In this document: piece after piece, positions 1 through 64,000 of the stretch
Layout: each line of letters opens with the position of its first letter
Position numbering within the stretch: the first letter of the stretch is position 1
Source of the DNA: Roseomonas sp. KE0001
GTDB taxonomy: Bacteria > Pseudomonadota > Alphaproteobacteria > Acetobacterales > Acetobacteraceae
Reading direction: 5' to 3'
Assembly (NCBI RefSeq): GCF_016107285.1
Contig: NZ_RCVQ01000006.1
Coordinates: forward strand, 186,001-250,000
Length of the DNA stretch: 64,000 bases
The notes under the pieces: generated by a model
The model's input: only the letters and a program-made list of their open reading frames with translations
What the model was told of the DNA's origin: nothing
The model's database searches: none
Position numbers and translations under genes: made by a program

Positions 1-1
1 C

Positions 2-715
2 CGCCCGGCGGACTGGGTGGCGATCCAGGAGATCTGCCGCGAGGAAGGGCTGTTCGCCCTCGACGACGCGGCCCAGGCCTTCGGCGCAGCGCTGGACGGG
101 AAGCGCCTGGGCCGCTGGGGCGACGCGGCGGCGCTCAGCTTCTATCCGACCAAGACGCTCGGCTGCTACGGCGATGGCGGCGCCATCCTGACCGACAGCG
201 CCGAGCGCGCCGAGCTCTACCGCTCGCTCCGCACCCATGGCGAGGGCCGGACGCGCTACGAGGTGGAGCGCACCGGCATGAACGGCCGGCTGGACACGCT
301 CCAGGCCGCCATCCTGCTCTGCAAGCTGCCGCTGCTGGAAGACGAGCTGGCCGCCCGCGCGCGGATCGCGGCGCAGTACGGCGCCCGGCTGGCCGGCCAT
401 GTCGCGGTGCCGGGCGAGCAGGCGGGCGCCACCAGCGCCTGGGGACTCTACTCGATCCTGCTGCCGGACGCGGCGGCGCGGGCGCGGGTGCAGAAGGCGA
501 TGCAGGACCGCGGCGTGCCGTCGGCCATCTACTACCCGAAGCCGCTGCACCGGCAGCCCGCCTATGCCCGCGCCCATGCCGAGGGGCTGCGCCAGGCGCC
601 GCCCCTGCCGGTGAGCGAGGCGCTGTGCGAGCGCATCCTCTCCCTGCCGATGCATCCCTATCTGGACGAGGGGCAGGTGGAGCGCGTGGCCGCGGCGGTG
701 ATCGCGGGGCTCTGA
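2..715 (+). CDS. DegT/DnrJ/EryC1/StrS aminotransferase, 3' part
   Basis: The gene is cut by the left window edge; about 237 C-terminal codons remain. The family are fold-type I PLP aminotransferases that aminate keto-sugar nucleotides for surface polysaccharide or secondary-metabolite sugars. The PLP lysine is visible in SFYPTK (codon at 152-154), preceded by LDDAAQAFGA, whose Asp-Ala-Ala-Gln-Ala stretch contacts PLP, and followed by GDGG and the YEVERTGMNGRLD substrate-site segment. The C-terminal small domain with YYPKPLH is intact to the TGA at 713-715. Its sugar substrate cannot be judged because the upstream genes are outside the window. Confidence 0.93.
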   Translation, partial: RPADWVAIQEICREEGLFALDDAAQAFGAALDGKRLGRWGDAAALSFYPTKTLGCYGDGGAILTDSAERAELYRSLRTHGEGRTRYEVERTGMNGRLDTLQAAILLCKLPLLEDELAARARIAAQYGARLAGHVAVPGEQAGATSAWGLYSILLPDAAARARVQKAMQDRGVPSAIYYPKPLHRQPAYARAHAEGLRQAPPLPVSEALCERILSLPMHPYLDEGQVERVAAAVIAGL

Positions 716-770
716 CGCCGCGCGGGGCGGGGCCGCCCTCACCGGCGGCTTCCCCCCTCCGCCGGACGGA

Positions 771-1625
771 TCAGTCCGCCTGGGCCGCCTGACCCATGCG
801 GTAGGGATGCGCCGGGTAGCTGCCGAGGACGCGCAGCTCGCGCGAGAAGAAGGCCAGCTCCTCCAGGGCGCGCTTCAGGGGGGGGTGGTCCGGGTGGCCA
901 TCCACGTCGCAGAGGAACTGCGTGGCGGTGAAATGGCCGTCGAGCATGTAGCTTTCGAGCTTGGTCATGTTCACGCCGTTGGTGGCGAAGCCGCCCAGCG
1001 CCTTGTACAGCGCCGCCGGGATGTTGCGGACGCGGAAGACGAAGGTGGTGACGGTGTTCATCGCCTCCACCGCCGGCATCCGCGGCGCGCGCGCCATGAC
1101 ATAGAAGCGCGTGGTGTTGTGCGCCTCGTCCTCGACATTGTGCAGCAGGATCTCGAGGCCATAGGTCTCGGCCGCCAGCGAGGAGGCGATGGCGGCGTCC
1201 TCCAGGCTGGGCCGCTCGGCCAGCAGCTTGGCGGCGCCGGCCGTGTCGGCCTCGATCACCGGCTCCAGCCCGCGCTCGCGCAGCAGCTTGAGCACCTGGC
1301 CGAGCGCCACCGGATGGCTGTGGGCGCGCTTCAGCCCGGCGAGCGTCGCGCCCTTGTGCGCCAGCAGGCAGTGCTCGACGCGCTGGTAGTGCTCGCCCAC
1401 GGTGAAAAGGCCCGAATCGGGCAACAGGCGGTGGATGTCCGGCACCCGGCCGGCCAGCGAGTTCTCGCAAGGAAGCATGGCGAGGTCGGCCCGCGCCTCC
1501 CGCACCGCCTCCATCGCCGCCTCGAAGCTGGGGCAGGGCAGGGTGGTCCAGCCGGGATAGGCGCTGCGGCAGGCCAGGTCGGAATAGGCTCCAGGGACAC
1601 CCTGGAAGGCGATCACACCGCTCAC
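771..1625 (-). CDS. pheA: prephenate dehydratase
   Basis: Converts prephenate to phenylpyruvate in phenylalanine synthesis. The 284-residue protein has the normal length of a monofunctional PDT without a chorismate mutase domain. Seen: an N-terminal GVPGAYS motif, catalytic-domain NTTRFYVMAR (about 170-179, with the catalytic Thr-Arg-Phe), and a C-terminal ACT regulatory domain from about 190 with GVNMTKLESY in place of the GALV/ESRP allosteric motifs, the usual alphaproteobacterial form. The start is GTG with GGAGAA six bases upstream. It is divergent from the cytochrome c gene. Phenylalanine feedback is expected from the ACT domain. Confidence 0.96.
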   Translation of the reverse strand: MSGVIAFQGVPGAYSDLACRSAYPGWTTLPCPSFEAAMEAVREARADLAMLPCENSLAGRVPDIHRLLPDSGLFTVGEHYQRVEHCLLAHKGATLAGLKRAHSHPVALGQVLKLLRERGLEPVIEADTAGAAKLLAERPSLEDAAIASSLAAETYGLEILLHNVEDEAHNTTRFYVMARAPRMPAVEAMNTVTTFVFRVRNIPAALYKALGGFATNGVNMTKLESYMLDGHFTATQFLCDVDGHPDHPPLKRALEELAFFSRELRVLGSYPAHPYRMGQAAQAD

Positions 1626-1822
1626 GCTTGATTCTCCGGCCCGGGCAGAAGGGGGAAGGTCCGCGCCGGGGCTTGTCGCTCGGAATGGGGCGACGGGTTG
1701 AAGCGCCGCCGTTGTCCCACTATGGTCCGGACGCTTCTAGTCGAGGCCAAGGCCGTGCGCAAACAGCGGCCGGGTCCGATGCGGGGTCCCCTGCACTTCG
1801 TCTGAGAAATGGATCTGGCAGA

Positions 1823-2356
1823 ATGAGCTTGGAGGTCAACAAGGCGTTCGCCGCCGTCCTCACCGCCGGGATCGCCTTCATGGTGGCCGGGTTCATCGGT
1901 CAGCAGGTCGTGCATCCGAAGCGGCTTGAGAAGACGGCGATCGCCATCGACGTGCCCGAGACCTCCGGCGCCCCGGCCGCCGCGGAACCGCAGATCGACC
2001 CGATCGCGCCGCTGCTGGCCAATGCCAATGTCGACAACGGCCGCCAGATCGCCGCCCGCCTCTGCGCCGCCTGCCACACCTTCGAGGAGGGCGGCGCCAA
2101 CAAGGTCGGCCCCAACCTCTACGGCGTGGTCGGCAACCACCATGCGCATCTCGACAGCTTCAACTATTCCCCGGCGATGAAGGGCCTGGCCGACAAGCCC
2201 TGGGACTACGAGGCGCTGAACCACTTCCTGGCCAGCCCGGCCCGCACCATCCGCGGCACCCGCATGGCCTTCGCCGGGCTGCGCAGCACCGAGCAGCGGG
2301 CCGATGTCATCGCCTATCTGCGGACCCTGGCGGCCTCGCCGCAGCCGCTGCCGTGA
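1823..2356 (+). CDS. membrane-anchored cytochrome c (CycM/c552-like)
   Basis: A 177-residue c-type cytochrome with an uncleaved N-terminal anchor (about residues 8-29), a flexible Pro/Ala-rich linker and a class I haem domain. CAACH at 81-85 binds haem covalently and His85 is an axial ligand; Met148 in GTRMAFAG is the likely second ligand. This matches the alphaproteobacterial CycM family, which passes electrons in the periplasm between the bc1 complex and terminal oxidases. The ATG at 1823 places the anchor correctly; the open frame extends further upstream but without a signal. The stop overlaps the GTG of hisN (GTGA), so the two are translationally coupled. Confidence 0.9.
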   Translation: MSLEVNKAFAAVLTAGIAFMVAGFIGQQVVHPKRLEKTAIAIDVPETSGAPAAAEPQIDPIAPLLANANVDNGRQIAARLCAACHTFEEGGANKVGPNLYGVVGNHHAHLDSFNYSPAMKGLADKPWDYEALNHFLASPARTIRGTRMAFAGLRSTEQRADVIAYLRTLAASPQPLP

Positions 2357-3144
2357 CACCGGACCTCATCGCGGCCGCCGAGGCGGCCGCCGGGGCGGCG
2401 GGGGCGGTCATCCGCCCCCTTTTCCGTTCCGGCCTGCTGGTCGAGGCCAAGGGCGACGCCAGCCCCGTGACGGAGGCCGACAAGGCGGCGGAGCGGGCCA
2501 TCCGGGCGCTGCTGGCCGAGCGCTTCCCGCAGCACGGCGTGATCGGCGAGGAATACGGCGCCGAGCGCGCCGGCGCCGAGTATGTCTGGGTGGTCGACCC
2601 GATCGACGGCACACGCGCCTTCGTCACCGGCCGGCCGCTCTTCGGCAGCCTGATCGGCCTGCTGCACCGGGGGCGCCCCGTCCTCGGGCTGATCGACCAG
2701 CCGGCGACCGGCGAGCGCTGGCTGGGCATGGCCGGGGCGCCGCTGCGCTTCACCGGCCCGATGGGCGGCACGCCCGGCACCCGGCCCTGTTCCCGCCTGG
2801 CCGAGGCGGAGCTGTCCTGCACCAGCCATGAGATGTTCACCGCGGCAGAGGCGCCCCGCTTCGCCCGCCTCCGAGCGGCGGCGCGCCGCGTGACCTGGGG
2901 CGGCGATTGCTACGCCTATGGCCTGCTGGCGCTCGGCCTGGTCGACCTCGTCGTGGAATCCGACCTCCGGCCCTGGGACTGGGCGGCGCTGGTGCCGGTG
3001 GTCGAGGCGGCCGGCGGCCGCATGACCGACTGGCAGGGGCGGCCGCTGCAGCTCGGCGCCGGGGAGCAGGCCGGCCCGCAACAGGTGCTGGCGGTGGGCG
3101 ACGCCGCCCTGCTGCCGGAGGCGACAGGGCTGCTGGCCGGCTGA
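2353..3144 (+). CDS. hisN: histidinol-phosphatase, inositol monophosphatase family
   Basis: A 263-residue Mg2+-dependent phosphatase of the IMPase fold. Metal ligands are visible: GEE at 65-67, DPIDGT at 82-87 and WDWAA near 208-212 with Asp209. The family member in alphaproteobacteria usually performs the histidinol-phosphate step of histidine synthesis (HisN); inositol- or other monophosphatase activity cannot be excluded from sequence. The start is GTG at 2353, overlapping the stop of the cytochrome gene by four bases, which indicates coupled translation. There is no adjacent his gene in the window. Confidence 0.85.
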   Translation: MTPDLIAAAEAAAGAAGAVIRPLFRSGLLVEAKGDASPVTEADKAAERAIRALLAERFPQHGVIGEEYGAERAGAEYVWVVDPIDGTRAFVTGRPLFGSLIGLLHRGRPVLGLIDQPATGERWLGMAGAPLRFTGPMGGTPGTRPCSRLAEAELSCTSHEMFTAAEAPRFARLRAAARRVTWGGDCYAYGLLALGLVDLVVESDLRPWDWAALVPVVEAAGGRMTDWQGRPLQLGAGEQAGPQQVLAVGDAALLPEATGLLAG

Positions 3145-3235
3145 GGCGGCGGCGCGCCCCTCGCCCGCGTTTCAAAAAGCAAGCCGGGCGACGCCGCGGT
3201 TGTCCTGCGGGGGAGGAACCCTCATCCTAGGGGTC

Positions 3236-5110
3236 ATGCGCCGACGTCCCCTGTTCGCTTCCGGCCTCGCCCTCGCCCTGGGCCCTGTCCTGCCTCGCGC
3301 GCGGGCGCAGCAGGCTCCCGCCGCTCCGCCGCCGGCGGAGGCGCCGCCCGGGCCCCGCCGCACCCATGCCCTGTCGCTGCTGGGCGAGCCGGCCCTGCCG
3401 GAGAACTTCCCCCACTGGCCCTGGGTGAACCCGGCGGCGCCCCGGGGCGGGGCCATGGTGCGCCATGCCATCGGCAGCTTCGATTCCTTCAATCCCTTCA
3501 TCCTGCGCGGCACGCCGGCCGCCGCCGTCGCGGCGATCTACGACACGCTGATGACGCCGAGCTTCGATGAGGCCAGCACAGAATATCCGCTGCTGGCCAA
3601 ACTCGTGGAGGTCCCGCGCGACGGGCGCGGCGTCGCCTTCGAGCTGGACGAGCGGGCCCGCTGGCACGACGGCCGGCCGGTCACCGCGGCCGACGTGGTC
3701 TGGAGCTTCGACACGCTGCGCCGGCATGGGCGGCCCAATTTCAGCGGCTACTACGGCGATGTCGCGGAGGCCGTGGCGGAGGGGGAGCGCCGCATCGTCT
3801 TCCGCTTCAGCACGGCCGACAACCGGGAACTGCCGCAGATCCTCGGCCAGCTTCCGGTGCTTCCCCGGCACTGGTGGGAGGGCAAGGACTTCGCTCAGCC
3901 CGGCCTGGAGATCCCGCTCGGCTCGGGCCCCTACCGGATCGAGGCCTTCGAGCCGGGCCGCAGCGTCACCCTGCGCCGCGTCGCCGACTACTGGGGCCGC
4001 GACCTGCCGGTGCGCCGGGGCACCAACAACATCGAGACGCTGCGCTTCGACTACTACCGCGACAGCACCGTGGCGCTGGAGGCCTTCAAGGCCGGGCAGG
4101 TCGATTTCCGGCTGGAGAACGTCGCCAAGGACTGGGCCACCGCCTACGACTTCCCCGCCGTGCGCCAGGGGCTGGTGAAGCGCGAGGAGATCCCGCACGA
4201 GCTGCCGACCGGCATGCAGGGCTTCGCGATGAACATCCGGCGCCCGCTCTTCCAGGACCGCCGCGTGCGCCAGGCGCTGGGGCTGGTCTTCGACTTCGAG
4301 TGGATGAACGCCAACCTGTTCTACGGCAGCTACACGCGCACCACCTCGTACTTCTCCAATTCCGAGCTGGCCTCGCGCGGCCTGCCCTCCGAGGGCGAGC
4401 TGATGGTGCTCTCCGCCTTCCGCGGGCGTCTGCCGGAGGAGATCTTCACCACCGAGTTCCGCGTGCCGTCCTCGGATGGCAGCAATGCCAGCCGCGAGAA
4501 CGCCCGCCAGGCGCTGGCCCTGTTGCGGGAGGCGGGCTGGGGCGTGAAGGATCGCCGGCTGGTCAACGAGAAGGGCGAGCCCTTCAGCTTCGAGATCCTG
4601 CTCGACGGACCGACCTTCGAGCGCATGGCCCTGCCCTATATCCAGGCGTTGCAGCGCCTCGGCATCGAGGCGCGGGCGCGCACCGTCGATCCCGCCCAGT
4701 ATCAGGTGCGGATGGACAATTTCGACTATGACATGACGGTCGAGCTGTTCGGTCAGAGCCTGTCTCCCGGCAACGAGCAGCGCGACTACTGGTCCTCCGC
4801 CAAGGCCAAGGAGCCGGGCAGCCGCAACACCATCGGGATCGCCGATCCGGTGGTGGACGCGCTGATCGAGCTGGTCATCAGCGCGCCGGACCGCCAGGCG
4901 CTGATCGACCGCACCCGCGCGCTGGACCGCGTGCTGCTCTGGGGGTTCTATGTCGTGCCGCACTGGCACAGCCGCAGCTTCCGCATCGCCTGGTGGGACA
5001 AGTTCGGCCGGCCGGAGCGCAACCCGCGCTACAACTTCGACCTGTCGGCCTGGTGGGTGGACGCGGCGCGCGACCGTGCCCTGCCGGCGGACCGCAGGGC
5101 GGTGCCCTGA
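3236..5110 (+). CDS. yejA: peptide ABC transporter periplasmic binding protein (YejA-like)
   Basis: A 624-residue family 5 solute-binding protein (SBP_bac_5). The ATG at 3236 gives a twin-Arg-like export signal (RRRPLF, then a hydrophobic run, cleavage after ARA-Q). The upstream TTG at 3200 would bury that signal. The mature N terminus contains HWPWVNPAAPRGG, close to the segment typical of YejA. The yejBEF genes follow in the same direction, so it is the substrate receptor of a YejABEF importer, a family linked to microcin C uptake, antimicrobial-peptide resistance and, in some alphaproteobacteria, peptidoglycan-peptide recycling. Which substrate applies here is not determinable. Confidence 0.9.
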   Translation: MRRRPLFASGLALALGPVLPRARAQQAPAAPPPAEAPPGPRRTHALSLLGEPALPENFPHWPWVNPAAPRGGAMVRHAIGSFDSFNPFILRGTPAAAVAAIYDTLMTPSFDEASTEYPLLAKLVEVPRDGRGVAFELDERARWHDGRPVTAADVVWSFDTLRRHGRPNFSGYYGDVAEAVAEGERRIVFRFSTADNRELPQILGQLPVLPRHWWEGKDFAQPGLEIPLGSGPYRIEAFEPGRSVTLRRVADYWGRDLPVRRGTNNIETLRFDYYRDSTVALEAFKAGQVDFRLENVAKDWATAYDFPAVRQGLVKREEIPHELPTGMQGFAMNIRRPLFQDRRVRQALGLVFDFEWMNANLFYGSYTRTTSYFSNSELASRGLPSEGELMVLSAFRGRLPEEIFTTEFRVPSSDGSNASRENARQALALLREAGWGVKDRRLVNEKGEPFSFEILLDGPTFERMALPYIQALQRLGIEARARTVDPAQYQVRMDNFDYDMTVELFGQSLSPGNEQRDYWSSAKAKEPGSRNTIGIADPVVDALIELVISAPDRQALIDRTRALDRVLLWGFYVVPHWHSRSFRIAWWDKFGRPERNPRYNFDLSAWWVDAARDRALPADRRAVP

Positions 5111-5188
5111 CCCGTGCCGCGCGGTCCGGGGATGGCCCCGCCTCCCGCCGCCGGTCTTCCTGCCATTGGTCTTCCTGAAGGATAGCGC

Positions 5189-6301
5189 ATGGGCGCCTAC
5201 CTCCTGCGGCGTCTCCTCCTGCTGGTGCCGACGCTCTTCGGCATCATCCTGATCAATTTCGCCGTGGTGCAGTTCGCGCCCGGCGGGCCGGTGGAGCAGA
5301 TGCTGGCCGAGCTGCGCGGGCAGGGTGGCAGCGGCATCGGGCGCCTCTCGGGCGAGGGGCAGGGTGAGCTGCGGATGCCCCAGGGGATGCCCCAGGGGGG
5401 CGGAGGGGGCGGGCCTGTCGGCCAGTATCGCGGCGCGCAGGGCATGGACCCGGCGCTGGTGGCGCGGATCGAGACCATGTTCGGCTTCGACAAGCCGGCG
5501 CATGAGCGCTTCCTCGACATGGTCGGCGGCTATCTGCGCTTCGATTTCGGCCGCAGCCTGTTCCAGGGCCGGCCGGTGATCGACATCCTGCTGGAGAAGC
5601 TGCCGGTCTCGATCAGCCTCGGCCTGTGGTCGACGCTGATCATCTACCTCGTCTCCATCCCGCTCGGCATCCGCAAGGCGGTGCGCGACGGCACCGCCTT
5701 CGATGCCTGGACCTCGGGCGTGGTGCTGGTCGGCTACGCGATCCCCGGCTTCCTCTTCGCCATCCTGCTGGCGGTGCTCTTCGCCGGCGGCTCCTTCGTG
5801 CAATGGTTCCCGTTGCGCGGCCTCGCCTCGTCCGGCAGCGCCGAATGGCCCTTCTGGCAGCGCGCGCTGGACTATGCCTGGCACATGGCGCTGCCGACCC
5901 TCTCGCTGGTGGTGGGCGGCTTCGCCGGGCTGGTGATGCTGACCAAGAACAGCTTCCTCGACGAGATCGGCAAGCAATACGTGCTGACGGCGCGGGCCAA
6001 GGGGGCGGATGAGCGGCGGGTGCTCTACGGCCATGTCTTCCGCAACGCCATGCTGCTGATCATCGCCGGCTTCCCGGCCGCCTTCATCGGCATCCTCTTC
6101 ACCGGGGCGCTGCTGGTCGAGATCGTCTTCTCGCTGGACGGGCTCGGCCTGCTCGGCTTCGAGGCAGCGATCCGCCGCGACTATCCGATCATGTTCGGCA
6201 CGCTCTACCTCTTCACCCTGCTCGGACTGCTCATGCAGCTCATCGGCGACATCGCCTATACCCTGATCGATCCCCGCATCGACTTCGAGGCCCGCCGCTG
6301 A
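5189..6301 (+). CDS. yejB: peptide ABC transporter permease YejB
   Basis: A 370-residue inner-membrane permease of the binding-protein-dependent class, with an N-terminal membrane segment (about 9-30), a long periplasmic loop and five further segments. The EAA-type contact loop is visible as [26 protein letters not shown]. The periplasmic loop carries a low-complexity insert with MPQG twice and a Gly run, encoded by an exact 12-bp tandem repeat at 5375-5398. GAAGGA lies just upstream of the ATG. The TGA overlaps the yejE ATG by one base (TGATG). Confidence 0.94.
5375..5398. repeat. 12-bp tandem repeat in yejB, two copies
   Basis: ATGCCCCAGGGG twice exactly, encoding MPQG-MPQG in the periplasmic loop of YejB, followed by a Gly run. 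Confidence 0.9.
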
Positions 6302-7341
6302 TGACGCTGCGCCCGATCACGCGCCGGCGGCTGGCCAATTTCCGCGCCAACCGGCGCGGCTGGTGGTCGCTCTGGATCTTCCTCGCCCTCTTTCTCGTCA
6401 CGCTCTGCGCCGAGCTGGTCGCCAATGACCGGCCCCTGCTGGCCCGTGTCGGGGACCGCTGGTTCTTCCCCGTCGCCGTCGAGTACGCCGAGAGCGACAT
6501 CATCCCCGACGGTTTCCCCACCGCCGCCGTCTGGCGCGACCCGGTGCTGCGGCAGGAGGTGGCCGAGCGCGGCGGCTGGATGCTCTGGCCCCCCTTGCCC
6601 TACCGCCACGACACCATCATCCGCGATCTCGGCCGGCCCGCGCCCTCGCCCCCCTCCTGGCGCAATCCGCTGGGCACCGACGACCAGGCGCGCGACGTGC
6701 TGGCGCGGGTGATCTACGGCTTCCGCACCTCGGTGCTCTTCGGCTTCACGCTGACGATCCTGAGCGCCGTCATCGGCATCGCGGCCGGGGCGGTGCAGGG
6801 CTATTACGGCGGCTGGGTGGATCTCGGCTTCCAGCGCTTCATCGAGATCTGGTCGGGCATGCCGCAACTCTTCCTGCTGATCATCCTCTCTAGCGTCATC
6901 GCGCCGGGCTTCTGGGTGCTGCTGTTCTTCCTGCTGCTCTTCTCCTGGATGGCGCTGACCGGCGTGGTGCGCGCCGAGTTCCTGCGCGGCCGCAATCTCG
7001 ACTATGTGCGCGCGGCCAAGGCGCTCGGCGTCGCCGACACCCGACTGATGATCCGCCACATCCTGCCCAATGCCATGGTGGCCACGCTGACCTTCCTGCC
7101 CTTCCTGCTCTCCGGCTCGGTCACCATCCTGGCCAGCCTGGACTTCCTCGGCTTCGGCCTGCCGCCGGGCTCTCCCTCGCTCGGCGAGCTGGTGACGCAG
7201 GGCAAGAACAACCTGCAGGCGCCCTGGCTCGGCATGACGGCCTTCGCCGTGCTGGGCGGGGTGCTGACCCTGCTGATCTTCGTGGGCGAGGCGGTGCGCG
7301 ACGCCTTCGATCCGCGCAAGCTTCCGGGCGGCGGGCGGTGA
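6301..7341 (+). CDS. yejE: peptide ABC transporter permease YejE
   Basis: A 346-residue partner permease. One N-terminal membrane helix (about 20-41) is followed by a periplasmic stretch and a five-helix transport domain; the coupling loop reads RNLDYVRAAKALGVADTRLMIRHILPNA. The N-terminal RRRLANFRANRRGWWSLWIF and the DRPLL segment are typical of YejE/OppC-like proteins. Translation is coupled to yejB by a one-base overlap and to yejF by a GTGA overlap, so the three inner-membrane components are made together. Confidence 0.94.
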   Translation: MTLRPITRRRLANFRANRRGWWSLWIFLALFLVTLCAELVANDRPLLARVGDRWFFPVAVEYAESDIIPDGFPTAAVWRDPVLRQEVAERGGWMLWPPLPYRHDTIIRDLGRPAPSPPSWRNPLGTDDQARDVLARVIYGFRTSVLFGFTLTILSAVIGIAAGAVQGYYGGWVDLGFQRFIEIWSGMPQLFLLIILSSVIAPGFWVLLFFLLLFSWMALTGVVRAEFLRGRNLDYVRAAKALGVADTRLMIRHILPNAMVATLTFLPFLLSGSVTILASLDFLGFGLPPGSPSLGELVTQGKNNLQAPWLGMTAFAVLGGVLTLLIFVGEAVRDAFDPRKLPGGGR

Positions 7342-8966
7342 GGGCGGCGGGCGTGGACGACATCCTGCGCGTCGAGGATCTTTCCGTCGCCTTTCGCGGC
7401 CAGACCGTGGTCCAGGAGGTCTCCTTCGCCGTGAAGCCGGGGGAGACGGTTGCCCTGGTCGGCGAATCCGGCAGCGGCAAGAGCGTCACCGCGCTGTCCT
7501 GCCTGAGGCTGCTGCCGGCCGCCGGCGCCAATCCGCGCGGTCGCGTCCTGCTGGACGGCACCGACGTGCTGCGGGCCGGCCCGGCCGAGCTACGGCGGCT
7601 GCGCGGCGGCGTGGCCGGCATGGTCTTCCAGGAGCCGATGACCAGCCTCAACCCGCTGCACAGCATCGGCCGGCAGGTGGCCGAGGCGGTGCGGCTGCAT
7701 CAGCCGCTGCGGGGCGCCGCGCTGCGCGAGCGGGTGATCGCCCTGTTGCGGCGCGCCGGCCTGCCCAATGCCGCCGAGCGGCTGGACGCCTTCCCGCACC
7801 AGCTCTCGGGCGGGCAGCGGCAGCGGGTGATGATCGCCGCCGCCCTGGCCAACGACCCGAAGCTGCTGATCGCCGATGAGCCGACCACGGCGCTCGACGT
7901 CACCATCCAGGCGCAGATCCTCGATCTGCTGGACGAGCTGAAGCGGCGCCTCGGCATGGCGATGCTGCTGATCACGCACGATCTCTCCATCGTCCGCGCC
8001 CATGCCGATGCGGTGGTGGTGATGCGCCATGGCCGCGTGGTGGAGCAGGGCAGGGCGGCCGAGGTGCTGGCGGCGCCGCGCGCCGACTACACGCGGATGC
8101 TGCTGGCCACCGAGCCGCGGGGGGCGCCGGCGCCGGTGCCGCCCGATGCGCCCGTCCTGCTCGAGGCCGAGGCGGTGCGGGTGCGCTTCCCGATCCGCCG
8201 CGGCCTGCTGCGCCGCCAGGTCGGCGAGGTGCGCGCGGTGGACGGCGTCTCGCTGGCGCTGCGGGAGGGCGAGACGCTCGGCCTGGTGGGGGAGAGCGGC
8301 AGCGGCAAGACGACGCTCGGCTTCGCGTTGCTGCAGCTCGAATCCAGCGAGGGCGCCATCCGCTTCGAGGGGACGCCGATCCAGGGCCTGTCGCGCGCCG
8401 CGCTGCGGCCGCTGCGGGCGCGGATGCAGATCGTCTTCCAGGACCCCTACGGCTCGCTCTCGCCGCGCATGAGCATCGCCGAGATCGTCGGCGAGGGCCT
8501 GGCGGTGCACGAGCCCTCGCTCTCCGCCGCCGCGCGGCAGGCGCGCGTGCTGGCGGCGCTGGAGGAGGTCGGGCTCGATCCCGCCACGGCGCAGCGCTAT
8601 CCGCACGAGTTCAGCGGCGGGCAGCGGCAGCGCGTCGCCATCGCCCGCGCCCTGGTGCTGCAGCCGCGCCTGCTGGTGCTGGACGAGCCGACCAGCGCGC
8701 TCGACGTGTCGGTGCAGGCGCAGGTGGTGGAGCTGCTGCGCGGCCTGCAGGCCAGGCATCGCCTGGCCTATCTCTTCATCAGCCACGACCTGCGCGTGGT
8801 GCGCGCCATGGCGCACCGGATCATGGTGCTGAAGGGGGGCCAGGTGGTGGAGACGGGCGAGGCGGAGGAGGTGATGCGCGCGCCCCGGGCGGAGTATACG
8901 AGGGCCCTGATGCGCGCCGCCTTCCCGGAGGGCGCGGCAGCTCGGGAGGTCTCGGCCAGCGAATGA
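7338..8966 (+). CDS. yejF: peptide ABC transporter double ATPase YejF
   Basis: A 542-residue protein with two fused ABC ATPase domains that powers the YejBE permease. First domain: Walker A GESGSGKS at 42-49, LSGGQ at 156-160, Walker B ending in DEPTT at 180-184. Second domain: Walker A at 318-326, FSGGQ, then LDEPTSALD. Both sites look catalytically complete. A short oligopeptide-transporter extension sits between the domains. The GTG start overlaps the yejE stop. It is the last transporter gene; a small unknown gene follows after 13 bases. Confidence 0.95.
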
Positions 8967-8979
8967 ACGAAACAGGCGA

Positions 8980-9402
8980 ATGAACGAACTAGAGGTGTTG
9001 CGGGAGCAGATCCGGGAGGACCGGGTCCAGCTCGGCATCCATATCCGCAAGATGAATTCCCCCGGCTCCCCCGTCTATCGCTACGGCGAGAACCTGGTCT
9101 GGCCGGTCGGCCTGCTGGTGGTGGCGATCATCGGCATGAAGCTGGTGAACGTCCATGTCGGCATGCTGCTGCTGGTGGCCGGCATGGGGTGGTGGCTGTG
9201 GAAGGTGCAGCCCCGGGTGAAGGCCGGCGTCTTCGAGCGGTCGGCCGCCCTGGCGCTGTCGGATGAGCGGCTGTTCGACGGGCTCTGGGCCAAGGGCGTG
9301 CTGACGCTCTATGCCAAGGCGCCGGACGGCACGCCGCGCGCGGCGGCGCGCAAGGATGACTGGCGGGCCTTCGTGCGCGCCATGGAAGCCCTGCGGGGCT
9401 GA
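8980..9402 (+). CDS. unknown small membrane protein
   Basis: Not recognised. The 140-residue product has an acidic N terminus (about 1-25), a hydrophobic hairpin from about 44 to 78 (two helices with Gly-Met-Lys between them), and a soluble C-terminal domain of about 60 residues ending in WRAFVRAMEALRG. It begins 13 bases after yejF in the same direction and may be cotranscribed, but nothing ties it to transport. The reading frame has the same strong third-position GC as its neighbours, which supports a real gene. Confidence 0.7.
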   Translation: MNELEVLREQIREDRVQLGIHIRKMNSPGSPVYRYGENLVWPVGLLVVAIIGMKLVNVHVGMLLLVAGMGWWLWKVQPRVKAGVFERSAALALSDERLFDGLWAKGVLTLYAKAPDGTPRAAARKDDWRAFVRAMEALRG

Positions 9403-9411
9403 AAGCTGCTC

Positions 9412-10197
9412 TCAGCCGGCGTCCCGCAGCGCCATGGTCCATTCGGCGATGCGGCGCGCGAGGCCCTCGGCGCCCGGCTCGAGCATCATCACATGCCCGC
9501 ATCCCGGCAGGAATTCCACCGGCACGCCGTGCCAGAGCGCGCAGCGGCGCACCGCGTCGGGCGGGATCAGCCGGTCCTGCCCGGCGCCCAGCACCAGCAC
9601 CGGCCGCCGGTGCAGCCAGCCGGGCGGCACCGGCTGCGGCCATTGCGCCTCTAGCAGCGCGCGGGAGGATTCGCCGCCCATCCGCGCCAGGGCGGCACGG
9701 GCCGCGGGCATCGGCATCGCGGCGCTGAAGAGGGCGGCCGCCAGTTCCGCCGGGGCCTGGCCCGGCGGCAGGTCCATCCGTGCCGCCTCGGCCCAGAGAA
9801 CGGCATCGGCCAGGGCCAACCGGGCGCTCGACCACCACAGTCCCTCGGGCGGCACCGGCGCCAGCAGCACGGCGCCGCGCACCTGCGGCTCCAGCAGCAG
9901 CCGCTGCGCCACCAGCGCGCCCAGCGAATGCCCGACGAGCACGACCGGCCCGGCCTGGGCCCGCAACAGGGCCCGCGTCTGCTCGACATAGTCGGACAGC
10001 CCGGCCTGTTGCGCGGCCCCGCGGTCGAACTGCTGCGCCCGCACCGTGAGGCCGGCCTCCGCGCAGCTGGCCTCGAAGCCGTGGCGCCAGACCCAGGCGC
10101 CACAGCCGGCGCCGTGCAGCAGCAGCAGGGAAGGCGGGCCGGGATGACCGGCGTCATGGGGGCCCGGGGGCCGGAAGGTCGGCAGGCTGTCGGGCAT
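9412..10197 (-). CDS. alpha/beta hydrolase
   Basis: A 261-residue alpha/beta-fold hydrolase. The oxyanion-hole segment HGAGCGAWVW is at 28-37, the nucleophile elbow GHSLG at 89-93 (Ser91), and the catalytic His is in GCGHVMMLEP near residue 236. ATG 10197 was chosen because the HGxG strand then starts at a usual distance; the open frame upstream is 72 codons of unlikely sequence. The substrate is unknown. It is divergent from the PBP1A gene across about 200 bp and convergent with the small membrane-protein gene. Confidence 0.85.
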   Translation of the reverse strand: MPDSLPTFRPPGPHDAGHPGPPSLLLLHGAGCGAWVWRHGFEASCAEAGLTVRAQQFDRGAAQQAGLSDYVEQTRALLRAQAGPVVLVGHSLGALVAQRLLLEPQVRGAVLLAPVPPEGLWWSSARLALADAVLWAEAARMDLPPGQAPAELAAALFSAAMPMPAARAALARMGGESSRALLEAQWPQPVPPGWLHRRPVLVLGAGQDRLIPPDAVRRCALWHGVPVEFLPGCGHVMMLEPGAEGLARRIAEWTMALRDAG

Positions 10198-10402
10198 CGC
10201 GGGGGCGGGATCCAGCAGGAGAAAGGGCAGAGTAGGGGCGGCATGACGCCACGGCCAGGGCGGCGGTGCCGCAACCCGTTGCTTTGCGTTACGAACGGAT
10301 GCGCTTCTCACCCTGGTGTGAAGGCGCGCGGGCGCCCATCTGCCTCCCGACGCCACACTGTGCTTCGCGCACCGAGGCCCGGCGGTGTATGGGAGGCCGG
10401 CC

Positions 10403-12985
10403 ATGTCACCCAATGATCTTCGTGCCGACCGCCCCCTGGTCGGCGAGCGCGCCCAGCCTCACCAGCCCGCTCCCGCGCCGCCCGGCGTCCCGCCACGCCC
10501 GCCGCGCCGCGGCCAAGGGCGCGGCCAGGGGCGCGGCGGCAGTGGCCGTGGCTTCGGCCGCTGGGTTGTCCGCCTCGCCGGCTATGGCCTGGTGCTGGGC
10601 ATGGCGGGCGTCGTGGTGGCCGGCGTGGCGGGCTATGGCTTCTATCGCCAGACGGCGGGCGACCTGCCGCCGCACGAATGGCTCGCGGATTACCAGCCGC
10701 CGCAGATGAGCCGCATCTACGCCGCGGATTCCAAGCTGATGGCCGAGCTGGCGCTGGAGCGCCGCGTCTTCGTGCCGATCGGCGCCATCCCGAAGCGGGT
10801 GCAGGCGGCCTTCGTCTCGGCCGAGGACCAGAACTTCTGGAGCCACCACGGCGTCGATCCCTTGGCCCTGACGCGCGCCGTGGTGATGAATGTCGAGGGC
10901 ATGGCGACCGGGCGGCGCGCCGTCGGCGCCTCGACCATCACCCAGCAGGTCGCCAAGAACATGCTGGTCGGCAACGACCGCACGGTGATGCGCAAGGTGC
11001 GCGAGGCGATCCTCGCCTTCCGCCTGGAAAGCGCCATGCCGAAGGATCGCATCCTCGAGATCTACCTGAACGAGATCTTCCTCGGGCAGCAGGCCTATGG
11101 CGTGGCCGCGGCGGCCATGAACTACTTCAACAAGGGCCTGGACGAGCTCAGCCTGGGCGAGACCGCCTTCCTGGCCGCGCTGCCCAAGGCGCCGAACAAC
11201 TACAATCCGAGCCGCTACCCCGAGGCCGCCAAGGCGCGCCGCGACTGGGTGCTGGACCGCATGGCGGAGGATGGTGCGGTGACCCGCGCCGAGGCCGAGG
11301 CGGCGAAGCAGGAGCCGATCATCGCGCGTGGCCGGGTGCGGCCCGAGACCGTGGCCACCGGCCCGTATTTCACGGAGGAGGTGCGGCGCGAGCTGGTGGC
11401 CCGCTTCGGCCAGGACCAGACGACGATGGGCGGGCTGGTGGTCCGCACCAGCATGGAGCCCGAGCTGCAGGCGGCGACGGAGCAGGCCCTGCGCGACGGG
11501 CTCACGGCCTATGACCGCCGGCGTGGCGGCTGGCGCGGCCCGGTGGCGAAGATCAGCACCGCCGCCACCGAATGGATGCCGGCGCTGGAGGCGGTGTCGC
11601 GGCCGGGTGGCGCGCAGCCCGGCTGGCGGCTCGCTGTGGCGCTGTCCGTGGAGGCGCGCGAGGCCCGGCTGTCCTGGCTGGAGCGGCCCGACGGGCGCGC
11701 CCAGGCGCAGCCGCGCCAGGGCACGCTGTCGCTCGAGGATGTCGCCTCCTGGGCACGGCCGGTGAATGCCCAGGGCCGCCTGGGCGGCCAGCCCCGGCGG
11801 ATGCAGGAGGTGCTGAGCCCGGGCGACGTGGTGCTGGTGGAGGAGGTTCCGGCGCGCGGCAATGCGCGCGGCTCCCGGCTGTCGCTGCGGCAGATCCCGC
11901 TGATCCAGGGCGCCGCGGTGGCGCTGGACCCGGCCACCGGGCGCGTGCTGGCGATGACCGGCGGCTATGCCTTCGAGCAATCCTGGTTCAACCGCGCCAC
12001 CCAGGCGCTGCGCCAGCCCGGCTCGGCCTTCAAGCCCTTCGTCTATCTGCCGGCGCTGGAGATGGGCATCCCGCCCAACCAGAAGCTGCTCGACGGGCCG
12101 ATCGAGATCATGACGCCGCAGGGCCTCTGGAAGCCCGGCAACTACAGCGGTCAGCCGCGCGGCTGGGTGACCATGCGCAGTGCCCTGCAGCAATCGCTCA
12201 ACCTCGTCACCATCCGGTTGGCGCAGGAGGTCGGCATCGAGCGGGTCGCCGACGCGGCGGCGCGCTTCCACGTCATTCCCAACATGCCGCGCGTGCTCTC
12301 CATGGCGCTCGGCGCCGGCGAGACCACGGTGATGCGCATGGCCGCCGGCTATGCCTCCTTCGTCAATGGCGGCAAGGAAGTGACGCCGACCCTGATCGAC
12401 ACGGTGCAGGACCGCTTCGGCAAGGTGGTCTGGCGGGCCGACAACCGCCGCTGCGAGGGCTGCGAGGGCGGACCGCAGGGCGAGCCGCCCCGGCTGGTCG
12501 ACGAGCGCAAGCAGGTGACCGATCCGATCTCCGCCTATCAGATGGTCTCGCTGCTGCAGGGCGTGGTGCAGTACGGCACCGGCAAGCGCGCGGCGGAGGG
12601 GCTGAACCGGCCGGTCGCCGGCAAGACCGGCACCACCAACGACTACATGGACAACTGGTTCGTCGGCTTCACGCCGGACATCGTCGTCGCCGTCTGGATG
12701 GGCTTCGACGAGCCGCGCAGCCTGGGCTCGGGCGAGACAGGCGGCGGCGGCCCGGCCGGCATCTTCCATGACGTGCTGGCCTCGGCGCTGAAGGACAGCC
12801 CGCCGGTGCCCTTCCGCGCGCCGCCGGGCGTGGCGCTGGTCCGCACCCAGCTGGAGAACGGCCAGACCATTCTCGAGGCCTTCAAGCCGGGAACCGAGAA
12901 TGCCGCCCGCCCGCCGATCGACAACGGCGTCCTCTCCTCCAGCACGCCGGCCGGCGTCGATAACAGCCTGGGCGGCCTGTACTGA
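10403..12985 (+). CDS. mrcA: penicillin-binding protein 1A, bifunctional peptidoglycan synthase
   Basis: An 860-residue class A PBP. A Pro/Arg/Gly-rich cytoplasmic tail precedes one membrane helix (about 52-75). The GT51 glycosyltransferase domain shows SAEDQNFWSHHGVDP with the catalytic Glu and GASTITQQVAKNM. The OB-like insert follows, then the transpeptidase with SxxK in GSAFKPF (about 540), SLN, and KTGTT (about 740). It polymerises and cross-links periplasmic peptidoglycan. ATG 10403 has GGGAGG six bases upstream; the in-frame GTG at 10385 lacks this. In related alphaproteobacteria mrcA is often followed directly by prfB; here a repeat-protein gene lies between. Confidence 0.96.
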   Translation: MSPNDLRADRPLVGERAQPHQPAPAPPGVPPRPPRRGQGRGQGRGGSGRGFGRWVVRLAGYGLVLGMAGVVVAGVAGYGFYRQTAGDLPPHEWLADYQPPQMSRIYAADSKLMAELALERRVFVPIGAIPKRVQAAFVSAEDQNFWSHHGVDPLALTRAVVMNVEGMATGRRAVGASTITQQVAKNMLVGNDRTVMRKVREAILAFRLESAMPKDRILEIYLNEIFLGQQAYGVAAAAMNYFNKGLDELSLGETAFLAALPKAPNNYNPSRYPEAAKARRDWVLDRMAEDGAVTRAEAEAAKQEPIIARGRVRPETVATGPYFTEEVRRELVARFGQDQTTMGGLVVRTSMEPELQAATEQALRDGLTAYDRRRGGWRGPVAKISTAATEWMPALEAVSRPGGAQPGWRLAVALSVEAREARLSWLERPDGRAQAQPRQGTLSLEDVASWARPVNAQGRLGGQPRRMQEVLSPGDVVLVEEVPARGNARGSRLSLRQIPLIQGAAVALDPATGRVLAMTGGYAFEQSWFNRATQALRQPGSAFKPFVYLPALEMGIPPNQKLLDGPIEIMTPQGLWKPGNYSGQPRGWVTMRSALQQSLNLVTIRLAQEVGIERVADAAARFHVIPNMPRVLSMALGAGETTVMRMAAGYASFVNGGKEVTPTLIDTVQDRFGKVVWRADNRRCEGCEGGPQGEPPRLVDERKQVTDPISAYQMVSLLQGVVQYGTGKRAAEGLNRPVAGKTGTTNDYMDNWFVGFTPDIVVAVWMGFDEPRSLGSGETGGGGPAGIFHDVLASALKDSPPVPFRAPPGVALVRTQLENGQTILEAFKPGTENAARPPIDNGVLSSSTPAGVDNSLGGLY

Positions 12986-13017
12986 CGGGCTGAAGCCTCC
13001 CGGAGTTCGCGGCGACA

Positions 13018-13045
13018 GGGTCGGCCCAGGGGGCCGGCCCTTTTT
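13018..13045 (+). terminator. intrinsic terminator after mrcA
   Basis: A nine-base stem (13018-13026 with 13032-13040, one G-U pair), five-base loop, followed by five T residues at 13041-13045. It lies 32 bases after the mrcA stop and isolates mrcA from the repeat-protein gene. It is the clearest Rho-independent terminator in the window. Confidence 0.85.
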
Positions 13046-13127
13046 CGTGCCCGATGTCGGGCCTCGGCCCAGGCTCTCGGGCTGAAATCCATCCTCCATT
13101 ACCCGTGATGCGCGATATCACCACAAC

Positions 13128-13155
13128 TTGACGTGGCGAACGGTCCCTTTATGCG
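13128..13155 (+). promoter_or_regulatory. possible sigma70-type promoter for repeat-protein gene
   Basis: TTGACG at 13128-13133 is a good -35 match; 16 bases on, TATGCG at 13150-13155 is a weak -10. The stretch from about 13105 to 13200 is clearly richer in A/T than its surroundings. The match is partial, so this is tentative. Confidence 0.3.
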
Positions 13156-13237
13156 CGGAAAGTCTGTTTAATGATACTAACCGGGTGGTAATGATCCTCA
13201 GCCCGGCATTGGCGCAATTTTGGAAGAAACGCACATC

Positions 13238-14182
13238 ATGGCTCGCCCTTATGTTCATCCCGAGAATGTCCTGGTCGGTCTCGCGTGGAACGAGACGCTG
13301 GTCGGCGGCGATGGCGCCGACTACATCTTCGGCGGCGACGGCAATGATCGGCTGATCGGCGGCGGCGGCACCAACTTCCTGGACGGCGGCCCCGGCCTCG
13401 ACACGGCCGTCTATTCCGGCTCCGCCGCGAGCTATGCCATCAGCACCTTCGGCGGCGTCGTGCTGGTCGAGAACCTGCTGGACGGCGCACTCGACTATGC
13501 CGTCAACGTCACCCGCTTCGAGTTTTCCGACAGCCTGCTGACGCTGGATGTGCCGGCCTTCAGCCCGCAGCGCTACGTCGCCTCCAACCCCGACCTGATC
13601 GGCATCTTCGGCACCAATGCCGTGGAGGCCACCTGGCATTACGTGGAGGCCGGCCACGCCGAGGGCCGCGCGACGGACAGCTTCAACGGCCTGAACTACC
13701 TCGCCGCCTATGACGACCTGGTGCAGGCCTTCGGGGCCAATGCCCAGCTCGGCTACAACCACTTCATCACCTATGGCCATGCCGAGGGGCGCAGCGACCA
13801 GGGCTTCGACGGCCTGACCTACATCGCCTCCTATGACGACCTGATCGCCGCCTTCGGCGCCAATGTCGAGGCCGGCGCCGCGCACTACATCAACTACGGC
13901 GTCAAGGAAGGCCGCGAGCGCAGCGACTTCAACGCGCTGGAGTACATCGCCTCGCATGAGGACCTGATCGAGGCCTTCGGTCCCGATTATGCCGCCGGCA
14001 CGCTGCACTTCATCAATCACGGCTTCGCCGAGGGCCGCTCGCGCGACAGCTTCGATGCCGAGACCTACCTGGCGAAGTACACTGACCTGCAGGCGGCCTT
14101 CGGCCACGATCTCGACGCCGCCACGGCGCACTACATCACCTATGGCCACGGCGAAGGCCGCACGGATCACCTCATCGCCTGA
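13238..14182 (+). CDS. RTX-like N terminus plus five exact 41-residue repeats; function unknown
   Basis: A 314-residue acidic protein with no signal peptide. Residues about 22-57 hold three glycine/aspartate nonapeptide-type repeats (GGDGADYI, GGDGNDRLI, GGGTNFLDGG), the Ca2+-binding hemolysin type used by type I secreted proteins. From Tyr113 to the end are five units of exactly 41 residues (last one 38), each with a Tyr-(Ile/Leu/Val)-Ala start, Asp-Leu, AFG, and His-Tyr/Phe-x-x-(Tyr)-Gly then EGR. Similar repeats occur in alphaproteobacterial RTX-type surface proteins. ATG 13238 has GGAAGAA upstream; a TTG six codons earlier is the alternative. It sits alone between mrcA and prfB. A secreted or surface adhesin-like role is inference. 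Confidence 0.85.
   Translation: MARPYVHPENVLVGLAWNETLVGGDGADYIFGGDGNDRLIGGGGTNFLDGGPGLDTAVYSGSAASYAISTFGGVVLVENLLDGALDYAVNVTRFEFSDSLLTLDVPAFSPQRYVASNPDLIGIFGTNAVEATWHYVEAGHAEGRATDSFNGLNYLAAYDDLVQAFGANAQLGYNHFITYGHAEGRSDQGFDGLTYIASYDDLIAAFGANVEAGAAHYINYGVKEGRERSDFNALEYIASHEDLIEAFGPDYAAGTLHFINHGFAEGRSRDSFDAETYLAKYTDLQAAFGHDLDAATAHYITYGHGEGRTDHLIA
13574..14179 (+). repeat. 123-bp-period coding repeats (five 41-residue units)
   Basis: Units begin at codons for Tyr113, 154, 195, 236 and 277 of the repeat protein. The amino-acid period is exactly 41 with no indels, while the DNA of the units has diverged, indicating selection on protein spacing rather than recent duplication. Confidence 0.9.
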
Positions 14183-14200
14183 TCCGCATCCTTCGATCGG

Positions 14201-14237
14201 GGGGGGCGCCGGGTGGCTCCGCCATCAGGCGCCTCCC
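14201..14237. terminator. hairpin after repeat-protein gene
   Basis: Ten-base stem (14201-14210 with 14228-14237, one G-U pair) and a 17-base loop, 18 bases beyond the stop codon. No T-run follows, so intrinsic termination is uncertain; it could stabilise the 3' end. Nothing else is evident in the gap up to prfB. Confidence 0.35.
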
Positions 14238-14430
14238 GCCATGCTTCCGGCCTCTTCCGGCGGCCGCCCCCTGGACACCCTGGGCGGCGGGATAGTAATC
14301 CCCCCTGCCTCCGCCCAGCCTCGTCGCCGCCGGCCCTCCGCCGGACGATCGGGAAGCCCGGCCCGTCCGGGTGGGCGCCCGCGGTGTTTCCCGTCTTCCG
14401 GGCACCACCGCAGACCGAAAGGGTGACAGG

Positions 14431-15561
14431 ATGCGAGCCGATGCCGAGGCCCTGCGCGGCCAGATCCAGGACTCCATCGACCTGCTGCGGCGCCATCTCG
14501 ACTGGGACGTGGCGCTGCGCCGCCTCGATGAGGTGAATGCCCGCGCCGAGGATCCGACCCTCTGGGAGAAGCCCGACGAGGCGCAGGCGGTGATGCGCGA
14601 GCGCAACCGGCTGGCCGACCAGATCGAGGGCGTAAAGGCGCTCGAGCAGAACGTCGCCGATGCGCTGGAGCTGATCGATCTGGCCGAGGCGGAGGGCGAC
14701 GCCGCGACCGCCGACGCCGCCGTGGCCGACCTGAAGGCCTTCGCCGCCGAGGCCAAGCGCCGCGAGATCGAGAGCCTGCTCTCCGGCGAGGCCGACATGC
14801 GCGACTGCTTCGTGGAGGTGAATGCCGGCGCCGGCGGCACCGAGGCGCAGGACTGGGCGCAGATGCTGCTGCGGATGTATCAGCGCTGGGCCGAGAAGCG
14901 CGGCTACAAGGTGCAGCTCACTGAGGAGAGCGAGGGCGAGCAGGCCGGCATCAAGTCCGCCACCATCCAGGTAAGTGGCCCCAACGCCTATGGCTGGCTC
15001 AAGACCGAGAGCGGCGTGCATCGGCTGGTGCGCATCAGCCCCTTCGACGCCGCCGCGCGCCGCCAGACCAGCTTCGCGAGCGTCTACGTCTTCCCGGTGA
15101 TCGACGACAAGATCGAGATCGAGATCAACCCGGCCGACCTCAAGACCGACACCTTCCGCGCCTCCGGCGCCGGCGGCCAGCACGTCAACAAGACCGAGTC
15201 GGGCGTCCGCTTCACCCATATCCCGACCGGCATCGTCGCCGCCTCGACCCAGGACCGTTCGCAGCACCGCAACCGCGCCATCGCCATGGACATGCTGAAG
15301 GCGCGTCTCTACGAGCTGGAGCTGCGCAAGCGCGAGGAGGTCAACGCCGCCACCGAAGCCGGCAAGACCGACATCGGCTGGGGCCACCAGATCCGCTCCT
15401 ACGTGCTGGCGCCCTACCAGTTGGTGAAGGACCTCCGCACCAACGTCGAGAAGGGCAATCCGGACGCGGTGCTGGATGGCGAGCTGGACGACTTCATGGC
15501 CGCCGCCCTGGCCTCCCGCGTCGGGGCGCACCGTTCGGATGCCAGCGCCGCCGCGCGGTGA
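14431..15561 (+). CDS. prfB: peptide chain release factor 2
   Basis: RF2 ends translation at UGA and UAA. The 376-residue protein has the stop-codon-reading tripeptide SPF (in [15 protein letters not shown]) and the GGQ loop ([10 protein letters not shown]) that triggers peptidyl-tRNA hydrolysis. The region where many bacteria carry an in-frame UGA and +1 frameshift site reads HLDWD continuously (CTC GAC), so no frameshift autoregulation is present. ATG 14431 has AAAGGG about seven bases upstream; the open frame extends 20 codons further without support. Confidence 0.97.
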
Positions 15562-15571
15562 GGGTGCCGGC

Positions 15572-16153
15572 ATGACCGAGCTGTTCCCCGGGGCCCTCCG
15601 CCCGCAGGACCGCCACGACCCCGGCGGCAAGGTGCGGCTGGCGGTCTCGGGCGATGTGGTCAGCCGCGCGGTCTTCTCCGATTGCGGCCGCTACCGCACC
15701 GTCCTGGAGCGGCGCTGGGACGGGAAGCCCTTCGGCACGCCGGGCTGCGTCGCCTGGATCATGATGAACCCCTCCACCGCCGATGAGCAGGTGGACGACC
15801 CCACCGTGCGCCGCTGCCGCGATTTCACCCGCCGCTGGGGATATGGCGCCATGCTGGTGCTGAACATCTTCGCCCTGCGTGCCACCAGCCCGGCCATGCT
15901 GCTCCGGGCGGAGGATCCGGTCGGGCCGGGGAACGACGCCGCGATCGGCGAGGGGGCGGCGCGAGCCGAGACGGTGATCGCCGCCTGGGGATTGCCGCCG
16001 CGGCCGCTGCGGGGGCGGGGCCCGGAGGTGGCGGCCCTGTTGCGGGCCGCCGGGATCGCGCCGCTGGCGCTCCGGGTCACGCAATCGGGCCAGCCGGGAC
16101 ATCCGCTCTATATCGCCGGCGACACCCGGCCGGTGCCCTGGAACATGGGCTGA
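15572..16153 (+). CDS. DUF1643 domain protein
   Basis: A 193-residue protein whose central part matches DUF1643: MNPSTADEQVDDPTVRRC, then WGY, LNIFALRATSP, and DPVGPGNDAA. The biochemical role of the family is not established. It begins 10 bases after the prfB stop at an ATG that fits the domain boundary; the open frame further upstream overlaps prfB and was rejected. It is probably in the prfB transcription unit. Confidence 0.85.
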   Translation: MTELFPGALRPQDRHDPGGKVRLAVSGDVVSRAVFSDCGRYRTVLERRWDGKPFGTPGCVAWIMMNPSTADEQVDDPTVRRCRDFTRRWGYGAMLVLNIFALRATSPAMLLRAEDPVGPGNDAAIGEGAARAETVIAAWGLPPRPLRGRGPEVAALLRAAGIAPLALRVTQSGQPGHPLYIAGDTRPVPWNMG

Positions 16154-16217
16154 GGGCCGGGTCGGACTGAAGGCGCCGGGAACGGCTTCGCGACGCCTTC
16201 GCCGGCGAGGCCTCGTG

Positions 16218-16379
16218 TCAGGCCCAGCCGCGTCCCGCCACCAGCGAGATCAGGAACAGGACCAGGAAGATCACGAAGAGGATCTTCGCGATGCCGCTGG
16301 CCGCCGAGGCCACGCCGGAAAAGCCCAGCACGCCGGCGACCAGGGCAATGACGAGAAAGATCAGTGTCCAGTAAAGCAC
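16218..16379 (-). CDS. DUF1328 small membrane protein
   Basis: A 53-residue protein, almost entirely two hydrophobic helices separated by [14 protein letters not shown], the DUF1328 (YtjA) signature [19 protein letters not shown]. The start is GTG at 16379 with AAGGAG eight bases upstream; the longer frame starting at 16427 adds an unrelated charged segment. The function of the family is unknown, but such small inner-membrane proteins are often stress-induced. A candidate EcfG-type promoter (16440-16465) lies about 60 bases upstream, which would place it in the general stress regulon. Confidence 0.85.
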
Positions 16380-16439
16380 GGTGACGTCTCCTTCGGTCCT
16401 GTCGCCCTCGCCGGAGTTGCGGGGCATGACGACCGGAGG

Positions 16440-16465
16440 AACGCCGTGCTTCGGATCACGGTTTC
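16440..16465 (-). promoter_or_regulatory. candidate EcfG-type promoter for DUF1328 gene
   Basis: On the minus strand: GAAAC (16465-16461), 17-base spacer, CGTT (16443-16440). The known alphaproteobacterial general-stress consensus is GGAAC-N16/17-CGTT, so there is one mismatch. It overlaps the last bases of phyR and points at the DUF1328 start about 60 bases away. Confidence 0.45.
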
Positions 16466-17189
16466 AGCCGATGGGAACCGTCGCGGAAACCGCCTGGTAG
16501 GTCGCGATGGCAAGAGCCAGCGGCTCGAAAGGCTTGCTGATGACGAAGGCGGGCTCGACCTGCTCCGCCGTCAGCAGCCGCTCCGGATAGGCCGTGACGA
16601 AGACCACCGGCACCTTCAGCTCCTGCTGGATGCGGTTGACGGCGTTGATCCCGTCCCCGCCCATGCCGAGGTTCACGTCGGCCAGGATCAGCCCGGGGTG
16701 CCGCTCCTGCGCCAGCCGGACCGCCTGCGCCTCGCTGGCCGCGACGCCGATCACCCGGTGGCCGCAGGCCTCGACCAGCTGGCGCACATCCATGGCGATG
16801 ATCGGCTCGTCCTCGATCACCAGGATGTCGGTGGCGGCGGCGTCGCGCAGGGATTGCCGCGCCTCCGACAGCTCGGTCTCCGCCACGTCCAGCGGCACGC
16901 CGACGACGCGGGCGGCCTCCTGGGCGGTCAGCTCCTCCAGCGCGGTCAACAGCAGGAGCTGCCGGTGCCGCAGAGTGAGGCTGCCGCCCGCCGCGCCTTC
17001 CCGCACGGGCGTCATCTGCGTCACGCCGGCGTACAGCGACAGCCGAGGGGGAAGGTCCGGCGGCAGGCCCTCGCGCAGGGCGCTGGCGACCAGCGCATCG
17101 CCCTCCGCCTGGCTGCCGGTCAGGGCGCGGGCATAGCGCCGCGCGGGGGGCAGGGCCCGCAGAAGCTCGGCGTGGTGTGCGGCGTTCAT
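16464..17189 (-). CDS. phyR: PhyR anti-anti-sigma response regulator
   Basis: A 241-residue protein with the diagnostic PhyR order: an N-terminal sigma-factor-like domain (about 1-115) and a C-terminal receiver domain (about 121-235). Receiver residues visible: Glu126/Asp127 in IEDEP, phospho-acceptor Asp171 in LILADVNLG, Thr199 in VTAYPE, Lys219 in SKPFEP. When phosphorylated, PhyR binds NepR through the sigma-like domain and frees EcfG. It is divergent from the first EcfG-type gene (53 bp gap), with nepR and a candidate kinase 1.5-3.5 kb away. I see no EcfG-type promoter in the divergent gap. Confidence 0.95.
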   Translation of the reverse strand: MNAAHHAELLRALPPARRYARALTGSQAEGDALVASALREGLPPDLPPRLSLYAGVTQMTPVREGAAGGSLTLRHRQLLLLTALEELTAQEAARVVGVPLDVAETELSEARQSLRDAAATDILVIEDEPIIAMDVRQLVEACGHRVIGVAASEAQAVRLAQERHPGLILADVNLGMGGDGINAVNRIQQELKVPVVFVTAYPERLLTAEQVEPAFVISKPFEPLALAIATYQAVSATVPIG

Positions 17190-17242
17190 ATCGTGGCCCT
17201 CGTATCGGTCCTAAGCTGCAGCAGAACTTTGAACAGGAAAGA

Positions 17243-17761
17243 ATGTCCAATCAAACAGACCCGATCCGGACGCGGCTTCCCGCCGTGTTGCCGGATCTGA
17301 GGGCCTTTGCCCGCTTCCTGGCGCGCGACGCCTTCCTGGCCGACGATCTGGTCCAGGAAGCCGTGTTGCGCGGATTGCGGTCCGAAACGCAATGGGATCC
17401 TGCAACCAGCCTGCGGGCCTGGATGTTCCGGATTCTGCGCAATGTCTTCCTGGAGCAGGCGCGTCGGCGGGGCACGGAGAAGCGGGTGCTGGAGCAGTTG
17501 CCGGAACCGGGCCAGGCGCCTCCCGGTCAGGAGATGCATGGTGAGATGTCGGATCTGGCGCGCGCTCTGCAAGGGCTGCCGCTGCCCCAGCGCGAGGCGC
17601 TGATCCTGGTCGGCGCGCATGGCCTCTCTCACGAGGAGGCGGCCGCGGTCTGCGGGGTGCCGGTGGGCACGGTCAAGGCCAGGGTGTCGCGTGCGCGACT
17701 GGCGCTTGCGCGGCGGTTCCAGTCCGCGCCGGCCGCCGGAGAAGGGTCCGTGGAGGATTGA
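17243..17761 (+). CDS. ecfG: EcfG-type ECF sigma factor (first copy)
   Basis: A 172-residue ECF sigma factor with region 2 (DDLVQEAVLRGLR, then SLRAWMFRILRNVFLEQARRR) and region 4 (LPLPQREALILVGAHGLSHEEAAAVCGVPVGTVKARVSRAR, read as two segments around the HTH). Location beside phyR and similarity to the EcfG/sigma-EcfG family indicate a general stress sigma factor. ATG 17243 has AGGAAAGA just upstream. A second paralogue lies 211 bp downstream. The two share the WMFRILRN and HEEAAAV/YEEAAAV elements but differ widely elsewhere, so they are not a recent duplication. Confidence 0.88.
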   Translation: MSNQTDPIRTRLPAVLPDLRAFARFLARDAFLADDLVQEAVLRGLRSETQWDPATSLRAWMFRILRNVFLEQARRRGTEKRVLEQLPEPGQAPPGQEMHGEMSDLARALQGLPLPQREALILVGAHGLSHEEAAAVCGVPVGTVKARVSRARLALARRFQSAPAAGEGSVED

Positions 17762-17877
17762 TGCGGAAAGGCGCCGGGCCGGGCGATGCCGGATCGGTGG
17801 GCCGATGAGGCGGAAGTGGGGCGTGGCAGGCATGGATTGCCGCGACAAGCGCGCACCGGCCAAAAGGTTTCCGGAAG

Positions 17878-17902
17878 AAAACGCATGCCTGATATGCGTT
17901 TT
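17878..17902. terminator. 9-bp inverted repeat with T-run between the two sigma genes
   Basis: Perfect arms at 17878-17886 and 17894-17902 (AAAACGCAT and its complement) around a 7-base loop, ending in TTTTT (17899-17903). It can act as a terminator for the first sigma gene; because the outer arms are A/T pairs it could also be an operator just upstream of the second sigma gene's promoter. Confidence 0.5.
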
Positions 17903-17913
17903 TCGGCCATGTC

Positions 17914-17939
17914 GGAAGCAACCCTCTCCTTCGGCCGTT
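17914..17939 (+). promoter_or_regulatory. candidate EcfG-type promoter for second sigma gene/nepR/kinase
   Basis: GGAAG (17914-17918), 17-base spacer, CGTT (17936-17939): one mismatch to GGAAC-N16/17-CGTT. The CGTT is 33 bases before the ATG at 17973. It would make the sigma-nepR-kinase operon autoregulated. Confidence 0.55.
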
Positions 17940-17972
17940 CATTGGTGGGTCATGCAAGGCGAGAAGACAATC

Positions 17973-18617
17973 ATGACCCATGAGATGGCCACCCTCGAAG
18001 CCGATCGCACCTCCGCCACCGCGACGGCGAGCTTTCATGACCAGCTCGTGGCCATCCTGCCGCGTCTGCGGGTGCAGGCCGTCTCCATGACCCGCAACCG
18101 GGCCGATGCCGACGATCTGGTCCAGGCGGCGGTCAGCAACGCCCTGGCCGCGCAGGCGAGCTTCACCCCTGGCACGAATTTCGGCGCCTGGATGTTCCGC
18201 ATCCTGCGCAACCGCTTCCTCTCCGACATCCGCCGCAAGCGCGACACCTGCGACATGGACAGCGCCCCGGCGGAGGCGCTGGCCCGGCCGGCGGCCCAGG
18301 AGGACAGCCTGGCGCTCCGCGAACTGCGCCGCCGCCTGGCGGATCTGCCCGCGGATCACCGCACCGCCCTGCTGCTGGTGACGGTGCAGGGCATGTCCTA
18401 CGAGGAGGCCGCCGCGGTGATGGAATGCGCGGTCGGCACCGCCAAGTGCCGCGTCTTCCGGGCCCGGCGTCAGCTCGAGGCCTGGCTGACCGGCGAGCCG
18501 CAGGTCGCGCGCCGCAAGGCGGCACCGGCCGAGGCTGGCGAGACGCGCCGCCGGGATGCTAGCCTTCGCACCGCCGGCCGTGCAACCGGAACGCAGGCCC
18601 TGCATTTGGGAAGCTGA
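17973..18617 (+). CDS. ecfG: EcfG-type ECF sigma factor (second copy)
   Basis: A 214-residue ECF sigma factor: region 2 with MTRNRADADDLVQAAVSNAL and FGAWMFRILRNRFLSDIRRKR, region 4 with LPADHRTALLLVTVQGMSYEEAAAVMECAVGTAKCRVFRAR, and a basic C-terminal tail. ATG 17973 has GAGAAG six bases upstream; ATG 17952 is possible but lacks a clear Shine-Dalgarno. Its TGA overlaps the nepR ATG (TGATG), the classical ecfG-nepR coupling seen here in the order sigma then anti-sigma. A candidate EcfG promoter precedes it. Confidence 0.9.
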   Translation: MTHEMATLEADRTSATATASFHDQLVAILPRLRVQAVSMTRNRADADDLVQAAVSNALAAQASFTPGTNFGAWMFRILRNRFLSDIRRKRDTCDMDSAPAEALARPAAQEDSLALRELRRRLADLPADHRTALLLVTVQGMSYEEAAAVMECAVGTAKCRVFRARRQLEAWLTGEPQVARRKAAPAEAGETRRRDASLRTAGRATGTQALHLGS

Positions 18618-18835
18618 TGGATCAGAGAGCGGACAAGCGTGTTTTGGCGGAGCCCGGGAAATCATCGCAGCGCCCGTCCGGCGGGCGTGCGCGCAAGGGC
18701 ACGCCGGATGCGGCGTTCGACATCTGGCTACAGCGGGGGCTCCACGCCATGTTCGACGGCGTGGCTAAGGAGCCCATCCCTGAGGAACTGCTTCGGTTGA
18801 TCGAGGACGATCGGACGGGGAAGAAAACGACGTGA
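18617..18835 (+). CDS. nepR: NepR anti-sigma factor
   Basis: A 72-residue protein. The core FDIWLQRGLHAMFDGVAKEP (about 36-55) followed by IPEELLRLIEDD corresponds to the two helices by which NepR holds EcfG or, under stress, phospho-PhyR. The flanks are charged and probably disordered, as usual. It overlaps the second sigma gene by one base and the downstream kinase by four (GTGA), so the three form one translationally coupled unit: sigma, its inhibitor, and a sensor that can activate PhyR. Confidence 0.93.
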   Translation: MDQRADKRVLAEPGKSSQRPSGGRARKGTPDAAFDIWLQRGLHAMFDGVAKEPIPEELLRLIEDDRTGKKTT

Positions 18836-20622
18836 GTTCTTCGGCGCCCCCGAAAGGGTGGGCGCTGCACCGATTGCTCCGCGGCGTCCGCGGACCAATG
18901 CTGCTGCTGCTCATGGTCGCTAGCGTGCCTGTCATCGGCATCGCTGGCGCCAATGCCGTTCTGAGCTACGAAGCGGAACTGGCAGCGGGCCGGCGCAACG
19001 CCACGATCCTGGTCGATATCGCGGCGGCCCGGCACGGCTCCACCATCGCGAGCCTGCGCCAGACGCTGCAGGGCATCGCCACCGACACGCGCCTGCTGCG
19101 CGACACGGCGGAAAGCTGCAGCACGCTTCTCTCCACCTTCAGCGCCGCCAATCCGGGCCGCTACTCCAACATCTGGGTCATGGACCGCGACGGGCAGACC
19201 CGGTGCAGCAGCATCGCGCTCCTGACCACGCCCCAGAAGGATTCCGCGACAGCGCACCGCGCCATGATGGGTCGGGACTTTATTCTCGGTCCTTTCCAGC
19301 AGGGCGCCGTCACCGGCCGCCCCGTCATCATCGGCGCGGTGCCCATCCTTGCCGAGGGCGAGGCGCAGGGGGTCATCGCCGCCGGCCTGCTGCTCGAGTA
19401 TTTCGTTCGCAGCGAAGGCCGGGACCAGGGTCGCCAGGGGCAGCGCATCTGGCTCGTCGACGCGGAGGGCAGCGCGCTGCCGCTGACCCAGGCGGGCGCG
19501 ATCGAACTGCCGGAACCCGGGATGCTCCGGCAATTGCAGGACGCCTCGGGCATCGCCGCGCTGGAGGCGCGCTCCCAGGCCGGGGCGGACTACGCCTATG
19601 CCAGCGCCCGTCTCGCGCCGGGGCTGAGCGTGCTGGTCGGCCTGCCGATCGGCGAGATCCGCAGCACCGCCATGGCGGTGCTGCTGCGGCGGGTGGCCGA
19701 GCTGGCGGCCTTCCTGCTGGCCTGCCTCGTGGTCATCGTCGTCGGCGCCGACATCGCCATCGCCCGGCCGCTGCGGCGCCTGGCGGCGCGGGTGCGCGGC
19801 TGGCAGCCCGGGGCGCCCTTCGGCCGCGCCGCCCAGCGTGGCGAGCCGGAGGAGGTGCAGGCGCTGGAGCAGGCCTTCGATGATGCCGCCCGCGCCATCG
19901 CGGGGCGCGAGGAGGAGTTGCAGGCCGCGCTGCGCCAGCGGGACCTGTTGATGGCCGAGATCCATCACCGGGTGAAGAACAACCTGCAGATCGTCGCCTC
20001 GCTGCTGAACCTGCAGGCCGGCCGCCTGCGCGATCCGCGCGCCCGGGCGGAGTTCGCCACCGCGCGCGACCGTGTCCAGGCGCTGGCGACGCTGCACCGC
20101 CATCTCTACACCAACCGCACCTTCGAGGTCATCGCGCTCCGCCCCTTCCTCGAGGAACTGGGGCATCAGCTCTTCGCCGCCATGGGCGAACGGCCGGGGC
20201 AGCGGATCAAGCTGGCGGTGGAGGCGGACGAGCTGGAGATCCTCACCGACCAGGCCGTCTCCCTCGCCCTGCTGATCACCGAGACCGTGACCAACGCCAT
20301 CAAGCACGGCTTCCCGGACGCGCGCAGCGGCACCGTGACCATCGCCGTGCATGCCGAGGGGGACGAGGTGACGCTGACCGTGCGGGATGACGGGCTGGGC
20401 CTGCGCCTGGAGGACAATGCGCAGGACCGGGGTATCGGCCTGACGCTGATCCGCGGCTTCGCCCAGCATCTCGGCGGCGAGGTCGAGATCCGGCAGGCGG
20501 GGGGCACCGAGCTTCGCCTGCGCTTCACCCTGCGGCGCCGCGAGGCCGAGCCCGAGCCGCCGCTCCGCAGGGAAAGGGCCGAGGGGGGGAACGAGCAGGT
20601 GGCGGCGCAACCAGAAGCTTGA
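18832..20622 (+). CDS. membrane sensor histidine kinase, HisKA_2 type (probable PhyR kinase)
   Basis: A 596-residue kinase: membrane helix about 20-44, extracytoplasmic sensor of about 240 residues (Cache-like by length and pattern, not certain), membrane helix about 283-305, HAMP-like linker, HisKA_2 dimerisation domain with EIHHRVKNNLQIVASLLNLQ (phospho-His at 378), and an HATPase domain with ETVTNAIKHGF, DDGLG and GIGLTLI. HisKA_2 kinases are the family that phosphorylates PhyR. The GTG start overlaps nepR. This context makes it the likely stress input for the PhyR-NepR-EcfG switch. The signal it senses is unknown. Confidence 0.88.
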   Translation: MSSSAPPKGWALHRLLRGVRGPMLLLLMVASVPVIGIAGANAVLSYEAELAAGRRNATILVDIAAARHGSTIASLRQTLQGIATDTRLLRDTAESCSTLLSTFSAANPGRYSNIWVMDRDGQTRCSSIALLTTPQKDSATAHRAMMGRDFILGPFQQGAVTGRPVIIGAVPILAEGEAQGVIAAGLLLEYFVRSEGRDQGRQGQRIWLVDAEGSALPLTQAGAIELPEPGMLRQLQDASGIAALEARSQAGADYAYASARLAPGLSVLVGLPIGEIRSTAMAVLLRRVAELAAFLLACLVVIVVGADIAIARPLRRLAARVRGWQPGAPFGRAAQRGEPEEVQALEQAFDDAARAIAGREEELQAALRQRDLLMAEIHHRVKNNLQIVASLLNLQAGRLRDPRARAEFATARDRVQALATLHRHLYTNRTFEVIALRPFLEELGHQLFAAMGERPGQRIKLAVEADELEILTDQAVSLALLITETVTNAIKHGFPDARSGTVTIAVHAEGDEVTLTVRDDGLGLRLEDNAQDRGIGLTLIRGFAQHLGGEVEIRQAGGTELRLRFTLRRREAEPEPPLRRERAEGGNEQVAAQPEA

Positions 20623-20631
20623 GCGTGCGTT
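20607..20631 (+). promoter_or_regulatory. candidate EcfG-type promoter for small lipoprotein gene
   Basis: GCAAC (20607-20611), 16-base spacer, CGTT (20628-20631), one mismatch to the general-stress consensus. It overlaps the end of the kinase gene and lies 32 bases before the ATG at 20664. Confidence 0.45.
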
Positions 20632-20663
20632 CTCCGAGCAAACCGAGAAGGATCCGGATTTCC

Positions 20664-20855
20664 ATGCGCAAACTGATGAGCCTGACGCTTCCCGTCCTGG
20701 CCCTGGCCCTGCCGATGATGGCCTGCAGCGAGGGGCCCGGCGAGCGGGCCGGGCGCGGCCTGGACCGTGCCGGTGAGAACATCCGCGACACCATCGACCC
20801 GCCGAAGGGGCCGGGCGAGCGCATGGGCCGTAGCATCGACCGCGCCCTCGACTGA
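20664..20855 (+). CDS. small probable lipoprotein with internal repeat
   Basis: A 63-residue protein: signal peptide MRKLMSLTLPVLALALPMMA then Cys21, an atypical lipobox (MMAC). The mature part holds a 13-residue element twice, GPGERAGRGLDRA and GPGERMGRSIDRA, joined by ENIRDTIDPPK. Unknown function; likely anchored in the envelope. It follows the kinase by 41 bases but has its own candidate EcfG promoter. The LDRA element also appears in the larger lipoprotein at 26886-27236, suggesting a related family of stress-induced envelope proteins. Confidence 0.75.
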   Translation: MRKLMSLTLPVLALALPMMACSEGPGERAGRGLDRAGENIRDTIDPPKGPGERMGRSIDRALD

Positions 20856-20890
20856 GTCCGCCGCGCCGGGGCGGCTCCGCCCCCCGGCCG

Positions 20891-20916
20891 GCAACTGGTC
20901 GCCCGGAGGTCACGTT
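20891..20916 (+). promoter_or_regulatory. candidate EcfG-type promoter for DUF883 gene
   Basis: GCAAC (20891-20895), 17-base spacer, CGTT (20913-20916); one mismatch. The CGTT is 40 bases before the ATG at 20957. Confidence 0.45.
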
Positions 20917-20956
20917 AGGTCCAGGCAGACCGCCTCGCAGAACAGGAGCACCATTC

Positions 20957-21229
20957 ATGGCCCGCAGCTCGTCCTCCTCCTTCGACACCTCCTCCGTCGA
21001 GGAGCGCATCGCCGATCTTCGCCGCAAGGTGGAGGATCTGATGGAGGAGCAGATCACCCCGGCCGTCTCCCGCGCGGCCGGCAAGGCGCAGCATCTGGCG
21101 CAGCGTGCCAAGAGCACCGCCCGCCACGAGGCCGATCACGCCGTGGACTTCATGCGTGAGCGGCCGCTGGCCACCGTGGCCGTGGCGGTCGGCGTCGGCT
21201 TCCTGATCGCCCAGCTTCTGCGCCGCTGA
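20957..21229 (+). CDS. DUF883/ElaB-YqjD-like membrane-anchored protein
   Basis: A 90-residue protein: Ser-rich N terminus, an amphipathic charged helix (about 14-60), then a single C-terminal helix ERPLATVAVAVGVGFLIAQLLRR, the tail-anchor signature of the ElaB/YqjD/DUF883 group. Members in enterobacteria are stationary-phase proteins associating with ribosomes or stress tolerance; here the role is inferred only. GGAG lies about ten bases upstream. The next gene starts five bases after the stop. Confidence 0.85.
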   Translation: MARSSSSSFDTSSVEERIADLRRKVEDLMEEQITPAVSRAAGKAQHLAQRAKSTARHEADHAVDFMRERPLATVAVAVGVGFLIAQLLRR

Positions 21230-21234
21230 CGCCG

Positions 21235-21645
21235 ATGCGCCCCTTCCGGCTTGCCGCCGTCTCCCTGGAGGCCGAGCGCGTGGTGCTCGGCCTCCAGGCC
21301 AAGCGCTACGTGTGGCGGGCCCTTTTCGGCATGATCGCGGCGGTCTTCGCCTGCGCCGCCCTGGTCATGCTGCATGTGGTCGCCTGGCTGGCGCTGCCGC
21401 TCGAATGGACGCCGCTGGCCCGTGCCGGGACGCTGCTGGGGGCCGATCTGGTGCTGGTGCTGGTCCTCGGGTTGCTGGCGATGCGGGACGCGCCGAGCCG
21501 GGCGGAGATCGAGGCACGCATCCTGCGGGACAATGCGATCGCGCAGACCCGCGCCAGCCTCGGCGTGGTGCCCCTGCTGGGCGGTATCGCCCGCTCTTCC
21601 GGAATGATGGGGCTGCTGTTCGGGCTGTTCCGCCGGCGCCGCTAG
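21235..21645 (+). CDS. putative holin-superfamily (phage_holin_3_6-like) membrane protein
   Basis: A 136-residue protein with an N-terminal helix, two strong membrane helices (about 30-52 and 61-82), and a basic C terminus. This arrangement, directly after a DUF883 gene, is the pattern of chromosomal phage-holin-like membrane proteins (PF07332-type) in alphaproteobacteria; they are not tied to a prophage here, as no phage genes surround it. It probably shares the candidate stress promoter upstream of the DUF883 gene. Function unknown. Confidence 0.7.
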   Translation: MRPFRLAAVSLEAERVVLGLQAKRYVWRALFGMIAAVFACAALVMLHVVAWLALPLEWTPLARAGTLLGADLVLVLVLGLLAMRDAPSRAEIEARILRDNAIAQTRASLGVVPLLGGIARSSGMMGLLFGLFRRRR

Positions 21646-21653
21646 CACGGGAA

Positions 21654-21671
21654 GGGCGGCAACCGCCGCCC
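21654..21671. terminator. hairpin between convergent genes
   Basis: Perfect seven-base stem (21654-21660 with 21665-21671) and four-base loop, located between the holin-like gene and the convergent marR gene. No T-run, so it is only a probable bidirectional terminator. Confidence 0.4.
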
Positions 21672-21685
21672 GGCCCGGCAGGGCC

Positions 21686-22135
21686 TCAGTCCAGCAGGCG
21701 CCGCAGCAGGTGCATCAGCATCTGCCGCTCCGCGGGGTCCAGCGCCGTGAGCAATTGCTCATTGGCGCGGCGCCCCTGTTCGGTCGCCTCCTCCAGCACC
21801 GCCTTTCCCTCGGGCGCGAGGGAGAGCACCACGGTCCGGCGGTCGAGCGGGTCGCGCCGGACCTCCAGCAGTCCCCTTCCGCGCAACCGGGCCACCACGC
21901 CCTGGATCGTCGCCGGATCGAGCGCCACGGCGCGGCCCAGGGCGTTCTGCGTCGCCTGCCCGATCTCGCCCAGCTTCAGGAGCGTGGCGAACTGAGTGGA
22001 GGTCAGCCCGCCGACGGCACCGCGATCCTGGAACAGCGAGGCATGCCGCTGGTGGGCGCGGCGGAGCAGGTGCCCCACCGATTCCTCAAGCCGGTAGCCT
22101 GGCGCCCCGGTCCGGGCGGCGCCGGCCTCGCGCAC
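21686..22135 (-). CDS. MarR family transcriptional regulator
   Basis: A 149-residue winged-helix regulator. LTSTQFATLLKLGEIG, then the recognition-helix part TQNALGRAVALDPATIQGVVARLRGRGLL and wing DPLDRRTVVLSLAPEGK fit MarR closely. The best start is GTG 22135 (product begins MREAGAARTG); the longer open frame contains no credible start. The target genes are unknown: the nearest candidates are the small membrane-protein gene upstream on the same strand and itself. Ligand pockets of MarR proteins often bind phenolic compounds, but this is not predictable here. Confidence 0.88.
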   Translation of the reverse strand: MREAGAARTGAPGYRLEESVGHLLRRAHQRHASLFQDRGAVGGLTSTQFATLLKLGEIGQATQNALGRAVALDPATIQGVVARLRGRGLLEVRRDPLDRRTVVLSLAPEGKAVLEEATEQGRRANEQLLTALDPAERQMLMHLLRRLLD

Positions 22136-22281
22136 GGCGTCGATCAGCAGGGTGATGTCCTGGTCGGCGATGGCGGCGCACCTCGTCAGCGGTGAATGAG
22201 CGCACGCAGCATTGGCCGCGTGCCCGCATCCGTCAACCGGGTCACGCCCCAGGCGGGGATACCTCGGACCAGGGGCGGCGG

Positions 22282-22674
22282 CTACCCGCGCAGGACGCGA
22301 TAGCCCTGCAGGGCGAAGGTGGCGCCGGCCAGGCCCAGCGCGGCGAGGCCGGCGCGGTCGGCGTGCCACATCAGCCGCTCCGCCAGGACGGCGGCGAGCT
22401 GGCGATGGCCGTCCGGGCCGCGCAGGCGCCGTCCGCCCTCGCCGGCCAGGGCGGAAAGCTGCCGCCAGAGGCCGGTGCGGCGCAGATCGATGCGGGGGAT
22501 CTGCAGGGCGGCGCCCCACAGGCCGAGCCAGACCGCGGCGGTCATGAGGGCGCCGCTTTGCAGGGCGAGGACAGGATCCTCCCCCAGCCCGAACATGACG
22601 GCGAGAATGGCGAGAGCCGCGGCACACAGCACGCGACGGATCGAGTGGTCAGCCAGACTGCGCAGCATATCCAT
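22282..22674 (-). CDS. unknown small membrane protein
   Basis: Not recognised as a named family. The 130-residue product has two adjacent N-terminal membrane helices (about 20-37 and 43-62), a basic cytoplasmic stretch with GGRRLRGPDGHRQ, and a C-terminal weakly hydrophobic helix. ATG 22674 is preceded by an AGGAAGAGG run; an ATG nine codons earlier would absorb that site. It lies 146 bases upstream of marR on the same strand. Confidence 0.65.
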   Translation of the reverse strand: MDMLRSLADHSIRRVLCAAALAILAVMFGLGEDPVLALQSGALMTAAVWLGLWGAALQIPRIDLRRTGLWRQLSALAGEGGRRLRGPDGHRQLAAVLAERLMWHADRAGLAALGLAGATFALQGYRVLRG

Positions 22675-23095
22675 CCGGGCCTCTTCCTTCCTCCTCCGCA
22701 TGCTGACGCCGCCGCCAGGAAGATGCTAGCCGCATTATCGCCTCATGCGGGACCGGGAGGCCCATCGGCCCTGCGTCCCGGCCATGCCTCGGGGCCTGCC
22801 GTCATGTCCCGAGGCGCATGCTTCGCCGGACAAACGACCGAGGCGATGCCAGCGTTGCAGCGTGCCCGGCCGGGAGCGGACGGTCCTGAAGAAGATGAAT
22901 AATATGTCATAACACGGCCCGGCTGACGATCCTGATTCCCTTGCCCTTCTCCACCACGCCACAATCCGGGCAGCATGCCCGACCGCCCCTCGCAGGCGGC
23001 GGAAAGGCTGACCGCGTGACCAAGAGCGCGGGACCATCAACAATAAGGAGACCCGGCCGCGGCCCCGCCGCAGCCAGCCGGGAAGGGTAGGGAAA
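22675..23095. other. 421-bp intergenic region upstream of MFS gene
   Basis: No convincing gene. An A/T-rich patch at about 22888-22913 is the likeliest promoter area for the MFS gene on the plus strand, though no good -35/-10 pair is visible. AAGGAG near 23045 has no start codon at a usable distance. The real ribosome site for the MFS gene is the G/A-rich run just before 23096. Confidence 0.5.
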
Positions 23096-24817
<1,722 letters not shown>

Positions 24818-24835
24818 TCGCGCGGCTGAGCCGGC

Positions 24836-24858
24836 GCGGGAGGGGCCTTCCCTCCCGC
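24836..24858. terminator. hairpin after MFS gene
   Basis: Perfect nine-base stem (24836-24844 with 24850-24858) and five-base loop, 18 bases past the MFS stop. No T-run follows. It may attenuate or end transcription between the MFS gene and prpE. Confidence 0.4.
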
Positions 24859-24935
24859 CACCCCGTTCACCAGGGACAGGACCGGCCGCCTCGGGCTCCG
24901 CCCCGGCGCGGGTCCGGCAACAGGGAGGGCGCGAC

Positions 24936-26831
24936 ATGCCCGACGCGCAGGATGCCGGCTATCAGGCCCTTTACGAGGCCTGGCGGGCCGATCCGGAAGG
25001 ATACTGGGCGGCCGCGGCGCGCGGCATCGACTGGGAGGTGCCGCCGGAGCGCATCTTCGATGCCGGCCAGGGGCCCTATGGCCGCTGGTTCCCCGATGCG
25101 CGGCTGAACATCTGCCACAACGCCCTCGACCGCCACGTCGCCGAGGGGCGTGGCGCGCAGGCCGCGCTGATCTGGGACAGCCCGGTGACGGGAGGCCAGG
25201 CGCGGTTGAGCTATGCCGAGCTGCTGGACCGCACGGCGCGGCTGGCCGGCGCCCTGGCCTCGCGCGGTGTCGGCCGGGGGGACCGCGTGGTCCTCTACAT
25301 GCCGATGGTGCCGGAGGCGGTGGTCGCCATGCTGGCCTGCGCCCGCCTCGGCGCGGTGCACTCCGTGGTCTTCGGCGGTTTCGCGGCGGCGGAGCTGGCG
25401 GCGCGCATCGCCGATGCCGAGCCCAGGGCCGTCATCGCCGCCTCCTGCGGGATCGAGCCCGGGCGGCTGGTGAAGTACAAGCCGCTGCTGGACGCCGCCC
25501 TGGCCATGTCGCCGCACCGGCCGGCCTGTTGCCTGATCCTGCGGCGCGAGGCCTGGCCCGGCGCGCTGGAGCCGGGGCGCGACGAGGATCTGCTGGAGGC
25601 CATGGCGGCCGCGGCACCGCACCCCTGCGTCAGCGTCGCCGCCACCGACCCGCTCTACATCCTCTACACCAGCGGCACGACGGGAAAGCCCAAGGGCGTG
25701 CTGCGCGACTGCGGCGGCTATGCCGTGGCGCTGCACAATTCGATGGCGATGCTCTACGGCCTGAAGGCGGGAGATGTCTCCTGGACCGCCAGCGACGTGG
25801 GCTGGGTGGTCGGGCATTCCTACATCGTCTATGGGCCGCTGCTCGCCGGCTGCACCTCCGTCGTCTATGAGGGCAAGCCGGTCGGCACGCCGGATGCCGG
25901 CGCCTTCTGGCGGGTCTGCGCCGAGCATGGCGTGAAGGTGCTGTTCACCGCGCCGACCGCCTTGCGCGCCATCAAGAAGGAAGACCCCGAGGGCCGTCTG
26001 CTCGGCCGCCACGACCTGTCGCGGCTGGAGGCGCTGTTCCTGGCCGGCGAGCGCTGCGACCCGGACACGGCGGTCTGGGCCGCGCGGCTGCTGGGCCGCC
26101 CGGTGATCGACCACTGGTGGCAGACGGAGACGGGCTGGTGCATCACCGGCAACTTCCGCGGCGCCGGCCTCTTCCCGATGCGGCCGGGCTCCGGCGGCAA
26201 GCCGGCGCCCGGCTATACGCTGGTGTCGCTCGACGAGGCCGGCCAGCCGGTCGCGCCGGGACAGATCGGCACCCTCGCCCTGCGCCTGCCCCTGCCGCCC
26301 GGCTGCGCGCCCAGCCTCTACCGCGCCGATGCGCGCTTCCGCGAGGCCTATCTCGACGCCTTCCCGGGCCACTACAACACCAGCGATGCCGGCATGCTCG
26401 ACGAGGACGGCTATGTCTGGGTGATGTCGCGCACCGATGACATCATCAACGTCGCCGGCCACCGGCTCTCGACGGGCGCCATCGAGGAGGTCCTGGCTTC
26501 CCATCCGGATGTCGCGGAATGCGCGGTGGTGGGGGCGCGGGATGCGTTGAAGGGTCAGGTGCCGCTGGGTCTCGTCGTGCTGAAGTCCGGCGCGACGCGG
26601 GCGGAGGCGGAGGTCGCGGCCGAGCTGATCGCCCTTGTGCGGGAGCGCATCGGGCCGGTCGCCGCCTTCCGCGAGGCGCGGGTGGTGGAGCGCCTGCCGA
26701 AGACGCGCAGCGGCAAGATCCTGCGCGCCACGCTGCGCAAACTGGCCGATGGCGAGGATGTCGCCGTGCCGCCCACCATCGACGATCCGCTCATCCTGGA
26801 GGAGATCGGCGCGGTGCTGCGGCGCCCTTAG
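24936..26831 (+). CDS. prpE: propionate-CoA ligase
   Basis: A 631-residue adenylate-forming enzyme that activates propionate to propionyl-CoA in the cytoplasm. Seen: N-terminal YEAWRADPEGYWAAAA typical of acetyl/propionyl-CoA synthetases, P-loop TSGTTGKPKG near 244, WWQTETGW, the YxTSDAG hinge-side motif, and the catalytic Lys in RSGKILR near 594. The IDWEVPPERIFD and DCGGYAVAL segments favour PrpE over acetyl-CoA synthetase. AGGGAGGG precedes the ATG. No prpBCD genes are in the window. Confidence 0.92.
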   Translation: MPDAQDAGYQALYEAWRADPEGYWAAAARGIDWEVPPERIFDAGQGPYGRWFPDARLNICHNALDRHVAEGRGAQAALIWDSPVTGGQARLSYAELLDRTARLAGALASRGVGRGDRVVLYMPMVPEAVVAMLACARLGAVHSVVFGGFAAAELAARIADAEPRAVIAASCGIEPGRLVKYKPLLDAALAMSPHRPACCLILRREAWPGALEPGRDEDLLEAMAAAAPHPCVSVAATDPLYILYTSGTTGKPKGVLRDCGGYAVALHNSMAMLYGLKAGDVSWTASDVGWVVGHSYIVYGPLLAGCTSVVYEGKPVGTPDAGAFWRVCAEHGVKVLFTAPTALRAIKKEDPEGRLLGRHDLSRLEALFLAGERCDPDTAVWAARLLGRPVIDHWWQTETGWCITGNFRGAGLFPMRPGSGGKPAPGYTLVSLDEAGQPVAPGQIGTLALRLPLPPGCAPSLYRADARFREAYLDAFPGHYNTSDAGMLDEDGYVWVMSRTDDIINVAGHRLSTGAIEEVLASHPDVAECAVVGARDALKGQVPLGLVVLKSGATRAEAEVAAELIALVRERIGPVAAFREARVVERLPKTRSGKILRATLRKLADGEDVAVPPTIDDPLILEEIGAVLRRP

Positions 26832-26853
26832 AGGCATGACGCGCCAGGGCGGC

Positions 26854-26878
26854 GCCGGCCCCGCGGGAGGGGGCCGGC
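26854..26878. terminator. hairpin between convergent prpE and lipoprotein gene
   Basis: Perfect nine-base stem (26854-26862 with 26870-26878), seven-base loop, midway in the 54-bp gap between convergent genes. No T-run on either strand; probable bidirectional terminator. Confidence 0.45.
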
Positions 26879-26885
26879 GGCCGGA

Positions 26886-27236
26886 TCAGCGGCGCAACTC
26901 GTTCGTCGGATAGGCGCCCGAGGTGTTCGACTGCGTCGCGCGGTCATAGGTGCGGGTCGCCGCCGTGCCCGGCGGGTTGCCCGGCATGCCGTCGGACTGG
27001 GTCGGATAGGCACCGGAGGTGTTGGTGCCGGCGGCGCGGTCGAGCGCGCGGGTGGCCTCGGTGCCGGAGGGATTGGCGCGGGTGCCGTCGGACTGGCTCG
27101 GATAGGCGCCCGAGGTGTTGGTCCCGACGTTGCGGTCGATGGCCCGGGTCGCCTGGTTGTTGGTGGAATCGCAGGCCGCCAGACCCAGCAGGGCGGCGGA
27201 AACCACGACGGCAGACAGAATCTCGCGGTGGCGCAT
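26886..27236 (-). CDS. repeat lipoprotein, probable general-stress gene
   Basis: A 116-residue protein with a signal peptide ending in LAAC, so Cys22 should be lipidated. The mature part is a 32-residue unit repeated about 2.7 times: ATRAxDR, then TNTSGAYPxQSDG, ending NPxGT. It is rich in Thr, Ser, Gly and Asn, likely unfolded in the periplasm. ATG 27236 has AGGAG nine bases upstream; a TTG three codons earlier is less likely. A perfect EcfG-type promoter (27290-27314) lies 53 bases upstream. Function unknown. Confidence 0.85.
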   Translation of the reverse strand: MRHREILSAVVVSAALLGLAACDSTNNQATRAIDRNVGTNTSGAYPSQSDGTRANPSGTEATRALDRAAGTNTSGAYPTQSDGMPGNPPGTAATRTYDRATQSNTSGAYPTNELRR

Positions 27237-27289
27237 CGTCCTCAACTCCTCTTCTCGGGATCCGGGCCGCTTGGCCGGTCCGCCGGTGC

Positions 27290-27314
27290 AACGCGAACGG
27301 GCGCCTCCGGTTCC
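27290..27314 (-). promoter_or_regulatory. perfect EcfG-type promoter for repeat lipoprotein
   Basis: Minus strand: GGAAC (27314-27310), 16-base spacer, CGTT (27293-27290), identical to the published alphaproteobacterial general-stress consensus GGAAC-N16/17-CGTT. It ends 53 bases before the ATG at 27236. Confidence 0.75.
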
Positions 27315-27388
27315 ACGGGAATTTCACGCGAGCCGGAGGAAGACCCCCGGGGGAAGGTGAGCCCGGATCGACAACCTGGAGTGTTGCG

Positions 27389-27414
27389 GCAACCGCCGGC
27401 CCGGTGGCGACGTT
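27389..27414 (+). promoter_or_regulatory. candidate EcfG-type promoter upstream of 25-residue membrane peptide
   Basis: GCAAC (27389-27393), 17-base spacer, CGTT (27411-27414), one mismatch. The distance to the ATG at 27530 is 115 bases, longer than for the other candidates, so the assignment is weaker. Confidence 0.35.
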
Positions 27415-27529
27415 GGCGTTTCGTGGGCGGGCCGGAGGGTCGCCGCCCTGTGCCGGCCTTCAAGGCGGGCTGGCCTAATGACCAAAGCCGGCGCGCCTGG
27501 GGCCGCCGCGGCAAGGAAGGAGAGCATGG

Positions 27530-27607
27530 ATGAAGTCGATTCTGCTGTGGTTCCTGGGGATCCCGATCCCGATCATCCTCCTCCTCTGGATCTTTGGCGT
27601 GCTCTAG
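27530..27607 (+). CDS. 25-residue membrane peptide
   Basis: A tiny gene: MKSILLWFLGIPIPIILLLW followed by IFGVL and TAG. It is one hydrophobic helix with an IPIPI kink. AAGGAG at 27517-27522 is seven bases before the ATG, an ideal ribosome site. Short peptides of this kind (Lys near the start, Leu-Leu-Trp, Ile-Pro-Ile-Pro-Ile) occur in related alphaproteobacteria as unnamed proteins. An overlapping ATG four bases upstream opens a different, non-membrane frame and is less likely. Possible stress-induced single-pass membrane peptide. Confidence 0.7.
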   Translation: MKSILLWFLGIPIPIILLLWIFGVL

Positions 27608-27684
27608 GCCGCGCACGAGCCCAGTCCCCCGATCGGTGCCGGCGGCATCGGTCGGGCTGACCCTTCCTCGCAGCCGTCCGGGCG

Positions 27685-28290
27685 CTAGCGCCGCGCGGCG
27701 CGGCGGCTTCGCCAGAGGTGCCAGAGATAGGCCCCGATGACGCCGGCCAGCACAACATAGCTGAGCGGCTCGATCGCCGTCTCGACCCGCTTGTACTGCT
27801 CGCGCAGCAGATACCCGGCCCCGGCGAGCAGGCTGACCCAGATCAGGCTTCCCACCAGCGTCCAGAGATAGAAGACCGGCCGCCGGATATGGGCGAGGCC
27901 AGCCGGGATCGAGATCAGGGTGCGGATGGCCGGCAGCATTCGGCCGAAGAAGAGCGCCACCGGGCCGTGGCGCCGCAGCGTGGCCTCCGCCTTGTCCATG
28001 TCCTCCGCCGAGACGCCGAACCACCGGCCATGGCGCGCCACCAGCGGCCGGATGCGCCGGCTGCCGATCGCATGGGCGATCTCGTACCAGAGGCCGTTAC
28101 CGACGAGCGAGCCCAGCGTGCCGGCCAGGATGGCGGTGACGATCGACATCTGCCCCTCGGCGGCGGCGAACCCCGCCAGGGGCATGATGAATTCCGAGGG
28201 GATGGGCGGGAACAGGTTCTCCAGGAACATCAGCAGGAAGACGCCCACCGGCCCGGCCTCGCCGACGGTCTGGGTGATCCACTCGATCAT
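27685..28290 (-). CDS. DedA family membrane protein
   Basis: A 201-residue polytopic protein of the DedA/VTT superfamily. ENLFPPIPSEFIMPLAG and the conserved FFGRMLPAIRTLISIPAG with its Arg residues are the family signatures. DedA proteins move lipids across the inner membrane; some act as undecaprenyl-phosphate translocases and affect polymyxin resistance and membrane-potential maintenance. Its ATG overlaps the stop of the upstream GT39-like gene by four bases (ATGA), so both are made together, which fits a shared polyprenyl-phosphate carrier. Confidence 0.92.
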   Translation of the reverse strand: MIEWITQTVGEAGPVGVFLLMFLENLFPPIPSEFIMPLAGFAAAEGQMSIVTAILAGTLGSLVGNGLWYEIAHAIGSRRIRPLVARHGRWFGVSAEDMDKAEATLRRHGPVALFFGRMLPAIRTLISIPAGLAHIRRPVFYLWTLVGSLIWVSLLAGAGYLLREQYKRVETAIEPLSYVVLAGVIGAYLWHLWRSRRAARR

Positions 28291-29999
28291 GGCGTGGCTC
28301 CGGAGGCGGGCGTCGGAAGGGAGGCGGTCGAGACCCGCTGGAAGAGATGCAGCCGCAGCCGCCGCCCGCGGGTATAGTTGTAGCCCTCCACGATGGCGGC
28401 CTCGCGCAGCGGGAGGTCCCGCGCCGCCACGGCGGCGCGGAAGGCGCCGAGGTCGCGGTCCCCCACCGCGACGCTGCGCCCGTCGCCCGCCGCCAGGAAG
28501 GCCGCCGCCGCCTCGCCGTTGCGCAGCAGGGCGGTGTCGGTGCCTGTGGCGAAGACCAGGGAGGGCTCATGGTATCCGACGATGCCGAACTCCCCCTGCA
28601 CCTCGCCCGAGGGCGCCGCCGCCGCCAGCGCCGCGGCGATGCGCGGCCCGATCCAGGGCGCCTGCAACCGCGGCAGCACCCCGCCGAGGATGGCGGCGTA
28701 GAGCGGCACCGAGAGCATCACCGCGGCCAGCATGGCGCGGGCCGGCGAGCCCGCCCGCCATTCCCGGCGCGCCACCCCGAGCAGGAGCAGGGCGAAGGGC
28801 AGGACCAGCAGCGCCACCGGATCGACGCGCCGGTCGGCCAGCCAGGGCAGCAGCCCGGCGGCGATGCCCAGGGCCAGTGCCACCAGGGCGAGCAGGGCGG
28901 CGCCGAGCCAGGAGAGCCAGCGCGGCGCCGGGCGCCGCAGCGGGTCCATCGCCCAGGCGGCGCCCAGCAGCATCAGCGCCGGGAAAACCGGCAGGGTGTA
29001 GTGCGGCAGCTTGGTCGCCACTGCCTCGAACATCAGCCAGGAAGGCGCGATCCAGGCCAGCAGGAAGCGCGTCGCCGGGTTCATGCGGTCCCGCCAGGCC
29101 GCCGGCAGGGCGCGCAGCACCAGGAAGGCGGCGGGGAAGCCGGTCAGCGCGAAGGTCAGCAGATAGTAGCCCGGCGGCCCGCCATGCGCCTCCTCGCCGG
29201 AGGAGACCTTGGAGAGCATGTCGCCGCCCAGCGCCTCGGTGAAGAACCGGCCCTCGGTGGCGATGCCGATGGCGATCATCCAGGGCGCCGCCAGGGCCAG
29301 CATCAGCGGGATGCCCCAGAGCGGCCGCAGCGCCCGCAGCCAGCCTCCGGCGCGGTCGGCGACGGCCAGGGTGAGGATGGCGAGCAGGGCGATGAGCGGC
29401 CCGATCGGCCCCTTGAGCAGGATGGCGATGCCGAGGGCCGCCCAGAGGCCCGCGGCCTGCCGCGCGGAGAAGACCTCCGGCGCCAGGTAGGCGCGGCCGA
29501 GCAGGCCCATCGCCACCGTCACCGCGCCGAGCAGGGCGGCGTCGGTCTTGGCGATATGCGTCTCCACCACCAGGACCATGCTGGCGGCCAGCATGGCGGC
29601 GCCGAGGAAGGCGGCACGCCGCCCGACCAGCGCCCGGCCCCAGTGGAAGGTCGCCAGCACCGCCACCCAGGCGCCGAGCAGGGAGGGAATCCGGTAGGGC
29701 CAGATCTCGCCGCGATGGCCCAGGCCCAGCGCCTCGGCGGCATGCACCGAGGCGGCCTGGGCCCAGTGGATGCCGACCGGCTTCTTGTTGCGCTCCTCCT
29801 CGCCGAAGCGGATGCGGACATAGTCGCCGCTGTCCACCATCTGCCGGCTGGCCTGGGCGAAGCGGCTTTCGTCGCGGTCGCCGGGCGGCAGGGCGGCGAG
29901 GCCGGGCAGCCACAGCGCCAGGCAGAGCAGGCTGAGCCAGAGGCGCGGCCGCCGCGTCTCGGGCAGCCGGTCGAGAAGGTCGCGCAGGGCAGGAAGCAT
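28287..29999 (-). CDS. GT39/ArnT-like polyprenyl-phosphate glycosyltransferase
   Basis: A 570-residue membrane enzyme with about 12 helices in the first 430 residues and a soluble periplasmic C-terminal domain. DRDESRFAQASRQM carries the catalytic acidic pair of the PMT/ArnT first loop; RNKKPVGIHWAQ is the second conserved loop. Such enzymes transfer a sugar (for ArnT, aminoarabinose) from an undecaprenyl-phosphate donor to an envelope acceptor such as lipid A. No arn genes are nearby, so the sugar is unknown. Coupled to dedA downstream. Confidence 0.88.
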   Translation of the reverse strand: MLPALRDLLDRLPETRRPRLWLSLLCLALWLPGLAALPPGDRDESRFAQASRQMVDSGDYVRIRFGEEERNKKPVGIHWAQAASVHAAEALGLGHRGEIWPYRIPSLLGAWVAVLATFHWGRALVGRRAAFLGAAMLAASMVLVVETHIAKTDAALLGAVTVAMGLLGRAYLAPEVFSARQAAGLWAALGIAILLKGPIGPLIALLAILTLAVADRAGGWLRALRPLWGIPLMLALAAPWMIAIGIATEGRFFTEALGGDMLSKVSSGEEAHGGPPGYYLLTFALTGFPAAFLVLRALPAAWRDRMNPATRFLLAWIAPSWLMFEAVATKLPHYTLPVFPALMLLGAAWAMDPLRRPAPRWLSWLGAALLALVALALGIAAGLLPWLADRRVDPVALLVLPFALLLLGVARREWRAGSPARAMLAAVMLSVPLYAAILGGVLPRLQAPWIGPRIAAALAAAAPSGEVQGEFGIVGYHEPSLVFATGTDTALLRNGEAAAAFLAAGDGRSVAVGDRDLGAFRAAVAARDLPLREAAIVEGYNYTRGRRLRLHLFQRVSTASLPTPASGATP

Positions 30000-30070
30000 G
30001 ATGCCGGGGCTGTAGAGCGTTTCGGCGCGCGGTGTATAGCATCAAACGAAACGGGTGAGGGGAGGCGGGG

Positions 30071-30688
30071 ATGTCGGCAGCGGGGTCCGGGACGCCCGGA
30101 ACAGGCCCCGGGACGGACCCCGGGGCGGCGGCCGTCCCGCCGCCGGGCTGCGGCGAGATCTTCCTGGCCTTCGGCAAGGTCGGGCTGACCAGCTTCGGCG
30201 GCGGCCTCTCCGGCTGGATGATGCGGGAATTCGTGCAGCGCCGCCGCTGGCTGGGCGAGGGCGAGTTCCTCGACGGGCTCTCGCTCTGCCAGGCCCTGCC
30301 CGGCGTGAACGTGGTCAACCTCTCGCTCTGGATCGGCTACCGGCTGCGCGGCGGGCCGGGTGCCCTGGCCGGGGCGCTGGGGATGATCCTGCCGGCGCTG
30401 GTGCTGGCCCTCGCCACCACGGCGCTGGCCGGGCCGTTGCTGGCGCGCCAGGGGGTGCACTGGGCGATGGCCGGCGTCGCCGCGGCGGCGCTGGGCCTGT
30501 CGCTGCAGATGGGGCTGCGCGCGGCGCGGCGGGTGGTGGCGCGGGGCGTGGCGCCGGCGGCGATCCTGGCGGCCACCTTCCTGGCGATCTTCTGGCTCCG
30601 CCTGCCCCTGCTCTGGGTGGTGCTGGCCATGGCGCCCCTCGGCATCGCCCAGGCGGCCTGGGCGCTCCGGCCGGCCCGGCCGGGCTGA
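30071..30688 (+). CDS. chromate transporter, N-terminal-type half (short-chain CHR)
   Basis: A 205-residue protein with the CHR-family start (FLAFGKVGLTSFGGGLSGWMMREFV), the SLCQALPGVNVVNLSLWIGYRLRG segment and about five membrane helices. Short-chain CHR proteins come as adjacent gene pairs that together equal one long ChrA. It forms such a pair with the next gene, 14 bases downstream. Chromate efflux is the annotated activity; other anions are possible. Confidence 0.9.
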   Translation: MSAAGSGTPGTGPGTDPGAAAVPPPGCGEIFLAFGKVGLTSFGGGLSGWMMREFVQRRRWLGEGEFLDGLSLCQALPGVNVVNLSLWIGYRLRGGPGALAGALGMILPALVLALATTALAGPLLARQGVHWAMAGVAAAALGLSLQMGLRAARRVVARGVAPAAILAATFLAIFWLRLPLLWVVLAMAPLGIAQAAWALRPARPG

Positions 30689-30702
30689 AGCGGCCGGCCC
30701 CC

Positions 30703-31227
30703 ATGGAACATCCCCTCTGGCGCATCCTGCTGGTCTTTCTGCCGCTCTCCTTCCTGACGGTGGGCGGCGGGCAGAGCATCGTGGCCGATGTGCACCGCCA
30801 GGCGGTCGAGGTGCAGGGCTGGATGGGCGACGCCCGCTTCCTGGAGCTCTTCGCGCTGTCCCGCCTGCTGCCCGGCCCCGGCGCGCTGCTCTCGCCCATG
30901 GTCGCCTGGCAGGCCGCTGGCATGGCCGGCGCGCTGGTCGCGACGGTCGCGCTCTTCCTGCCCTCCTCCCTGCTGGTCTATGCCCTGGCCGGGCTGTGGC
31001 GGCGCAGCCGGGGCGCGGCCTGGACGCGGGTGGTCGAGCAGGGGCTGGCGCCGGTCGCCGCCGGCATGATCCTGGCCGCCGGCGCCACCCTGCTGCGCGC
31101 CGCCGAGGGCGGGCCGCTGGCCTGGGCGGTGGCGGGACTGTCCACCCTGCTGCTGATGACCACCCGGATCAGCCCCTTCCTGCTGCTGCCGGCGGCGGGC
31201 CTGCTGTTCTGGATGGTCTTCGCCTGA
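30703..31227 (+). CDS. chromate transporter, C-terminal-type half (short-chain CHR)
   Basis: A 174-residue partner CHR domain: FLPLSFLTVGGGQSIVADVHRQAV, then ALSRLLPGPGALLSPMVAWQAAG and further helices. Family data indicate the two halves adopt opposite membrane topologies and act together. ATG 30703 lies 14 bases after the first half. Confidence 0.9.
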   Translation: MEHPLWRILLVFLPLSFLTVGGGQSIVADVHRQAVEVQGWMGDARFLELFALSRLLPGPGALLSPMVAWQAAGMAGALVATVALFLPSSLLVYALAGLWRRSRGAAWTRVVEQGLAPVAAGMILAAGATLLRAAEGGPLAWAVAGLSTLLLMTTRISPFLLLPAAGLLFWMVFA

Positions 31228-31310
31228 TGGAGGGGCGGTCGCGGGCCTCGCGGCGGCGATTCGCGCTTCCGGTGCTTCCGCCGTCCGCCCGCGCGCGCTA
31301 GCACGGCGCG

Positions 31311-32591
31311 ATGAAGCCGCCCGCCCGCCCCCGCCCGCGAACCCGCCTCGCGGCCAAGCCGCGCAATCCGACCCGCAGCGCCGCCCTGGCCCTGCTGACG
31401 GCGGTGCTGGAACGGCATCGCGGGCTGGAGGAGGCGCTGGACGCCCTGCCGCCCTCCGATGCGCGGGACCGCGCCGCCGCCCACCGCATCGCCGCCGCCG
31501 TGCTGCGCCGCATGGGCAGCCTGGACGCGGTGCTGGAGCCGCTGCTGCGCCGCGAGCCGCCGCCCGAGGTGCGCAACGCGCTGCGCATCGGCGCCGCCGA
31601 GCTGCTGCTGCTGGAGACGCCGCCGCATGCCGCGGTGGCGAGCTGCGTCGACCTGGTGCCGCGCCCCTTCGCCGGCCTGGTGAACGCCGTGCTGCGCCGC
31701 GTGGCGGAGGCCGGGCCGGGCGCCGTGGCCGAGCTGGACGGCGAGCGGCTGGACACGCCGGGCTGGCTCTGGACCGCGTGGCACAAGGCCTATGGCCCGG
31801 CGGTCCGCGCCATCGCCCGGGCGCACCGGCTGCCGGCGCCGCTCGACCTCTCGCTGAAGCCCGGCACGCCGATGCCGGACGGCGCGGAGGCCCTGCCCAC
31901 CGGCACGGCGCGCTTCCCCGCCGGCACCCGCATCACCGAGCTGCCCGCCTTCGCCGAGGGCGCGGCCTGGGCGCAGGACGCCGCCGCCGCCCTGCCGGCG
32001 CGGCTGCTCGACGTCCGGCCGGGCATGGCGGTGGCCGATCTCTGCGCCGCGCCCGGCGGCAAGACGGCGCAGCTCGCTGCCGCCGGCGCCCGGGTCACGG
32101 CGGTGGAGCGGGACGCGACCCGCATCCTGCGCCTGCGCGAGAACCTGTCGCGGCTCGGGCTGGAGGCGGAGGTGGTGCAGGCCGACGCCGCCGCCTGGGC
32201 GCCGGCGGCGAGGTTCGACGCCGTCCTGCTCGATGCGCCCTGCAGCGCCACCGGCACCATCCGCCGCCACCCCGACGTGCCGCACCTGAAGCGACCGGGT
32301 GACATCGCCACCCTGGCCGGGCTGCAGCGGCAGCTGCTGGAGGCGGCGGCGCGGCTGCTCGCCCCCGGGGGGCGACTGGTCTACGCCACCTGCTCGCTGC
32401 AGCCGGAGGAGGGAGAGGTCCAGGCCCGCCAGGGCGCCCCCGGCCTGGCGCCCGACCCGATCCGGCCGGACGAGGTGCCCGGGCTCGAGGCGGCGCTCTC
32501 GCCCGAGGGCTGGCTGCGCACCCGGCCGGATCTCTGGTCGGAGCGGGGCGGCATGGATGGCTTCTTCGTGGCGCGGTTCCGGGCGGCATGA
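31311..32591 (+). CDS. rsmB: 16S rRNA (cytosine-967) C5-methyltransferase
   Basis: A 426-residue enzyme modifying C967 of 16S rRNA. The N-terminal NusB-like RNA-binding domain (about 20-140) includes NALRIGAAELLLLETP. The SAM-binding domain starts at ADLCAAPGGKTAQLA (about 244), and the two Cys of RNA m5C methyltransferases are in LDAPCSATGT (about 310) and YATCSLQPEE (about 359). Length and order are normal. The usual alphaproteobacterial neighbour rpe follows. Confidence 0.94.
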   Translation: MKPPARPRPRTRLAAKPRNPTRSAALALLTAVLERHRGLEEALDALPPSDARDRAAAHRIAAAVLRRMGSLDAVLEPLLRREPPPEVRNALRIGAAELLLLETPPHAAVASCVDLVPRPFAGLVNAVLRRVAEAGPGAVAELDGERLDTPGWLWTAWHKAYGPAVRAIARAHRLPAPLDLSLKPGTPMPDGAEALPTGTARFPAGTRITELPAFAEGAAWAQDAAAALPARLLDVRPGMAVADLCAAPGGKTAQLAAAGARVTAVERDATRILRLRENLSRLGLEAEVVQADAAAWAPAARFDAVLLDAPCSATGTIRRHPDVPHLKRPGDIATLAGLQRQLLEAAARLLAPGGRLVYATCSLQPEEGEVQARQGAPGLAPDPIRPDEVPGLEAALSPEGWLRTRPDLWSERGGMDGFFVARFRAA

Positions 32592-32751
32592 GGCGCGGGG
32601 CTCACGGAGCCGTCATTTGCCTTTTCCGCCCCCGGCGGATGGAAGCGTCAGGCTTTGTCAGCCGCCCGGCGTGCCGAATCTCCTGGATTCCCTGGTGCGG
32701 CCGGGTCCGGCCGCCTTGTCCCGCTCCAGGCCTGAAGGCATAACTTTCCCC

Positions 32752-33444
32752 GTGTCACGCCCGGTCAAAATCGCCCCGTCCCTGCTCGCCGCCGATTTCG
32801 CGCGGCTGGGCGAGGAAGTCGCCGCCATCGAAGCCGCCGGCGCCGATTGGCTCCATCTCGACATCATGGACGGGCATTTCGTCCCGAACATCAGCTATGG
32901 CCCGGCCATCCTGAAGGCCCTGCGGGCGAAGTCCCGCCTGCCCTTCGACACGCATCTGATGATCGCGCCCGTCGATCCCTTCCTGGGCGACTACGCCGCC
33001 GCCGGAGCCGACCGGATCAGCGTCCATGCCGAGGCCGGGCCGCATCTGCACCGCACGCTGCAGAGCATCCGGGCGCTCGGCAAGTCGCCGGGCGTGGTGC
33101 TGAACCCCGCCACGCCCGCCGCCGCCGTGGCGCCGGTGCTGGACATGGTGGAGCTGATCCTGGTGATGACGGTCAATCCCGGCTTCGGCGGGCAGAAGTT
33201 CATCCCCGGCCAGCTGCCGAAGATCGCCGAGCTGCGGCGCATGATCGATGCCACCGGCCGCGACATCGCGCTGGAGGTGGATGGCGGCGTGACGGCGGAG
33301 ACGGCGCCGGCCTGCATCGAGGCCGGGGCGGATGTGCTGGTCGCCGGCACCGCCGTCTTCGGCGCCCCGGATTATGCCGCGGCGATCGCCGCCCTGCGGG
33401 GGCCCGGCCCGCGGGACTCTGGCCTGGCCGGAGGGCGCGCCTGA
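32752..33444 (+). CDS. rpe: ribulose-phosphate 3-epimerase
   Basis: A 230-residue TIM-barrel enzyme interconverting ribulose-5-P and xylulose-5-P in the pentose phosphate pathway. IAPSLLAADFA opens strand 1; HLDIMDGHFVPN (35-46) carries metal and catalytic residues; MTVNPGFGGQKF and DGGV complete the site. The start is GTG 32752; GAAGG lies a little far (about 14 bases) upstream. The TGA overlaps the next gene's ATG (TGATG). Confidence 0.95.
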   Translation: MSRPVKIAPSLLAADFARLGEEVAAIEAAGADWLHLDIMDGHFVPNISYGPAILKALRAKSRLPFDTHLMIAPVDPFLGDYAAAGADRISVHAEAGPHLHRTLQSIRALGKSPGVVLNPATPAAAVAPVLDMVELILVMTVNPGFGGQKFIPGQLPKIAELRRMIDATGRDIALEVDGGVTAETAPACIEAGADVLVAGTAVFGAPDYAAAIAALRGPGPRDSGLAGGRA

Positions 33445-35096
33445 TGTCGGACTGGCTGCGCGGCGCCCGCCGGGTGGTGGCCGGGCTGAAGCCGGTCCGG
33501 GTGCCGGACGCGCCGGCCCGCTCCTTCCGCGACCTCTGGCCCGGCGATGCCGCGCGCGGCCACCGGCTGCTGCGCGGCGAATGCGAGATCGCCGGCACCA
33601 TCCGCCCGCTCGCCCTCTCCACCGAGGTCGGCCAGGGTCAGGCGTTGGGGTGGGAGGAAGGCGGCGGCTCGGCGATCTGGCGCGCCGCCGTGCACGGCTT
33701 CGCCTGGCTGCGCGACCTGCGCGCGCTCGGCACCGACGCCGCCCGGCTGCGCGCCCGCGACCTGACGGCCGATTGGCTGGCCCGGGGCGGGGTGGAGGCC
33801 ATCGCCGCCGTGCCCGAGGTGGCCGGCGCCCGGCTCTCGGCCTGGCTCGGCCACTGGGACTTCCTGGCCGCCACCGCCGAGGATGGCTTCCGGCGGCAGC
33901 TCATGGTTCGGCTGGCGCAGGATGCGCGCGGGCTGGTCGCCTCGCTGCCCGCCGAGGCGCGGCATCGCGGCGCGCTGGTGGCGCTCAAGGGCGGCCTCGC
34001 CGCCTCGGTGGCGCTGAACGAGGAGGCCTGGGTGGCGCGCTGCCTGCGCGTGCTGCCGCAGGAGATCGAGCGGCAGATCCTGCAGGACGGGGCGCATGTC
34101 GAGCGGAGCCCGGGCCAGCTGCTGCTGGCGGTGCAGGACCTGATCGAGATCCGCAACCTGCTGCATGGCGCCGGGCTGGAGGCGCCGCCGCACCTGGCCC
34201 TGGCGCTGGACCGCGCCGCCCCGGCGCTGCGCCTGTTCCGCCATGGCGATGGCGGCCTGGCGCTGTTCAACGGCACGCGCGACGAGGGCGCGGCGCTGGT
34301 CGACCTGGTTCTCACCCAGGGCCAGGCGCGCGGCCGGGCGCCGCTGATCCTGACCGAGGGCGGCTTCCAGCGGCTGCAGGCCGGGCGCACCCTGGTGATC
34401 GCCGATTGCGGCGCGCCGCCGGAAGGGCGTGGCGCGCTCAGCCCCGCCGGCCTGCCGCGCCATCCGGACCGCTTCCACCATGCCGGCACGCTCTCCTTCG
34501 AGATGTCGGTGGGGCGGGACCGGCTGATCGTCAACTGCGGCTCCGCCATCGCCGCCGAGGGGCCCTGGCGCGACGCGCTGCGCGCCACCGCCGCCCATTC
34601 CACCCTGGTGCTCGCCGACACCAACAGCAGCGAGCTGCGCGAGGAGGGCCTCGGCCGCCGGCCGGAGGCGGTGGAGGCCGAGCGGCAGGAGGCGAATGGT
34701 GCGCAGTGGCTCGATGCCAGCCATGACGGCTACCGCCGCGGCCATGGCGCCATCCATCGCCGCCGCCTCTACCTCTCCGAGAATGGCGACGACCTCAGGG
34801 GCGAGGATCTGCTGGAGGGCGAGAACCTGCCGGCCTGCGTGGTGCGCTTCCACCTGCATCCGGGCGTCGTCGCCAGCCTGCAGGAGGAGGAGAACGCGGT
34901 GCTGCTGCGCCTGCCCTCCGGCGGCAGCTGGCGGCTGCGCGCCAGCCGCGCCCGCCTCGGCGTCGAGGAAAGCGTCTTCATGGCCGGTGAGCCGCGCCGC
35001 ACCTCGCAGGTGGTGCTCACGGCCGAGGCCGGCTCGCCCTCGGTGCAGTGGGCGCTGAGCCGCGTCGGTCAGGCGGGGCGGGCGCCGGGCGAGTAG
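33444..35096 (+). CDS. heparinase II/III family protein
   Basis: A 550-residue protein: an alpha-helical N-terminal half (WLRDLRALGTDAARLRARDL and following) and a beta-rich C-terminal Heparinase_II_III domain with FHHAGTLSFEMSVGRDRLIVNCG, AAHSTLVLADTNSSE and HDGYRRGHGAIHRRRLYLSENG, including the conserved catalytic Tyr and His. Family members cleave uronic-acid polysaccharides, but this proteobacterial branch, conserved beside rsmB and rpe, has no proven substrate and no clear signal peptide. Translation is coupled to rpe. Confidence 0.88.
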   Translation: MSDWLRGARRVVAGLKPVRVPDAPARSFRDLWPGDAARGHRLLRGECEIAGTIRPLALSTEVGQGQALGWEEGGGSAIWRAAVHGFAWLRDLRALGTDAARLRARDLTADWLARGGVEAIAAVPEVAGARLSAWLGHWDFLAATAEDGFRRQLMVRLAQDARGLVASLPAEARHRGALVALKGGLAASVALNEEAWVARCLRVLPQEIERQILQDGAHVERSPGQLLLAVQDLIEIRNLLHGAGLEAPPHLALALDRAAPALRLFRHGDGGLALFNGTRDEGAALVDLVLTQGQARGRAPLILTEGGFQRLQAGRTLVIADCGAPPEGRGALSPAGLPRHPDRFHHAGTLSFEMSVGRDRLIVNCGSAIAAEGPWRDALRATAAHSTLVLADTNSSELREEGLGRRPEAVEAERQEANGAQWLDASHDGYRRGHGAIHRRRLYLSENGDDLRGEDLLEGENLPACVVRFHLHPGVVASLQEEENAVLLRLPSGGSWRLRASRARLGVEESVFMAGEPRRTSQVVLTAEAGSPSVQWALSRVGQAGRAPGE

Positions 35097-35107
35097 AGGC
35101 CCCCCAC

Positions 35108-36217
35108 TTGAAGATCGCCGAGGTCTGCAACGTCGATTTCTCGCTGCGGCACTTCGTGCTGCCGGTGATGCGCGGCGCGCGCGCGCGCGGGCACGAGGTG
35201 GTGGGGATCTGCGCCGAGGGGCCGCTGCTCGACCAGCCGCGTGCCGAGGGCTTCCGCATCCTGCCCGTGCCGATGGCGCGCAGCCTGAACCCGCTGGCCC
35301 AGGCGCGGGCCTTCGCCGCGTTGCTGCGGATCTTCCGCGCGGAACGCTTCGATCTGGTGCACGCGCACATGCCGATCTCGGGCCTGCTGGCGCGCGCGGC
35401 GGCCCGGGCGGCGGGGGTGCCGCGCATCGCCTATACCGGGCATGGCTTCCTGTTCAACCAGCCCGGGCCGCCCTGGCGGCGCGGCCTCTCCTTCGGCCTG
35501 GAATGGCTGGGCGGGCGGATGACCGACGTCTTCATGACGGTGAGCGAGGAGGAGGCGGCCGATGCGCGCCGCCTCGGCATCGCGCGGCGGGCGGTGGGCA
35601 TCCGCAACGGCCGCGACCCGGCGCGCTTCCACCCCGACCCGGCGCCGCGCGCCGCGCTGCGCGCCGAACTCGGCGCGGCGGAGGATGACTGCGTCATCGT
35701 CATCGTCTCCCGGCTGGTGCGCCACAAGGGGCATGTCGAGCTGCTGCGGGCGATGGAATCCGTGCCCCGGGCCACGCTCTGGGTGGTGGGCGAGCGGCTG
35801 CCGACCGACCACGGCCCCGACATGACGGAGGATTTCGCCCGCGCCGCGCGGCTGCTCGGGCCACGCCTGAAGCGCCTCGGCTACCGCGAGGATGTTGCGC
35901 GGATCCTGGCGGCGGCGGATGTCTTCTGCCTGCCGAGCCATTTCGAGGGCCTGCCGATGTCGGTGATCGAGGCGATGATGACCGGCCTGCCGGTCGTCGC
36001 CACCGACATCCGTGGCCCGCGCGAGCAGGTGGTGGAGGGCGGGACCGGCCTGCTGGTGCCGCCGATGCGGGTCGCGCCGCTGGCCGCCGCGCTGGCGCGC
36101 CTGGCGGCCGATCCCGCCCTGCGCGCGCGGCTGGGCGCGGCGGGACGGGCGCGCGCCCTGGAGCGCTTCGACGAGGGCAAGGTGATCGGCCGGACGCTGG
36201 ACCTGATGGGGCTCTGA
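35108..36217 (+). CDS. glycosyltransferase family 4
   Basis: A 369-residue retaining GT-B glycosyltransferase. The N-terminal acceptor domain starts KIAEVCNVDFSLRHFVLPVMRG; the donor domain has VSRLVRHKGHVELLRAM and the EGLPMSVIE (E-x7-E) nucleotide-sugar site. The start is TTG 35108 with AGAGG upstream, 11 bases after the heparinase stop; no ATG or GTG fits. Sugar and acceptor are unknown, but surface polysaccharide synthesis is likely. In many relatives this position after rpe-heparinase is held by purH. Confidence 0.88.
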   Translation: MKIAEVCNVDFSLRHFVLPVMRGARARGHEVVGICAEGPLLDQPRAEGFRILPVPMARSLNPLAQARAFAALLRIFRAERFDLVHAHMPISGLLARAAARAAGVPRIAYTGHGFLFNQPGPPWRRGLSFGLEWLGGRMTDVFMTVSEEEAADARRLGIARRAVGIRNGRDPARFHPDPAPRAALRAELGAAEDDCVIVIVSRLVRHKGHVELLRAMESVPRATLWVVGERLPTDHGPDMTEDFARAARLLGPRLKRLGYREDVARILAAADVFCLPSHFEGLPMSVIEAMMTGLPVVATDIRGPREQVVEGGTGLLVPPMRVAPLAAALARLAADPALRARLGAAGRARALERFDEGKVIGRTLDLMGL

Positions 36218-36352
36218 CGGCGCGGCCCCCGCCCGCCCCGCGGGGCCAAGACGGCGATTGCCAGCCGCGCCCGCGGGTTGTTAGCCTCGGCGCCGCCGCC
36301 GAGAGAAGCCGGTCGGGAGAAAGCCAGTCACGCAAGTCGAGAAGGAAACGCG

Positions 36353-37378
36353 ATGTTCCGCTCACTGCGTGCGCTCACCATGCTCGCCTGCGCCTGGCTC
36401 GGGTCGTACGGCGCGGCTTCGGCCCAACCGGCCTCCGATATGCTCGGCGCCATCCGCGCCCGCGGCTATCTGCTCTGCGGCGTCGCCGGCGGCACGGTGG
36501 GCTTCAGCCTGCCGGACAGCCAGGGCGTGATGCGCGGCCTCGACGCCGATGGCTGCCGCGCCGTCGCCGCCGCTGTCCTCGGCGATGCCGAGAAGGTCCG
36601 GTTCGTGCCGACCACGGCGCAGAACCGCTTCACCGCGCTGCAATCGGGCGAGGTGGACATGCTGGTGCGCAACACCACCTGGACGCTGGGCCGCGAGGCG
36701 GCGCTCGGCCTCGAATTCGCCTCCGTCAACTTCTACGACGGCACCGGCTTCATGGTGAAGACCGAGAGCGGCGTGCGCGAGATGAGGCAGCTCAACGGCG
36801 CCTCGGTCTGCGTGCAGCCGGGCTCGACCACCGAGCTGAACCTGGCCGACTACTTCCGCAGCCACGGCATGAGCTTCTCGCCGCTCGTCATCGCCGATCT
36901 CGAGGAACTGCGCGCCGCCTTCATCAACGGCCGCTGCGATGCCTTCACCACCGACGCCTCCTCGCTCGCCGCCTTCCGCTACGCGCAGGGTCCGAACGCG
37001 GACAAGTACTTCCTGATCCCCGGCGTGATCTCGAAGGAGCCGCTCGGCAGCGTCGTCCGCAAGGGCGACTTCAAGTTCTTCGACGTGGTGCGCTGGACCC
37101 ATTTCGCGCAGCTGACGGCGGAGGAGCTGGGCATCACCAGCAAGAACCTCGACAGCTTCGCCGACAGCAACAGCCCGGAGGTGCAGCGCTTCCTGGGCCG
37201 GACCGGCGATCTCGGCAAGATGCTCGGCCTGCAGCCGGACTGGGCGGTGCAGATCGTCCGGCAGGTCGGCAATTTCGGCGAGATGTGGGACCGCAACATC
37301 GGCCCGCTCGGCGTCGAGCGGGGCATCAACAATCTCTGGAACAAGGGCGGCATCCAGTACGCGCCGCCGATGCGCTGA
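36353..37378 (+). CDS. amino-acid ABC transporter periplasmic binding protein (AapJ/BztA-like)
   Basis: A 341-residue SBP_bac_3 protein. Signal peptide with cleavage after ASA (about 24). MLGAIRARGYLLCGVAGGTVGFSLPDSQG, then VRFVPTTAQNRFTALQSGEVDMLVRNTTWTLGRE and LRAAFINGRCDAFTTDASSLA are typical of the general L-amino-acid receptor AapJ/BztA. The GAAGGA ribosome site is clear. No permease or ATPase gene is adjacent, so it is an orphan receptor that may use a transporter encoded elsewhere. Confidence 0.92.
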   Translation: MFRSLRALTMLACAWLGSYGAASAQPASDMLGAIRARGYLLCGVAGGTVGFSLPDSQGVMRGLDADGCRAVAAAVLGDAEKVRFVPTTAQNRFTALQSGEVDMLVRNTTWTLGREAALGLEFASVNFYDGTGFMVKTESGVREMRQLNGASVCVQPGSTTELNLADYFRSHGMSFSPLVIADLEELRAAFINGRCDAFTTDASSLAAFRYAQGPNADKYFLIPGVISKEPLGSVVRKGDFKFFDVVRWTHFAQLTAEELGITSKNLDSFADSNSPEVQRFLGRTGDLGKMLGLQPDWAVQIVRQVGNFGEMWDRNIGPLGVERGINNLWNKGGIQYAPPMR

Positions 37379-37501
37379 AGACGGGCCCGGTCGGGAGAAT
37401 CCGCGGGCGGTTCCATTCGACCGGAGGCTGCCCCAGAGTTGCCGCGGCCGCCGCGCGCCGGGCGGCCGCGGCTCTCCGCACCGGGCGCCAGGGAAGTCCG
37501 C

Positions 37502-38626
37502 ATGTCCGGCGATCCGCTCTTCGACCCCGCCGATTTCCGCATCCCCGAGGGCGTCGCGCATCTCTGCGCCGGTGGCGAGCCGCCCTTCCTGCTGCGGCAT
37601 GACGAGGCCTTCCGCCGCTACGCCGTGAACAAGAGCAACGGGCCCGCCGGGCGCGAGGCGCAGGAGGCGGAGGTGGAGCGGGTGCGCGGCCTCGTCGCAC
37701 GACGCTTCGGCATCCCGCACGACTCCACCGGCTTCGTCTCCAGCGTCGCCGAAGGGATGTCGATGCTGGTGGAAAGCCTCGACTGGCAGCCCGGCGACAA
37801 TGTCTGCCTCGATCCGGACGAGTATCCCTCCCTGGCCGCGCCCGCCATGCTGGGCCTGCCGGACGGGGTGGAGATCCGCCCCGTGCCGGTGCGCGACCCG
37901 GAGGCGGTGGCGGCGCGGATGGATGCGCGGACGCGGCTGCTCGCGGTCAGCCATGTCTCCTACCTGAACGGCGCGCGGCACGACCTCGCGGCCCTGCGCG
38001 CCGCGACCGACCGCCGGGGCGCGATGCTGGTGGTGGACCACACCCAGGCGGCGGGATACCTGCCGCTCGACGATGCCGCCGCCGCCGACTTCGCCTTCTG
38101 CGCCTGCTACAAGTGGCTGCTCGGCACCACCGGCACGGCCGTGGCCTACTGGAACCGCGAACGCCAGCCGGGTTGGCAGCCGCGCACGGCGGGGTGGTAC
38201 TCGCTCGCCTCGCAGAAGCGCCCGGACTATGGCGCCCGCCCGGCCCTGCGCCCGGACGCCATGCGCTTCAGCCGCGGCAATCCCTCCTACGTCTCGCTCT
38301 ATGTCCTGGGATCGGCGCTCGACTACCTGGACGGCTTCGGGACCGCGTCGGTGCGGGCGCATGTGCAGGGCCTGACCACGGCCTTGCTCGGCCGGCTGGC
38401 GGCGGCGGGGATCGCCAGCACCACGCCGGCGGATCCGGCGCGGCACGGCGCCAGCGTCTGCGTCGAGACGCCGCGCGCCGCCGCGATCGTGCGGCGGCTG
38501 GAGGCCGAGGGGATCTATGCCTGGAACGGGCGCGGCCGCATCCGCGTCAGCTTCCACGGCTACAACGGCGCGGCGGAGATGGAACGCGTGGCGGCGGCGC
38601 TGATCCGGCACGCGGCCGCCGGCTGA
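37502..38626 (+). CDS. class V aminotransferase-fold PLP enzyme
   Basis: A 374-residue fold-type I PLP protein of the cysteine desulfurase/isopenicillin N epimerase group. The PLP-binding Asp/His are in VVDHTQAAGYLPL, the Schiff-base Lys in CACYKWLLGTTG (about 203), and the C-terminal domain ends RIRVSFHGYNGAAEMERVAAAL. No active-site Cys loop of a true cysteine desulfurase is evident, so kynureninase-like, desulfurase-like or epimerase activity remains open. It follows the amino-acid receptor gene by about 120 bases. Confidence 0.85.
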   Translation: MSGDPLFDPADFRIPEGVAHLCAGGEPPFLLRHDEAFRRYAVNKSNGPAGREAQEAEVERVRGLVARRFGIPHDSTGFVSSVAEGMSMLVESLDWQPGDNVCLDPDEYPSLAAPAMLGLPDGVEIRPVPVRDPEAVAARMDARTRLLAVSHVSYLNGARHDLAALRAATDRRGAMLVVDHTQAAGYLPLDDAAAADFAFCACYKWLLGTTGTAVAYWNRERQPGWQPRTAGWYSLASQKRPDYGARPALRPDAMRFSRGNPSYVSLYVLGSALDYLDGFGTASVRAHVQGLTTALLGRLAAAGIASTTPADPARHGASVCVETPRAAAIVRRLEAEGIYAWNGRGRIRVSFHGYNGAAEMERVAAALIRHAAAG

Positions 38627-38670
38627 GGCTTTTCCGGGAAAGCGCGGCGGCGGGCCGGAGGCTTCCGGCC

Positions 38671-40035
38671 TCAGCCCACGCTGCCGGAGTCCGGCCCGGC
38701 CAGGGCCAGGTCGCGCAGGGTTTCCAAGGCAGGCCGCAGGCTGGCCTCCGGCGGCGCGGCCAGGGCCAGCCGTACCGCGTCCGGCGCATGCCCGGCGCCG
38801 ACGGCGAATTCGGCGGCGGGGGAGACGGCGATGCGCCGCCGGGCCGCCGCCGCGACGAAGGTCTCGGCCCGCCAGCCCGCCGGCAGTTCCAGCCAGAGGT
38901 GATAGGCGCGCGGGTCACCGCGCAGCCGCAGCCCGGCGTCGCCGAGGATCCCGCGTGCCAGCGCGTTGCGCGCCAGGGCATCGGCGCGTTTGCGTCGGAC
39001 CAGGGTGGCCACGCTGCCATCCTCCATCCACGCGGTGCCGGCGGCCAGGGTGAAGCCCTGGGCGGACCAGCCGCCCAGCCGCAGCGCGGCGGCCAGGCGG
39101 TGACGCAGCGCGGCGGGCGCCGCCATCATGCCCAGGGTCAGCCCCGGCGCGACCCGCTTCGACAGGCTGTCCACCACCACGACGTGATCCGGCGCATGGG
39201 CGGCGAGCGGCGCGACGGCCTCGCCGGCGAGGAAGGCATAGACGACATCCTCCACCGCCAGGATGCCCAGCTCGCGCAGCAGGGCGCCGAGCGCCGCCCG
39301 CCGCGCCGGCGGCATGGTGACGCCGAGCGGGTTGTGCAGATCCGGCTGGAGGTAGATCAGCCGCAGCGGATGCGCACGGTGCGCGGCCGCCACCGCCTCC
39401 GGCCGCAGCCCCTCGGCGTCCATGGCCAGGGGCACGGACTGCAGGCCGAGGCGCAGGGCCATGCCCTTGGCCATGGGATAGGTCATGGCCTCGAAGCCGA
39501 TCCGTTCGCCCGGCGCGACCAGGGCCGTGAACAGCGCGGCGATCGCCTGCTGCCCGCGCCCGGCGAAGAGCAACCCCTCGGTATCCGGCCGCCAGCCGCC
39601 GCGGGCCATCAGCGCCGATGTGGCGGCGCGGGCCTCGGCCGTGCCACGCACCGCGCCGCGCCCGAGCGCATCCATCAGCGCCTCTGGCCCGGTCAGGCCG
39701 ACAAGGCCGGGGGCCAGCAACGCCGCCTGATCCGGCAGCACCGAGAAATTCACCTCGAGATCCGTCACCTCCGCCCCTCCCGCCTCGCGGGCGGGCGGCC
39801 TGGGCAGTGGCGTGCCGGCGGCGCGTAGGAAGGTGCCGCGCCCGACCTCGCCCACCGTCACGCCCCGGCGGGTCAGCTCGGCATAGACACGGCTGGCGGT
39901 TGAGGCGGCGATGCCGCGCCGGTGCGCGAAGTCCCGGCTGGTCGGCAGCCGGTCGCCGGCCCGGCGGCGCCCGGCGGCGAGATCGGCGGCGAGTTCCTGG
40001 CTCAGGGCGTCGGCGATGGCGCGAAAGTCGGTCAT
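38671..40035 (-). CDS. MocR-type GntR/aminotransferase regulator
   Basis: A 454-residue fusion of an N-terminal GntR winged helix (about 1-75, with GDRLPTSRDFAHRRGIAASTASRVYAELTRRG) to a fold-type I aminotransferase domain. The PLP Lys is in DSLSKRVAPGL (about 292), and YLQPDLHNPLG is the Asn-Pro motif. MocR proteins sense amino compounds or PLP and regulate a divergent gene. Here the divergent unit is DUF1127-phzF, and several dyads lie in the 93-base gap. An autorepressor/activator switch is likely. Confidence 0.92.
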   Translation of the reverse strand: MTDFRAIADALSQELAADLAAGRRRAGDRLPTSRDFAHRRGIAASTASRVYAELTRRGVTVGEVGRGTFLRAAGTPLPRPPAREAGGAEVTDLEVNFSVLPDQAALLAPGLVGLTGPEALMDALGRGAVRGTAEARAATSALMARGGWRPDTEGLLFAGRGQQAIAALFTALVAPGERIGFEAMTYPMAKGMALRLGLQSVPLAMDAEGLRPEAVAAAHRAHPLRLIYLQPDLHNPLGVTMPPARRAALGALLRELGILAVEDVVYAFLAGEAVAPLAAHAPDHVVVVDSLSKRVAPGLTLGMMAAPAALRHRLAAALRLGGWSAQGFTLAAGTAWMEDGSVATLVRRKRADALARNALARGILGDAGLRLRGDPRAYHLWLELPAGWRAETFVAAAARRRIAVSPAAEFAVGAGHAPDAVRLALAAPPEASLRPALETLRDLALAGPDSGSVG

Positions 40036-40041
40036 CGGGCG

Positions 40042-40164
40042 ATTGTACCGAGAACAATTCCGCTATTGAAGCGGTAATTTGCTCCATGCCATGAATTGAT
40101 TCGGGTCAATTTGAAGGAGCCCACCGTTTTGATCGGATCAATAGGGCAGTCGTGTCGGTACAAT
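40042..40164. promoter_or_regulatory. MocR operator region: paired dyads and a distant inverted repeat
   Basis: Three elements. TTGATCGGATCAA at 40129-40141 is a perfect palindrome (6-bp arms, one central base). A weaker copy, TTGATTCGGGTCAA, is at 40096-40109, start-to-start 33 bases, about three helical turns. ATTGTACCGA at 40042-40051 recurs inverted as TCGGTACAAT at 40155-40164; the first copy is also half of ATTGT-N7-ACAAT. The patch is A/T-rich against its surroundings. Binding by the adjacent MocR protein is inference. Confidence 0.6.
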
Positions 40165-40347
40165 TCGCAAGGCATCGTCGGGAGCGTCCGCTTCCTCCTC
40201 GCCGCCTGCGAGGCGAGGCTGCGCCTCTGGCGCCGGCGCGCCGCCACCCGGGCCGAACTCCGCGATCTGCCCCCGGAGCGGCTGCGTGACCTCGGCATGA
40301 CCGGGGCGGAAGCGGCCCGTGAGGCCGCCCGGCCCTTCTGGTCATGA
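40129..40347 (+). CDS. DUF1127 small protein
   Basis: A 72-residue protein ending in the DUF1127 motif: LWRRRAATRAELRDLPPERLRDLGMTGAEAAREAARPFW. Family members are short Arg-rich proteins; some bind RNA or affect phosphate and stress responses. There is no ATG or GTG. AAGGAG at 40114-40119 is nine bases before TTG 40129, which therefore is the best start; a TTG at 40096 has no ribosome site. The start codon lies inside the palindrome 40129-40141, so a bound regulator would block both transcription and the start region. The stop overlaps phzF (ATGA). Confidence 0.75.
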   Translation: MIGSIGQSCRYNSQGIVGSVRFLLAACEARLRLWRRRAATRAELRDLPPERLRDLGMTGAEAAREAARPFWS

Positions 40348-41255
40348 GCGCCGCGGCCACGTGTGCCGGGCCCGGACGGCCTGCGGAGCACCGCTACGCT
40401 GTTCTGGACGTCTTCACGGACCGGCCGCTGAGCGGCAATCCGCTGGCCGTGCTGCCGGAAGCCGGGGGGCTGGACGGGGCCACGATGCAGGCCCTCGCGC
40501 GCGAGTTCAACCACTCCGAGACCAGCTTCCTGATGCCGCCCGAGAACCCGGCGAACACCGCGCGGCTGCGGATCTTCACCCCGGCGCACGAACTGCCCTT
40601 CGCCGGCCATCCGACGCTGGGCGGTGCCTGCGCCCTGGCCTGGGATCTGGCCGCGCGGGGCCTCGCGGTGCCGGAGGAGATCCGCTTCGAGGTGCCGGCC
40701 GGCCTGACGGTGGTGGTGCCGCGTCGGCGGGACGGCGTGGTCGTCGGTGGCGAGCTTCGCGCGCCGCAGCCGCTTCGCCGCCTCGGCGCGGTATCGCGGG
40801 CGGCGGTGGCGGCCAGCCTCTCCCTGCCGGAGGCGGCGCTGGCCTCGGCCGAGATCGCCGGCGTCGGCACGCCCTTCCTGCTGGTGGAGCTGGCGGAGGC
40901 GGAGGCGATGGCGCGACTCGTCCCCGATCCCGCCGCCTGGGACCGGCTGCCGAAGGAGGAGGGGGCCGGGCGGCTCTACGTCTTCCGGCGCGATGGCCCG
41001 GGCGCGCTGCGCGCCCGCATGTTCACCCGCCGGCTCCAGGAGGATCCGGCGACCGGCAGCGCCACCGCCGCGGCCGTGGCGCTGCTGCTCGACCGCGAGG
41101 GCGGCGCGGTGCTGGAGCTCGACGTCCGCCAGGGGGTGGAGATGGGGCGGCCCAGCCGGCTCACGGCCCGCGCCTGGCGCACGGCGGAGGGCATCCTCGC
41201 CGCGGTGGGCGGGAATTGCGTGCCGGTGATGGAAGGGCGCCTCCGGCTCCCGTGA
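40344..41255 (+). CDS. PhzF family isomerase/epimerase
   Basis: A 303-residue protein of the PhzF/diaminopimelate-epimerase fold. YAVLDVFTDRPLSGNPLAV opens the first half, Glu59 in FNHSETSF is the family's catalytic acid, RIFTPAHELPFAGHPTLG follows, and EDPATGSATAA marks the second half. The natural substrate is unknown; phenazine genes are absent. It is coupled to DUF1127 and probably regulated by the divergent MocR protein, which suggests an amino-acid-like substrate. Confidence 0.9.
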   Translation: MSAAATCAGPGRPAEHRYAVLDVFTDRPLSGNPLAVLPEAGGLDGATMQALAREFNHSETSFLMPPENPANTARLRIFTPAHELPFAGHPTLGGACALAWDLAARGLAVPEEIRFEVPAGLTVVVPRRRDGVVVGGELRAPQPLRRLGAVSRAAVAASLSLPEAALASAEIAGVGTPFLLVELAEAEAMARLVPDPAAWDRLPKEEGAGRLYVFRRDGPGALRARMFTRRLQEDPATGSATAAAVALLLDREGGAVLELDVRQGVEMGRPSRLTARAWRTAEGILAAVGGNCVPVMEGRLRLP

Positions 41256-41278
41256 CGGGGCCCGGCCGCGGCAGGTGC

Positions 41279-42607
41279 TCAGCCCGCCACCGCCCGCTCC
41301 ACGGCGCGGGCGAACTTCGCGGCGATCTCGTCCACCTGCGCCGCCGTCACCGTGTAGGGCGGCGCCAGGATGGCATGGTCGCCGAGGCGGCCGTCGATCG
41401 TGCCGTTCATCGGATAGCAGGCCAGCCCCTCCTCATAGGCGAGGTCGCGCACCCGCTCGTGCACGGCCAGCGCCGGGTCGAAGGGGGTCTTGGTGGCGCG
41501 GTCCCGCACCAGCTCCACCGCCCAGAACAGGCCGCGCCCGCGGATCTCGCCGACATGCGCATGGTTGCCGAGGCGCTCGGTCAGGGCCTGTTCCAGCCGC
41601 GCGCCCTGGCGCGTGACATTGGCCAGCAGGTCCTCCTCGGCGATCACCCGCTGCACCGCCAGCGCGGCGGCACAGGCCATGGGATGCGCCTGGTAGGTAT
41701 GGCCGTGCTTGAAGGCGCCGGAGCCGTCGCGCAGCGCCGCCACCACCTTCTCCGCCACCAGGATGCCGCCGATCGGCTGGTAGCCGCCGCCCAGCCCCTT
41801 GGCGATGACCTGGATATCCGGCGCCACGCCCTCCTGCTCCCAGGCGTGCAGCGTGCCGGTGCGGCCCATGCCGCACATCACCTCGTCCAGGATCAGCAGC
41901 GCGCCGTGCCGGTCGCAGATCTCGCGCATGGCCTGGAAATAGCCGGGCAGGGCGGTGACGCAGCCGAGCGTGGCGCCCACCATGGTCTCGGCCAGGAAGG
42001 CGATGACGGTCCCGGGGCCGAGGCGCCGGAACTCCGCCTCCAGCTCGGCTGCGAGGCGGGCGACATAGTCCGCGTCGCTCTCGCCCTCGGCGCGGCCGCG
42101 ATAGGGATAGCAGGCCGAGACATGGCTGAAGGCGTCGGAGAGCAGCGGGGCGTAGGGCGCGCGGCGCATGGCGTTGCCGCCGGCGGCCAGCGCGCCGAGC
42201 GTGTTGCCGTGATAGCTCTGCCGGCGGGCGATGACGTGGCGCCGCTCCGGCTGGCCGATCTCCAGGAAGTACTGCCGGGCGATCTTGAGCGCCGCCTCGT
42301 TGCCCTCGCTGCCGGAGGAGACGAAATAGGCGTGGCTGAGCCCGCCCGGCCGATGGCCGACCAGCACATCGGCCAGGGCCTCGGCGCTCTCGCAGCCGAA
42401 CAGCGCGGTATGCGCGTAGCAGAGCGTCTCCATCTGCGCCCGCATGGCCTCCAGCACCCGGGGGTGGCCGTGGCCGAGGCAGGCGACGGCGGCGCCGCCG
42501 GACCCGTCGATGATGGCGCGGCCGTCCTGGTCGCGCAGGTGGATGCCCTGGCCGGAGAGCGCGAGAGGGGGGTCGCTGCGCAGGCTGCGATGGATCAGGT
42601 GGCTCAT
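41279..42607 (-). CDS. class III aminotransferase
   Basis: A 442-residue PLP enzyme of the omega-amino-acid/adenosylmethionine-8-amino-7-oxononanoate transaminase family. VSSGSEGNEAALKIARQY binds phosphate, ILDEVMCGMGRTGTLHAWEQEGVAPDI holds the Asp that pairs with the pyridine nitrogen, and the Schiff-base Lys is in VIAKGLGGGYQP (about 269). Length is normal. The amino donor cannot be assigned. It is convergent with phzF and divergent from the second PBP gene. Confidence 0.9.
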   Translation of the reverse strand: MSHLIHRSLRSDPPLALSGQGIHLRDQDGRAIIDGSGGAAVACLGHGHPRVLEAMRAQMETLCYAHTALFGCESAEALADVLVGHRPGGLSHAYFVSSGSEGNEAALKIARQYFLEIGQPERRHVIARRQSYHGNTLGALAAGGNAMRRAPYAPLLSDAFSHVSACYPYRGRAEGESDADYVARLAAELEAEFRRLGPGTVIAFLAETMVGATLGCVTALPGYFQAMREICDRHGALLILDEVMCGMGRTGTLHAWEQEGVAPDIQVIAKGLGGGYQPIGGILVAEKVVAALRDGSGAFKHGHTYQAHPMACAAALAVQRVIAEEDLLANVTRQGARLEQALTERLGNHAHVGEIRGRGLFWAVELVRDRATKTPFDPALAVHERVRDLAYEEGLACYPMNGTIDGRLGDHAILAPPYTVTAAQVDEIAAKFARAVERAVAG

Positions 42608-42721
42608 GCGGCCTCTCTCCCGGGCGTGGCGGGGAGAGCCTAGGTCGGATCGGGAGCCGGCGACAGGGCGACGCGGCGGGGGATGTTTTCATCCCCCCGC
42701 GATCTGCTCTAAGCCTTTGCC

Positions 42722-44536
42722 ATGGCTCGCTCCACAGCCCGCGCCGCCGCCCTGCCGCCCCGCCCCGCGCCGCAGGCCCGGCCGCGCCGGCGTGGCCTGC
42801 CGGCCCGGCTGCTGCGGCTGCTCCTGCTGCTGCTCATCTGGGGCGGGCTGGCGCTGGCGGCGCTGCTGCTCGCCTTCGCCTGGGACCTGCCCCGCCCGGA
42901 GGAGGCGCTGGCCACGACCCGCCGCCCTTCCGTGACGCTGGAGGCCGCCGACGGGCGCCTGCTCGCCACCAGCGGCGACCTCTATGGCGAGGCGGTGCGG
43001 CTGGCCGACCTGCCGCCCTACCTGCCGGGCGCGCTGATGGCGGTGGAGGACCGCCGCTTCCGGGCCCATTTCGGCCTCGACCCTCTCGGACTGGCGCGCG
43101 CCGCCATCGCCAACCTGCGCGCCGGGCGGGTGGTGCAGGGCGGCTCGACCCTGACCCAGCAGCTCGCCAAGAACCTGTTCCTGACGCCCGAGCGCAGCCT
43201 GCGCCGCAAGGTGCAGGAGGCGATGCTGGCGCTCTGGCTGGAGCGCCGCTTCACCAAGGACCAGCTGCTGGAGATCTACCTGAACCGCGTCTACCTCGGC
43301 AGCGGCGCCTATGGGATGGATGCGGCCGCGCGGCTCTATTTCGGCGTGCCGGCGCGGCGCGTGACGCTCTGGCAGGCGGCGATCCTGGCCGGGCTGCCCA
43401 AGGCGCCCTCCCGGCTGAACCCGCGCGTCGCCCCGGCGGCGGCCATGCACCGGGGCGCCGACGTGCTGCGGGACATGGCCGAGGTCGGGCTGATCACCGC
43501 CGCGCGCGCCACCCAGGAGGCCGAGCGCATGGCGCTGCCGCGCCGGCCCTCCGGCGATGCCGGCTGGTTCGCCGATTGGGTCCAGGAGGATCTGGCCGAG
43601 GCCTATCCCGGCGCCGGCGACCTCATCCTCCGCACCACGCTCGATCTGCGGCTGCAGGCGGTGGTGGAGGCGCGGCTGGAGGCGCTGCTGGCCGGGCCCG
43701 GCGCCGCCGCGCGGGCCGGCCAGGGGGCGGTGGTGGTGCTCGACGCGCGGGACGGTGCGGTGCGCGCCCTGGCGGGCGGGCGCAGCTACCGGCAAAGCCC
43801 CTTCAACCGCGCCACGGCGGCGCGGCGGCAGCCCGGCTCGGCCTTCAAGCCTTTCGTCTTCCTCGCGGCGCTGGAGGCCGGGGCCACCCCGGAGGAGATG
43901 GTGTCGGATGCGCCGCTGAGCCTCGGCCGCTGGTCGCCGGGCAATGGCCACTGGCGGGCACGCGGCGCGATCACGCTGGAGGAGGCGCTGGCGCAGAGCG
44001 TCAACACCGCCGCCGTGCGGGTGATGCAGCGCGGCGGCGGGCCGCGCGCGGTGGCGGCGGTGGCGCGGCGCCTCGGCATCCAGGGCCGCTTTCCCGATGC
44101 GCCCTCTTTGGCCCTGGGCACGGCGGAGGTGACGCTGCTCGACCTGGTGGCGGGCTACGCCCCCTTCGCCAATGGCGGCTACAGCGTCACGCCCTATGGC
44201 GTCAGCCGCGCCGAATCCGCCGAGCGCCTGCTGGCCGTGCCGCGCACCGCGCCGCAGCGGGCCGTCGCGCCCGAGCATGCGGCGATGATGCGCCGCATGC
44301 TGGGCGCGGTGGTGCGGGAGGGCACCGGCCGCGCCGCCGCCGTGCCGGGCCTGGCCCCAGGCGGCAAGACCGGCACGACGCAGGACTCGCGCGATGCCTG
44401 GTTCATCGGCCTGGCGGGGCCGCTGGTGATCGGTGTCTGGCTGGGCAATGACGATGCCGGCCCGATGGCCGATGTGCGCGGCGGCAGCCTGCCGGCGCAG
44501 CTGTTCCGAAGCATCGTCGAGGAGGGATTGCGATGA
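42722..44536 (+). CDS. class A penicillin-binding protein (short PBP1 type)
   Basis: A 604-residue bifunctional peptidoglycan synthase without the large OB insert of PBP1A. Basic tail, one membrane helix (about 28-50), GT51 domain with AVEDRRFRAHFGLDP and GGSTLTQQLAKNLF, transpeptidase with SxxK in GSAFKPF (about 372), SVN, and KTGTT (about 549). It may be PBP1C- or PBP2-like; the exact class is uncertain. Together with mrcA it gives two class A PBPs in the window. The stop overlaps the next gene by four bases. Confidence 0.92.
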   Translation: MARSTARAAALPPRPAPQARPRRRGLPARLLRLLLLLLIWGGLALAALLLAFAWDLPRPEEALATTRRPSVTLEAADGRLLATSGDLYGEAVRLADLPPYLPGALMAVEDRRFRAHFGLDPLGLARAAIANLRAGRVVQGGSTLTQQLAKNLFLTPERSLRRKVQEAMLALWLERRFTKDQLLEIYLNRVYLGSGAYGMDAAARLYFGVPARRVTLWQAAILAGLPKAPSRLNPRVAPAAAMHRGADVLRDMAEVGLITAARATQEAERMALPRRPSGDAGWFADWVQEDLAEAYPGAGDLILRTTLDLRLQAVVEARLEALLAGPGAAARAGQGAVVVLDARDGAVRALAGGRSYRQSPFNRATAARRQPGSAFKPFVFLAALEAGATPEEMVSDAPLSLGRWSPGNGHWRARGAITLEEALAQSVNTAAVRVMQRGGGPRAVAAVARRLGIQGRFPDAPSLALGTAEVTLLDLVAGYAPFANGGYSVTPYGVSRAESAERLLAVPRTAPQRAVAPEHAAMMRRMLGAVVREGTGRAAAVPGLAPGGKTGTTQDSRDAWFIGLAGPLVIGVWLGNDDAGPMADVRGGSLPAQLFRSIVEEGLR

Positions 44537-45078
44537 GCGAGGCGGAGGGCGAGGCGGGCCGCCGCATGGCCGGGCTGGCGCGGCCGATGCAGCACGCGGT
44601 GAACAACCTGTTCATGGTGCTGGTCATGAACCTGGAGGCGATCCAGGGGAGCCTGCCGCCGGAGGACCGCAACGCCGTGCGCCTCGGCCGGGCCCTGCAG
44701 GGGGCGCGGCAGGCGGAGGCCCTGCTGCGCTCCTACCTGCGCCTCGGCCGGCCGGAGGAGCAGGGCGAGATCGATTCCGCGCGCTTCCTGGAGGCGGTGC
44801 TGCCGGTGCTGAACCTCGCCGCCGGCAAGCCGCTGACCCTGGAGGTGGCGGCGGCGGCGCCGGTCCGCCCGGCCCGTCCCCGGGCCGACATCGCCCTGCT
44901 GGCCCTGGCGGAGGGCGTGCGCGGGCTGCCCGCCTCGGCGCCGCGCCGGCTGCGGCTGGAGGGCCGGCTGCTGACGGCGAGCTGGCCGGCGCCGGAGGCG
45001 GCGCTGCCGCTGCTGGCCGCGGCCGGGATGCCGGCCGAGGTGGCGGGGGAGGAGACCCGGCTGCGCCTGGGCGCCTGA
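44533..45078 (+). CDS. truncated histidine-kinase-like (DHp) protein
   Basis: A 181-residue cytoplasmic protein. Residues 18-36 read PMQHAVNNLFMVLVMNLEA, resembling the H-box of hybrid kinases (H-D/A-x-N-N-L-L-x-x-I-x-x-N-L-E), with His21 and Asn24/25. A second helix with LRSYLRLGRPEE and the IDSARFLEAVLPVLNLAAGKPLTLEV stretch resemble the end of a dimerisation domain and the start of an HATPase domain. But the N, G1 and G2 ATP-binding boxes are missing. It may be a histidine phosphotransferase or pseudokinase. The ATG overlaps the PBP stop (ATGA). Confidence 0.65.
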   Translation: MSEAEGEAGRRMAGLARPMQHAVNNLFMVLVMNLEAIQGSLPPEDRNAVRLGRALQGARQAEALLRSYLRLGRPEEQGEIDSARFLEAVLPVLNLAAGKPLTLEVAAAAPVRPARPRADIALLALAEGVRGLPASAPRRLRLEGRLLTASWPAPEAALPLLAAAGMPAEVAGEETRLRLGA

Positions 45079-45088
45079 GCCGCCGCCT

Positions 45089-46570
45089 TCAGCGGGCCGG
45101 CGGGGCGGGCGCGATGCCCTCCTCCACCCGGCCGATCAGATAGGGGAAGAAGGGGTTGGAGGAGACGCGCAGCAGGCTGTCGAGGTCGACGACCAGGGTG
45201 TTGCGCTCGCCGCGCGGCGCGATGTCGCCCAGCCGGATGCCGAAATCCTCCTCCGGATCCGGCTTCAGCCCGTAGAGCGCGTCGGTCACCGGGAAGGGCA
45301 GGGCGATGTGGGAGAGGGAGTAGATGTCGGGCGGATAGTCCAGCTCCAGGGGCTGGCGGCGGGGGGCGGTCTCCCCGGCGGCGAGGCTCTCCTCGGCCAT
45401 GCCGGCCTCATCGGGCGAGCGGTTGCTGAGGACGGTGACGCGGTAGCGGCGCGGCGGAGGCGGCAGCAGCCGCTCCAGCGCCGTCTCGGAGGCGGGGCGG
45501 AAGAGCGGGCCGAGCCGCGTCGCGCGGTTGATGTCGAACAGCACCAGCTCGCTGCCATTGGCGGGGAGCCGGGCGTAAAGCCCATCCAGCACGGCGGCGG
45601 TGCTGACGGTGGCGTCCATCACCGACTGGAAGGTGAGCACCGGCGGCAGGGGGCCGAGCCGGCCCTCGCGCGCCAGCCGCGCCAGGCGCTGCTGCAGGAC
45701 ATCGGTGAGCAGCCAGGACTGGCGCGCGCCGTTCACCGGGAAGGAGTTGTACTTGAACGGGTTGAACTCGGGCGAGATGCTGAGCCAGGCGGCCTTGGCG
45801 AAGGCGGGGAAGACCGCCGGCAGTCCGGCCAGCCGGGCGAAGCGCGCGAAGGCCGTGACGCCGACCATGGGCGAGACCAGCACGATGCGGGTCACCGGCT
45901 CCGGGTCGCCGGCCTCCAGCATGTCGAGCGCCTGCATCAGCGCCAGCGCGGCGCCGTTCGAGAAGCCGACCAGATGCACCGGCGCCCCCGGCCCGGCGCG
46001 GCGGCGCGCCTCGCGCAGCGCCATCCGCGTCGCCGCCATCCAGTCCTCCCATTCCACCGCCGTCAGCGCGCCGGGGACGGTGCCATGGGCGGGCAGGCGC
46101 GGTGCGATGGCGACGAAGCCCCGCGCGGCGTAGCGGCGCGCCAGATGCCGCAGGCTGTAGGGCGAATCCGTCAGCCCATGCAGGAAGACGGCCGCGCCTT
46201 GTGCCGGTCCCTCGGGCTCCAGGACGTAGGAGCGGTTCCAGTCCCGCGGCAGGTGCGCCGGATAGGCCGGGCTGCCCTCGAAATAGCGGTTGAGGGGAAT
46301 GCGGTCTTTGGGGTCGAGGCGGCGGCTGACCGTCTCGCGCATCTCGCGCAGAAGCCGCTCCTCGGCGGCGAGGTAGCCGTTCCAGCCGGCCTCCTCGATG
46401 GCCTCGCGCGGCAGCTCGCGGGGCACCAGGATGTGCCAGGCCTCCAGCGGCGCGCCGCGCTGCGAATCCCAGGCGCGCACGACGAGCAGGGTGAGCAGGC
46501 AGGCGCCCACCAGGATCAGCGCGCGCCGGACCTGCCGGCCGCCCCAGCCGAACAGCCGCCGCACCGGCAT
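45089..46570 (-). CDS. membrane-anchored alpha/beta hydrolase
   Basis: A 493-residue protein with an N-terminal anchor (about 15-32), a linker, then a serine-hydrolase core: oxyanion region FLHGLTDSPYSLR (129-141), nucleophile Ser204 in VGFSNGAAL, an Asp in TFQSVMDATVS and a His region near SLSHIALPFP. It is clearly longer than ordinary hydrolases, with extra C-terminal sequence of about 100 residues. It probably acts at the periplasmic face. Its ATG overlaps the stop of the upstream hydrolase gene (TGATG). Substrate unknown. Confidence 0.82.
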   Translation of the reverse strand: MPVRRLFGWGGRQVRRALILVGACLLTLLVVRAWDSQRGAPLEAWHILVPRELPREAIEEAGWNGYLAAEERLLREMRETVSRRLDPKDRIPLNRYFEGSPAYPAHLPRDWNRSYVLEPEGPAQGAAVFLHGLTDSPYSLRHLARRYAARGFVAIAPRLPAHGTVPGALTAVEWEDWMAATRMALREARRRAGPGAPVHLVGFSNGAALALMQALDMLEAGDPEPVTRIVLVSPMVGVTAFARFARLAGLPAVFPAFAKAAWLSISPEFNPFKYNSFPVNGARQSWLLTDVLQQRLARLAREGRLGPLPPVLTFQSVMDATVSTAAVLDGLYARLPANGSELVLFDINRATRLGPLFRPASETALERLLPPPPRRYRVTVLSNRSPDEAGMAEESLAAGETAPRRQPLELDYPPDIYSLSHIALPFPVTDALYGLKPDPEEDFGIRLGDIAPRGERNTLVVDLDSLLRVSSNPFFPYLIGRVEEGIAPAPPAR

Positions 46571-47412
46571 CAGCCGAGCCCCATGGCGGCGCGCACCGCG
46601 CGCGACAGCGGCGTGTCGGCGCAGAGCTGCAGCGGCAGGTCGAAATGGTTCGAGCCGGGCGGCGGCGCGACGGTCGTGACGGCGCAGCCGGCGGCGGCGC
46701 AGCGCGCCGCGTGCCCGGCGGTCTGGCGCAGGAACTCGCCGGTCTCGGTGGCGGCGGCGCTGAAGACCAGCGGCAGGCCGGCGCGCGGCGGCGGCAGCAG
46801 GGCGGGGGAGTTCCGCGCGGCGGCCGCGGCATCGAGGCGGAGCCAGTCATGGACGTGGCAGTGCCGCAGCGGCTCCAGGTCATAAAGGCCGGAGAGCAGG
46901 GTGGCGCCGGCGACGCAAGGCTCGGCCGAGGCCAGCATCGCTGCCAGATGCCCGCCCGCCGAGGCGCCCGCGACATGGATGCGCGCGGGATCGCCGCCAT
47001 GCGCCGCGACATTCGCCCGCAGCCAGGCCAGGGCGGCGCGGCACTGCCGGACGATCTCGTCCAGCGTCACGGCGGGGGCGAGCGCGTAGTTCAGCACCGC
47101 GACGCAGGCCCCGGCGCGGGTCAGGAAGGGCGCCATGAAGCCGGAATCGGCGGCATCCAGCAGGCGCCAGTAGCCGCCATGGATGTAGAGGAAGACGGGC
47201 GCCGGGCCGGGCCGGGCGGCGAGGTAGAGATCCAGCCGCTCCGGCTCCGTCGGCCCGTAGGCGAGGCCGATGCGGCAGGGCAGGTCGCGCCGCGCCGCCG
47301 CGGTGCCCGAGCGATAGGCGGCGAGGAAGGGCGCGATGTCCGGCACGGTGGCGCGGGCATCGTATTCCCGGTCGAGCGCCGCGCGGTCCATGCCCCGGTA
47401 GAGCTGTGTCAT
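46570..47412 (-). CDS. alpha/beta hydrolase, HGGxW type (esterase/kynurenine formamidase-like)
   Basis: A 280-residue soluble hydrolase of the hormone-sensitive-lipase/arylformamidase group. HGGYW at 78-82 forms the oxyanion hole, Ser151 in AGASAGGHLAAML is the nucleophile, and the catalytic His is in GSNHFDLPLQL. The N-terminal segment MTQLYRGMDRAALDREYDAR resembles bacterial kynurenine formamidase-type proteins. It begins 41 bases after livF on the same strand, suggesting it acts on a compound imported by the liv system. Confidence 0.82.
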   Translation of the reverse strand: MTQLYRGMDRAALDREYDARATVPDIAPFLAAYRSGTAAARRDLPCRIGLAYGPTEPERLDLYLAARPGPAPVFLYIHGGYWRLLDAADSGFMAPFLTRAGACVAVLNYALAPAVTLDEIVRQCRAALAWLRANVAAHGGDPARIHVAGASAGGHLAAMLASAEPCVAGATLLSGLYDLEPLRHCHVHDWLRLDAAAAARNSPALLPPPRAGLPLVFSAAATETGEFLRQTAGHAARCAAAGCAVTTVAPPPGSNHFDLPLQLCADTPLSRAVRAAMGLG

Positions 47413-47453
47413 GCCGAATGGTGGCTCGAATGCGCGGCGCGGGGAAGCCCGTG

Positions 47454-48154
<701 letters not shown>

Positions 48155-48155
<1 letters not shown>

Positions 48156-48913
48156 CACGCCTCCTCTCCCTCGCCGAGATAGGCCGCACGCACGGCCGGG
48201 TCGGCGCGGATCGCCTCCGGGGCGCCGCTGGCGATGCAGCGGCCCCGCACCAGCACGGAGACACGGTCGGCCAGCGCGAAGACCGCCTCCATGTCGTGCT
48301 CCACCAGCAGGATCGCGACCTCGCCCTTCAGCCGGCGCAGCGTTTCCGTCATGGCCTGGGATTCGCCGGCGCCGAGCCCGGCCATCGGCTCGTCCAGCAG
48401 CAGCAGGCGCGGCCGCAGCGCCAGCGCCAGCGCCAGCTCGACCTGCTTGCGCTCCCCGGCCGAAAGCGCGGAGGCCGGCAGGCCGCGCCGCGCCGGGTCG
48501 AGGCCGAAGCGGTCGAGCAGGGCACGGGCCGGCTCGCGGAGCCCGCGGTCGCGCCGCGCCGCGCGCCAGAAGCGGAAGGAATGGCCCTGCCGCGCCTGCA
48601 CGGCGAGCGCCAGGTGGTCCTCGGCGCTGGCCTCCTCCAGCAGCTGCACCACCTGGAAGCTGCGCACCATCCCGCGCCGGGCGCGGCGCGCGGCGGAGAG
48701 ATGCGTGATCTCCGCGCCATCGAAGCGGATACGGCCGGAATCGGGGCGGATCTCGCCGGTGATCTGGCCGATGGCGGTGGACTTGCCGGCGCCGTTCGGG
48801 CCGATCAGCGCGTGCAGCTCGCCGGGGCGCACGTCGAGGCTGAGCCCGTCGGTGGCGCGCAGCCCGCCGAAGCTCTTGCGGAGGTCGTCGAGGACCAGCA
48901 GCGGCGCGCTCAC
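48155..48913 (-). CDS. livG: branched-chain amino-acid ABC transporter ATPase
   Basis: A 252-residue ATPase: Walker A GPNGAGKS (38-45), RSFQVVQLLEEASAEDHLALAVQ as in LivG, signature LSAGERKQVELA (Ala in place of the first Gly of LSGG, common in LivG), Walker B LLLLDEPMAGL. The GTG start overlaps the livM stop by four bases. Confidence 0.93.
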
Positions 48914-49875
48914 GCGAGGCGCAGCCGGCGCAGCGCCGCCATCAGCCCGCCGCGCGCGAAGATCACGACCAGGACCAGCAGTGGGCCGAGGATGAACTGC
49001 CAGTGCTCGGTGAGCCCGGCCAGCCCGTATTCCAGCCCGACCAGCGCGACGGCGCCGAGCACCGGGCCCATCAGCGTGCCGGCGCCGCCCAGGATGACCA
49101 TGACCATCAGCTCCCCCGACTTGGTCCAGTGCAGCATGTCGGTGCTGACGAAGCGCGTGGCATTGGCCATCAGCGCGCCGGCCAGCGCCGTGCCCATGCC
49201 GGAGAGGATGAAGGCCACCAGCCGGTAGGGATAGGGCGAGATGCCCAGCGCCACCACGCGCCGCTCGTTCTGCCGCGCGGCGGAGAGCACCTGGCCGAAG
49301 CGCGCGCGCGTCACCCGCCGCAGCAGGAGGAGCCAGGCGAGCAGCAGGCCGAGGCAGAGCCAGTAGAGCTGCGCCGGGTCGCGCAGGTCGAGGCCCGGCA
49401 GCTCGCCGCGGCGGCGGATGCTGAGCCCGTCGTCGCCGCCATAGGCCTTCAGCGAGACGAAGAGGAAGAAGACCATCTGCGCGAAGGCCAGGGTGATCAT
49501 GATGAAGGACACGCCGCCGGTGCGCAGCGACAGCGCGCCGATCGCCGCCGCCGCCACGCCCCCCGCCGCCATGGCCGCCAGCAGGGTGGCGGCGAGCGAG
49601 ACGCTGCCGGGGATCAGGCCGAGCAGCGGCTCCTGCCACGACCAGTGGGCATAGAGGATGCCGACCGCGTAGCCGCCGATGCCGTAGAAGGCGGCGTGGC
49701 CGAAGCTCACCATGCCGCCGAAGCCGAGCGCCAGGTTGAGCGAGGCGGCGGCGAGCGCGTAGATCGCCATGCGGGTGGCGAGGCCGATGCTCGCCGGGCT
49801 GCCGGCCGCCTCGGCGATCCAGGGCAGGGCGAGGGCGGCGAGCAGCGCGGCGAGCGCGACGAGACGCTCACGCAT
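48910..49875 (-). CDS. livM: branched-chain amino-acid ABC transporter permease
   Basis: A 321-residue permease with about nine helices. ALAAASLNLALGFGGMVSFGHAAFYGIGGYAVGIL is the LivM signature, and TKSGELMVMVILGGAGTLMGPVLGA is the conserved coupling region. Its ATG lies eight bases inside the end of livH, so translation is coupled. Confidence 0.94.
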   Translation of the reverse strand: MRERLVALAALLAALALPWIAEAAGSPASIGLATRMAIYALAAASLNLALGFGGMVSFGHAAFYGIGGYAVGILYAHWSWQEPLLGLIPGSVSLAATLLAAMAAGGVAAAAIGALSLRTGGVSFIMITLAFAQMVFFLFVSLKAYGGDDGLSIRRRGELPGLDLRDPAQLYWLCLGLLLAWLLLLRRVTRARFGQVLSAARQNERRVVALGISPYPYRLVAFILSGMGTALAGALMANATRFVSTDMLHWTKSGELMVMVILGGAGTLMGPVLGAVALVGLEYGLAGLTEHWQFILGPLLVLVVIFARGGLMAALRRLRLA

Positions 49876-50782
49876 GGGCGGGGAAGAGGCCGCGCGGGCG
49901 CCAGAGCAGGATGACGGCCATCAGCGCGTAGACGCTCATCGCCGCGAGGCCGGCGGCCAGCGCGTCGGCGTCGGGGCCCTGCATCCAGCCGCGCAGCAGG
50001 GCGGGGAGATAGGCGCGCGCCAGGGTATCGGCCAGGCCGACCAGCAGCGCGCCCGCCAGCGCGCCGCGCACCGAGCCGACGCCGCCGATGACGGTGACGA
50101 CGAAGGTCAGGATCAGGATCTGCTCGCCCATGCCGATCTGCACCGAGAACAGCGGCCCGGCCATCAGCCCGGCGAGCCCGGCGAGCAGCGCGCCGAGGCC
50201 GAAGACCAGCGTGTAGAGCAGCCGCACATCGACGCCGAGGGCGCGCACCATTTCGCGGTGCGTGGCGCCGGCGCGCACCAGCATGCCGGTGCGGGTGTGG
50301 CGGATCAGCACGTAGAGGCCGAGGGCGACGGCCAGCCCGACGAGGATGATGGCGAGCCTGTAGACCGGATAGGGCAGGCCGGGCAGCAGTTCCACCGTGC
50401 CGCGCAGGGCGGGCGGGATCTCCACCAGGAGCGGCTGCCGCCCGAAGAGCAGCACCATGCCCTGGTTGAAGAACAGGATCAGCCCGAAGGTGGCCAGCAC
50501 CTGGTCGAGATGGTCGCGGCCATAGAGGCGGCGCAGCACCAGCGCCTCCATCGCCATGCCGGCCAGCCCCGCCGCCGCCAGCCCGGCGGGCAGCGCCAGC
50601 AGCGCCGAGCCGGTCTCGGCCGCCACCCAGGCGGCGGCGAAGGCGCCGGTCATGTAGAGCGAGCCGTGCGCCAGGTTGATGATGCCCATGATGCCGAAGA
50701 CCAGCGTCAGCCCCGCCGCCAGCAGGAAGAGGGTGACGCCGAGCTGCAGCCCGTTGAGCACCTGCTCCAGGAACAGCGCCAT
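49868..50782 (-). CDS. livH: branched-chain amino-acid ABC transporter permease
   Basis: A 304-residue permease: FLEQVLNGLQLGVTLFLLAAGLTLVFGIMGIINLAHGSLYM at the N terminus and GEQILILTFVVTVIGGVGSVRGALAGA in the coupling region are typical LivH. Between livK and livH is a 46-bp gap that contains two exact copies of a 12-bp repeat (50801-50824). Confidence 0.94.
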   Translation of the reverse strand: MALFLEQVLNGLQLGVTLFLLAAGLTLVFGIMGIINLAHGSLYMTGAFAAAWVAAETGSALLALPAGLAAAGLAGMAMEALVLRRLYGRDHLDQVLATFGLILFFNQGMVLLFGRQPLLVEIPPALRGTVELLPGLPYPVYRLAIILVGLAVALGLYVLIRHTRTGMLVRAGATHREMVRALGVDVRLLYTLVFGLGALLAGLAGLMAGPLFSVQIGMGEQILILTFVVTVIGGVGSVRGALAGALLVGLADTLARAYLPALLRGWMQGPDADALAAGLAAMSVYALMAVILLWRPRGLFPAHA

Positions 50783-50800
50783 CAGCGCGCCGCCGCGGCG

Positions 50801-50824
50801 GGCGTCCCAGGGGGCGTCCCAGGG
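50801..50824. repeat. 12-bp tandem repeat, two copies
   Basis: GGCGTCCCAGGG occurs twice head to tail in the livK-livH gap, upstream of the livH start on the minus strand. Confidence 0.85.
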
Positions 50825-50828
50825 GGCA

Positions 50829-52064
50829 TCACAGCCGGCATTGCGCCGCGTAGGCGTCGCCGTGGTTCTCGAGCACCTTGCCCTGCGTCACCAGCGCGGG
50901 CCGGCCATCCGCGCCGCGCGCCACCTTGATGAGGTACCAGTCCTGCACCGGGTGCTGGTTGGGGCCGAAGGCGAAGCGGCCGCGCGGGCTCTCGAACTTC
51001 GCCGGGTTCATGGCGCGGCGGAAGGCCTCGGTGTCGTCGATCCGGCCGCCGGTGCCCTCCAGCGCGGCGCCGATGGCCAGCGCCGTGTCGTAGCCCTGCT
51101 GCGCGTAATAGGTCGGCATGCGCGCGTACTTCGCCGTGAAGGCCTGCATGAAGCGCCGGTTGGCGGCGTTGTCGAGGTCGCTGTTCCACTGCGCCGTGAC
51201 ATGCACGCCGAGCGCCGCCTCGCCCACCGCCGCGAGGGTGTTGGAATCCATCGAGGGCGAGGCCAGCACCATCGGCACGCGCTCCAGCAGCCCGGCCTGC
51301 ACATACTGCTTGAGGAAGGCGATGCCGAGCCCGCCGGGATGGAACTGGTAGACGGCATCCGGCGCGGCGGCGCGGATCTGCGCCATCTCGGCGGCGTAGT
51401 CGGTCTGGTCGAGCCGGGTGTAGACCTCGCCGGCGATCTCGCCCCTGTACTGCCGCTTGAAGCCGGTGATGGCATCCTTCCCGGCCTGGTAGTTCGGCGC
51501 CAGGATGAACATCCGCCTGTAGCCGAGGTTGACCGCCGCCTGGCCGGCGCTCTCGTGCAGCCCGTCATTCTGCCAGGCGACGGACCAGAAGTTGCGGTGA
51601 CACTCGCGCCCGGCGAGGTTGGAGGGCGAGGCGTTGGGGCTGACATAGAGGCAGCCGGCATCCAGCACGTCCGGCGCCACGGCGTTCAGCACGTTGGAGA
51701 AGACGATGCCGGTGAGCAGCCGGATCTTCTCGTTCTGCACGAAGCGCTCGGCGATCTGCTTGCCCTGGCCGGGCTTCAGCGCGTCGTCCTCGACCAGCAG
51801 CGTGACCGGCGTGCCGCCGAGCCTGCCCTCCCGCATCGCCATGGCGAGCGCGAAGCCGTCGCGGATGTCCTGGCCGAGATAGCCGCCCGGGCCGGAGAGG
51901 GTCGTCACCATGCCGATCTTCAGCGGCGCGTCACCGGCTGTTCCCTGGGCCCCTCTCCCCTGGGCCCCTCTCCCCTGGGCCAGCGCCGGCCGCGCCAGCC
52001 CCGCCGCCAGCGGCAGGGACGCCAGACCGGCGCCGCCCCGCAACACATCCCGCCTGCCGATCAT
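50829..52064 (-). CDS. livK: branched-chain amino-acid/urea-type periplasmic binding protein
   Basis: A 411-residue Peripla_BP_6 receptor. The N terminus GRRDVLRGG plus a hydrophobic stretch ending PALA-Q looks like a Tat signal. Just after cleavage is a QGRGA repeat encoded by a 15-bp tandem repeat (51943-51981). Then LKIGMVTTLSGPGGYLGQDIRDGFALAM and ASPSMDSNTL follow the family. Its ligand could be a branched-chain amino acid, an amide or an aromatic acid; the hydrolases at the end of the operon favour something other than simple leucine, by inference. Confidence 0.9.
   Translation of the reverse strand: MIGRRDVLRGGAGLASLPLAAGLARPALAQGRGAQGRGAQGTAGDAPLKIGMVTTLSGPGGYLGQDIRDGFALAMAMREGRLGGTPVTLLVEDDALKPGQGKQIAERFVQNEKIRLLTGIVFSNVLNAVAPDVLDAGCLYVSPNASPSNLAGRECHRNFWSVAWQNDGLHESAGQAAVNLGYRRMFILAPNYQAGKDAITGFKRQYRGEIAGEVYTRLDQTDYAAEMAQIRAAAPDAVYQFHPGGLGIAFLKQYVQAGLLERVPMVLASPSMDSNTLAAVGEAALGVHVTAQWNSDLDNAANRRFMQAFTAKYARMPTYYAQQGYDTALAIGAALEGTGGRIDDTEAFRRAMNPAKFESPRGRFAFGPNQHPVQDWYLIKVARGADGRPALVTQGKVLENHGDAYAAQCRL
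51943..51981. repeat. 15-bp tandem repeat in livK, 2.6 copies
   Basis: CCCTGGGCCCCTCTC at 51943-51957 and 51958-51972, then a partial third copy. In livK (minus strand) it encodes AQGRG repeats at the mature N terminus, so changes in copy number keep the reading frame. Confidence 0.85.
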
Positions 52065-52226
52065 GCGCCCTCTCCCCGATCTGCGCCGGCAACCCGTGCC
52101 GGACCATTCTGTCGCCGGTCCATCCTGTGGCGGAATTGTTCACCGGGCGGAAGAGGCGGTCAAACGCCCGGCCGCCGCCGAGGCCGCTTTCCCGCCGGCG
52201 GGAAACCCGGCACAAGCGGCGGCAGG

Positions 52227-53123
52227 ATGTCCCCCGCCCCCCCCTTCTCCTGGCGCCGCTGGTCGCCGGCGCCCCTGGTGGGCGCCTCGCTCGGCCTGCA
52301 TGCCGGCGGCCTCGCCGCGCTGGCGGCGCAGCCCGGCCTCTGGCCCTGGCTGGCGGGCGGCTTGCTGGCCAACCACGCGCTGCTGACCGCCGCCGGCATG
52401 GCGCCGCGCAACGGCTGGCTGGGCGCCAATCTGCGCCGCCTGCCGCCGGCCGGCGCGGCGCGCCGCCAGATTGCCCTGACCTTCGATGACGGGCCGGACC
52501 CGGCGGTGACCCCGGCGGTGCTCGACCTGCTGGAGCGCCACGGCGCGCGGGCCAGCTTCTTCGTCATCGGCGAGCGCGCCGCGCGGCATCCGGCGCTGCT
52601 GCGCGAGATGCGGCGGCGCGGCCACAGCATCGAGAACCACACCCACACCCATCCCCGCCATTTCGCGGCGCTCGGCCCCTTCGGCATGCGGCGCGAGGTG
52701 CTCTCGGCGCAGGCGGCGATCGGCGCGGCGCTCGGCGAGGCGCCGCGCCTGTTCCGCGCGCCGATGGGCCTGCGCAGCCCGCTGCTCGACCCGGTGCTGG
52801 CCGGGGCGGGGCTCGGCCTGGTCTCCTGGAGCCGGCGGGGGCTGGATGGCGCCAGCGGCGATGCCCGGCGCGTCGCCGCCCGGCTGGCCGCGCCGCGCGC
52901 CGGCGAGATCCTGCTGCTGCATGACGGCAACGCCCGGCGGGACGCGGCGGGGCGGCCCGTGGTGCTCGCCGTGCTGCCGGGCCTGCTGGGCGCCGTGGCC
53001 GCGGCCGGCCTCAGCGCCGTGCCGCTGCCCGAGACGCTGGTTCCCTCGCCAGGGCCCGCCGTGCCAGCAGCCGCGGCAGGCGGCCGAGGAAGCCCAGCAT
53101 CAGGCGCAGGTGCATCCAGCTGA
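52227..53123 (+). CDS. polysaccharide deacetylase (NodB domain)
   Basis: A 298-residue protein with a hydrophobic N-terminal region (about 18-60, probable membrane anchors) and a NodB-type deacetylase domain: motif 1 TFDDGPDP, motif 2 HSIENHTHTHP, motif 3 RAPMGLRS, motif 5 LLHDGN. It removes acetyl groups from a GlcNAc-containing glycan, or acts on another amide. It is divergent from livK. Its last 113 bases overlap the end of the GT2 gene on the other strand; the extra C terminus is Pro/Ala/Gly-rich and may be dispensable. Confidence 0.88.
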   Translation: MSPAPPFSWRRWSPAPLVGASLGLHAGGLAALAAQPGLWPWLAGGLLANHALLTAAGMAPRNGWLGANLRRLPPAGAARRQIALTFDDGPDPAVTPAVLDLLERHGARASFFVIGERAARHPALLREMRRRGHSIENHTHTHPRHFAALGPFGMRREVLSAQAAIGAALGEAPRLFRAPMGLRSPLLDPVLAGAGLGLVSWSRRGLDGASGDARRVAARLAAPRAGEILLLHDGNARRDAAGRPVVLAVLPGLLGAVAAAGLSAVPLPETLVPSPGPAVPAAAAGGRGSPASGAGASS

Positions 53124-53802
53124 GCAGGGCGTTGTCCCGCAGGTAGCGGAAATGCGAGACGCCGCCCTCCTCGGCGCTCAGGTAGCGCACGGGGACGGGA
53201 ATGTTCACCGGCGGCACGCCGCGCCAGCAGAGCCGCACCGCCGCCTCGGCGTCGAAATCGTAGCGCCGCATCCAGATCTGCCGCCGCATCACCGCGCGCA
53301 GCGGCGCGATGGGATAGACCCGGAAGCCGAAGAGGGAATCCCCCACCCCCGCCCAGAGCGTCTCCAGATTGGTCCAGAAGTTGGAGATGCGCCGGCCGCG
53401 GACCCGCAGCATCGGCGCTTCCGGCCCGAAGAGGGGCAGGCCCAGCACCATCGCCTCCGGCCGCGCGGCGGAGGCGGCCATGAAGCCCGCGATGGCCCCG
53501 GCCGGATGCTGGCCGTCGGCATCCATCGCCAGCGCATGGGTGAAGCCGGCCGCGGCGGCCTGGTCCATCCCGTGCAGCAGCGCCGCGCCCTTGCCGCGGT
53601 TGCGCGGCAGATGCAGCACGCGCAGCCCGGTGTCGTCGCGCGCCAGGGCGTCGAGCGCGGCGCCGGTGCCGTCGGTGCTGCCGTCCACCACCACCCAGAC
53701 CGGGTTCCAGGCGGCGCGGGCGGCGCGCACCGTGCGCAGCACCAGCGGGCCGGTGTTGTAGCTCGGGATCAGCACCAGGTGGCTGCGCGAGGGGTGCGGC
53801 AC
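53011..53802 (-). CDS. glycosyltransferase family 2
   Basis: A 263-residue GT-A enzyme: LVLIPSYNTGPLVLRTVRAA at the N terminus, VVVDGSTDGT, then GKGAALLHGMDQAAAAGFTHALAMDADGQHP with the DxD metal motif. The start is GTG 53802, eight bases after the acyltransferase stop, so the two are an operon. In aryl-polyene gene clusters a GT2 is often present and commonly fused to an acyltransferase. It overlaps the convergent deacetylase gene by 113 bp. Confidence 0.88.
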   Translation of the reverse strand: MPHPSRSHLVLIPSYNTGPLVLRTVRAARAAWNPVWVVVDGSTDGTGAALDALARDDTGLRVLHLPRNRGKGAALLHGMDQAAAAGFTHALAMDADGQHPAGAIAGFMAASAARPEAMVLGLPLFGPEAPMLRVRGRRISNFWTNLETLWAGVGDSLFGFRVYPIAPLRAVMRRQIWMRRYDFDAEAAVRLCWRGVPPVNIPVPVRYLSAEEGGVSHFRYLRDNALLSWMHLRLMLGFLGRLPRLLARRALAREPASRAAARR

Positions 53803-53810
53803 GGCCCGAC

Positions 53811-54800
53811 TCAGGCCGGGTGCCGCACGGCGGAGCGGCGGCTGACCGCGGGCGGCGACCCTGCCTGCGGCTGGGGGCCGGCCCCGGCCCCGGTGCCGGC
53901 TCCGGCCGGTTGCAGGGCCTGGCGCAGATGCGCCTCGACCCGCGCGCTCAGCGCCTCGCTCCCCTCCTGGGGGGCGAAGCGCGCGCCCAGCCGCAGCCGG
54001 TAGCGCAGCGGCAGCGGCGGCCGGCGCCAGGGCGACCAGCCCTTGCGCAGATAGGGGTTGTCGCTCTCGATCACCACGATCTGCACCGGCGCTCCGGCGC
54101 GGCGCGCGATGACCGCGAAGGAGCGCGAGAAGGGTCCGGGCGGCGGTGTCGGCTCCGCCGCGCCGGGCCGGCGGGGCTCGCTCCGCGTGCCTTCCGGGAA
54201 CACCAGGAGCTGGCGGCCCTCGCGCAACTGTCCGGCGGCCTCGCGGATCATCCGCCCGCTGGCATCGTTGCGCACATAGCCGGCCAGGCGGACGCCGCCG
54301 CCGAGCAGCGGATTGCCCCAGAGCGAGGCCTTGGTGATGCAGGCGGCACGCGGCAGGCGGGAGAGCATCAGCACGGCATCCATCATCGAGGGGTGGTTGC
54401 AGGCGATGATCAGCCCGGCCTCGTCGCGCAGCGGATCGAGCGCCGAGGTGTCGACCCGCAGCAGCCCCGTGCCGCGCAGCAGGGCGAGATAAAGGCGGAA
54501 GCCACCGGAGATGCCGGCCTGCCCCAGGCGCCGGCCGAAGCCCCGGCGGTGGCGCTCGGGCAGCAGCCAGTGCGCCACGCCCGCCGGCAGGCTCCAGGCC
54601 AGGCACATCCCCACGAAGAGGATGAGAAGGACCGGGAAGAGCAGCGGCGCGGCGAGGGGGCGCCCGGCCTCGTCCGGGGAGTCCCCCGGGGGTCCGCCGG
54701 GCGCGCGGGGATCGGGGCTGGCCAGGATTGACGTTCCTCTTGTCTTTGGGCCTGCTGGCGGCGCGGCCCAGCCTAGCCGAGGCGGTGCCGGGCGGTCCAT
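53811..54800 (-). CDS. 1-acylglycerol-3-phosphate acyltransferase-like (PlsC domain)
   Basis: A 329-residue acyltransferase with a Pro-rich N terminus, a membrane helix near 51-75, and a PlsC domain: ACNHPSMMDAVL (the H-x4-D catalytic motif) and FPEGTRS. The C terminus is Gly/Ala/Pro/Gln-rich. Family members acylate lysophospholipids or other hydroxyls. The ATG at 54800 is the best of poor choices; it abuts a 12-bp repeat array at 54801-54860. It pairs with the GT2 gene. Confidence 0.85.
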   Translation of the reverse strand: MDRPAPPRLGWAAPPAGPKTRGTSILASPDPRAPGGPPGDSPDEAGRPLAAPLLFPVLLILFVGMCLAWSLPAGVAHWLLPERHRRGFGRRLGQAGISGGFRLYLALLRGTGLLRVDTSALDPLRDEAGLIIACNHPSMMDAVLMLSRLPRAACITKASLWGNPLLGGGVRLAGYVRNDASGRMIREAAGQLREGRQLLVFPEGTRSEPRRPGAAEPTPPPGPFSRSFAVIARRAGAPVQIVVIESDNPYLRKGWSPWRRPPLPLRYRLRLGARFAPQEGSEALSARVEAHLRQALQPAGAGTGAGAGPQPQAGSPPAVSRRSAVRHPA

Positions 54801-54860
54801 CAGCCAACCGGGCAGCCAACCGGGCAGCCAACCGGGCAGCCAACCGGGCAGCCAGCCAGG
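54801..54860. repeat. 12-bp tandem array between divergent genes
   Basis: CAGCCAACCGGG four times exactly (54801-54848) plus a degenerate fifth copy (CAGCCAGCCAGG). It starts next to the ATG of the minus-strand acyltransferase and ends 27 bases before the methyltransferase start, so it occupies the divergent control region. Confidence 0.9.
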
Positions 54861-54887
54861 CCGCCGTGACCGCGCAGGAGGATGCCC

Positions 54888-55676
54888 GTGCCGCAGACCA
54901 CGATCCCGCCGGAGGCCCCCTCGGAGGCCCCCCCGGATCTCGCCCCGCATGCCGTGCTGCCGCAGTATTACGGCATGGCGGAAGCCCGCGCCGGCTTCGT
55001 CCGCCGCCTCTTCGACGACACCGCCGCGCATTACGACCGCATCAACCGCGTCTTCTCGCTCGGCACCGGCGCCTGGTACCGGCGGCAGGCGCTGCGCCGC
55101 GCCGGCCTGCGCCCCGGGGACCGGGTGCTGGACGTGGCCACCGGCACCGGGCTGGTGGCGCGCGAGGCGGCGCGGCTGGCCGGCGCCGGCGGCCGTGTCA
55201 CCGGCCTCGACCCCAGCGCCGGCATGCTGGCGGCGGCGCGGCGGGAGCTGCCGATCGGCCTCGTGCAGGGGCGCGCCGAGGCCCTTCCGCTGGCCGATGC
55301 CAGCGCCGACTTCCTCAGCATGGGCTATGCGTTGCGCCATGTGGCCGATCTCGGCATCGCCTTCGCCGAATACCGCCGCGTGCTGCGCCCGGGCGGGCGG
55401 CTGCTGCTGCTGGAGATCGGCCGGCCGGAGGGGCGCCTGGGCCGGGCCCTGGCGCGCGCCTATCTGGGGCGGGTGGTGCCGGCACTCTGCCGCCTGACCG
55501 CCCCGCGGGGCCGTGACGACCTGCTGATGCGCTACTACTGGGACACGATCGAGGCCTGCGTCCCGGCGGAGACCATCCTGGCGCGGCTGCGCGCGGCCGG
55601 CTTCGAGGCGGTCGCCTGCGAGACCTCGCTCGGCCTGTTCAAGGCCTATACGGCGCGCCGGCCGGAGGCCGGGTGA
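54888..55676 (+). CDS. UbiE/COQ5-like class I methyltransferase
   Basis: A 262-residue SAM-dependent methyltransferase. FDDTAAHYDRINRVFSLGTGAWYRR is the UbiE/COQ5 signature 1; VLDVATGTGLVAREAARL is SAM motif I; YALRHVADLGIAFAEYRRVLRPGG is the second signature. AGGAGG (54876-54881) touches ATG 54882 directly but is six bases before GTG 54888, so GTG is preferred. It could be a quinone methyltransferase or a tailoring enzyme for the adjacent lipid/pigment cluster; the ubiB/ubiD context is absent. Confidence 0.85.
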   Translation: MPQTTIPPEAPSEAPPDLAPHAVLPQYYGMAEARAGFVRRLFDDTAAHYDRINRVFSLGTGAWYRRQALRRAGLRPGDRVLDVATGTGLVAREAARLAGAGGRVTGLDPSAGMLAAARRELPIGLVQGRAEALPLADASADFLSMGYALRHVADLGIAFAEYRRVLRPGGRLLLLEIGRPEGRLGRALARAYLGRVVPALCRLTAPRGRDDLLMRYYWDTIEACVPAETILARLRAAGFEAVACETSLGLFKAYTARRPEAG

Positions 55677-55679
55677 GGC

Positions 55680-56678
55680 TCAGCCGATGACGGGCGCCTC
55701 CCCCGGCCAGGACCGCAGGACCAGGAGGCCATGGGCGATCGACTCGTCCAGCCCGTAGAAGCCGTCCGGGCCGCCGCCATGCAGCAGCAGGAGGTCCGGC
55801 CCGCCCGCCCGCACGAAAAAGCCCTCCCTCTCGTCCAGCCGGCCGCGGAAGACGGCATGCTGCCCCGGCTCCAGCAGGGCGGGATGAGCGCCGGCCCAGG
55901 TCGGCTCGGCCTGGGAAAGGCGCACCGTTTCCACCCGCTCCGCCGCCGCCTCCAGCGAGAGCCGCTCGCCCGCCTCGTAGTCGGTGATGATGTCGATGAT
56001 ACCGGTAAGCCGGTCGCCCTCGGAAACGAGGCCGTCATGGCCGCCATCGACCAGCACCATATTGCCGGGCCGCGCGGAGAAGCTGTCGCGGCCGCTGCCG
56101 CCGGTCATCACGGCGCCGATGTCGTCGGTGTAGAACAGGCTGTCGCCGGGGCTGTTCGCCTCCAGCACGTCGTCGCCGTCACCGCCATCCATCCGCGCCT
56201 GCCGCGTCCAGGCGATCAGGAGGTCGTCGCCGGCCTCGCCGAACAGGTCATTGCCATGCGTGCGGAAGCCATCCACGAAGAGCAGGTCGTTGCCGTCGCC
56301 GCCGCGGAGAAGGTTGCCGGAGCCGGAGATGGCGATCACGTCATTGCCGCTGTCGCCGAAGACGCGGTTGTTGAAGCTCGGGGCGGTGAAGAAGCCCATC
56401 TGGATCTCGTCGTCGCCCGTGCCGCCCGAGACATAGTTGCCGCCGCCCTGGACCTGGATGACGTCATCGCCGCCGCCGCCGAAGATGCTGCTGGCGCCCT
56501 CGAACAGGCCGGAGCCGGTCACCTCGATCCGGTCGTCGCCGCCGCGGCCCAGCACCAGCCAGCCGTCGCCCTCCAGCGTGATCCCGTCGGCGCAGTGGCT
56601 GCCGATCGCGACCGGCCCTTCCCAGCCCGCCCACCAGGCATTCGGGCAACTCTCGGCGCCATCCTTCGCTCGTCGCAT
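55680..56678 (-). CDS. RTX-type calcium-binding repeat protein
   Basis: A 332-residue acidic protein with no signal peptide. From about residue 35 to 215 it is a series of hemolysin-type elements (GRGGDDRIEV, GGGGDDVIQV, GGTGDDEIQM, GDSGNDVIAI, GGDGNDLLFV, GGDGDDVLEA, GGSGRDSFSA) that bind Ca2+ in a beta-roll. The C-terminal part (IDIITDYEAGERLSLEA and on) resembles the closing region of RTX proteins and may hold the type I secretion signal. It ends three bases from the convergent methyltransferase. No type I exporter is in the window. Confidence 0.88.
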   Translation of the reverse strand: MRRAKDGAESCPNAWWAGWEGPVAIGSHCADGITLEGDGWLVLGRGGDDRIEVTGSGLFEGASSIFGGGGDDVIQVQGGGNYVSGGTGDDEIQMGFFTAPSFNNRVFGDSGNDVIAISGSGNLLRGGDGNDLLFVDGFRTHGNDLFGEAGDDLLIAWTRQARMDGGDGDDVLEANSPGDSLFYTDDIGAVMTGGSGRDSFSARPGNMVLVDGGHDGLVSEGDRLTGIIDIITDYEAGERLSLEAAAERVETVRLSQAEPTWAGAHPALLEPGQHAVFRGRLDEREGFFVRAGGPDLLLLHGGGPDGFYGLDESIAHGLLVLRSWPGEAPVIG

Positions 56679-57021
56679 GCTGACTGTCCGGTTCGTTGGA
56701 GAAGGCGAACAATTCCTGACGGAAGCGCCCGTGTCGTCCCACGTTCGCGCGAGGCGCCGGTCCGTGCGAGGCAGCCTGGGCGCTTGCTTCGGCCGCGCCA
56801 GCCCTTACTGATGTCCTGTATGCCAACCACGGGGGAGAGGCGCCCTGTCCGCATCCGCATCCGCCGCCCGGAACCCGGGCGCGCCTGCCGGCCCGGGACA
56901 CCGACCCGCTGCCGCTGGAGCGGCGGGCTGTGCCGCCGGCGTCGGGCTTCAGCACCCGCGTCACCCCCTGCCGGGCCGGCACGCCTCTGCCCAGCCTGCT
57001 TCCGCTGGCGGAGCGCCCCGC
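56679..57021. other. 343-bp intergenic region
   Basis: Lies between the divergent RTX gene and the MipA-like gene. No gene is supported. The left 110 bases are somewhat lower in GC and probably carry the RTX promoter; no clear -35/-10 pair or operator was found. GGAG lies about 10 bases before the MipA ATG. Confidence 0.5.
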
Positions 57022-57948
57022 ATGATCCGGGCCGGCTGTAACCTGCTGGGCCTGGTCCTGGCCTGGGCGCTCGCCCTGGCCGTCGGCCGCGCCTCCGCCC
57101 AGGAGGCGGAACCGGGGATGGTCCCGGAGGCCGTTACCGGCGCGGCCATGCAAGCGGCGCGCGAGGTCAGGCTGCCGAAGTTCGAGGCCGGGCTGGCCGC
57201 CGGCGCCGGCTGGCTGCCGGACTATCCGGCCGCCGGGCAGAACCATTTCCAGGGTCTGGCCTTCCCCTACCTGATCTATCGCGGCGAGATCCTGCGCAGC
57301 GACGGCCAGGGGGTGCGCGGCCGCTTCTACAATGACGAGGCGATCGGCCTCGACCTCAGCTTCTCCGGCGCCTTCCCCTCCTCGTCGAGGGACAACCGGG
57401 CGCGCGAGGGCATGCCGGATCTCGACTGGCAGGGCGAGGTCGGCCCCTCGCTGCGCATCACCCTCTGGCGCGACCCGGCGCGGCCGCAGCGGCTGAACCT
57501 GGAACTGCCGCTGCGCGCGGTCTTCTCCACCGACCTGTCCTCGGTCCGCTACCGCGGGCTGACCTTCTCGCCCGAGCTGGCCTATGAGCGCCGCGCCCTG
57601 GCCCGCGAGGGCGACCGTTTCCGGATCGGCCTCGGCCCGGTCTTCGCCACCGACCGGATGATGGACTACTTCTATCGCGTCGAGCCGCGCTACGTCCGGG
57701 CCGACCGCCCGGCCTATGACGCGGAGGGCGGCTATCTCGGCACGCGGATGCAGTTCTCCTACCGCTTCCCGCTGACCGGGCGGCTCTCGGCGGTGGCCGG
57801 CGGGCGGGTGGAATCCTTCCACGGTGCCCGCAACGAGGACAGCCCGCTGTTCCGCCGCGACTGGAACCTGAGCGCGGCGCTGGGCCTCTCCTGGTCGCTC
57901 TACCGCTCCGAGGCCAGCGTCGCCTCCAGCGCCAGTCCGTTCGACTGA
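57022..57948 (+). CDS. MipA/OmpV family outer-membrane beta-barrel protein
   Basis: A 308-residue protein with a signal peptide (cleavage after ASA, about 26) and a barrel of alternating strands: FEAGLAAGAGWLPDYPAAGQNHFQGLAFPYLIYRGE, LDLSFSGAFPSSSRDN, then periodic aromatic strands to the last, ALGLSWSLYRSE. This is the MipA/OmpV pattern. Members scaffold peptidoglycan enzymes or act as porins; the role is not assigned. It is the first plus-strand gene before the ACP cluster, 186 bases away. Confidence 0.88.
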   Translation: MIRAGCNLLGLVLAWALALAVGRASAQEAEPGMVPEAVTGAAMQAAREVRLPKFEAGLAAGAGWLPDYPAAGQNHFQGLAFPYLIYRGEILRSDGQGVRGRFYNDEAIGLDLSFSGAFPSSSRDNRAREGMPDLDWQGEVGPSLRITLWRDPARPQRLNLELPLRAVFSTDLSSVRYRGLTFSPELAYERRALAREGDRFRIGLGPVFATDRMMDYFYRVEPRYVRADRPAYDAEGGYLGTRMQFSYRFPLTGRLSAVAGGRVESFHGARNEDSPLFRRDWNLSAALGLSWSLYRSEASVASSASPFD

Positions 57949-58134
57949 GGGCCGCTGGCCACCGGCCGATTGCGGCGCGGAACGGCATCAGCGGAGCCAT
58001 TTTCTTGCCGGGAAGGCGAAGGAATCCTGTTTCGGAGACAAAGCCGCGGCGGTATTTCGCCCCTTGCGGCAAGGCCGCCCTGCTGGGATGCAGGCGGATG
58101 GCATCTGGCCTGGGCACCGGCAGGGAGGCACCCC

Positions 58135-58431
58135 GTGACGTCTACGATCGAGAATTCCGGTGAGGGCCAGGCGGCGCGGGCGCTGGAGCCCGAGGTGGCG
58201 GCGCTGATCGTCGAGGCGCTGCACCTAGAGATGGAGCCCGGCGAGATCGACCCCGAGGCCCCCCTCTTCGGCGAGGGCCTGGGCCTCGATTCCATCGACG
58301 CGCTGGAGATCGCGCTCGCCATCTCGCGGCGCTACGGCTTCCAGCTCCGCTCGGACGATGAGCGCAATGGCCAGATCTTCGCCTCGCTCCGCAATCTCTG
58401 CGCGCATGTCCAGAGGAACCGCCAGGCTTGA
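58135..58431 (+). CDS. acyl carrier protein
   Basis: A 98-residue ACP. LGLDSIDALEIALAI carries the phosphopantetheine Ser53 in a DSI rather than DSL motif, common in specialised ACPs of pigment or lipid clusters. GGGAGG is six bases before GTG 58135. It is the first gene of a tightly packed run (ACP, COG4648, AMP ligase, dehydratase, COG4261 acyltransferase, LolA-like, MMPL) and would carry the growing chain. Confidence 0.93.
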   Translation: MTSTIENSGEGQAARALEPEVAALIVEALHLEMEPGEIDPEAPLFGEGLGLDSIDALEIALAISRRYGFQLRSDDERNGQIFASLRNLCAHVQRNRQA

Positions 58432-58450
58432 CGCCCGGCGGGGCCGGACC

Positions 58451-59083
58451 ATGCCGGGCGCGCTGATCCCCGCCCTGCTCCTGGCCGCCGCCGCGCTCGG
58501 CGCGCGGCTCCTGGGCTGGCACGGGGCGACGCTGCTCCTCGGCCTCGGGGCGCTGGGGATGGCCATGGGCCGGCGCTGGCCGGCACGGTTGGCCGGCGCC
58601 GGCGCCCTGGCGCTGACGGGCCTCGGGCTGCTCGCGGCGGGCGCGGCGGGCGGCGTGGCGCCGGCGGCGCTGCTGCCCCTGCTGCCGGCGCTCGGGCTGC
58701 TGATGCTCTCGGCGCGCTTCGCCGCCACCCTGCTGCCCGGGCGTGAGCCGCTGATCACCCACTACACCCGCTTCGACTTCGGCCGCCTGCCGCCGGAATG
58801 CGCCGGCTACACCCGTCGGCTGACCGGCTTCTGGGCCGCGCTGCTGGCGCTGGCCGCGCCGCTTCAGGCCGCGGCGCCGCTCGCCGGGCTGGCGCCGGGC
58901 GCGGTGGCGGCGGCGGGCTCGGCGCTGATGCTCGGCCTGTTCCTCGCGGAGCACGCGCTGCGCGACCGCTGCTTCCCGCATCTCGGCCCGGCCACGCCGG
59001 CCCGCACGCTGCGGGCCATCATCGCCGCCCACCGGGACATCGCTGCGGAGGCGAGCGCCGCCGGGAGCATCCGCCATGTCTGA
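58451..59083 (+). CDS. COG4648-like membrane protein
   Basis: A 210-residue protein with about six helices. THYTRFDFGRLPPECAGYTRRLTGFWA is the conserved segment of COG4648 membrane proteins, which are found almost only in aryl-polyene/xanthomonadin-type clusters, where their role is unclear. ATG 58451 is 19 bases after the ACP stop; an ATG at 58406 would overlap the ACP gene. The last eight bases overlap the AMP ligase. Confidence 0.85.
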   Translation: MPGALIPALLLAAAALGARLLGWHGATLLLGLGALGMAMGRRWPARLAGAGALALTGLGLLAAGAAGGVAPAALLPLLPALGLLMLSARFAATLLPGREPLITHYTRFDFGRLPPECAGYTRRLTGFWAALLALAAPLQAAAPLAGLAPGAVAAAGSALMLGLFLAEHALRDRCFPHLGPATPARTLRAIIAAHRDIAAEASAAGSIRHV

Positions 59084-60497
59084 CATCGCCCTCCCGCTGA
59101 CCGACCGGGCGCCGGAGGCCATCCTGTTCCGCCGCGGCGCCGAGGCCATCACCGTCCGCCGCTTCCTGGCCGAGGTCGCTGTGCTGGCGGCGCGGCTGCC
59201 CGACCGGCCGCATGTGCTGAACCTCTGCGCCGATCGCTACAACGCGCTGCTCGGCCTCGCCGCCGCGCTCAGCCGGGGGCAGGTGATGCTGCTCTCCGCC
59301 GACCGCACGGAGCGCCGCCAGCGCGAGATCGCCGCCCTCTACCCCGGCCTCTACCCGATGGCCGACGCGGTGCAGGACGACCCGGCCTGGGCGGTGCCCG
59401 AGGGCGCCATCCGCGTCGGCGGCGAGGCCGGCGCCGGCCTCGCGGTTCCGACCAATCCGCTGATCCCGGCCGGGCGCGTCGCCATCATCGGCTTCACCTC
59501 CGGCAGCACCGGCCAGCCGGGGGCGCATCCGAAGCCCTGGGGCGCGCTGGTCGCCGCCAGCCGCGCCGCCGCCGCGCGCTTCGGGCTGGAGCGGCCGGCG
59601 GGGGAGAGCGGCGCGGCCACGCTGGTCGCCACCGTGCCGGCGCAGCACATGTACGGCTTCGAGACCACCCTCGCCCTGCCGCTGCACGCGGCGACGGCCA
59701 GCCATGCCGGGCCCTTCTTCTACCCCGTGGAGGTGGCCGAGGCGCTGCACGCCGCGCCCACCCCCCGCCTGCTGGTCACCACGCCCCTGCAGATGCGCGC
59801 CCTGCTGCGCTCCGGCGCCGCCCTGCCGCCGCTGCGCGCCGTGATCTCCGCAACCGCCCCGCTCGACCCCGACCTCGCGCGCGAGGCCGAGGCCGCCTGG
59901 TCCACCGAGGTGCTGGAGATCTACGGCGCCACCGAGATGGGCTCGATCGCCAGCCGCCGCACCGTGGAGGGCGAGGCCTGGCACCTCTACGACAGCGTCG
60001 CGCTGCGGCCCGTGGAGGCGCCGGCCGATGCGGCGGACGGGGCGGCGGACGGGGCGGCAGACGGGGCGGGCGGGCGGATGGAGGCGCTGGTCGCCGGGAT
60101 GCCCGGCCCGGTGCCGCTGGCCGATGCCGTGACCCTGGCGGCGGGCGGCCGTGCCTTCCGCCTGCTCGGCCGCCATGCCGATATCGTCAAGCTGGGCGGC
60201 AAGCGCGTCTCGCTCGCCAGCCTGAACCGGCTGCTGCAGGCGGTGCCGGGGGTGGAGGACGGCGTCTTCCTCGTGCCCGAGGATCTCGACCGCAATCCGG
60301 CGGCGCGGCTGCTGGCCTTCGCCGTGGCGCCGGGGATGAGCGGCGCGGCCGTGCTGGGGGCGCTGCGCGGGCAGGTCGATCCGGTGTTCCTGCCGCGCGG
60401 CGTGACCCTGCTGCCCGCCCTGCCGCGCGACCGGGTGGGCAAGCTGCCGGCCGCGGCCCTGGCGGCGCTGCGCCGGCGCCAGGCGGAACAGGCATGA
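59076..60497 (+). CDS. AMP-dependent acyl/aryl-ACP ligase
   Basis: A 473-residue short adenylating enzyme. P-loop GFTSGSTGQPG (139-149), VPAQHMYGFE, EIYGATEMGSIASRR, LGRHADIVKLGGKRVSLASL and the catalytic Lys in RVGKLPAAAL (about 459). Its small size and position match the AMP ligase of aryl-polyene clusters that loads an aryl or acyl starter onto ACP. An exact 12-bp repeat at 60033-60068 inserts AADG three times in a surface loop. Confidence 0.88.
   Translation: MSDIALPLTDRAPEAILFRRGAEAITVRRFLAEVAVLAARLPDRPHVLNLCADRYNALLGLAAALSRGQVMLLSADRTERRQREIAALYPGLYPMADAVQDDPAWAVPEGAIRVGGEAGAGLAVPTNPLIPAGRVAIIGFTSGSTGQPGAHPKPWGALVAASRAAAARFGLERPAGESGAATLVATVPAQHMYGFETTLALPLHAATASHAGPFFYPVEVAEALHAAPTPRLLVTTPLQMRALLRSGAALPPLRAVISATAPLDPDLAREAEAAWSTEVLEIYGATEMGSIASRRTVEGEAWHLYDSVALRPVEAPADAADGAADGAADGAGGRMEALVAGMPGPVPLADAVTLAAGGRAFRLLGRHADIVKLGGKRVSLASLNRLLQAVPGVEDGVFLVPEDLDRNPAARLLAFAVAPGMSGAAVLGALRGQVDPVFLPRGVTLLPALPRDRVGKLPAAALAALRRRQAEQA
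60033..60068. repeat. 12-bp tandem repeat in AMP ligase, three copies
   Basis: GCGGACGGGGCG at 60033-60044 and 60045-60056, then GCAGACGGGGCG; encodes AADG units. In frame. Confidence 0.9.
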
Positions 60498-60808
60498 GCG
60501 CGGAGATCCGCTTCCTCTTCCGGCTGCCTGCCGGGCATCCCTGCCTGCCGGGGCATTTTCCCGGCCGCCCCCTGGTGCCGGGCGTGGTGTTGCTGGACGC
60601 CGTGCTGGAGCGGCTCGGGGCGGCGGCGGGGGGCCGTGTGGCGCGGCTGCTGCGCGCCAAGTTCAGCGCGCCGGTGGCGCCGGAGGAGGCGGTCGAGGTG
60701 GTGCTGTGGCCCGCCGCGCCCGGCCGCTTCGCCTTCCGCTGCCACAGCGGCGCGGCGCTGGTGCTGGCCGGCGAGGCGGCGGTGGCGCCCCTGGCCGGGC
60801 CGGCATGA
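60494..60808 (+). CDS. hotdog-fold 3-hydroxyacyl-ACP dehydratase (ApeI/FabZ-like)
   Basis: A 104-residue protein. HPCLPGHFPGRPLVPGVVLLD is the FabZ/ApeI active-site segment, with catalytic His21 and a Pro-Gly-Val-Val helix start; the acid partner of FabZ is not obvious. Dehydrates the ACP-bound hydroxyl chain, giving the conjugated double bonds in polyene synthesis. Overlaps the genes on both sides by four bases. Confidence 0.88.
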   Translation: MSAEIRFLFRLPAGHPCLPGHFPGRPLVPGVVLLDAVLERLGAAAGGRVARLLRAKFSAPVAPEEAVEVVLWPAAPGRFAFRCHSGAALVLAGEAAVAPLAGPA

Positions 60809-61698
60809 GCTGGCGCGAGCAGCGCGAGCGCGGCAGTGCTGCGGCGCTGCGGCTGATGGGCTGGATCATCACCCGCCTCGGCTGGCGGGTCGCCTATGCG
60901 CTGCTCTACCCCATCACCGCCTATTTCTTCCTCTCGGCCCCGCGGCAGCGCGCCGCCGGCCGCGCCTTCCTGCGCCGCGCGCTGGGGCGCGAGCCGCGCC
61001 TGACGGAACGGTTCCGCCAGTTCCTCACCTTCTCCGCCACCCTGCTCGACCGGGTCTTCCTGCTCGACGGGCGCCGCGCCGGCTATACCATCGAGGTCAC
61101 CGGCCTCGACCTGCTGAACCGGCACATCGCCGAGGGGCGCGGCTGCATCCTGCTCGGCGCGCATATTGGCAGCTTCGACGCCATGCGCGCGGTGGCCGAT
61201 ACCGGCTGCCCGGTGGAGGTGATGGCGCTGATGCATGGCGACCATGCCGCGATCAGCGCCGACTTCTTCTCCCGCTGGGGCCGCGGCACGGCGAGCGACG
61301 TCGTCTCCCTCGGCCGGCCCGATGCCATGCTGCGGGCCAAGGAGTGCCTGGAGCGCGGCGGGCTGGTCGGCATCCTGGCCGACCGCAACCCGACGCGCAG
61401 CAGGGTCACGCGCGTGCCCTTCCTCGGCCGCGAGGCCGCCTTCCCCGAGGGGCCGCATATCCTGGCCGGGGTGCTGGACGCGCCGGTGATGATCGCCTTC
61501 GCGGTCTGGACCGGGCCGCGCCGCTACGAGGTGCATTTCCAGCCCTTCGCCGAGCGCATCGCGCTCGACCGCCGCGACCGCCGGGCGGCACTGGCCCTGG
61601 CGGCGCGGCGCTACGCCGAACGGATCGAGGCGGTGGCCCGCGCCTTCCCCTACAACTGGTTCAACTTCTACGACTTCTGGGAGGAGATGGAGGCATGA
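60805..61698 (+). CDS. COG4261-type acyltransferase (LpxL-like fold)
   Basis: A 297-residue membrane-associated acyltransferase. MSWREQRERGSAAALRLMGW, then LTERFRQFLTFSATLLDRVFLLDGR, the H-x4-D site in LLGAHIGSFDAMRAV, LADRNPTRSRVTRVPFLGREAAFPEGP and the end YNWFNFYDFW are close to the COG4261 acyltransferases of aryl-polyene clusters, thought to transfer the chain to a lipid anchor. In many clusters it is the C-terminal half of a GT2 fusion; here the GT2 is separate at 53011. Confidence 0.88.
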   Translation: MSWREQRERGSAAALRLMGWIITRLGWRVAYALLYPITAYFFLSAPRQRAAGRAFLRRALGREPRLTERFRQFLTFSATLLDRVFLLDGRRAGYTIEVTGLDLLNRHIAEGRGCILLGAHIGSFDAMRAVADTGCPVEVMALMHGDHAAISADFFSRWGRGTASDVVSLGRPDAMLRAKECLERGGLVGILADRNPTRSRVTRVPFLGREAAFPEGPHILAGVLDAPVMIAFAVWTGPRRYEVHFQPFAERIALDRRDRRAALALAARRYAERIEAVARAFPYNWFNFYDFWEEMEA

Positions 61699-62297
61699 AC
61701 TCGCCGCGCCGCCGCGCTCTCCTGGCCCTGGTGCTGGCCCTGGTGCTGCCCCTGGTGCTGCCCGCTCCCCCGGCCCTGGCCGCGCCGCTGACGCTGGAGG
61801 GGGCCATGGCCGCGTTGGCGGCCGAGCCCGGCGGCACCGCCTCGTTCACCGAGGAGAAGGCGATCCCGCAGCTCGACATCCCGCTCCCGAGCAGCGGCAC
61901 CCTGTCCTGGACCCCGCCCGACCGGCTGGAGAAGCACACCACCTTCCCGGAGGAGGAGATCCTGCGCGCCGATGGCGACCGGCTGCTCTTCGCGCAGCCC
62001 GGCCGCGGCATCCGGCGCGAGCTGAGCCTCGACCAGTCGCCCGAGATCCGACCCCTGGTGGAATCCGTCCGCGCCACCCTGGCGGGCGACCTGCCGGTGC
62101 TGCGGCGGTACTTCGAGATCGATTTCCGGCCGGAGGGCGAGGCGGGGCGGTGGCGCATGGTGCTGACGCCGCTCTCGGCCCGGCTGCGCGTCGCGGTGCA
62201 GGGGATCGAGATCACCGGCCAGGGCGGCGGCCTGCGCCACGTCGTGACCCGGGCCAGCGAGGGCGTGACGCGGCTCGCCATCACGCCGCGCCCATGA
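61695..62297 (+). CDS. LolA-like outer-membrane lipoprotein carrier
   Basis: A 200-residue protein with a signal peptide containing ALVLALVLPLVLP, encoded by a 12-bp tandem repeat (61728-61763), cleaved after ALA (about 30). The mature part (MAALAAEPGGTASFTEEKAIPQLDIPLPSSGTLSWTPPDRLEK) follows the LolA-related proteins of aryl-polyene clusters, proposed to ferry the product to the outer membrane. Start overlaps the acyltransferase by four bases. Confidence 0.85.
   Translation: MNSPRRRALLALVLALVLPLVLPAPPALAAPLTLEGAMAALAAEPGGTASFTEEKAIPQLDIPLPSSGTLSWTPPDRLEKHTTFPEEEILRADGDRLLFAQPGRGIRRELSLDQSPEIRPLVESVRATLAGDLPVLRRYFEIDFRPEGEAGRWRMVLTPLSARLRVAVQGIEITGQGGGLRHVVTRASEGVTRLAITPRP
61728..61763. repeat. 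12-bp tandem repeat in signal peptide, three copies
   Basis: CTGGTGCTGGCC then CTGGTGCTGCCC twice; lengthens the hydrophobic core of the LolA-like signal peptide in four-residue steps. Confidence 0.85.
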
Positions 62298-62334
62298 GCC
62301 GGCAGGCTCCGCCGCCGCGGCGCCCGGCGGCGTC

Positions 62335-64000
62335 GTGAGGCGGCTTCTCCTCGTCCTGCTGGCGCTGGCGCTGCTCGGCCTCGGCCTGTCGCGGCTGGTC
62401 GCCTTCCGGGCGGAGCTGACCGATCTGCTGCCTCCGGCCCGTGGCCCGGCCACCACCTTCCTGCTCGGCGAGCTGCGGAATGGCGCCGCCACTACGCTGA
62501 TGCTGGCGGCCATCGAGGGCGCGCCGGAGCCGGAGCTGGCCCGGCTCAGCCGCGACCTGGGCGAGGCGCTGCGCCAATCCGGCCGGTTCTCCTTCGTCGG
62601 CAACGGCGCGCAGGATTTCAGCGAGGCGGAGCGGGACCTGCTCTTCCGCTACCGCTACCTGCTCTCGGCGGCGACGGCACCGCCGCTCTTCGAGGCGCCC
62701 GCGCTGCGCGCCGGGATGGAGCGGCTGCTGGCCGGGCTGCGCTCGGCGGCCGCGCCGCTCGTGGCGCGCTTCGGCTTCGCCGACCCGGCCGGCGTCTTCC
62801 TCGACACCATGCGCGGCTGGCTCGGCGAGAGCCGGGTGGAGCTGCGGCACGGCGTCTGGTTCGCCGGGACCGGGCAGGAGGGGACCAAACAGGAGGGGGC
62901 CGGACAGGACGGGGCCGGTCCGCCGCGCGCCCTGCTGCTGGCCCGCCTGGCGGGGACGGGCAGCGACACCGAGGCGCAGGCCGCCGCCATGGCGGTGTTC
63001 CACGAGGCTTTCACCAGGGCCGGCCGTGGGGCCGGCCGTGGGGCCGGACCGGGCGAGGCGCGGCTGCTGCTGAGCGGGCCGGGCGTCTTCGCCGCCGAGG
63101 CGGCGGCGGCGGTGCGCGCCGATGTCGAGATGATCGCGCTGCTCTCCGGCCTGCTGATCCTGGGCTTCCTGCTCTGGCGCTTCCGCTCGGCGCTGGTGCT
63201 GGCGGCGGTGGCCGTTCCGCTGCTGGCCGGCATGCTGGCCGGCCTCGCCGCCGTGGCCGCCTGGCACGGCGCCGTGCATGGCGCCGCCTTCGGCTTCGGC
63301 ATGACGATGCTGGGGGTGGTGGTGGACTACCCGCTGCTGCTGCTCGGCCAGCGCCGGCCGAAGGGGGAGGGCGAGGAGGAGGCGGTGGCGGGCGCGGCGC
63401 GGCGCATCGCCCCGAGCCTGCTGCTGGCGGCGGGCAGCGCGGCGCTGGGCTTGACCGCCATGCTGGCCTCCGACGTCCCGCTGCTGCGCCAGCTCGGGCT
63501 GTTCGGCGCCGCCGGCCTGCTGGCCGGTGTGGCGGTGACGCGCTGGCTCCTGCCAAGCCTGCTGCCCGCCACGCCGCCGCCGCTGCGGCCCCTGCCGGGA
63601 CCGGTCCTGGCGGCGCTGGCGCCGCTGCGCGGCCGGCGCCGCCTGCTGCTGGCCGCGCCCCTGGCCGGCCTGGCGCTGCTGGCGACGGGCGGCCCGCGCT
63701 GGGAGGACGATCTCGCCCGCCTCAGCCCGGTGCCGGAGGCGCAGCGGGCGCTGGATGCGGAGCTGCGCGGCCAGCTCGGCGCGCCGGACGTGAATCTCCT
63801 GGTGGCCTTCACGGCGCCGGACGCCGAGGCCGTGCTGCGCCTGTCCGAGCGGATCGACGCCGCCCTGGCGCCGCTGGTCGCACGCGGCGCCCTGGCCGGC
63901 TTCGATTCGCCCAGCCGCTACCTGCCCAGCGCCGCGACCCAGCGCGCGCGCCAGGCGGCGCTGCCCGCGCCGGAGAGCCTGCGGGCCAGGCTGGCCGAGG
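62335..64000 (+). CDS. MMPL family exporter, N-terminal part (truncated by window)
   Basis: About 555 codons without a stop run to the window edge. GTG 62335 begins MRRLLLVLLALALLGLGLSR (helix 1), then a large periplasmic domain, helices 2-6 around 63130-63590 (ADVEMIALLSGLLILGFLLW, GFGMTMLGVVVDYPLLLLG with the Asp typical of the proton path), helix 7 and the second periplasmic domain. This is the MMPL/RND-like exporter of aryl-polyene clusters. The periplasmic loop has two repeat tracts: 15-bp units at 62866-62910 and 12-bp units at 63018-63041. Confidence 0.88.
   Translation, partial: MRRLLLVLLALALLGLGLSRLVAFRAELTDLLPPARGPATTFLLGELRNGAATTLMLAAIEGAPEPELARLSRDLGEALRQSGRFSFVGNGAQDFSEAERDLLFRYRYLLSAATAPPLFEAPALRAGMERLLAGLRSAAAPLVARFGFADPAGVFLDTMRGWLGESRVELRHGVWFAGTGQEGTKQEGAGQDGAGPPRALLLARLAGTGSDTEAQAAAMAVFHEAFTRAGRGAGRGAGPGEARLLLSGPGVFAAEAAAAVRADVEMIALLSGLLILGFLLWRFRSALVLAAVAVPLLAGMLAGLAAVAAWHGAVHGAAFGFGMTMLGVVVDYPLLLLGQRRPKGEGEEEAVAGAARRIAPSLLLAAGSAALGLTAMLASDVPLLRQLGLFGAAGLLAGVAVTRWLLPSLLPATPPPLRPLPGPVLAALAPLRGRRRLLLAAPLAGLALLATGGPRWEDDLARLSPVPEAQRALDAELRGQLGAPDVNLLVAFTAPDAEAVLRLSERIDAALAPLVARGALAGFDSPSRYLPSAATQRARQAALPAPESLRARLAE
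62866..62910. repeat. 15-bp degenerate tandem repeat in exporter gene
   Basis: Three 15-bp units (starting 62866, 62881, 62896) encode GTGQE, GTKQE, GAGQD. In frame, in a predicted periplasmic loop. Confidence 0.8.
63018..63041. repeat. 12-bp tandem repeat in exporter gene, two copies
   Basis: GGCCGGCCGTGG twice, followed by a degenerate third copy; encodes a Gly-Arg-Gly-Ala type run (AGRGAGRGAG). Confidence 0.85.

Follow-up and report, generated by a model that had tools for sequence, protein, structure and literature searches.

A tandem pair of EcfG-type sigma factors at a putative general stress locus of Roseomonas sp. KE0001 and its relatives in the Acetobacteraceae

The locus occupies positions 16464-20622 of the window, i.e., the 64,000-nucleotide stretch of Roseomonas sp. 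KE0001 DNA that was analyzed. It consists of phyR on the minus strand, followed on the plus strand by S1 and S2, the genes of the first and the second EcfG-type sigma factor, nepR, and a kinase gene. phyR (16464..17189) and S1 (17243..17761) are oriented divergently, and their starts are separated by a control region of 53 bp (17190..17242) without EcfG-type promoter motif. The gap between the S1 stop codon and the ATG of S2 at 17973 amounts to exactly 211 bp. S2 (17973..18617) shares the TGATG at its 3′ end with the start of nepR (18617..18835) at 18617, and the nepR stop overlaps the start of the kinase gene (18832..20622) by 4 bp (GTGA, 18832-18835). Both overlaps and the S1-S2 gap, as given in the initial annotation, are borne out by the window coordinates. 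PhyR-NepR-EcfG is the partner switch of the Alphaproteobacteria, as in Methylobacterium, Caulobacter and Sphingomonas.

The product of phyR is an anti-anti-sigma response regulator with a sigma-like domain and a receiver domain. It is matched over its full length by the NCBIfam model NF006623 with 251.2 bits, above the curated cut-off of 240, the Pfam domains PF22029 and PF00072 both score above their cut-offs, and its best PDB matches are PhyR structures. It is the only PhyR of its genome, which encodes two EcfG proteins only and seven HisKA_2 kinases. The anti-sigma factor NepR scores 23.3 bits, slightly below the Pfam cut-off of 25.7, with NepR as the sole family matched. Its position beside an EcfG gene is kept in relatives, and NepR could be recovered in 50 of 100 of them, with E-values down to 5e-31. 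The genome has a further NepR-like gene at another place (C23:417530-417649), an orphan that is preceded by an EcfG-like promoter motif. The last gene of the locus encodes a membrane histidine kinase with HisKA_2 (84.7 bits) and HATPase (49.3 bits) domains, both above the Pfam cut-offs, and a dCache-like sensor. It can be aligned to PhyK along its entire length and is matched by the NCBIfam PhyK model over the full length, with 231.6 bits against an equivalog cut-off of 750; for this reason, it is named PhyK-like only.

The initial annotation had called both sigma factors EcfG-type, and the phylogeny agrees with it. In a rooted tree, all EcfG proteins, including the canonical ones, form one clade with S1 and S2 against the other ECF sigma factors of the Acetobacteraceae (support 100/98), so that S1 falls inside the EcfG clade and not into a different ECF group. 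By sequence, the best PDB match of both proteins is 5uxx, the NepR-bound EcfG of Bartonella, with 117 bits for S2 and 107 bits for S1. The same entry is the top fold match of the predicted S1 and S2 structures; these models reach a moderate pLDDT of 77-79, leave the domain arrangement uncertain and were used for the EcfG fold match only. S1 and S2 are true EcfG (ECF15) proteins. Within the clade, S1 forms a separate branch (100/99). In the first rooted tree, S2 grouped into one branch (100/97) together with two sequences that do not belong to the Acetobacteraceae. Once long outgroup rows had been removed, this was no longer a single branch, although the data are still compatible with one clade (p-AU 0.44). 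The second sigma factor of these two outside-family genomes groups with S1 at modest support (82/90), and one tandem duplication is a possible origin of S1 and S2 that the tree test does not reject (p-AU 0.18). The pair is not a recent duplication.

In the Acetobacteraceae sample, S1 is found nearby in 67 of 75 NepR-linked S2 loci. The eight loci that lack it comprise seven of the main type and one additional S2-nepR copy that has a promoter of its own (locus L044 of genome G005). No S1-type gene was detected elsewhere in the three S1-less genomes that were searched genome-wide. A combination of S1 and nepR lacking S2 was not encountered at any locus, in a sampling anchored on NepR and S2, which could miss such cases. 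The five-gene order is present in most module-bearing genomes of the family, which argues against a chance layout; among 25 named loci, it is kept in 22, from genera that include Pseudoroseomonas, Neoroseomonas, Elioraea, Roseococcus and Rhodovarius, and the kinase gene is missing in a few. Many small-genome Acetobacteraceae gave no module match at all, and a few members carry a canonical EcfG instead. A similar two-sigma arrangement occurs in two genomes of other families (G122 and G139). The two-sigma layout is old and retained across most Acetobacteraceae that carry the switch, and it is probably older than the family.

Upstream of S2, an EcfG-type promoter GCAAC-N17-CATT is located at 17918..17943 on the plus strand. 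A strict match to the motif precedes S2 in 66 of the 75 NepR-linked loci, and an alignment of the genus shows GCAAC-N17-CATTGGT to be retained among relatives. Among the 67 S2 loci that gave a strict match, the first box reads GCAAC in 57 and GTAAC in nine cases, the second box reads CATT in 63, and the spacer measures 17 bp in 63. Within 160 bp upstream, the strict motif was found for S2 in 30 of 34 Acetobacteraceae loci (0.3 expected), for S1 in only two and for phyR in none of them, whereas phyR is preceded by it in 6 of 15 canonical loci from other families. The core operon therefore does not use the canonical GGAAC-N16/17-CGTT, as GCAAC and CATT predominate there; both are documented variants of the EcfG boxes, and where promoters were tested, CATT proved weaker than CGTT (PMC7083833). 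According to a review, the nepR-ecfG and phyR units normally both carry EcfG-type promoters (PMC8103513), from which the Acetobacteraceae loci depart on the phyR side. With the conserved promoter at S2, and phyR and S1 devoid of one, autoregulation appears to be concentrated on S2-nepR-kinase.

An EcfG-type promoter of its own had been proposed for S2. Such a promoter is present, but the GGAA/CGTT stretch assigned to it had to be given up, since the conserved motif is GCAAC-N17-CATT: the GGAA-N17-CGTT-like stretch (17914-17939) overlaps this motif and is not conserved in relatives. A candidate internal nepR promoter (18582-18606) was discarded as well, being a single match in the window that is absent from all other loci of the genus. 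5′ of the S2 promoter, an inverted repeat, GCATGCCTGATATGC (17883..17897), might serve as a regulator site. It is seen at 12 of 67 loci; in most of them, as in the window, it lies 35 bp 5′ of the -35 box. Genome-wide, it has three sites, compared to none for the reversed control pattern. A scan of the locus for sigma-70 promoters found none, and terminator matches were at chance level.

The genes flanking the locus also carry EcfG-type motifs. On the minus strand, GAAAC-N17-CGTT (16440..16465) precedes a DUF1328 gene (16218-16427) and recurs in the corresponding position beyond phyR in most loci of the genus. On the plus strand, GCAAC-N16-CGTT (20607..20631) is followed by a small lipoprotein-like gene whose ATG is at 20664, and a similar motif match lies directly past the kinase gene in other genus loci. 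A further candidate on the same strand of the window, GCAAC-N17-CGTT (20891..20916), precedes a DUF883 gene (20957-21229). The GCAAC-type motif is enriched in the window (7 vs. 0.89 expected). Genome-wide, GSAAC-N16-18-CRTT occurs 132 times compared to 85 in the reversed control, a difference too weak for naming targets.

Judged by sequence and gene neighborhood, S2 is the putative NepR-linked core copy, since it stays at the seven loci that have lost S1 and was duplicated along with nepR. The initial annotation had assigned it this role, in keeping with its linkage to nepR, its slower evolution and its own EcfG-type promoter. The helix motif LR-x-F-A-R is common to PhyR, the canonical EcfG proteins and S1, and is replaced by LRVQA in S2, so that S1 looks at least as fit for NepR binding as S2; the missing motif could weaken the S2-NepR pairing. 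The sigma-like domain of PhyR shows 25% similarity to S1 and 22% to S2, which is a small difference, and the partial correlations of NepR evolution with S1 and S2 are -0.08 and 0.13, respectively. S1 is an ancient component that is made outside the feedback loop, and as it combines the PhyR/EcfG helix motif with the lack of an EcfG-type promoter, it may well be restrained by the same NepR as S2.

The presence of S1 and of the S2 promoter are associated. The promoter is kept in 62 of 67 loci with S1 and in 4 of 8 without it (Fisher p 0.006, in a test that ignores shared ancestry and counts the extra copy L044 among the eight). It persists in the S1-less loci L149, L309 and L314 and hence does not depend strictly on S1. 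One genus that lacks S1 has two members in which the promoter is retained. The association fits an action of S1 at the S2 promoter.

The reading preferred here, to which we assign a probability of about 0.6, is that of a core general stress locus in its Acetobacteraceae form, with S2 as the core NepR-linked sigma factor and S1 as an ancient second EcfG outside the loop. It builds on direct observations, namely gene order, family membership, conservation, the placement of promoter motifs and the loss pattern; from homology, we infer the partner switch itself, and further NepR binding by each sigma factor, the sigma-promoter pairing and the role of S1. Without stress, NepR would hold the EcfG sigma factor or factors. 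Upon stress sensed by the PhyK-like kinase, PhyR would be phosphorylated and take NepR away. The freed EcfG would then transcribe S2-nepR-kinase from GCAAC-N17-CATT, resulting in positive feedback, with which negative feedback would be coupled at once by nepR in the same operon, the operon thereby yielding its own inhibitor together with the kinase. Flanking effector genes would be reached via G(C/A)AAC-N16/17-CGTT. S1 would be produced alongside phyR and stand outside the feedback loop; its likeliest role would be that of a pre-made, NepR-restrained sigma factor that helps to set off the S2 promoter and that some lineages can do without. A stricter version, a two-stage relay in which NepR-held, pre-made S1 fires the S2 promoter and S2 runs the regulon, with CATT marking the switch promoter and CGTT the effectors, is put forward only tentatively.

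S1 could also be an accessory or competing sigma factor, free of NepR or weakly controlled by it and with a partly separate regulon, comparable to EcfG2 of Rhizobium etli and SigU of Caulobacter. This alternative is possible, if rather doubtful. Several lineages have lost S1 and kept S2-nepR, S1 evolves somewhat faster (median distance 0.45 vs. 0.34 for S2), and non-core paralogues without NepR binding are known (PMC3892343, PMC4814048). On the other hand, 67 of 75 loci retain S1, nearly always beside phyR and S2, and it has the helix motif of PhyR and canonical EcfG. Moreover, SigU and the EcfG2 of Sphingomonas are under EcfG control (PMC4814048), whereas S1 lacks the corresponding motif, so that constant activity would be expected of an S1 free of NepR. 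In line with the accessory role suggested in the initial annotation, S1 can be lost beside a persisting S2-nepR pair, but it is not a loose extra, as the two-sigma layout is family-wide.

The roles might instead be reversed, with S1 as the main general stress sigma factor and S2 as an induced amplifier, following EcfG2 and EcfG1 of Sphingopyxis granuli TFA. The wiring is the same as in TFA, with an S1 beside phyR that has no promoter for EcfG and an EcfG-driven S2-nepR operon (PMC7083833), and the sequence motifs are more canonical in S1. However, it is S2 that remains in the S1-less loci and duplicates with nepR, and the S2 protein is the more conserved of the two, which makes this exchange of roles unlikely. 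Less plausible still is a redundant, slowly decaying paralogue without distinct role: losses in several lineages and the very divergent copy of G031 (L135) point this way, but the core sigma residues of S1 are invariant family-wide and its retention at 67 of 75 loci speaks against decay. That S1 is another kind of ECF sigma factor, a view for which no evidence turned up, has practically no chance of being right, as its place in the EcfG clade of the rooted tree rules out a non-EcfG origin and 5uxx is its top match by both sequence and fold.

For the preferred reading, with S2 as core copy and S1 outside the loop, all parts of the system are of known kinds. As far as the literature search shows, what is new is the family-wide tandem two-EcfG locus, the confinement of self-amplification to S2-nepR-kinase and the fixed GCAAC-N17-CATT; the search found no paper naming EcfG that also covers these Acetobacteraceae genera. 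The family includes industrially used acetic acid bacteria. Earlier studies found EcfG paralogues of different species to have separate origins and no common function (PMC4814048, PMC8103513). The locus bears on the question why the retention of multiple EcfG copies is so widespread among Alphaproteobacteria: a second EcfG in the core locus throughout a family, together with a defined difference in wiring, provides a clean, testable case, for which the natural S1-less lineages can be used as comparisons.

Compared to the canonical PhyR-NepR-EcfG locus, all components are present, phyR is divergent and a HisKA_2/HWE kinase gene lies at the locus. The present locus differs in its two EcfG genes, which stand in tandem, in the placement of nepR, which comes after the sigma gene and is coupled both to this gene and to the kinase gene, in the lack of an EcfG-type motif at phyR, and in the S2 promoter, which is GCAAC-N17-CATT instead of GGAAC-N16/17-CGTT. 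The orphan NepR-like gene outside the locus can be compared to NepR2 of Sphingomonas melonis Fr1, which acts as a negative feedback regulator (PMC6599016). A second EcfG-type sigma factor per cell is shared with Rhizobium etli (EcfG2) and Caulobacter (SigU), but the second copy of R. etli is plasmid-borne and apart from phyR and nepR (PMC3892343, PMC8103513), whereas the present one belongs to the core locus. The nepR2-ecfG1/ecfG2 locus of Sphingopyxis granuli TFA likewise has two EcfG genes at the general stress response locus, one in an EcfG-driven nepR operon, the other adjacent to phyR and lacking an EcfG promoter; its sigma units are divergent, whereas S1 and S2 are in tandem and in the same direction (PMC7083833). 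In Sphingopyxis, the constitutive EcfG2 adjoining phyR drives the nepR-ecfG operon (PMC7083833), and by analogy, the roles of S1 and S2 may be split in the same way or reversed.

The second EcfG-type sigma gene (S2), which is coupled to nepR, extends beyond sigma region 4 by a tail of about 35-40 residues (18510-18617) that is predicted to be disordered. Upstream of its EcfG-type promoter, an inverted repeat GCAT-N7-ATGC was identified (17883-17897), a motif with only three sites genome-wide. In most of the 12 loci having the repeat, its distance to the S2 promoter is nearly constant at 35 bp, and it possibly represents the binding site of an activator. The motif scan of the window additionally revealed a GCAAC-N17-CGTT match (22833-22858, minus strand) that precedes an ORF for a small membrane protein (22282-22701).

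Among the relatives, genome G005 carries a second S2-nepR pair (L044, 4116-5101) with its own GCAAC-N17-CATT promoter and with neither phyR nor the first sigma gene (S1). In some Acetobacteraceae genomes (G050, G043, G035 and G044; loci L137, L145, L239 and L242), a canonical EcfG is present in place of the S1/S2 pair, a possible case of replacement by transfer; those copies placed in the tree are nearest to the Bartonella-type clade.

Furthermore, the KE0001 genome contains an orphan NepR-like small gene (C23, 417530-417649, minus strand; locus L038, 5531-5650), flanked by one gene for an inositol-phosphatase-like protein and another for a cation antiporter. It is preceded by GCAAC-N16-GGTT, and the copies in six genus relatives by GGAAC-N16-TGTT. 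Given these upstream motifs, its product may act as a stress-induced negative feedback protein, comparable to NepR2 of Sphingomonas.

Follow-up and report, generated by a model that had tools for sequence, protein, structure and literature searches.

A conserved 25-codon gene for a putative one-helix membrane peptide behind an EcfG-type promoter motif in Roseomonas

Between a DedA-type gene and a small lipoprotein gene, both on the opposite strand, the genome of Roseomonas sp. KE0001 holds an open frame of only 25 codons, which raises the question of whether so short a frame is a gene and, if so, what its product might do. The frame lies in a stretch of 64,000 nucleotides (contig NZ_RCVQ01000006.1, positions 186,001 to 250,000), which is called the window here and was analysed as a whole. 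A preliminary description made from the letters alone had taken the frame for a small membrane-peptide gene of a kind that is often missed and often stress-related. The elements that it named are in place: AAGGAG stands seven bases (AGCATGG) ahead of an ATG, the 25 codons end in TAG, and the encoded peptide, MKSILLWFLGIPIPIILLLWIFGVL, reads as a single hydrophobic stretch with IPIPI mid-way, in agreement with the predicted helix and its kink. A second ATG at 27526, in another frame, follows AAGGAG after just 3 bases; conservation favours the start at ATG 27530. The coordinates of all features are collected in Table 1.

Finding 25 open codons behind a good ribosome site is in itself not improbable; it is conservation that raises this frame above chance. 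A protein search of 98 relatives at E <= 10 gave matches to the peptide in 47 of them. When a degenerate DNA pattern for LLWxxGxPIP was run over 84,980 named genomes, at least 117 stretches were found, 80 of which were made into loci; among the matches listed, these loci belong mostly to Alphaproteobacteria, with others in Pseudomonas, Achromobacter, Stenotrophomonas, Verrucomicrobia, and further groups, and a start codon lies no more than 36 nt upstream in 73 of the 80. The family can be written (M)RxILLWLLGxPIPIIILLxLF, and in an alignment of 81 of its sequences W7, G10, and P12 are invariant throughout. The profile made from this alignment matches 38 of the 98 relatives, 19 of 144 genomes in a class-wide sample, and 46 of 249 genomes in a phylum-wide sample, 14 of these 46 being outside the class. 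A decoy profile constructed from 41 of the 81 members in reversed order, equal to the true profile in length and composition, matched none of the 98 relatives, a zero-match decoy being unable to show its own power. The window peptide has W7, G10, and P12 and a stand-alone frame some 25 codons long, as is typical of the family, and its gene is present as a single copy in its own genome.

The signature of translation is similarly conserved. A Shine-Dalgarno core, scored as GGAG, GAGG, or AGGA at -16 to -4, precedes the frame in 88 of 95 unique loci, compared with 8-10% in two controls, namely, 60 of 754 windows and 800 of 8397 other ATGs, and the frames of the 95 loci encode 20-28 aa, with 82 of them falling at 24-26. 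Across all pairs of the eight copies from the genus, the differences at codon positions 1, 2, and 3 number 101, 26, and 210, and 194 synonymous codon differences stand against 82 non-synonymous ones; since the homologues were picked by protein similarity, synonymous change is favoured here, a bias of which the Shine-Dalgarno and length results are free, and since related copies are not independent, these and the later counts of copies overstate the evidence. The checks proposed in the preliminary description (conservation of the frame in relatives, conservation of the upstream AAGGAG, and a bias toward synonymous substitution) all came out in its favour, and we regard it as established from these sequence comparisons that the frame is a real protein-coding gene rather than a chance frame. 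The peptide can nevertheless be lost, as one genus-mate (G006) keeps the lipoprotein-DedA block without it. Short T-rich tandem-like repeats occupy the peptide's place in that genome (L244:10094-10401).

Table 1. Features of the window around the peptide gene and the general-stress-response core (positions within the window)
Feature	Position	Strand	Basis and remarks
PhyR anti-anti-sigma response regulator	16464..17189	-	NF006623, over its cut-off
ECF sigma factor 1	17243..17761	+	general ECF models only; EcfG-like by position
ECF sigma factor 2	17973..18617	+	general ECF models only; EcfG-like by position
NepR anti-sigma factor	18617..18835	+	23.3 bits, slightly below the Pfam cut-off (25.7); right operon
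PhyK-like sensor kinase	18832..20622	+	NF051872 E 1.6e-68, below its cut-off; HisKA_2/HWE
GCAAC-N16-CGTT motif, 57 nt before a small lipoprotein ORF (ATG 20664)	20607..20631	+	motif search
GCAAC-N17-CGTT motif, 66 nt before a DUF883-type ORF (20957; region to 21229)	20891..20916	+	motif search
Divergent small lipoprotein gene	26886..27236 (ATG; ORF listing from TTG 27245)	-	ORF listing; synteny
EcfG-type promoter GGAAC-N16-CGTT (consensus) of the lipoprotein gene	27290..27314	-	motif; aligned intergenic regions
Candidate EcfG-type promoter GCAAC-N17-CGTT of the peptide gene	27389..27414 (-141 from ATG)	+	motif; kept upstream in relatives
Shine-Dalgarno AAGGAG of the peptide gene	27517..27522	+	sequence; ATG 27530 after 7 bases
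Peptide gene, 25 codons, MKSILLWFLGIPIPIILLLWIFGVL, stop TAG at 27605-27607	27530..27607	+	ORF reading, homologues, decoy control, codon bias
DedA/VTT-domain membrane protein, downstream neighbour of the peptide gene	27685..28290	-	PF09335 E 6.6e-19; synteny
Large membrane protein, presumably ArnT-like	28287..29999	-	ORF listing; synteny

How the gene might be controlled is suggested by its upstream region. It had been proposed that the peptide gene lies opposite a lipoprotein gene with a perfect promoter and has a candidate EcfG promoter of its own, and both motifs are found. The consensus promoter of the lipoprotein gene is the sole such match in the window (0.35 expected), and GGCAAC-N15-17-CGTT occurs there twice, compared with 0.07 expected. 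An alignment of nine intergenic regions shows the motif on the peptide side in eight and, on the lipoprotein side, the exact GGAAC motif in five. Of 78 alphaproteobacterial copies in the family at large, 34 have G[GC]AAC-N15-18-CGTT in the 150 nt upstream, against a shuffled expectation of 0.48; five altered patterns reach 2-5 of the 78, and the motif precedes 1 of 18 copies from other classes, the class of each copy having been assigned by hand. In its strict form, the motif is missing from 44 of the 78. The counts collapse copies with identical upstream sequence as duplicates and leave out the 7 of the 80 pattern loci that lack a start codon within 36 nt, as well as loci with less than 150 nt upstream. 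The upstream motifs have spacers of 16 or 17 nt throughout, although the search admitted 15-18, and sit at a median of -61; the motif of the window copy is farther out, at -141, which is a weak point.

In the genome of strain KE0001 itself, GCAAC-N16/17-CGTT has 52 matches compared with 15 for the backwards pattern. Some of the 30 sites inspected lie just before genes for CsbD, ferritin-like, DUF1328, DUF3309, and PRC-barrel proteins, while others lie before unrelated genes (for example, malonyl-CoA decarboxylase) or have no open frame behind them. Ferritin-like, DUF1328, DUF3309, and PRC-barrel genes are typical of general-stress regulons of this type. According to excerpts of the published work, csbD is a direct target of the EcfG regulon, GGAAC and GCAAC are the -35 boxes that such promoters most often have in Sphingopyxis (both PMC7083833), and GCAACC...CGTT sites are listed for stress genes (PMC6599016).

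The window also contains a complete general-stress-response core at 16464-20622, composed of PhyR, two tandem ECF sigma genes, NepR, and a PhyK-like kinase, with the prerequisites of an EcfG regulon (PhyR, NepR, and a candidate EcfG-type sigma) all present. This core goes beyond what had been described before, as do the GCAAC form of the -35 box and the second branch with a larger membrane protein that is discussed below. In all seven fetched genus-mates that carry this copy, the peptide gene is divergent from the lipoprotein gene and located beside phyR, in the order membrane protein, DedA, peptide, lipoprotein, and PhyR. Beyond PhyR follow the two sigma genes, NepR, PhyK, a small lipoprotein, and DUF883, as far as the contigs extend; six of the seven reach nepR, L201 ending in PhyK and L202 in the first sigma gene. 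Unlike in these seven genomes, the block holding the peptide is shifted by about 9 kb from the PhyR cluster in the window. In a different genus (L211), peptide, lipoprotein, and PhyR share one contig, with the lipoprotein gene adjoining the peptide gene, and PhyR and/or sigma genes occur near the peptide in L211, L250, and L251. The distance between peptide and NepR amounts to 4.2 kb (G137) and 2.2 kb (G162) in two other families. Most other genus-mates for which the NepR region was fetched have no peptide block near phyR. The divergent lipoprotein itself contains a roughly 30-residue unit (TNTSGAYPxQSDG...) three times in imperfect form, and these repeats vary among relatives.

Peptide and NepR also tend to occur in the same genomes. 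In the class sample, a NepR match is found in 13 of 19 genomes with the peptide (and is absent from the other 6) versus 12 of 125 without it (Fisher p 8e-8, a value that ignores shared ancestry and genome size). Among the 98 relatives, the corresponding numbers are 32 of 38 and 18 of 60, equally uncorrected for shared ancestry and genome size. When the window's own family is counted at one genome per genus, the association is weak (19 of 23 versus 10 of 19, p 0.05). Together, promoter, synteny, and co-occurrence strongly support that the peptide gene would be under the control of an EcfG-type sigma factor, and the stress-related role anticipated for the peptide is borne out to this extent by the motif upstream and by the position beside the PhyR-NepR-EcfG cluster in genus-mates.

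A second line of evidence comes from the neighbours of the family elsewhere. When the neighbours of the named loci were clustered, a single one recurred strongly, a membrane protein of about 310 aa, which accompanies the peptide in 34 of 103 loci (the named loci among the matches listed together with the relatives, L025 and L061 being one locus from two sources) and lies on the peptide's strand in 31 of them. Of 24 parsed cases, 23 have the partner gene on the same strand at a gap of -1 to 122 nt, and the peptide stands before or after the partner; 6 more cases outside the 24 are unparsed. A profile of the partner matches 40 of the 98 relatives at E <= 1e-8, and 15 of the 17 close partner homologues in these genomes (E below 1e-70) lie directly beside a peptide gene, with G026 and G072 as exceptions. 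The EcfG-type promoter precedes 1 of 18 partner-linked copies versus 33 of the 60 remaining ones (p 1e-4; partner-linked status was assigned by hand, and L021 and L095 were left out). The promoter split and the adjacency of the partner thus divide the family into a solo, stress-regulated branch, which includes the window copy, and a partner-linked branch.

The partner itself matches no Pfam or NCBIfam family over the cut-off, and its homologues on rhizobial plasmids are annotated as hypothetical proteins. The partner family (L041:6312-7250 and homologues) has many invariant residues and is predicted to be mainly helical. Its predicted structure has a mean pLDDT of 74 and a pTM of 0.55, and a fold search against the PDB gave no match at E <= 0.001 and therefore no functional clue. 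The window copy has no adjacent same-strand partner gene, its neighbours being the DedA and lipoprotein genes, and its genome has no close partner; the only homologue is a diverged one at C4 (L219:1429-2376, E 2.7e-41), which apparently forms an operon with a CsbD gene and lies behind a GCAAC-N17-CGTT motif.

With a probability of roughly 0.7, we read the window peptide as an effector of the general stress response, namely, a one-helix inner-membrane peptide with a larger membrane protein as its target. Upon stress, the PhyK-like kinase would be activated and PhyR would take up NepR, whereby the EcfG-type sigma factor would be set free to transcribe both divergent genes, with GCAAC-N17-CGTT serving the peptide and GGAAC-N16-CGTT the lipoprotein. 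Made from its strong ribosome site, the peptide would be inserted as a single helix whose N-terminus, given the Lys/Arg that adjoins Met, is predicted to stay inside; its putative contact face would consist of the P-x-P kink together with the invariant Trp and Gly. The helix would most likely bind a larger membrane protein and thereby tune or stabilise it. By analogy with the sister branch, which is built into operons with the ~310-aa protein, the diverged homologue behind the CsbD gene and the same kind of promoter is the best candidate partner. The partner of the window copy is the weakest step of this reading because several genomes (G031, G035, G048, G056, G062, G071, and G093) have the peptide without any partner homologue. 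A more tentative extension, which we consider possible and would not favour, is that the ~310-aa protein has its own dedicated regulator or subunit in this peptide family, which extends through Proteobacteria and further. Alphaproteobacteria would then have duplicated the peptide so that one branch came under the stress sigma factor beside phyR. If true, stress would add a regulatory helix to the ~310-aa membrane protein in trans.

Other readings of so small a hydrophobic peptide have to be weighed. In size and hydrophobicity it fits type I toxins, which harm or depolarise the membrane and are checked by an antisense RNA or tight regulation, and it may sit behind a stress promoter. Nonetheless, there is usually one peptide copy per genome, at conserved chromosomal places, the sequence is highly conserved over many families, and the sister branch has an operon partner protein; no Rfam family was matched in a scan of 26800-28000, and the peptide gave no match in PHROG models or, by tblastn, in plasmid records. 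A toxin is thus unlikely. Slightly less credit is given to a housekeeping role, in which the peptide would be a small structural subunit of some membrane complex and would have stress genes nearby by accident. KdpF, CydX, and CcoS are such single-helix subunits, encoded in operons as the peptides of the sister branch are. Neighbour clustering, however, brought up no respiratory or transport operon that recurs across genera beyond a shared Pseudomonas neighbourhood, and it is the window's branch that has the stress promoter and tends to co-occur with NepR. That the frame serves as a leader peptide, the translation of which regulates a downstream gene without a functional product, is very improbable: the frame is short and the sister-branch peptide often stands closely ahead of the ~310-aa gene, but the amino-acid sequence encoded by the frame is conserved at non-synonymous sites, the peptide at other loci comes after the partner gene, and in the window no gene stands downstream for it to regulate, the next one (DedA) running on the opposite strand. 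Short open frames preceded by ribosome sites occur often, and the ORF listing of the window has many short frames, but a chance frame in a GC-rich intergenic region is ruled out here by the homologues, the invariant residues, the codon bias, the Shine-Dalgarno core, and the reversed decoy.

The effector reading concerns a peptide that the family libraries do not hold. The window peptide matched no family among the Pfam, NCBIfam, and PHROG models, and the 81-member alignment gave only two weak and irrelevant PEF-CTERM matches in the same libraries (NCBIfam); a PDB profile search with the peptide family returned no covering family. The literature searches brought up no paper on EcfG or general-stress small membrane proteins, on alphaproteobacterial general-stress sORFs, on the PhyR general stress response in Acetobacteraceae, or on a PhnA-like protein with EcfG, and no paper matched substrings of the peptide, which carries little weight as such strings are rarely printed. 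The family thus appears to be new and unnamed, within a kind, the small stress-induced membrane peptides, that is already known. YohP of E. coli is a stress-induced single-helix small protein, and stress-induced small proteins of this species were reportedly described by Hemm et al. in 2010. Like the peptide, YohP-type proteins have about 25-30 residues and one hydrophobic helix, are linked to stress, and were missed by annotation; to our knowledge, they depend on a different sigma factor and have no PIP motif, the likeness being one of description rather than sequence.

Closer in taxonomy is SEP6 of S. meliloti, for which excerpts of PMC10117765 give fewer than 30 aa, a predicted membrane helix, support from Ribo-seq and Western blot, presence in the membrane-pellet fraction, and conservation in Hyphomicrobiales. 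Compared by description only, its size, helix, and taxonomic range would fit, and SEP6 may be a family member already seen by ribosome profiling; the excerpts of the small-protein papers on S. meliloti (PMC10117765) and B. japonicum (PMC5082802) established no tie to the family. The EcfG/PhyR-NepR regulon shares its promoter type and genomic neighbourhood with the peptide gene, and a 25-residue membrane peptide goes unmentioned for it in the excerpts of PMC7083833 and PMC6599016. DUF1328 and DUF3309 proteins are, like the peptide, small membrane proteins behind GCAAC-N16/17-CGTT in the same genome, but they measure 50-57 residues there, and the peptide has no Pfam match. The sister branch resembles KdpF and CydX in that a one-helix peptide is encoded beside a large membrane protein, and differs in that this protein is uncharacterised.

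The general-stress regulons of Alphaproteobacteria are measured on annotated genes, and transcriptome and mutant studies can therefore easily overlook a conserved target of 25 codons next to phyR. With a defined promoter, one helix, and an operon partner in the sister branch, the family offers a compact, testable case, and its profile, once placed in annotation libraries, would expose the peptide in many proteobacterial genomes at once. Two further kinds of tiny sequence were observed alongside it. A second membrane peptide family with good ribosome sites, MPILLWFLGVPGIIVxLLWVTGxIGF, is present in genus-mates (L023, L026, L027, and L030); this VPG variant was set aside, an EcfG-type motif being found in 0 of 4. 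A third variant, LLWLxGxPIPxLLLxFLxRGC(T/A), occurs in verrucomicrobial, deltaproteobacterial, and Rhodanobacter relatives (L048, L051, L056, L062, L067, and L091), where the sequences lack a close upstream start codon and are probably part of slightly longer proteins.
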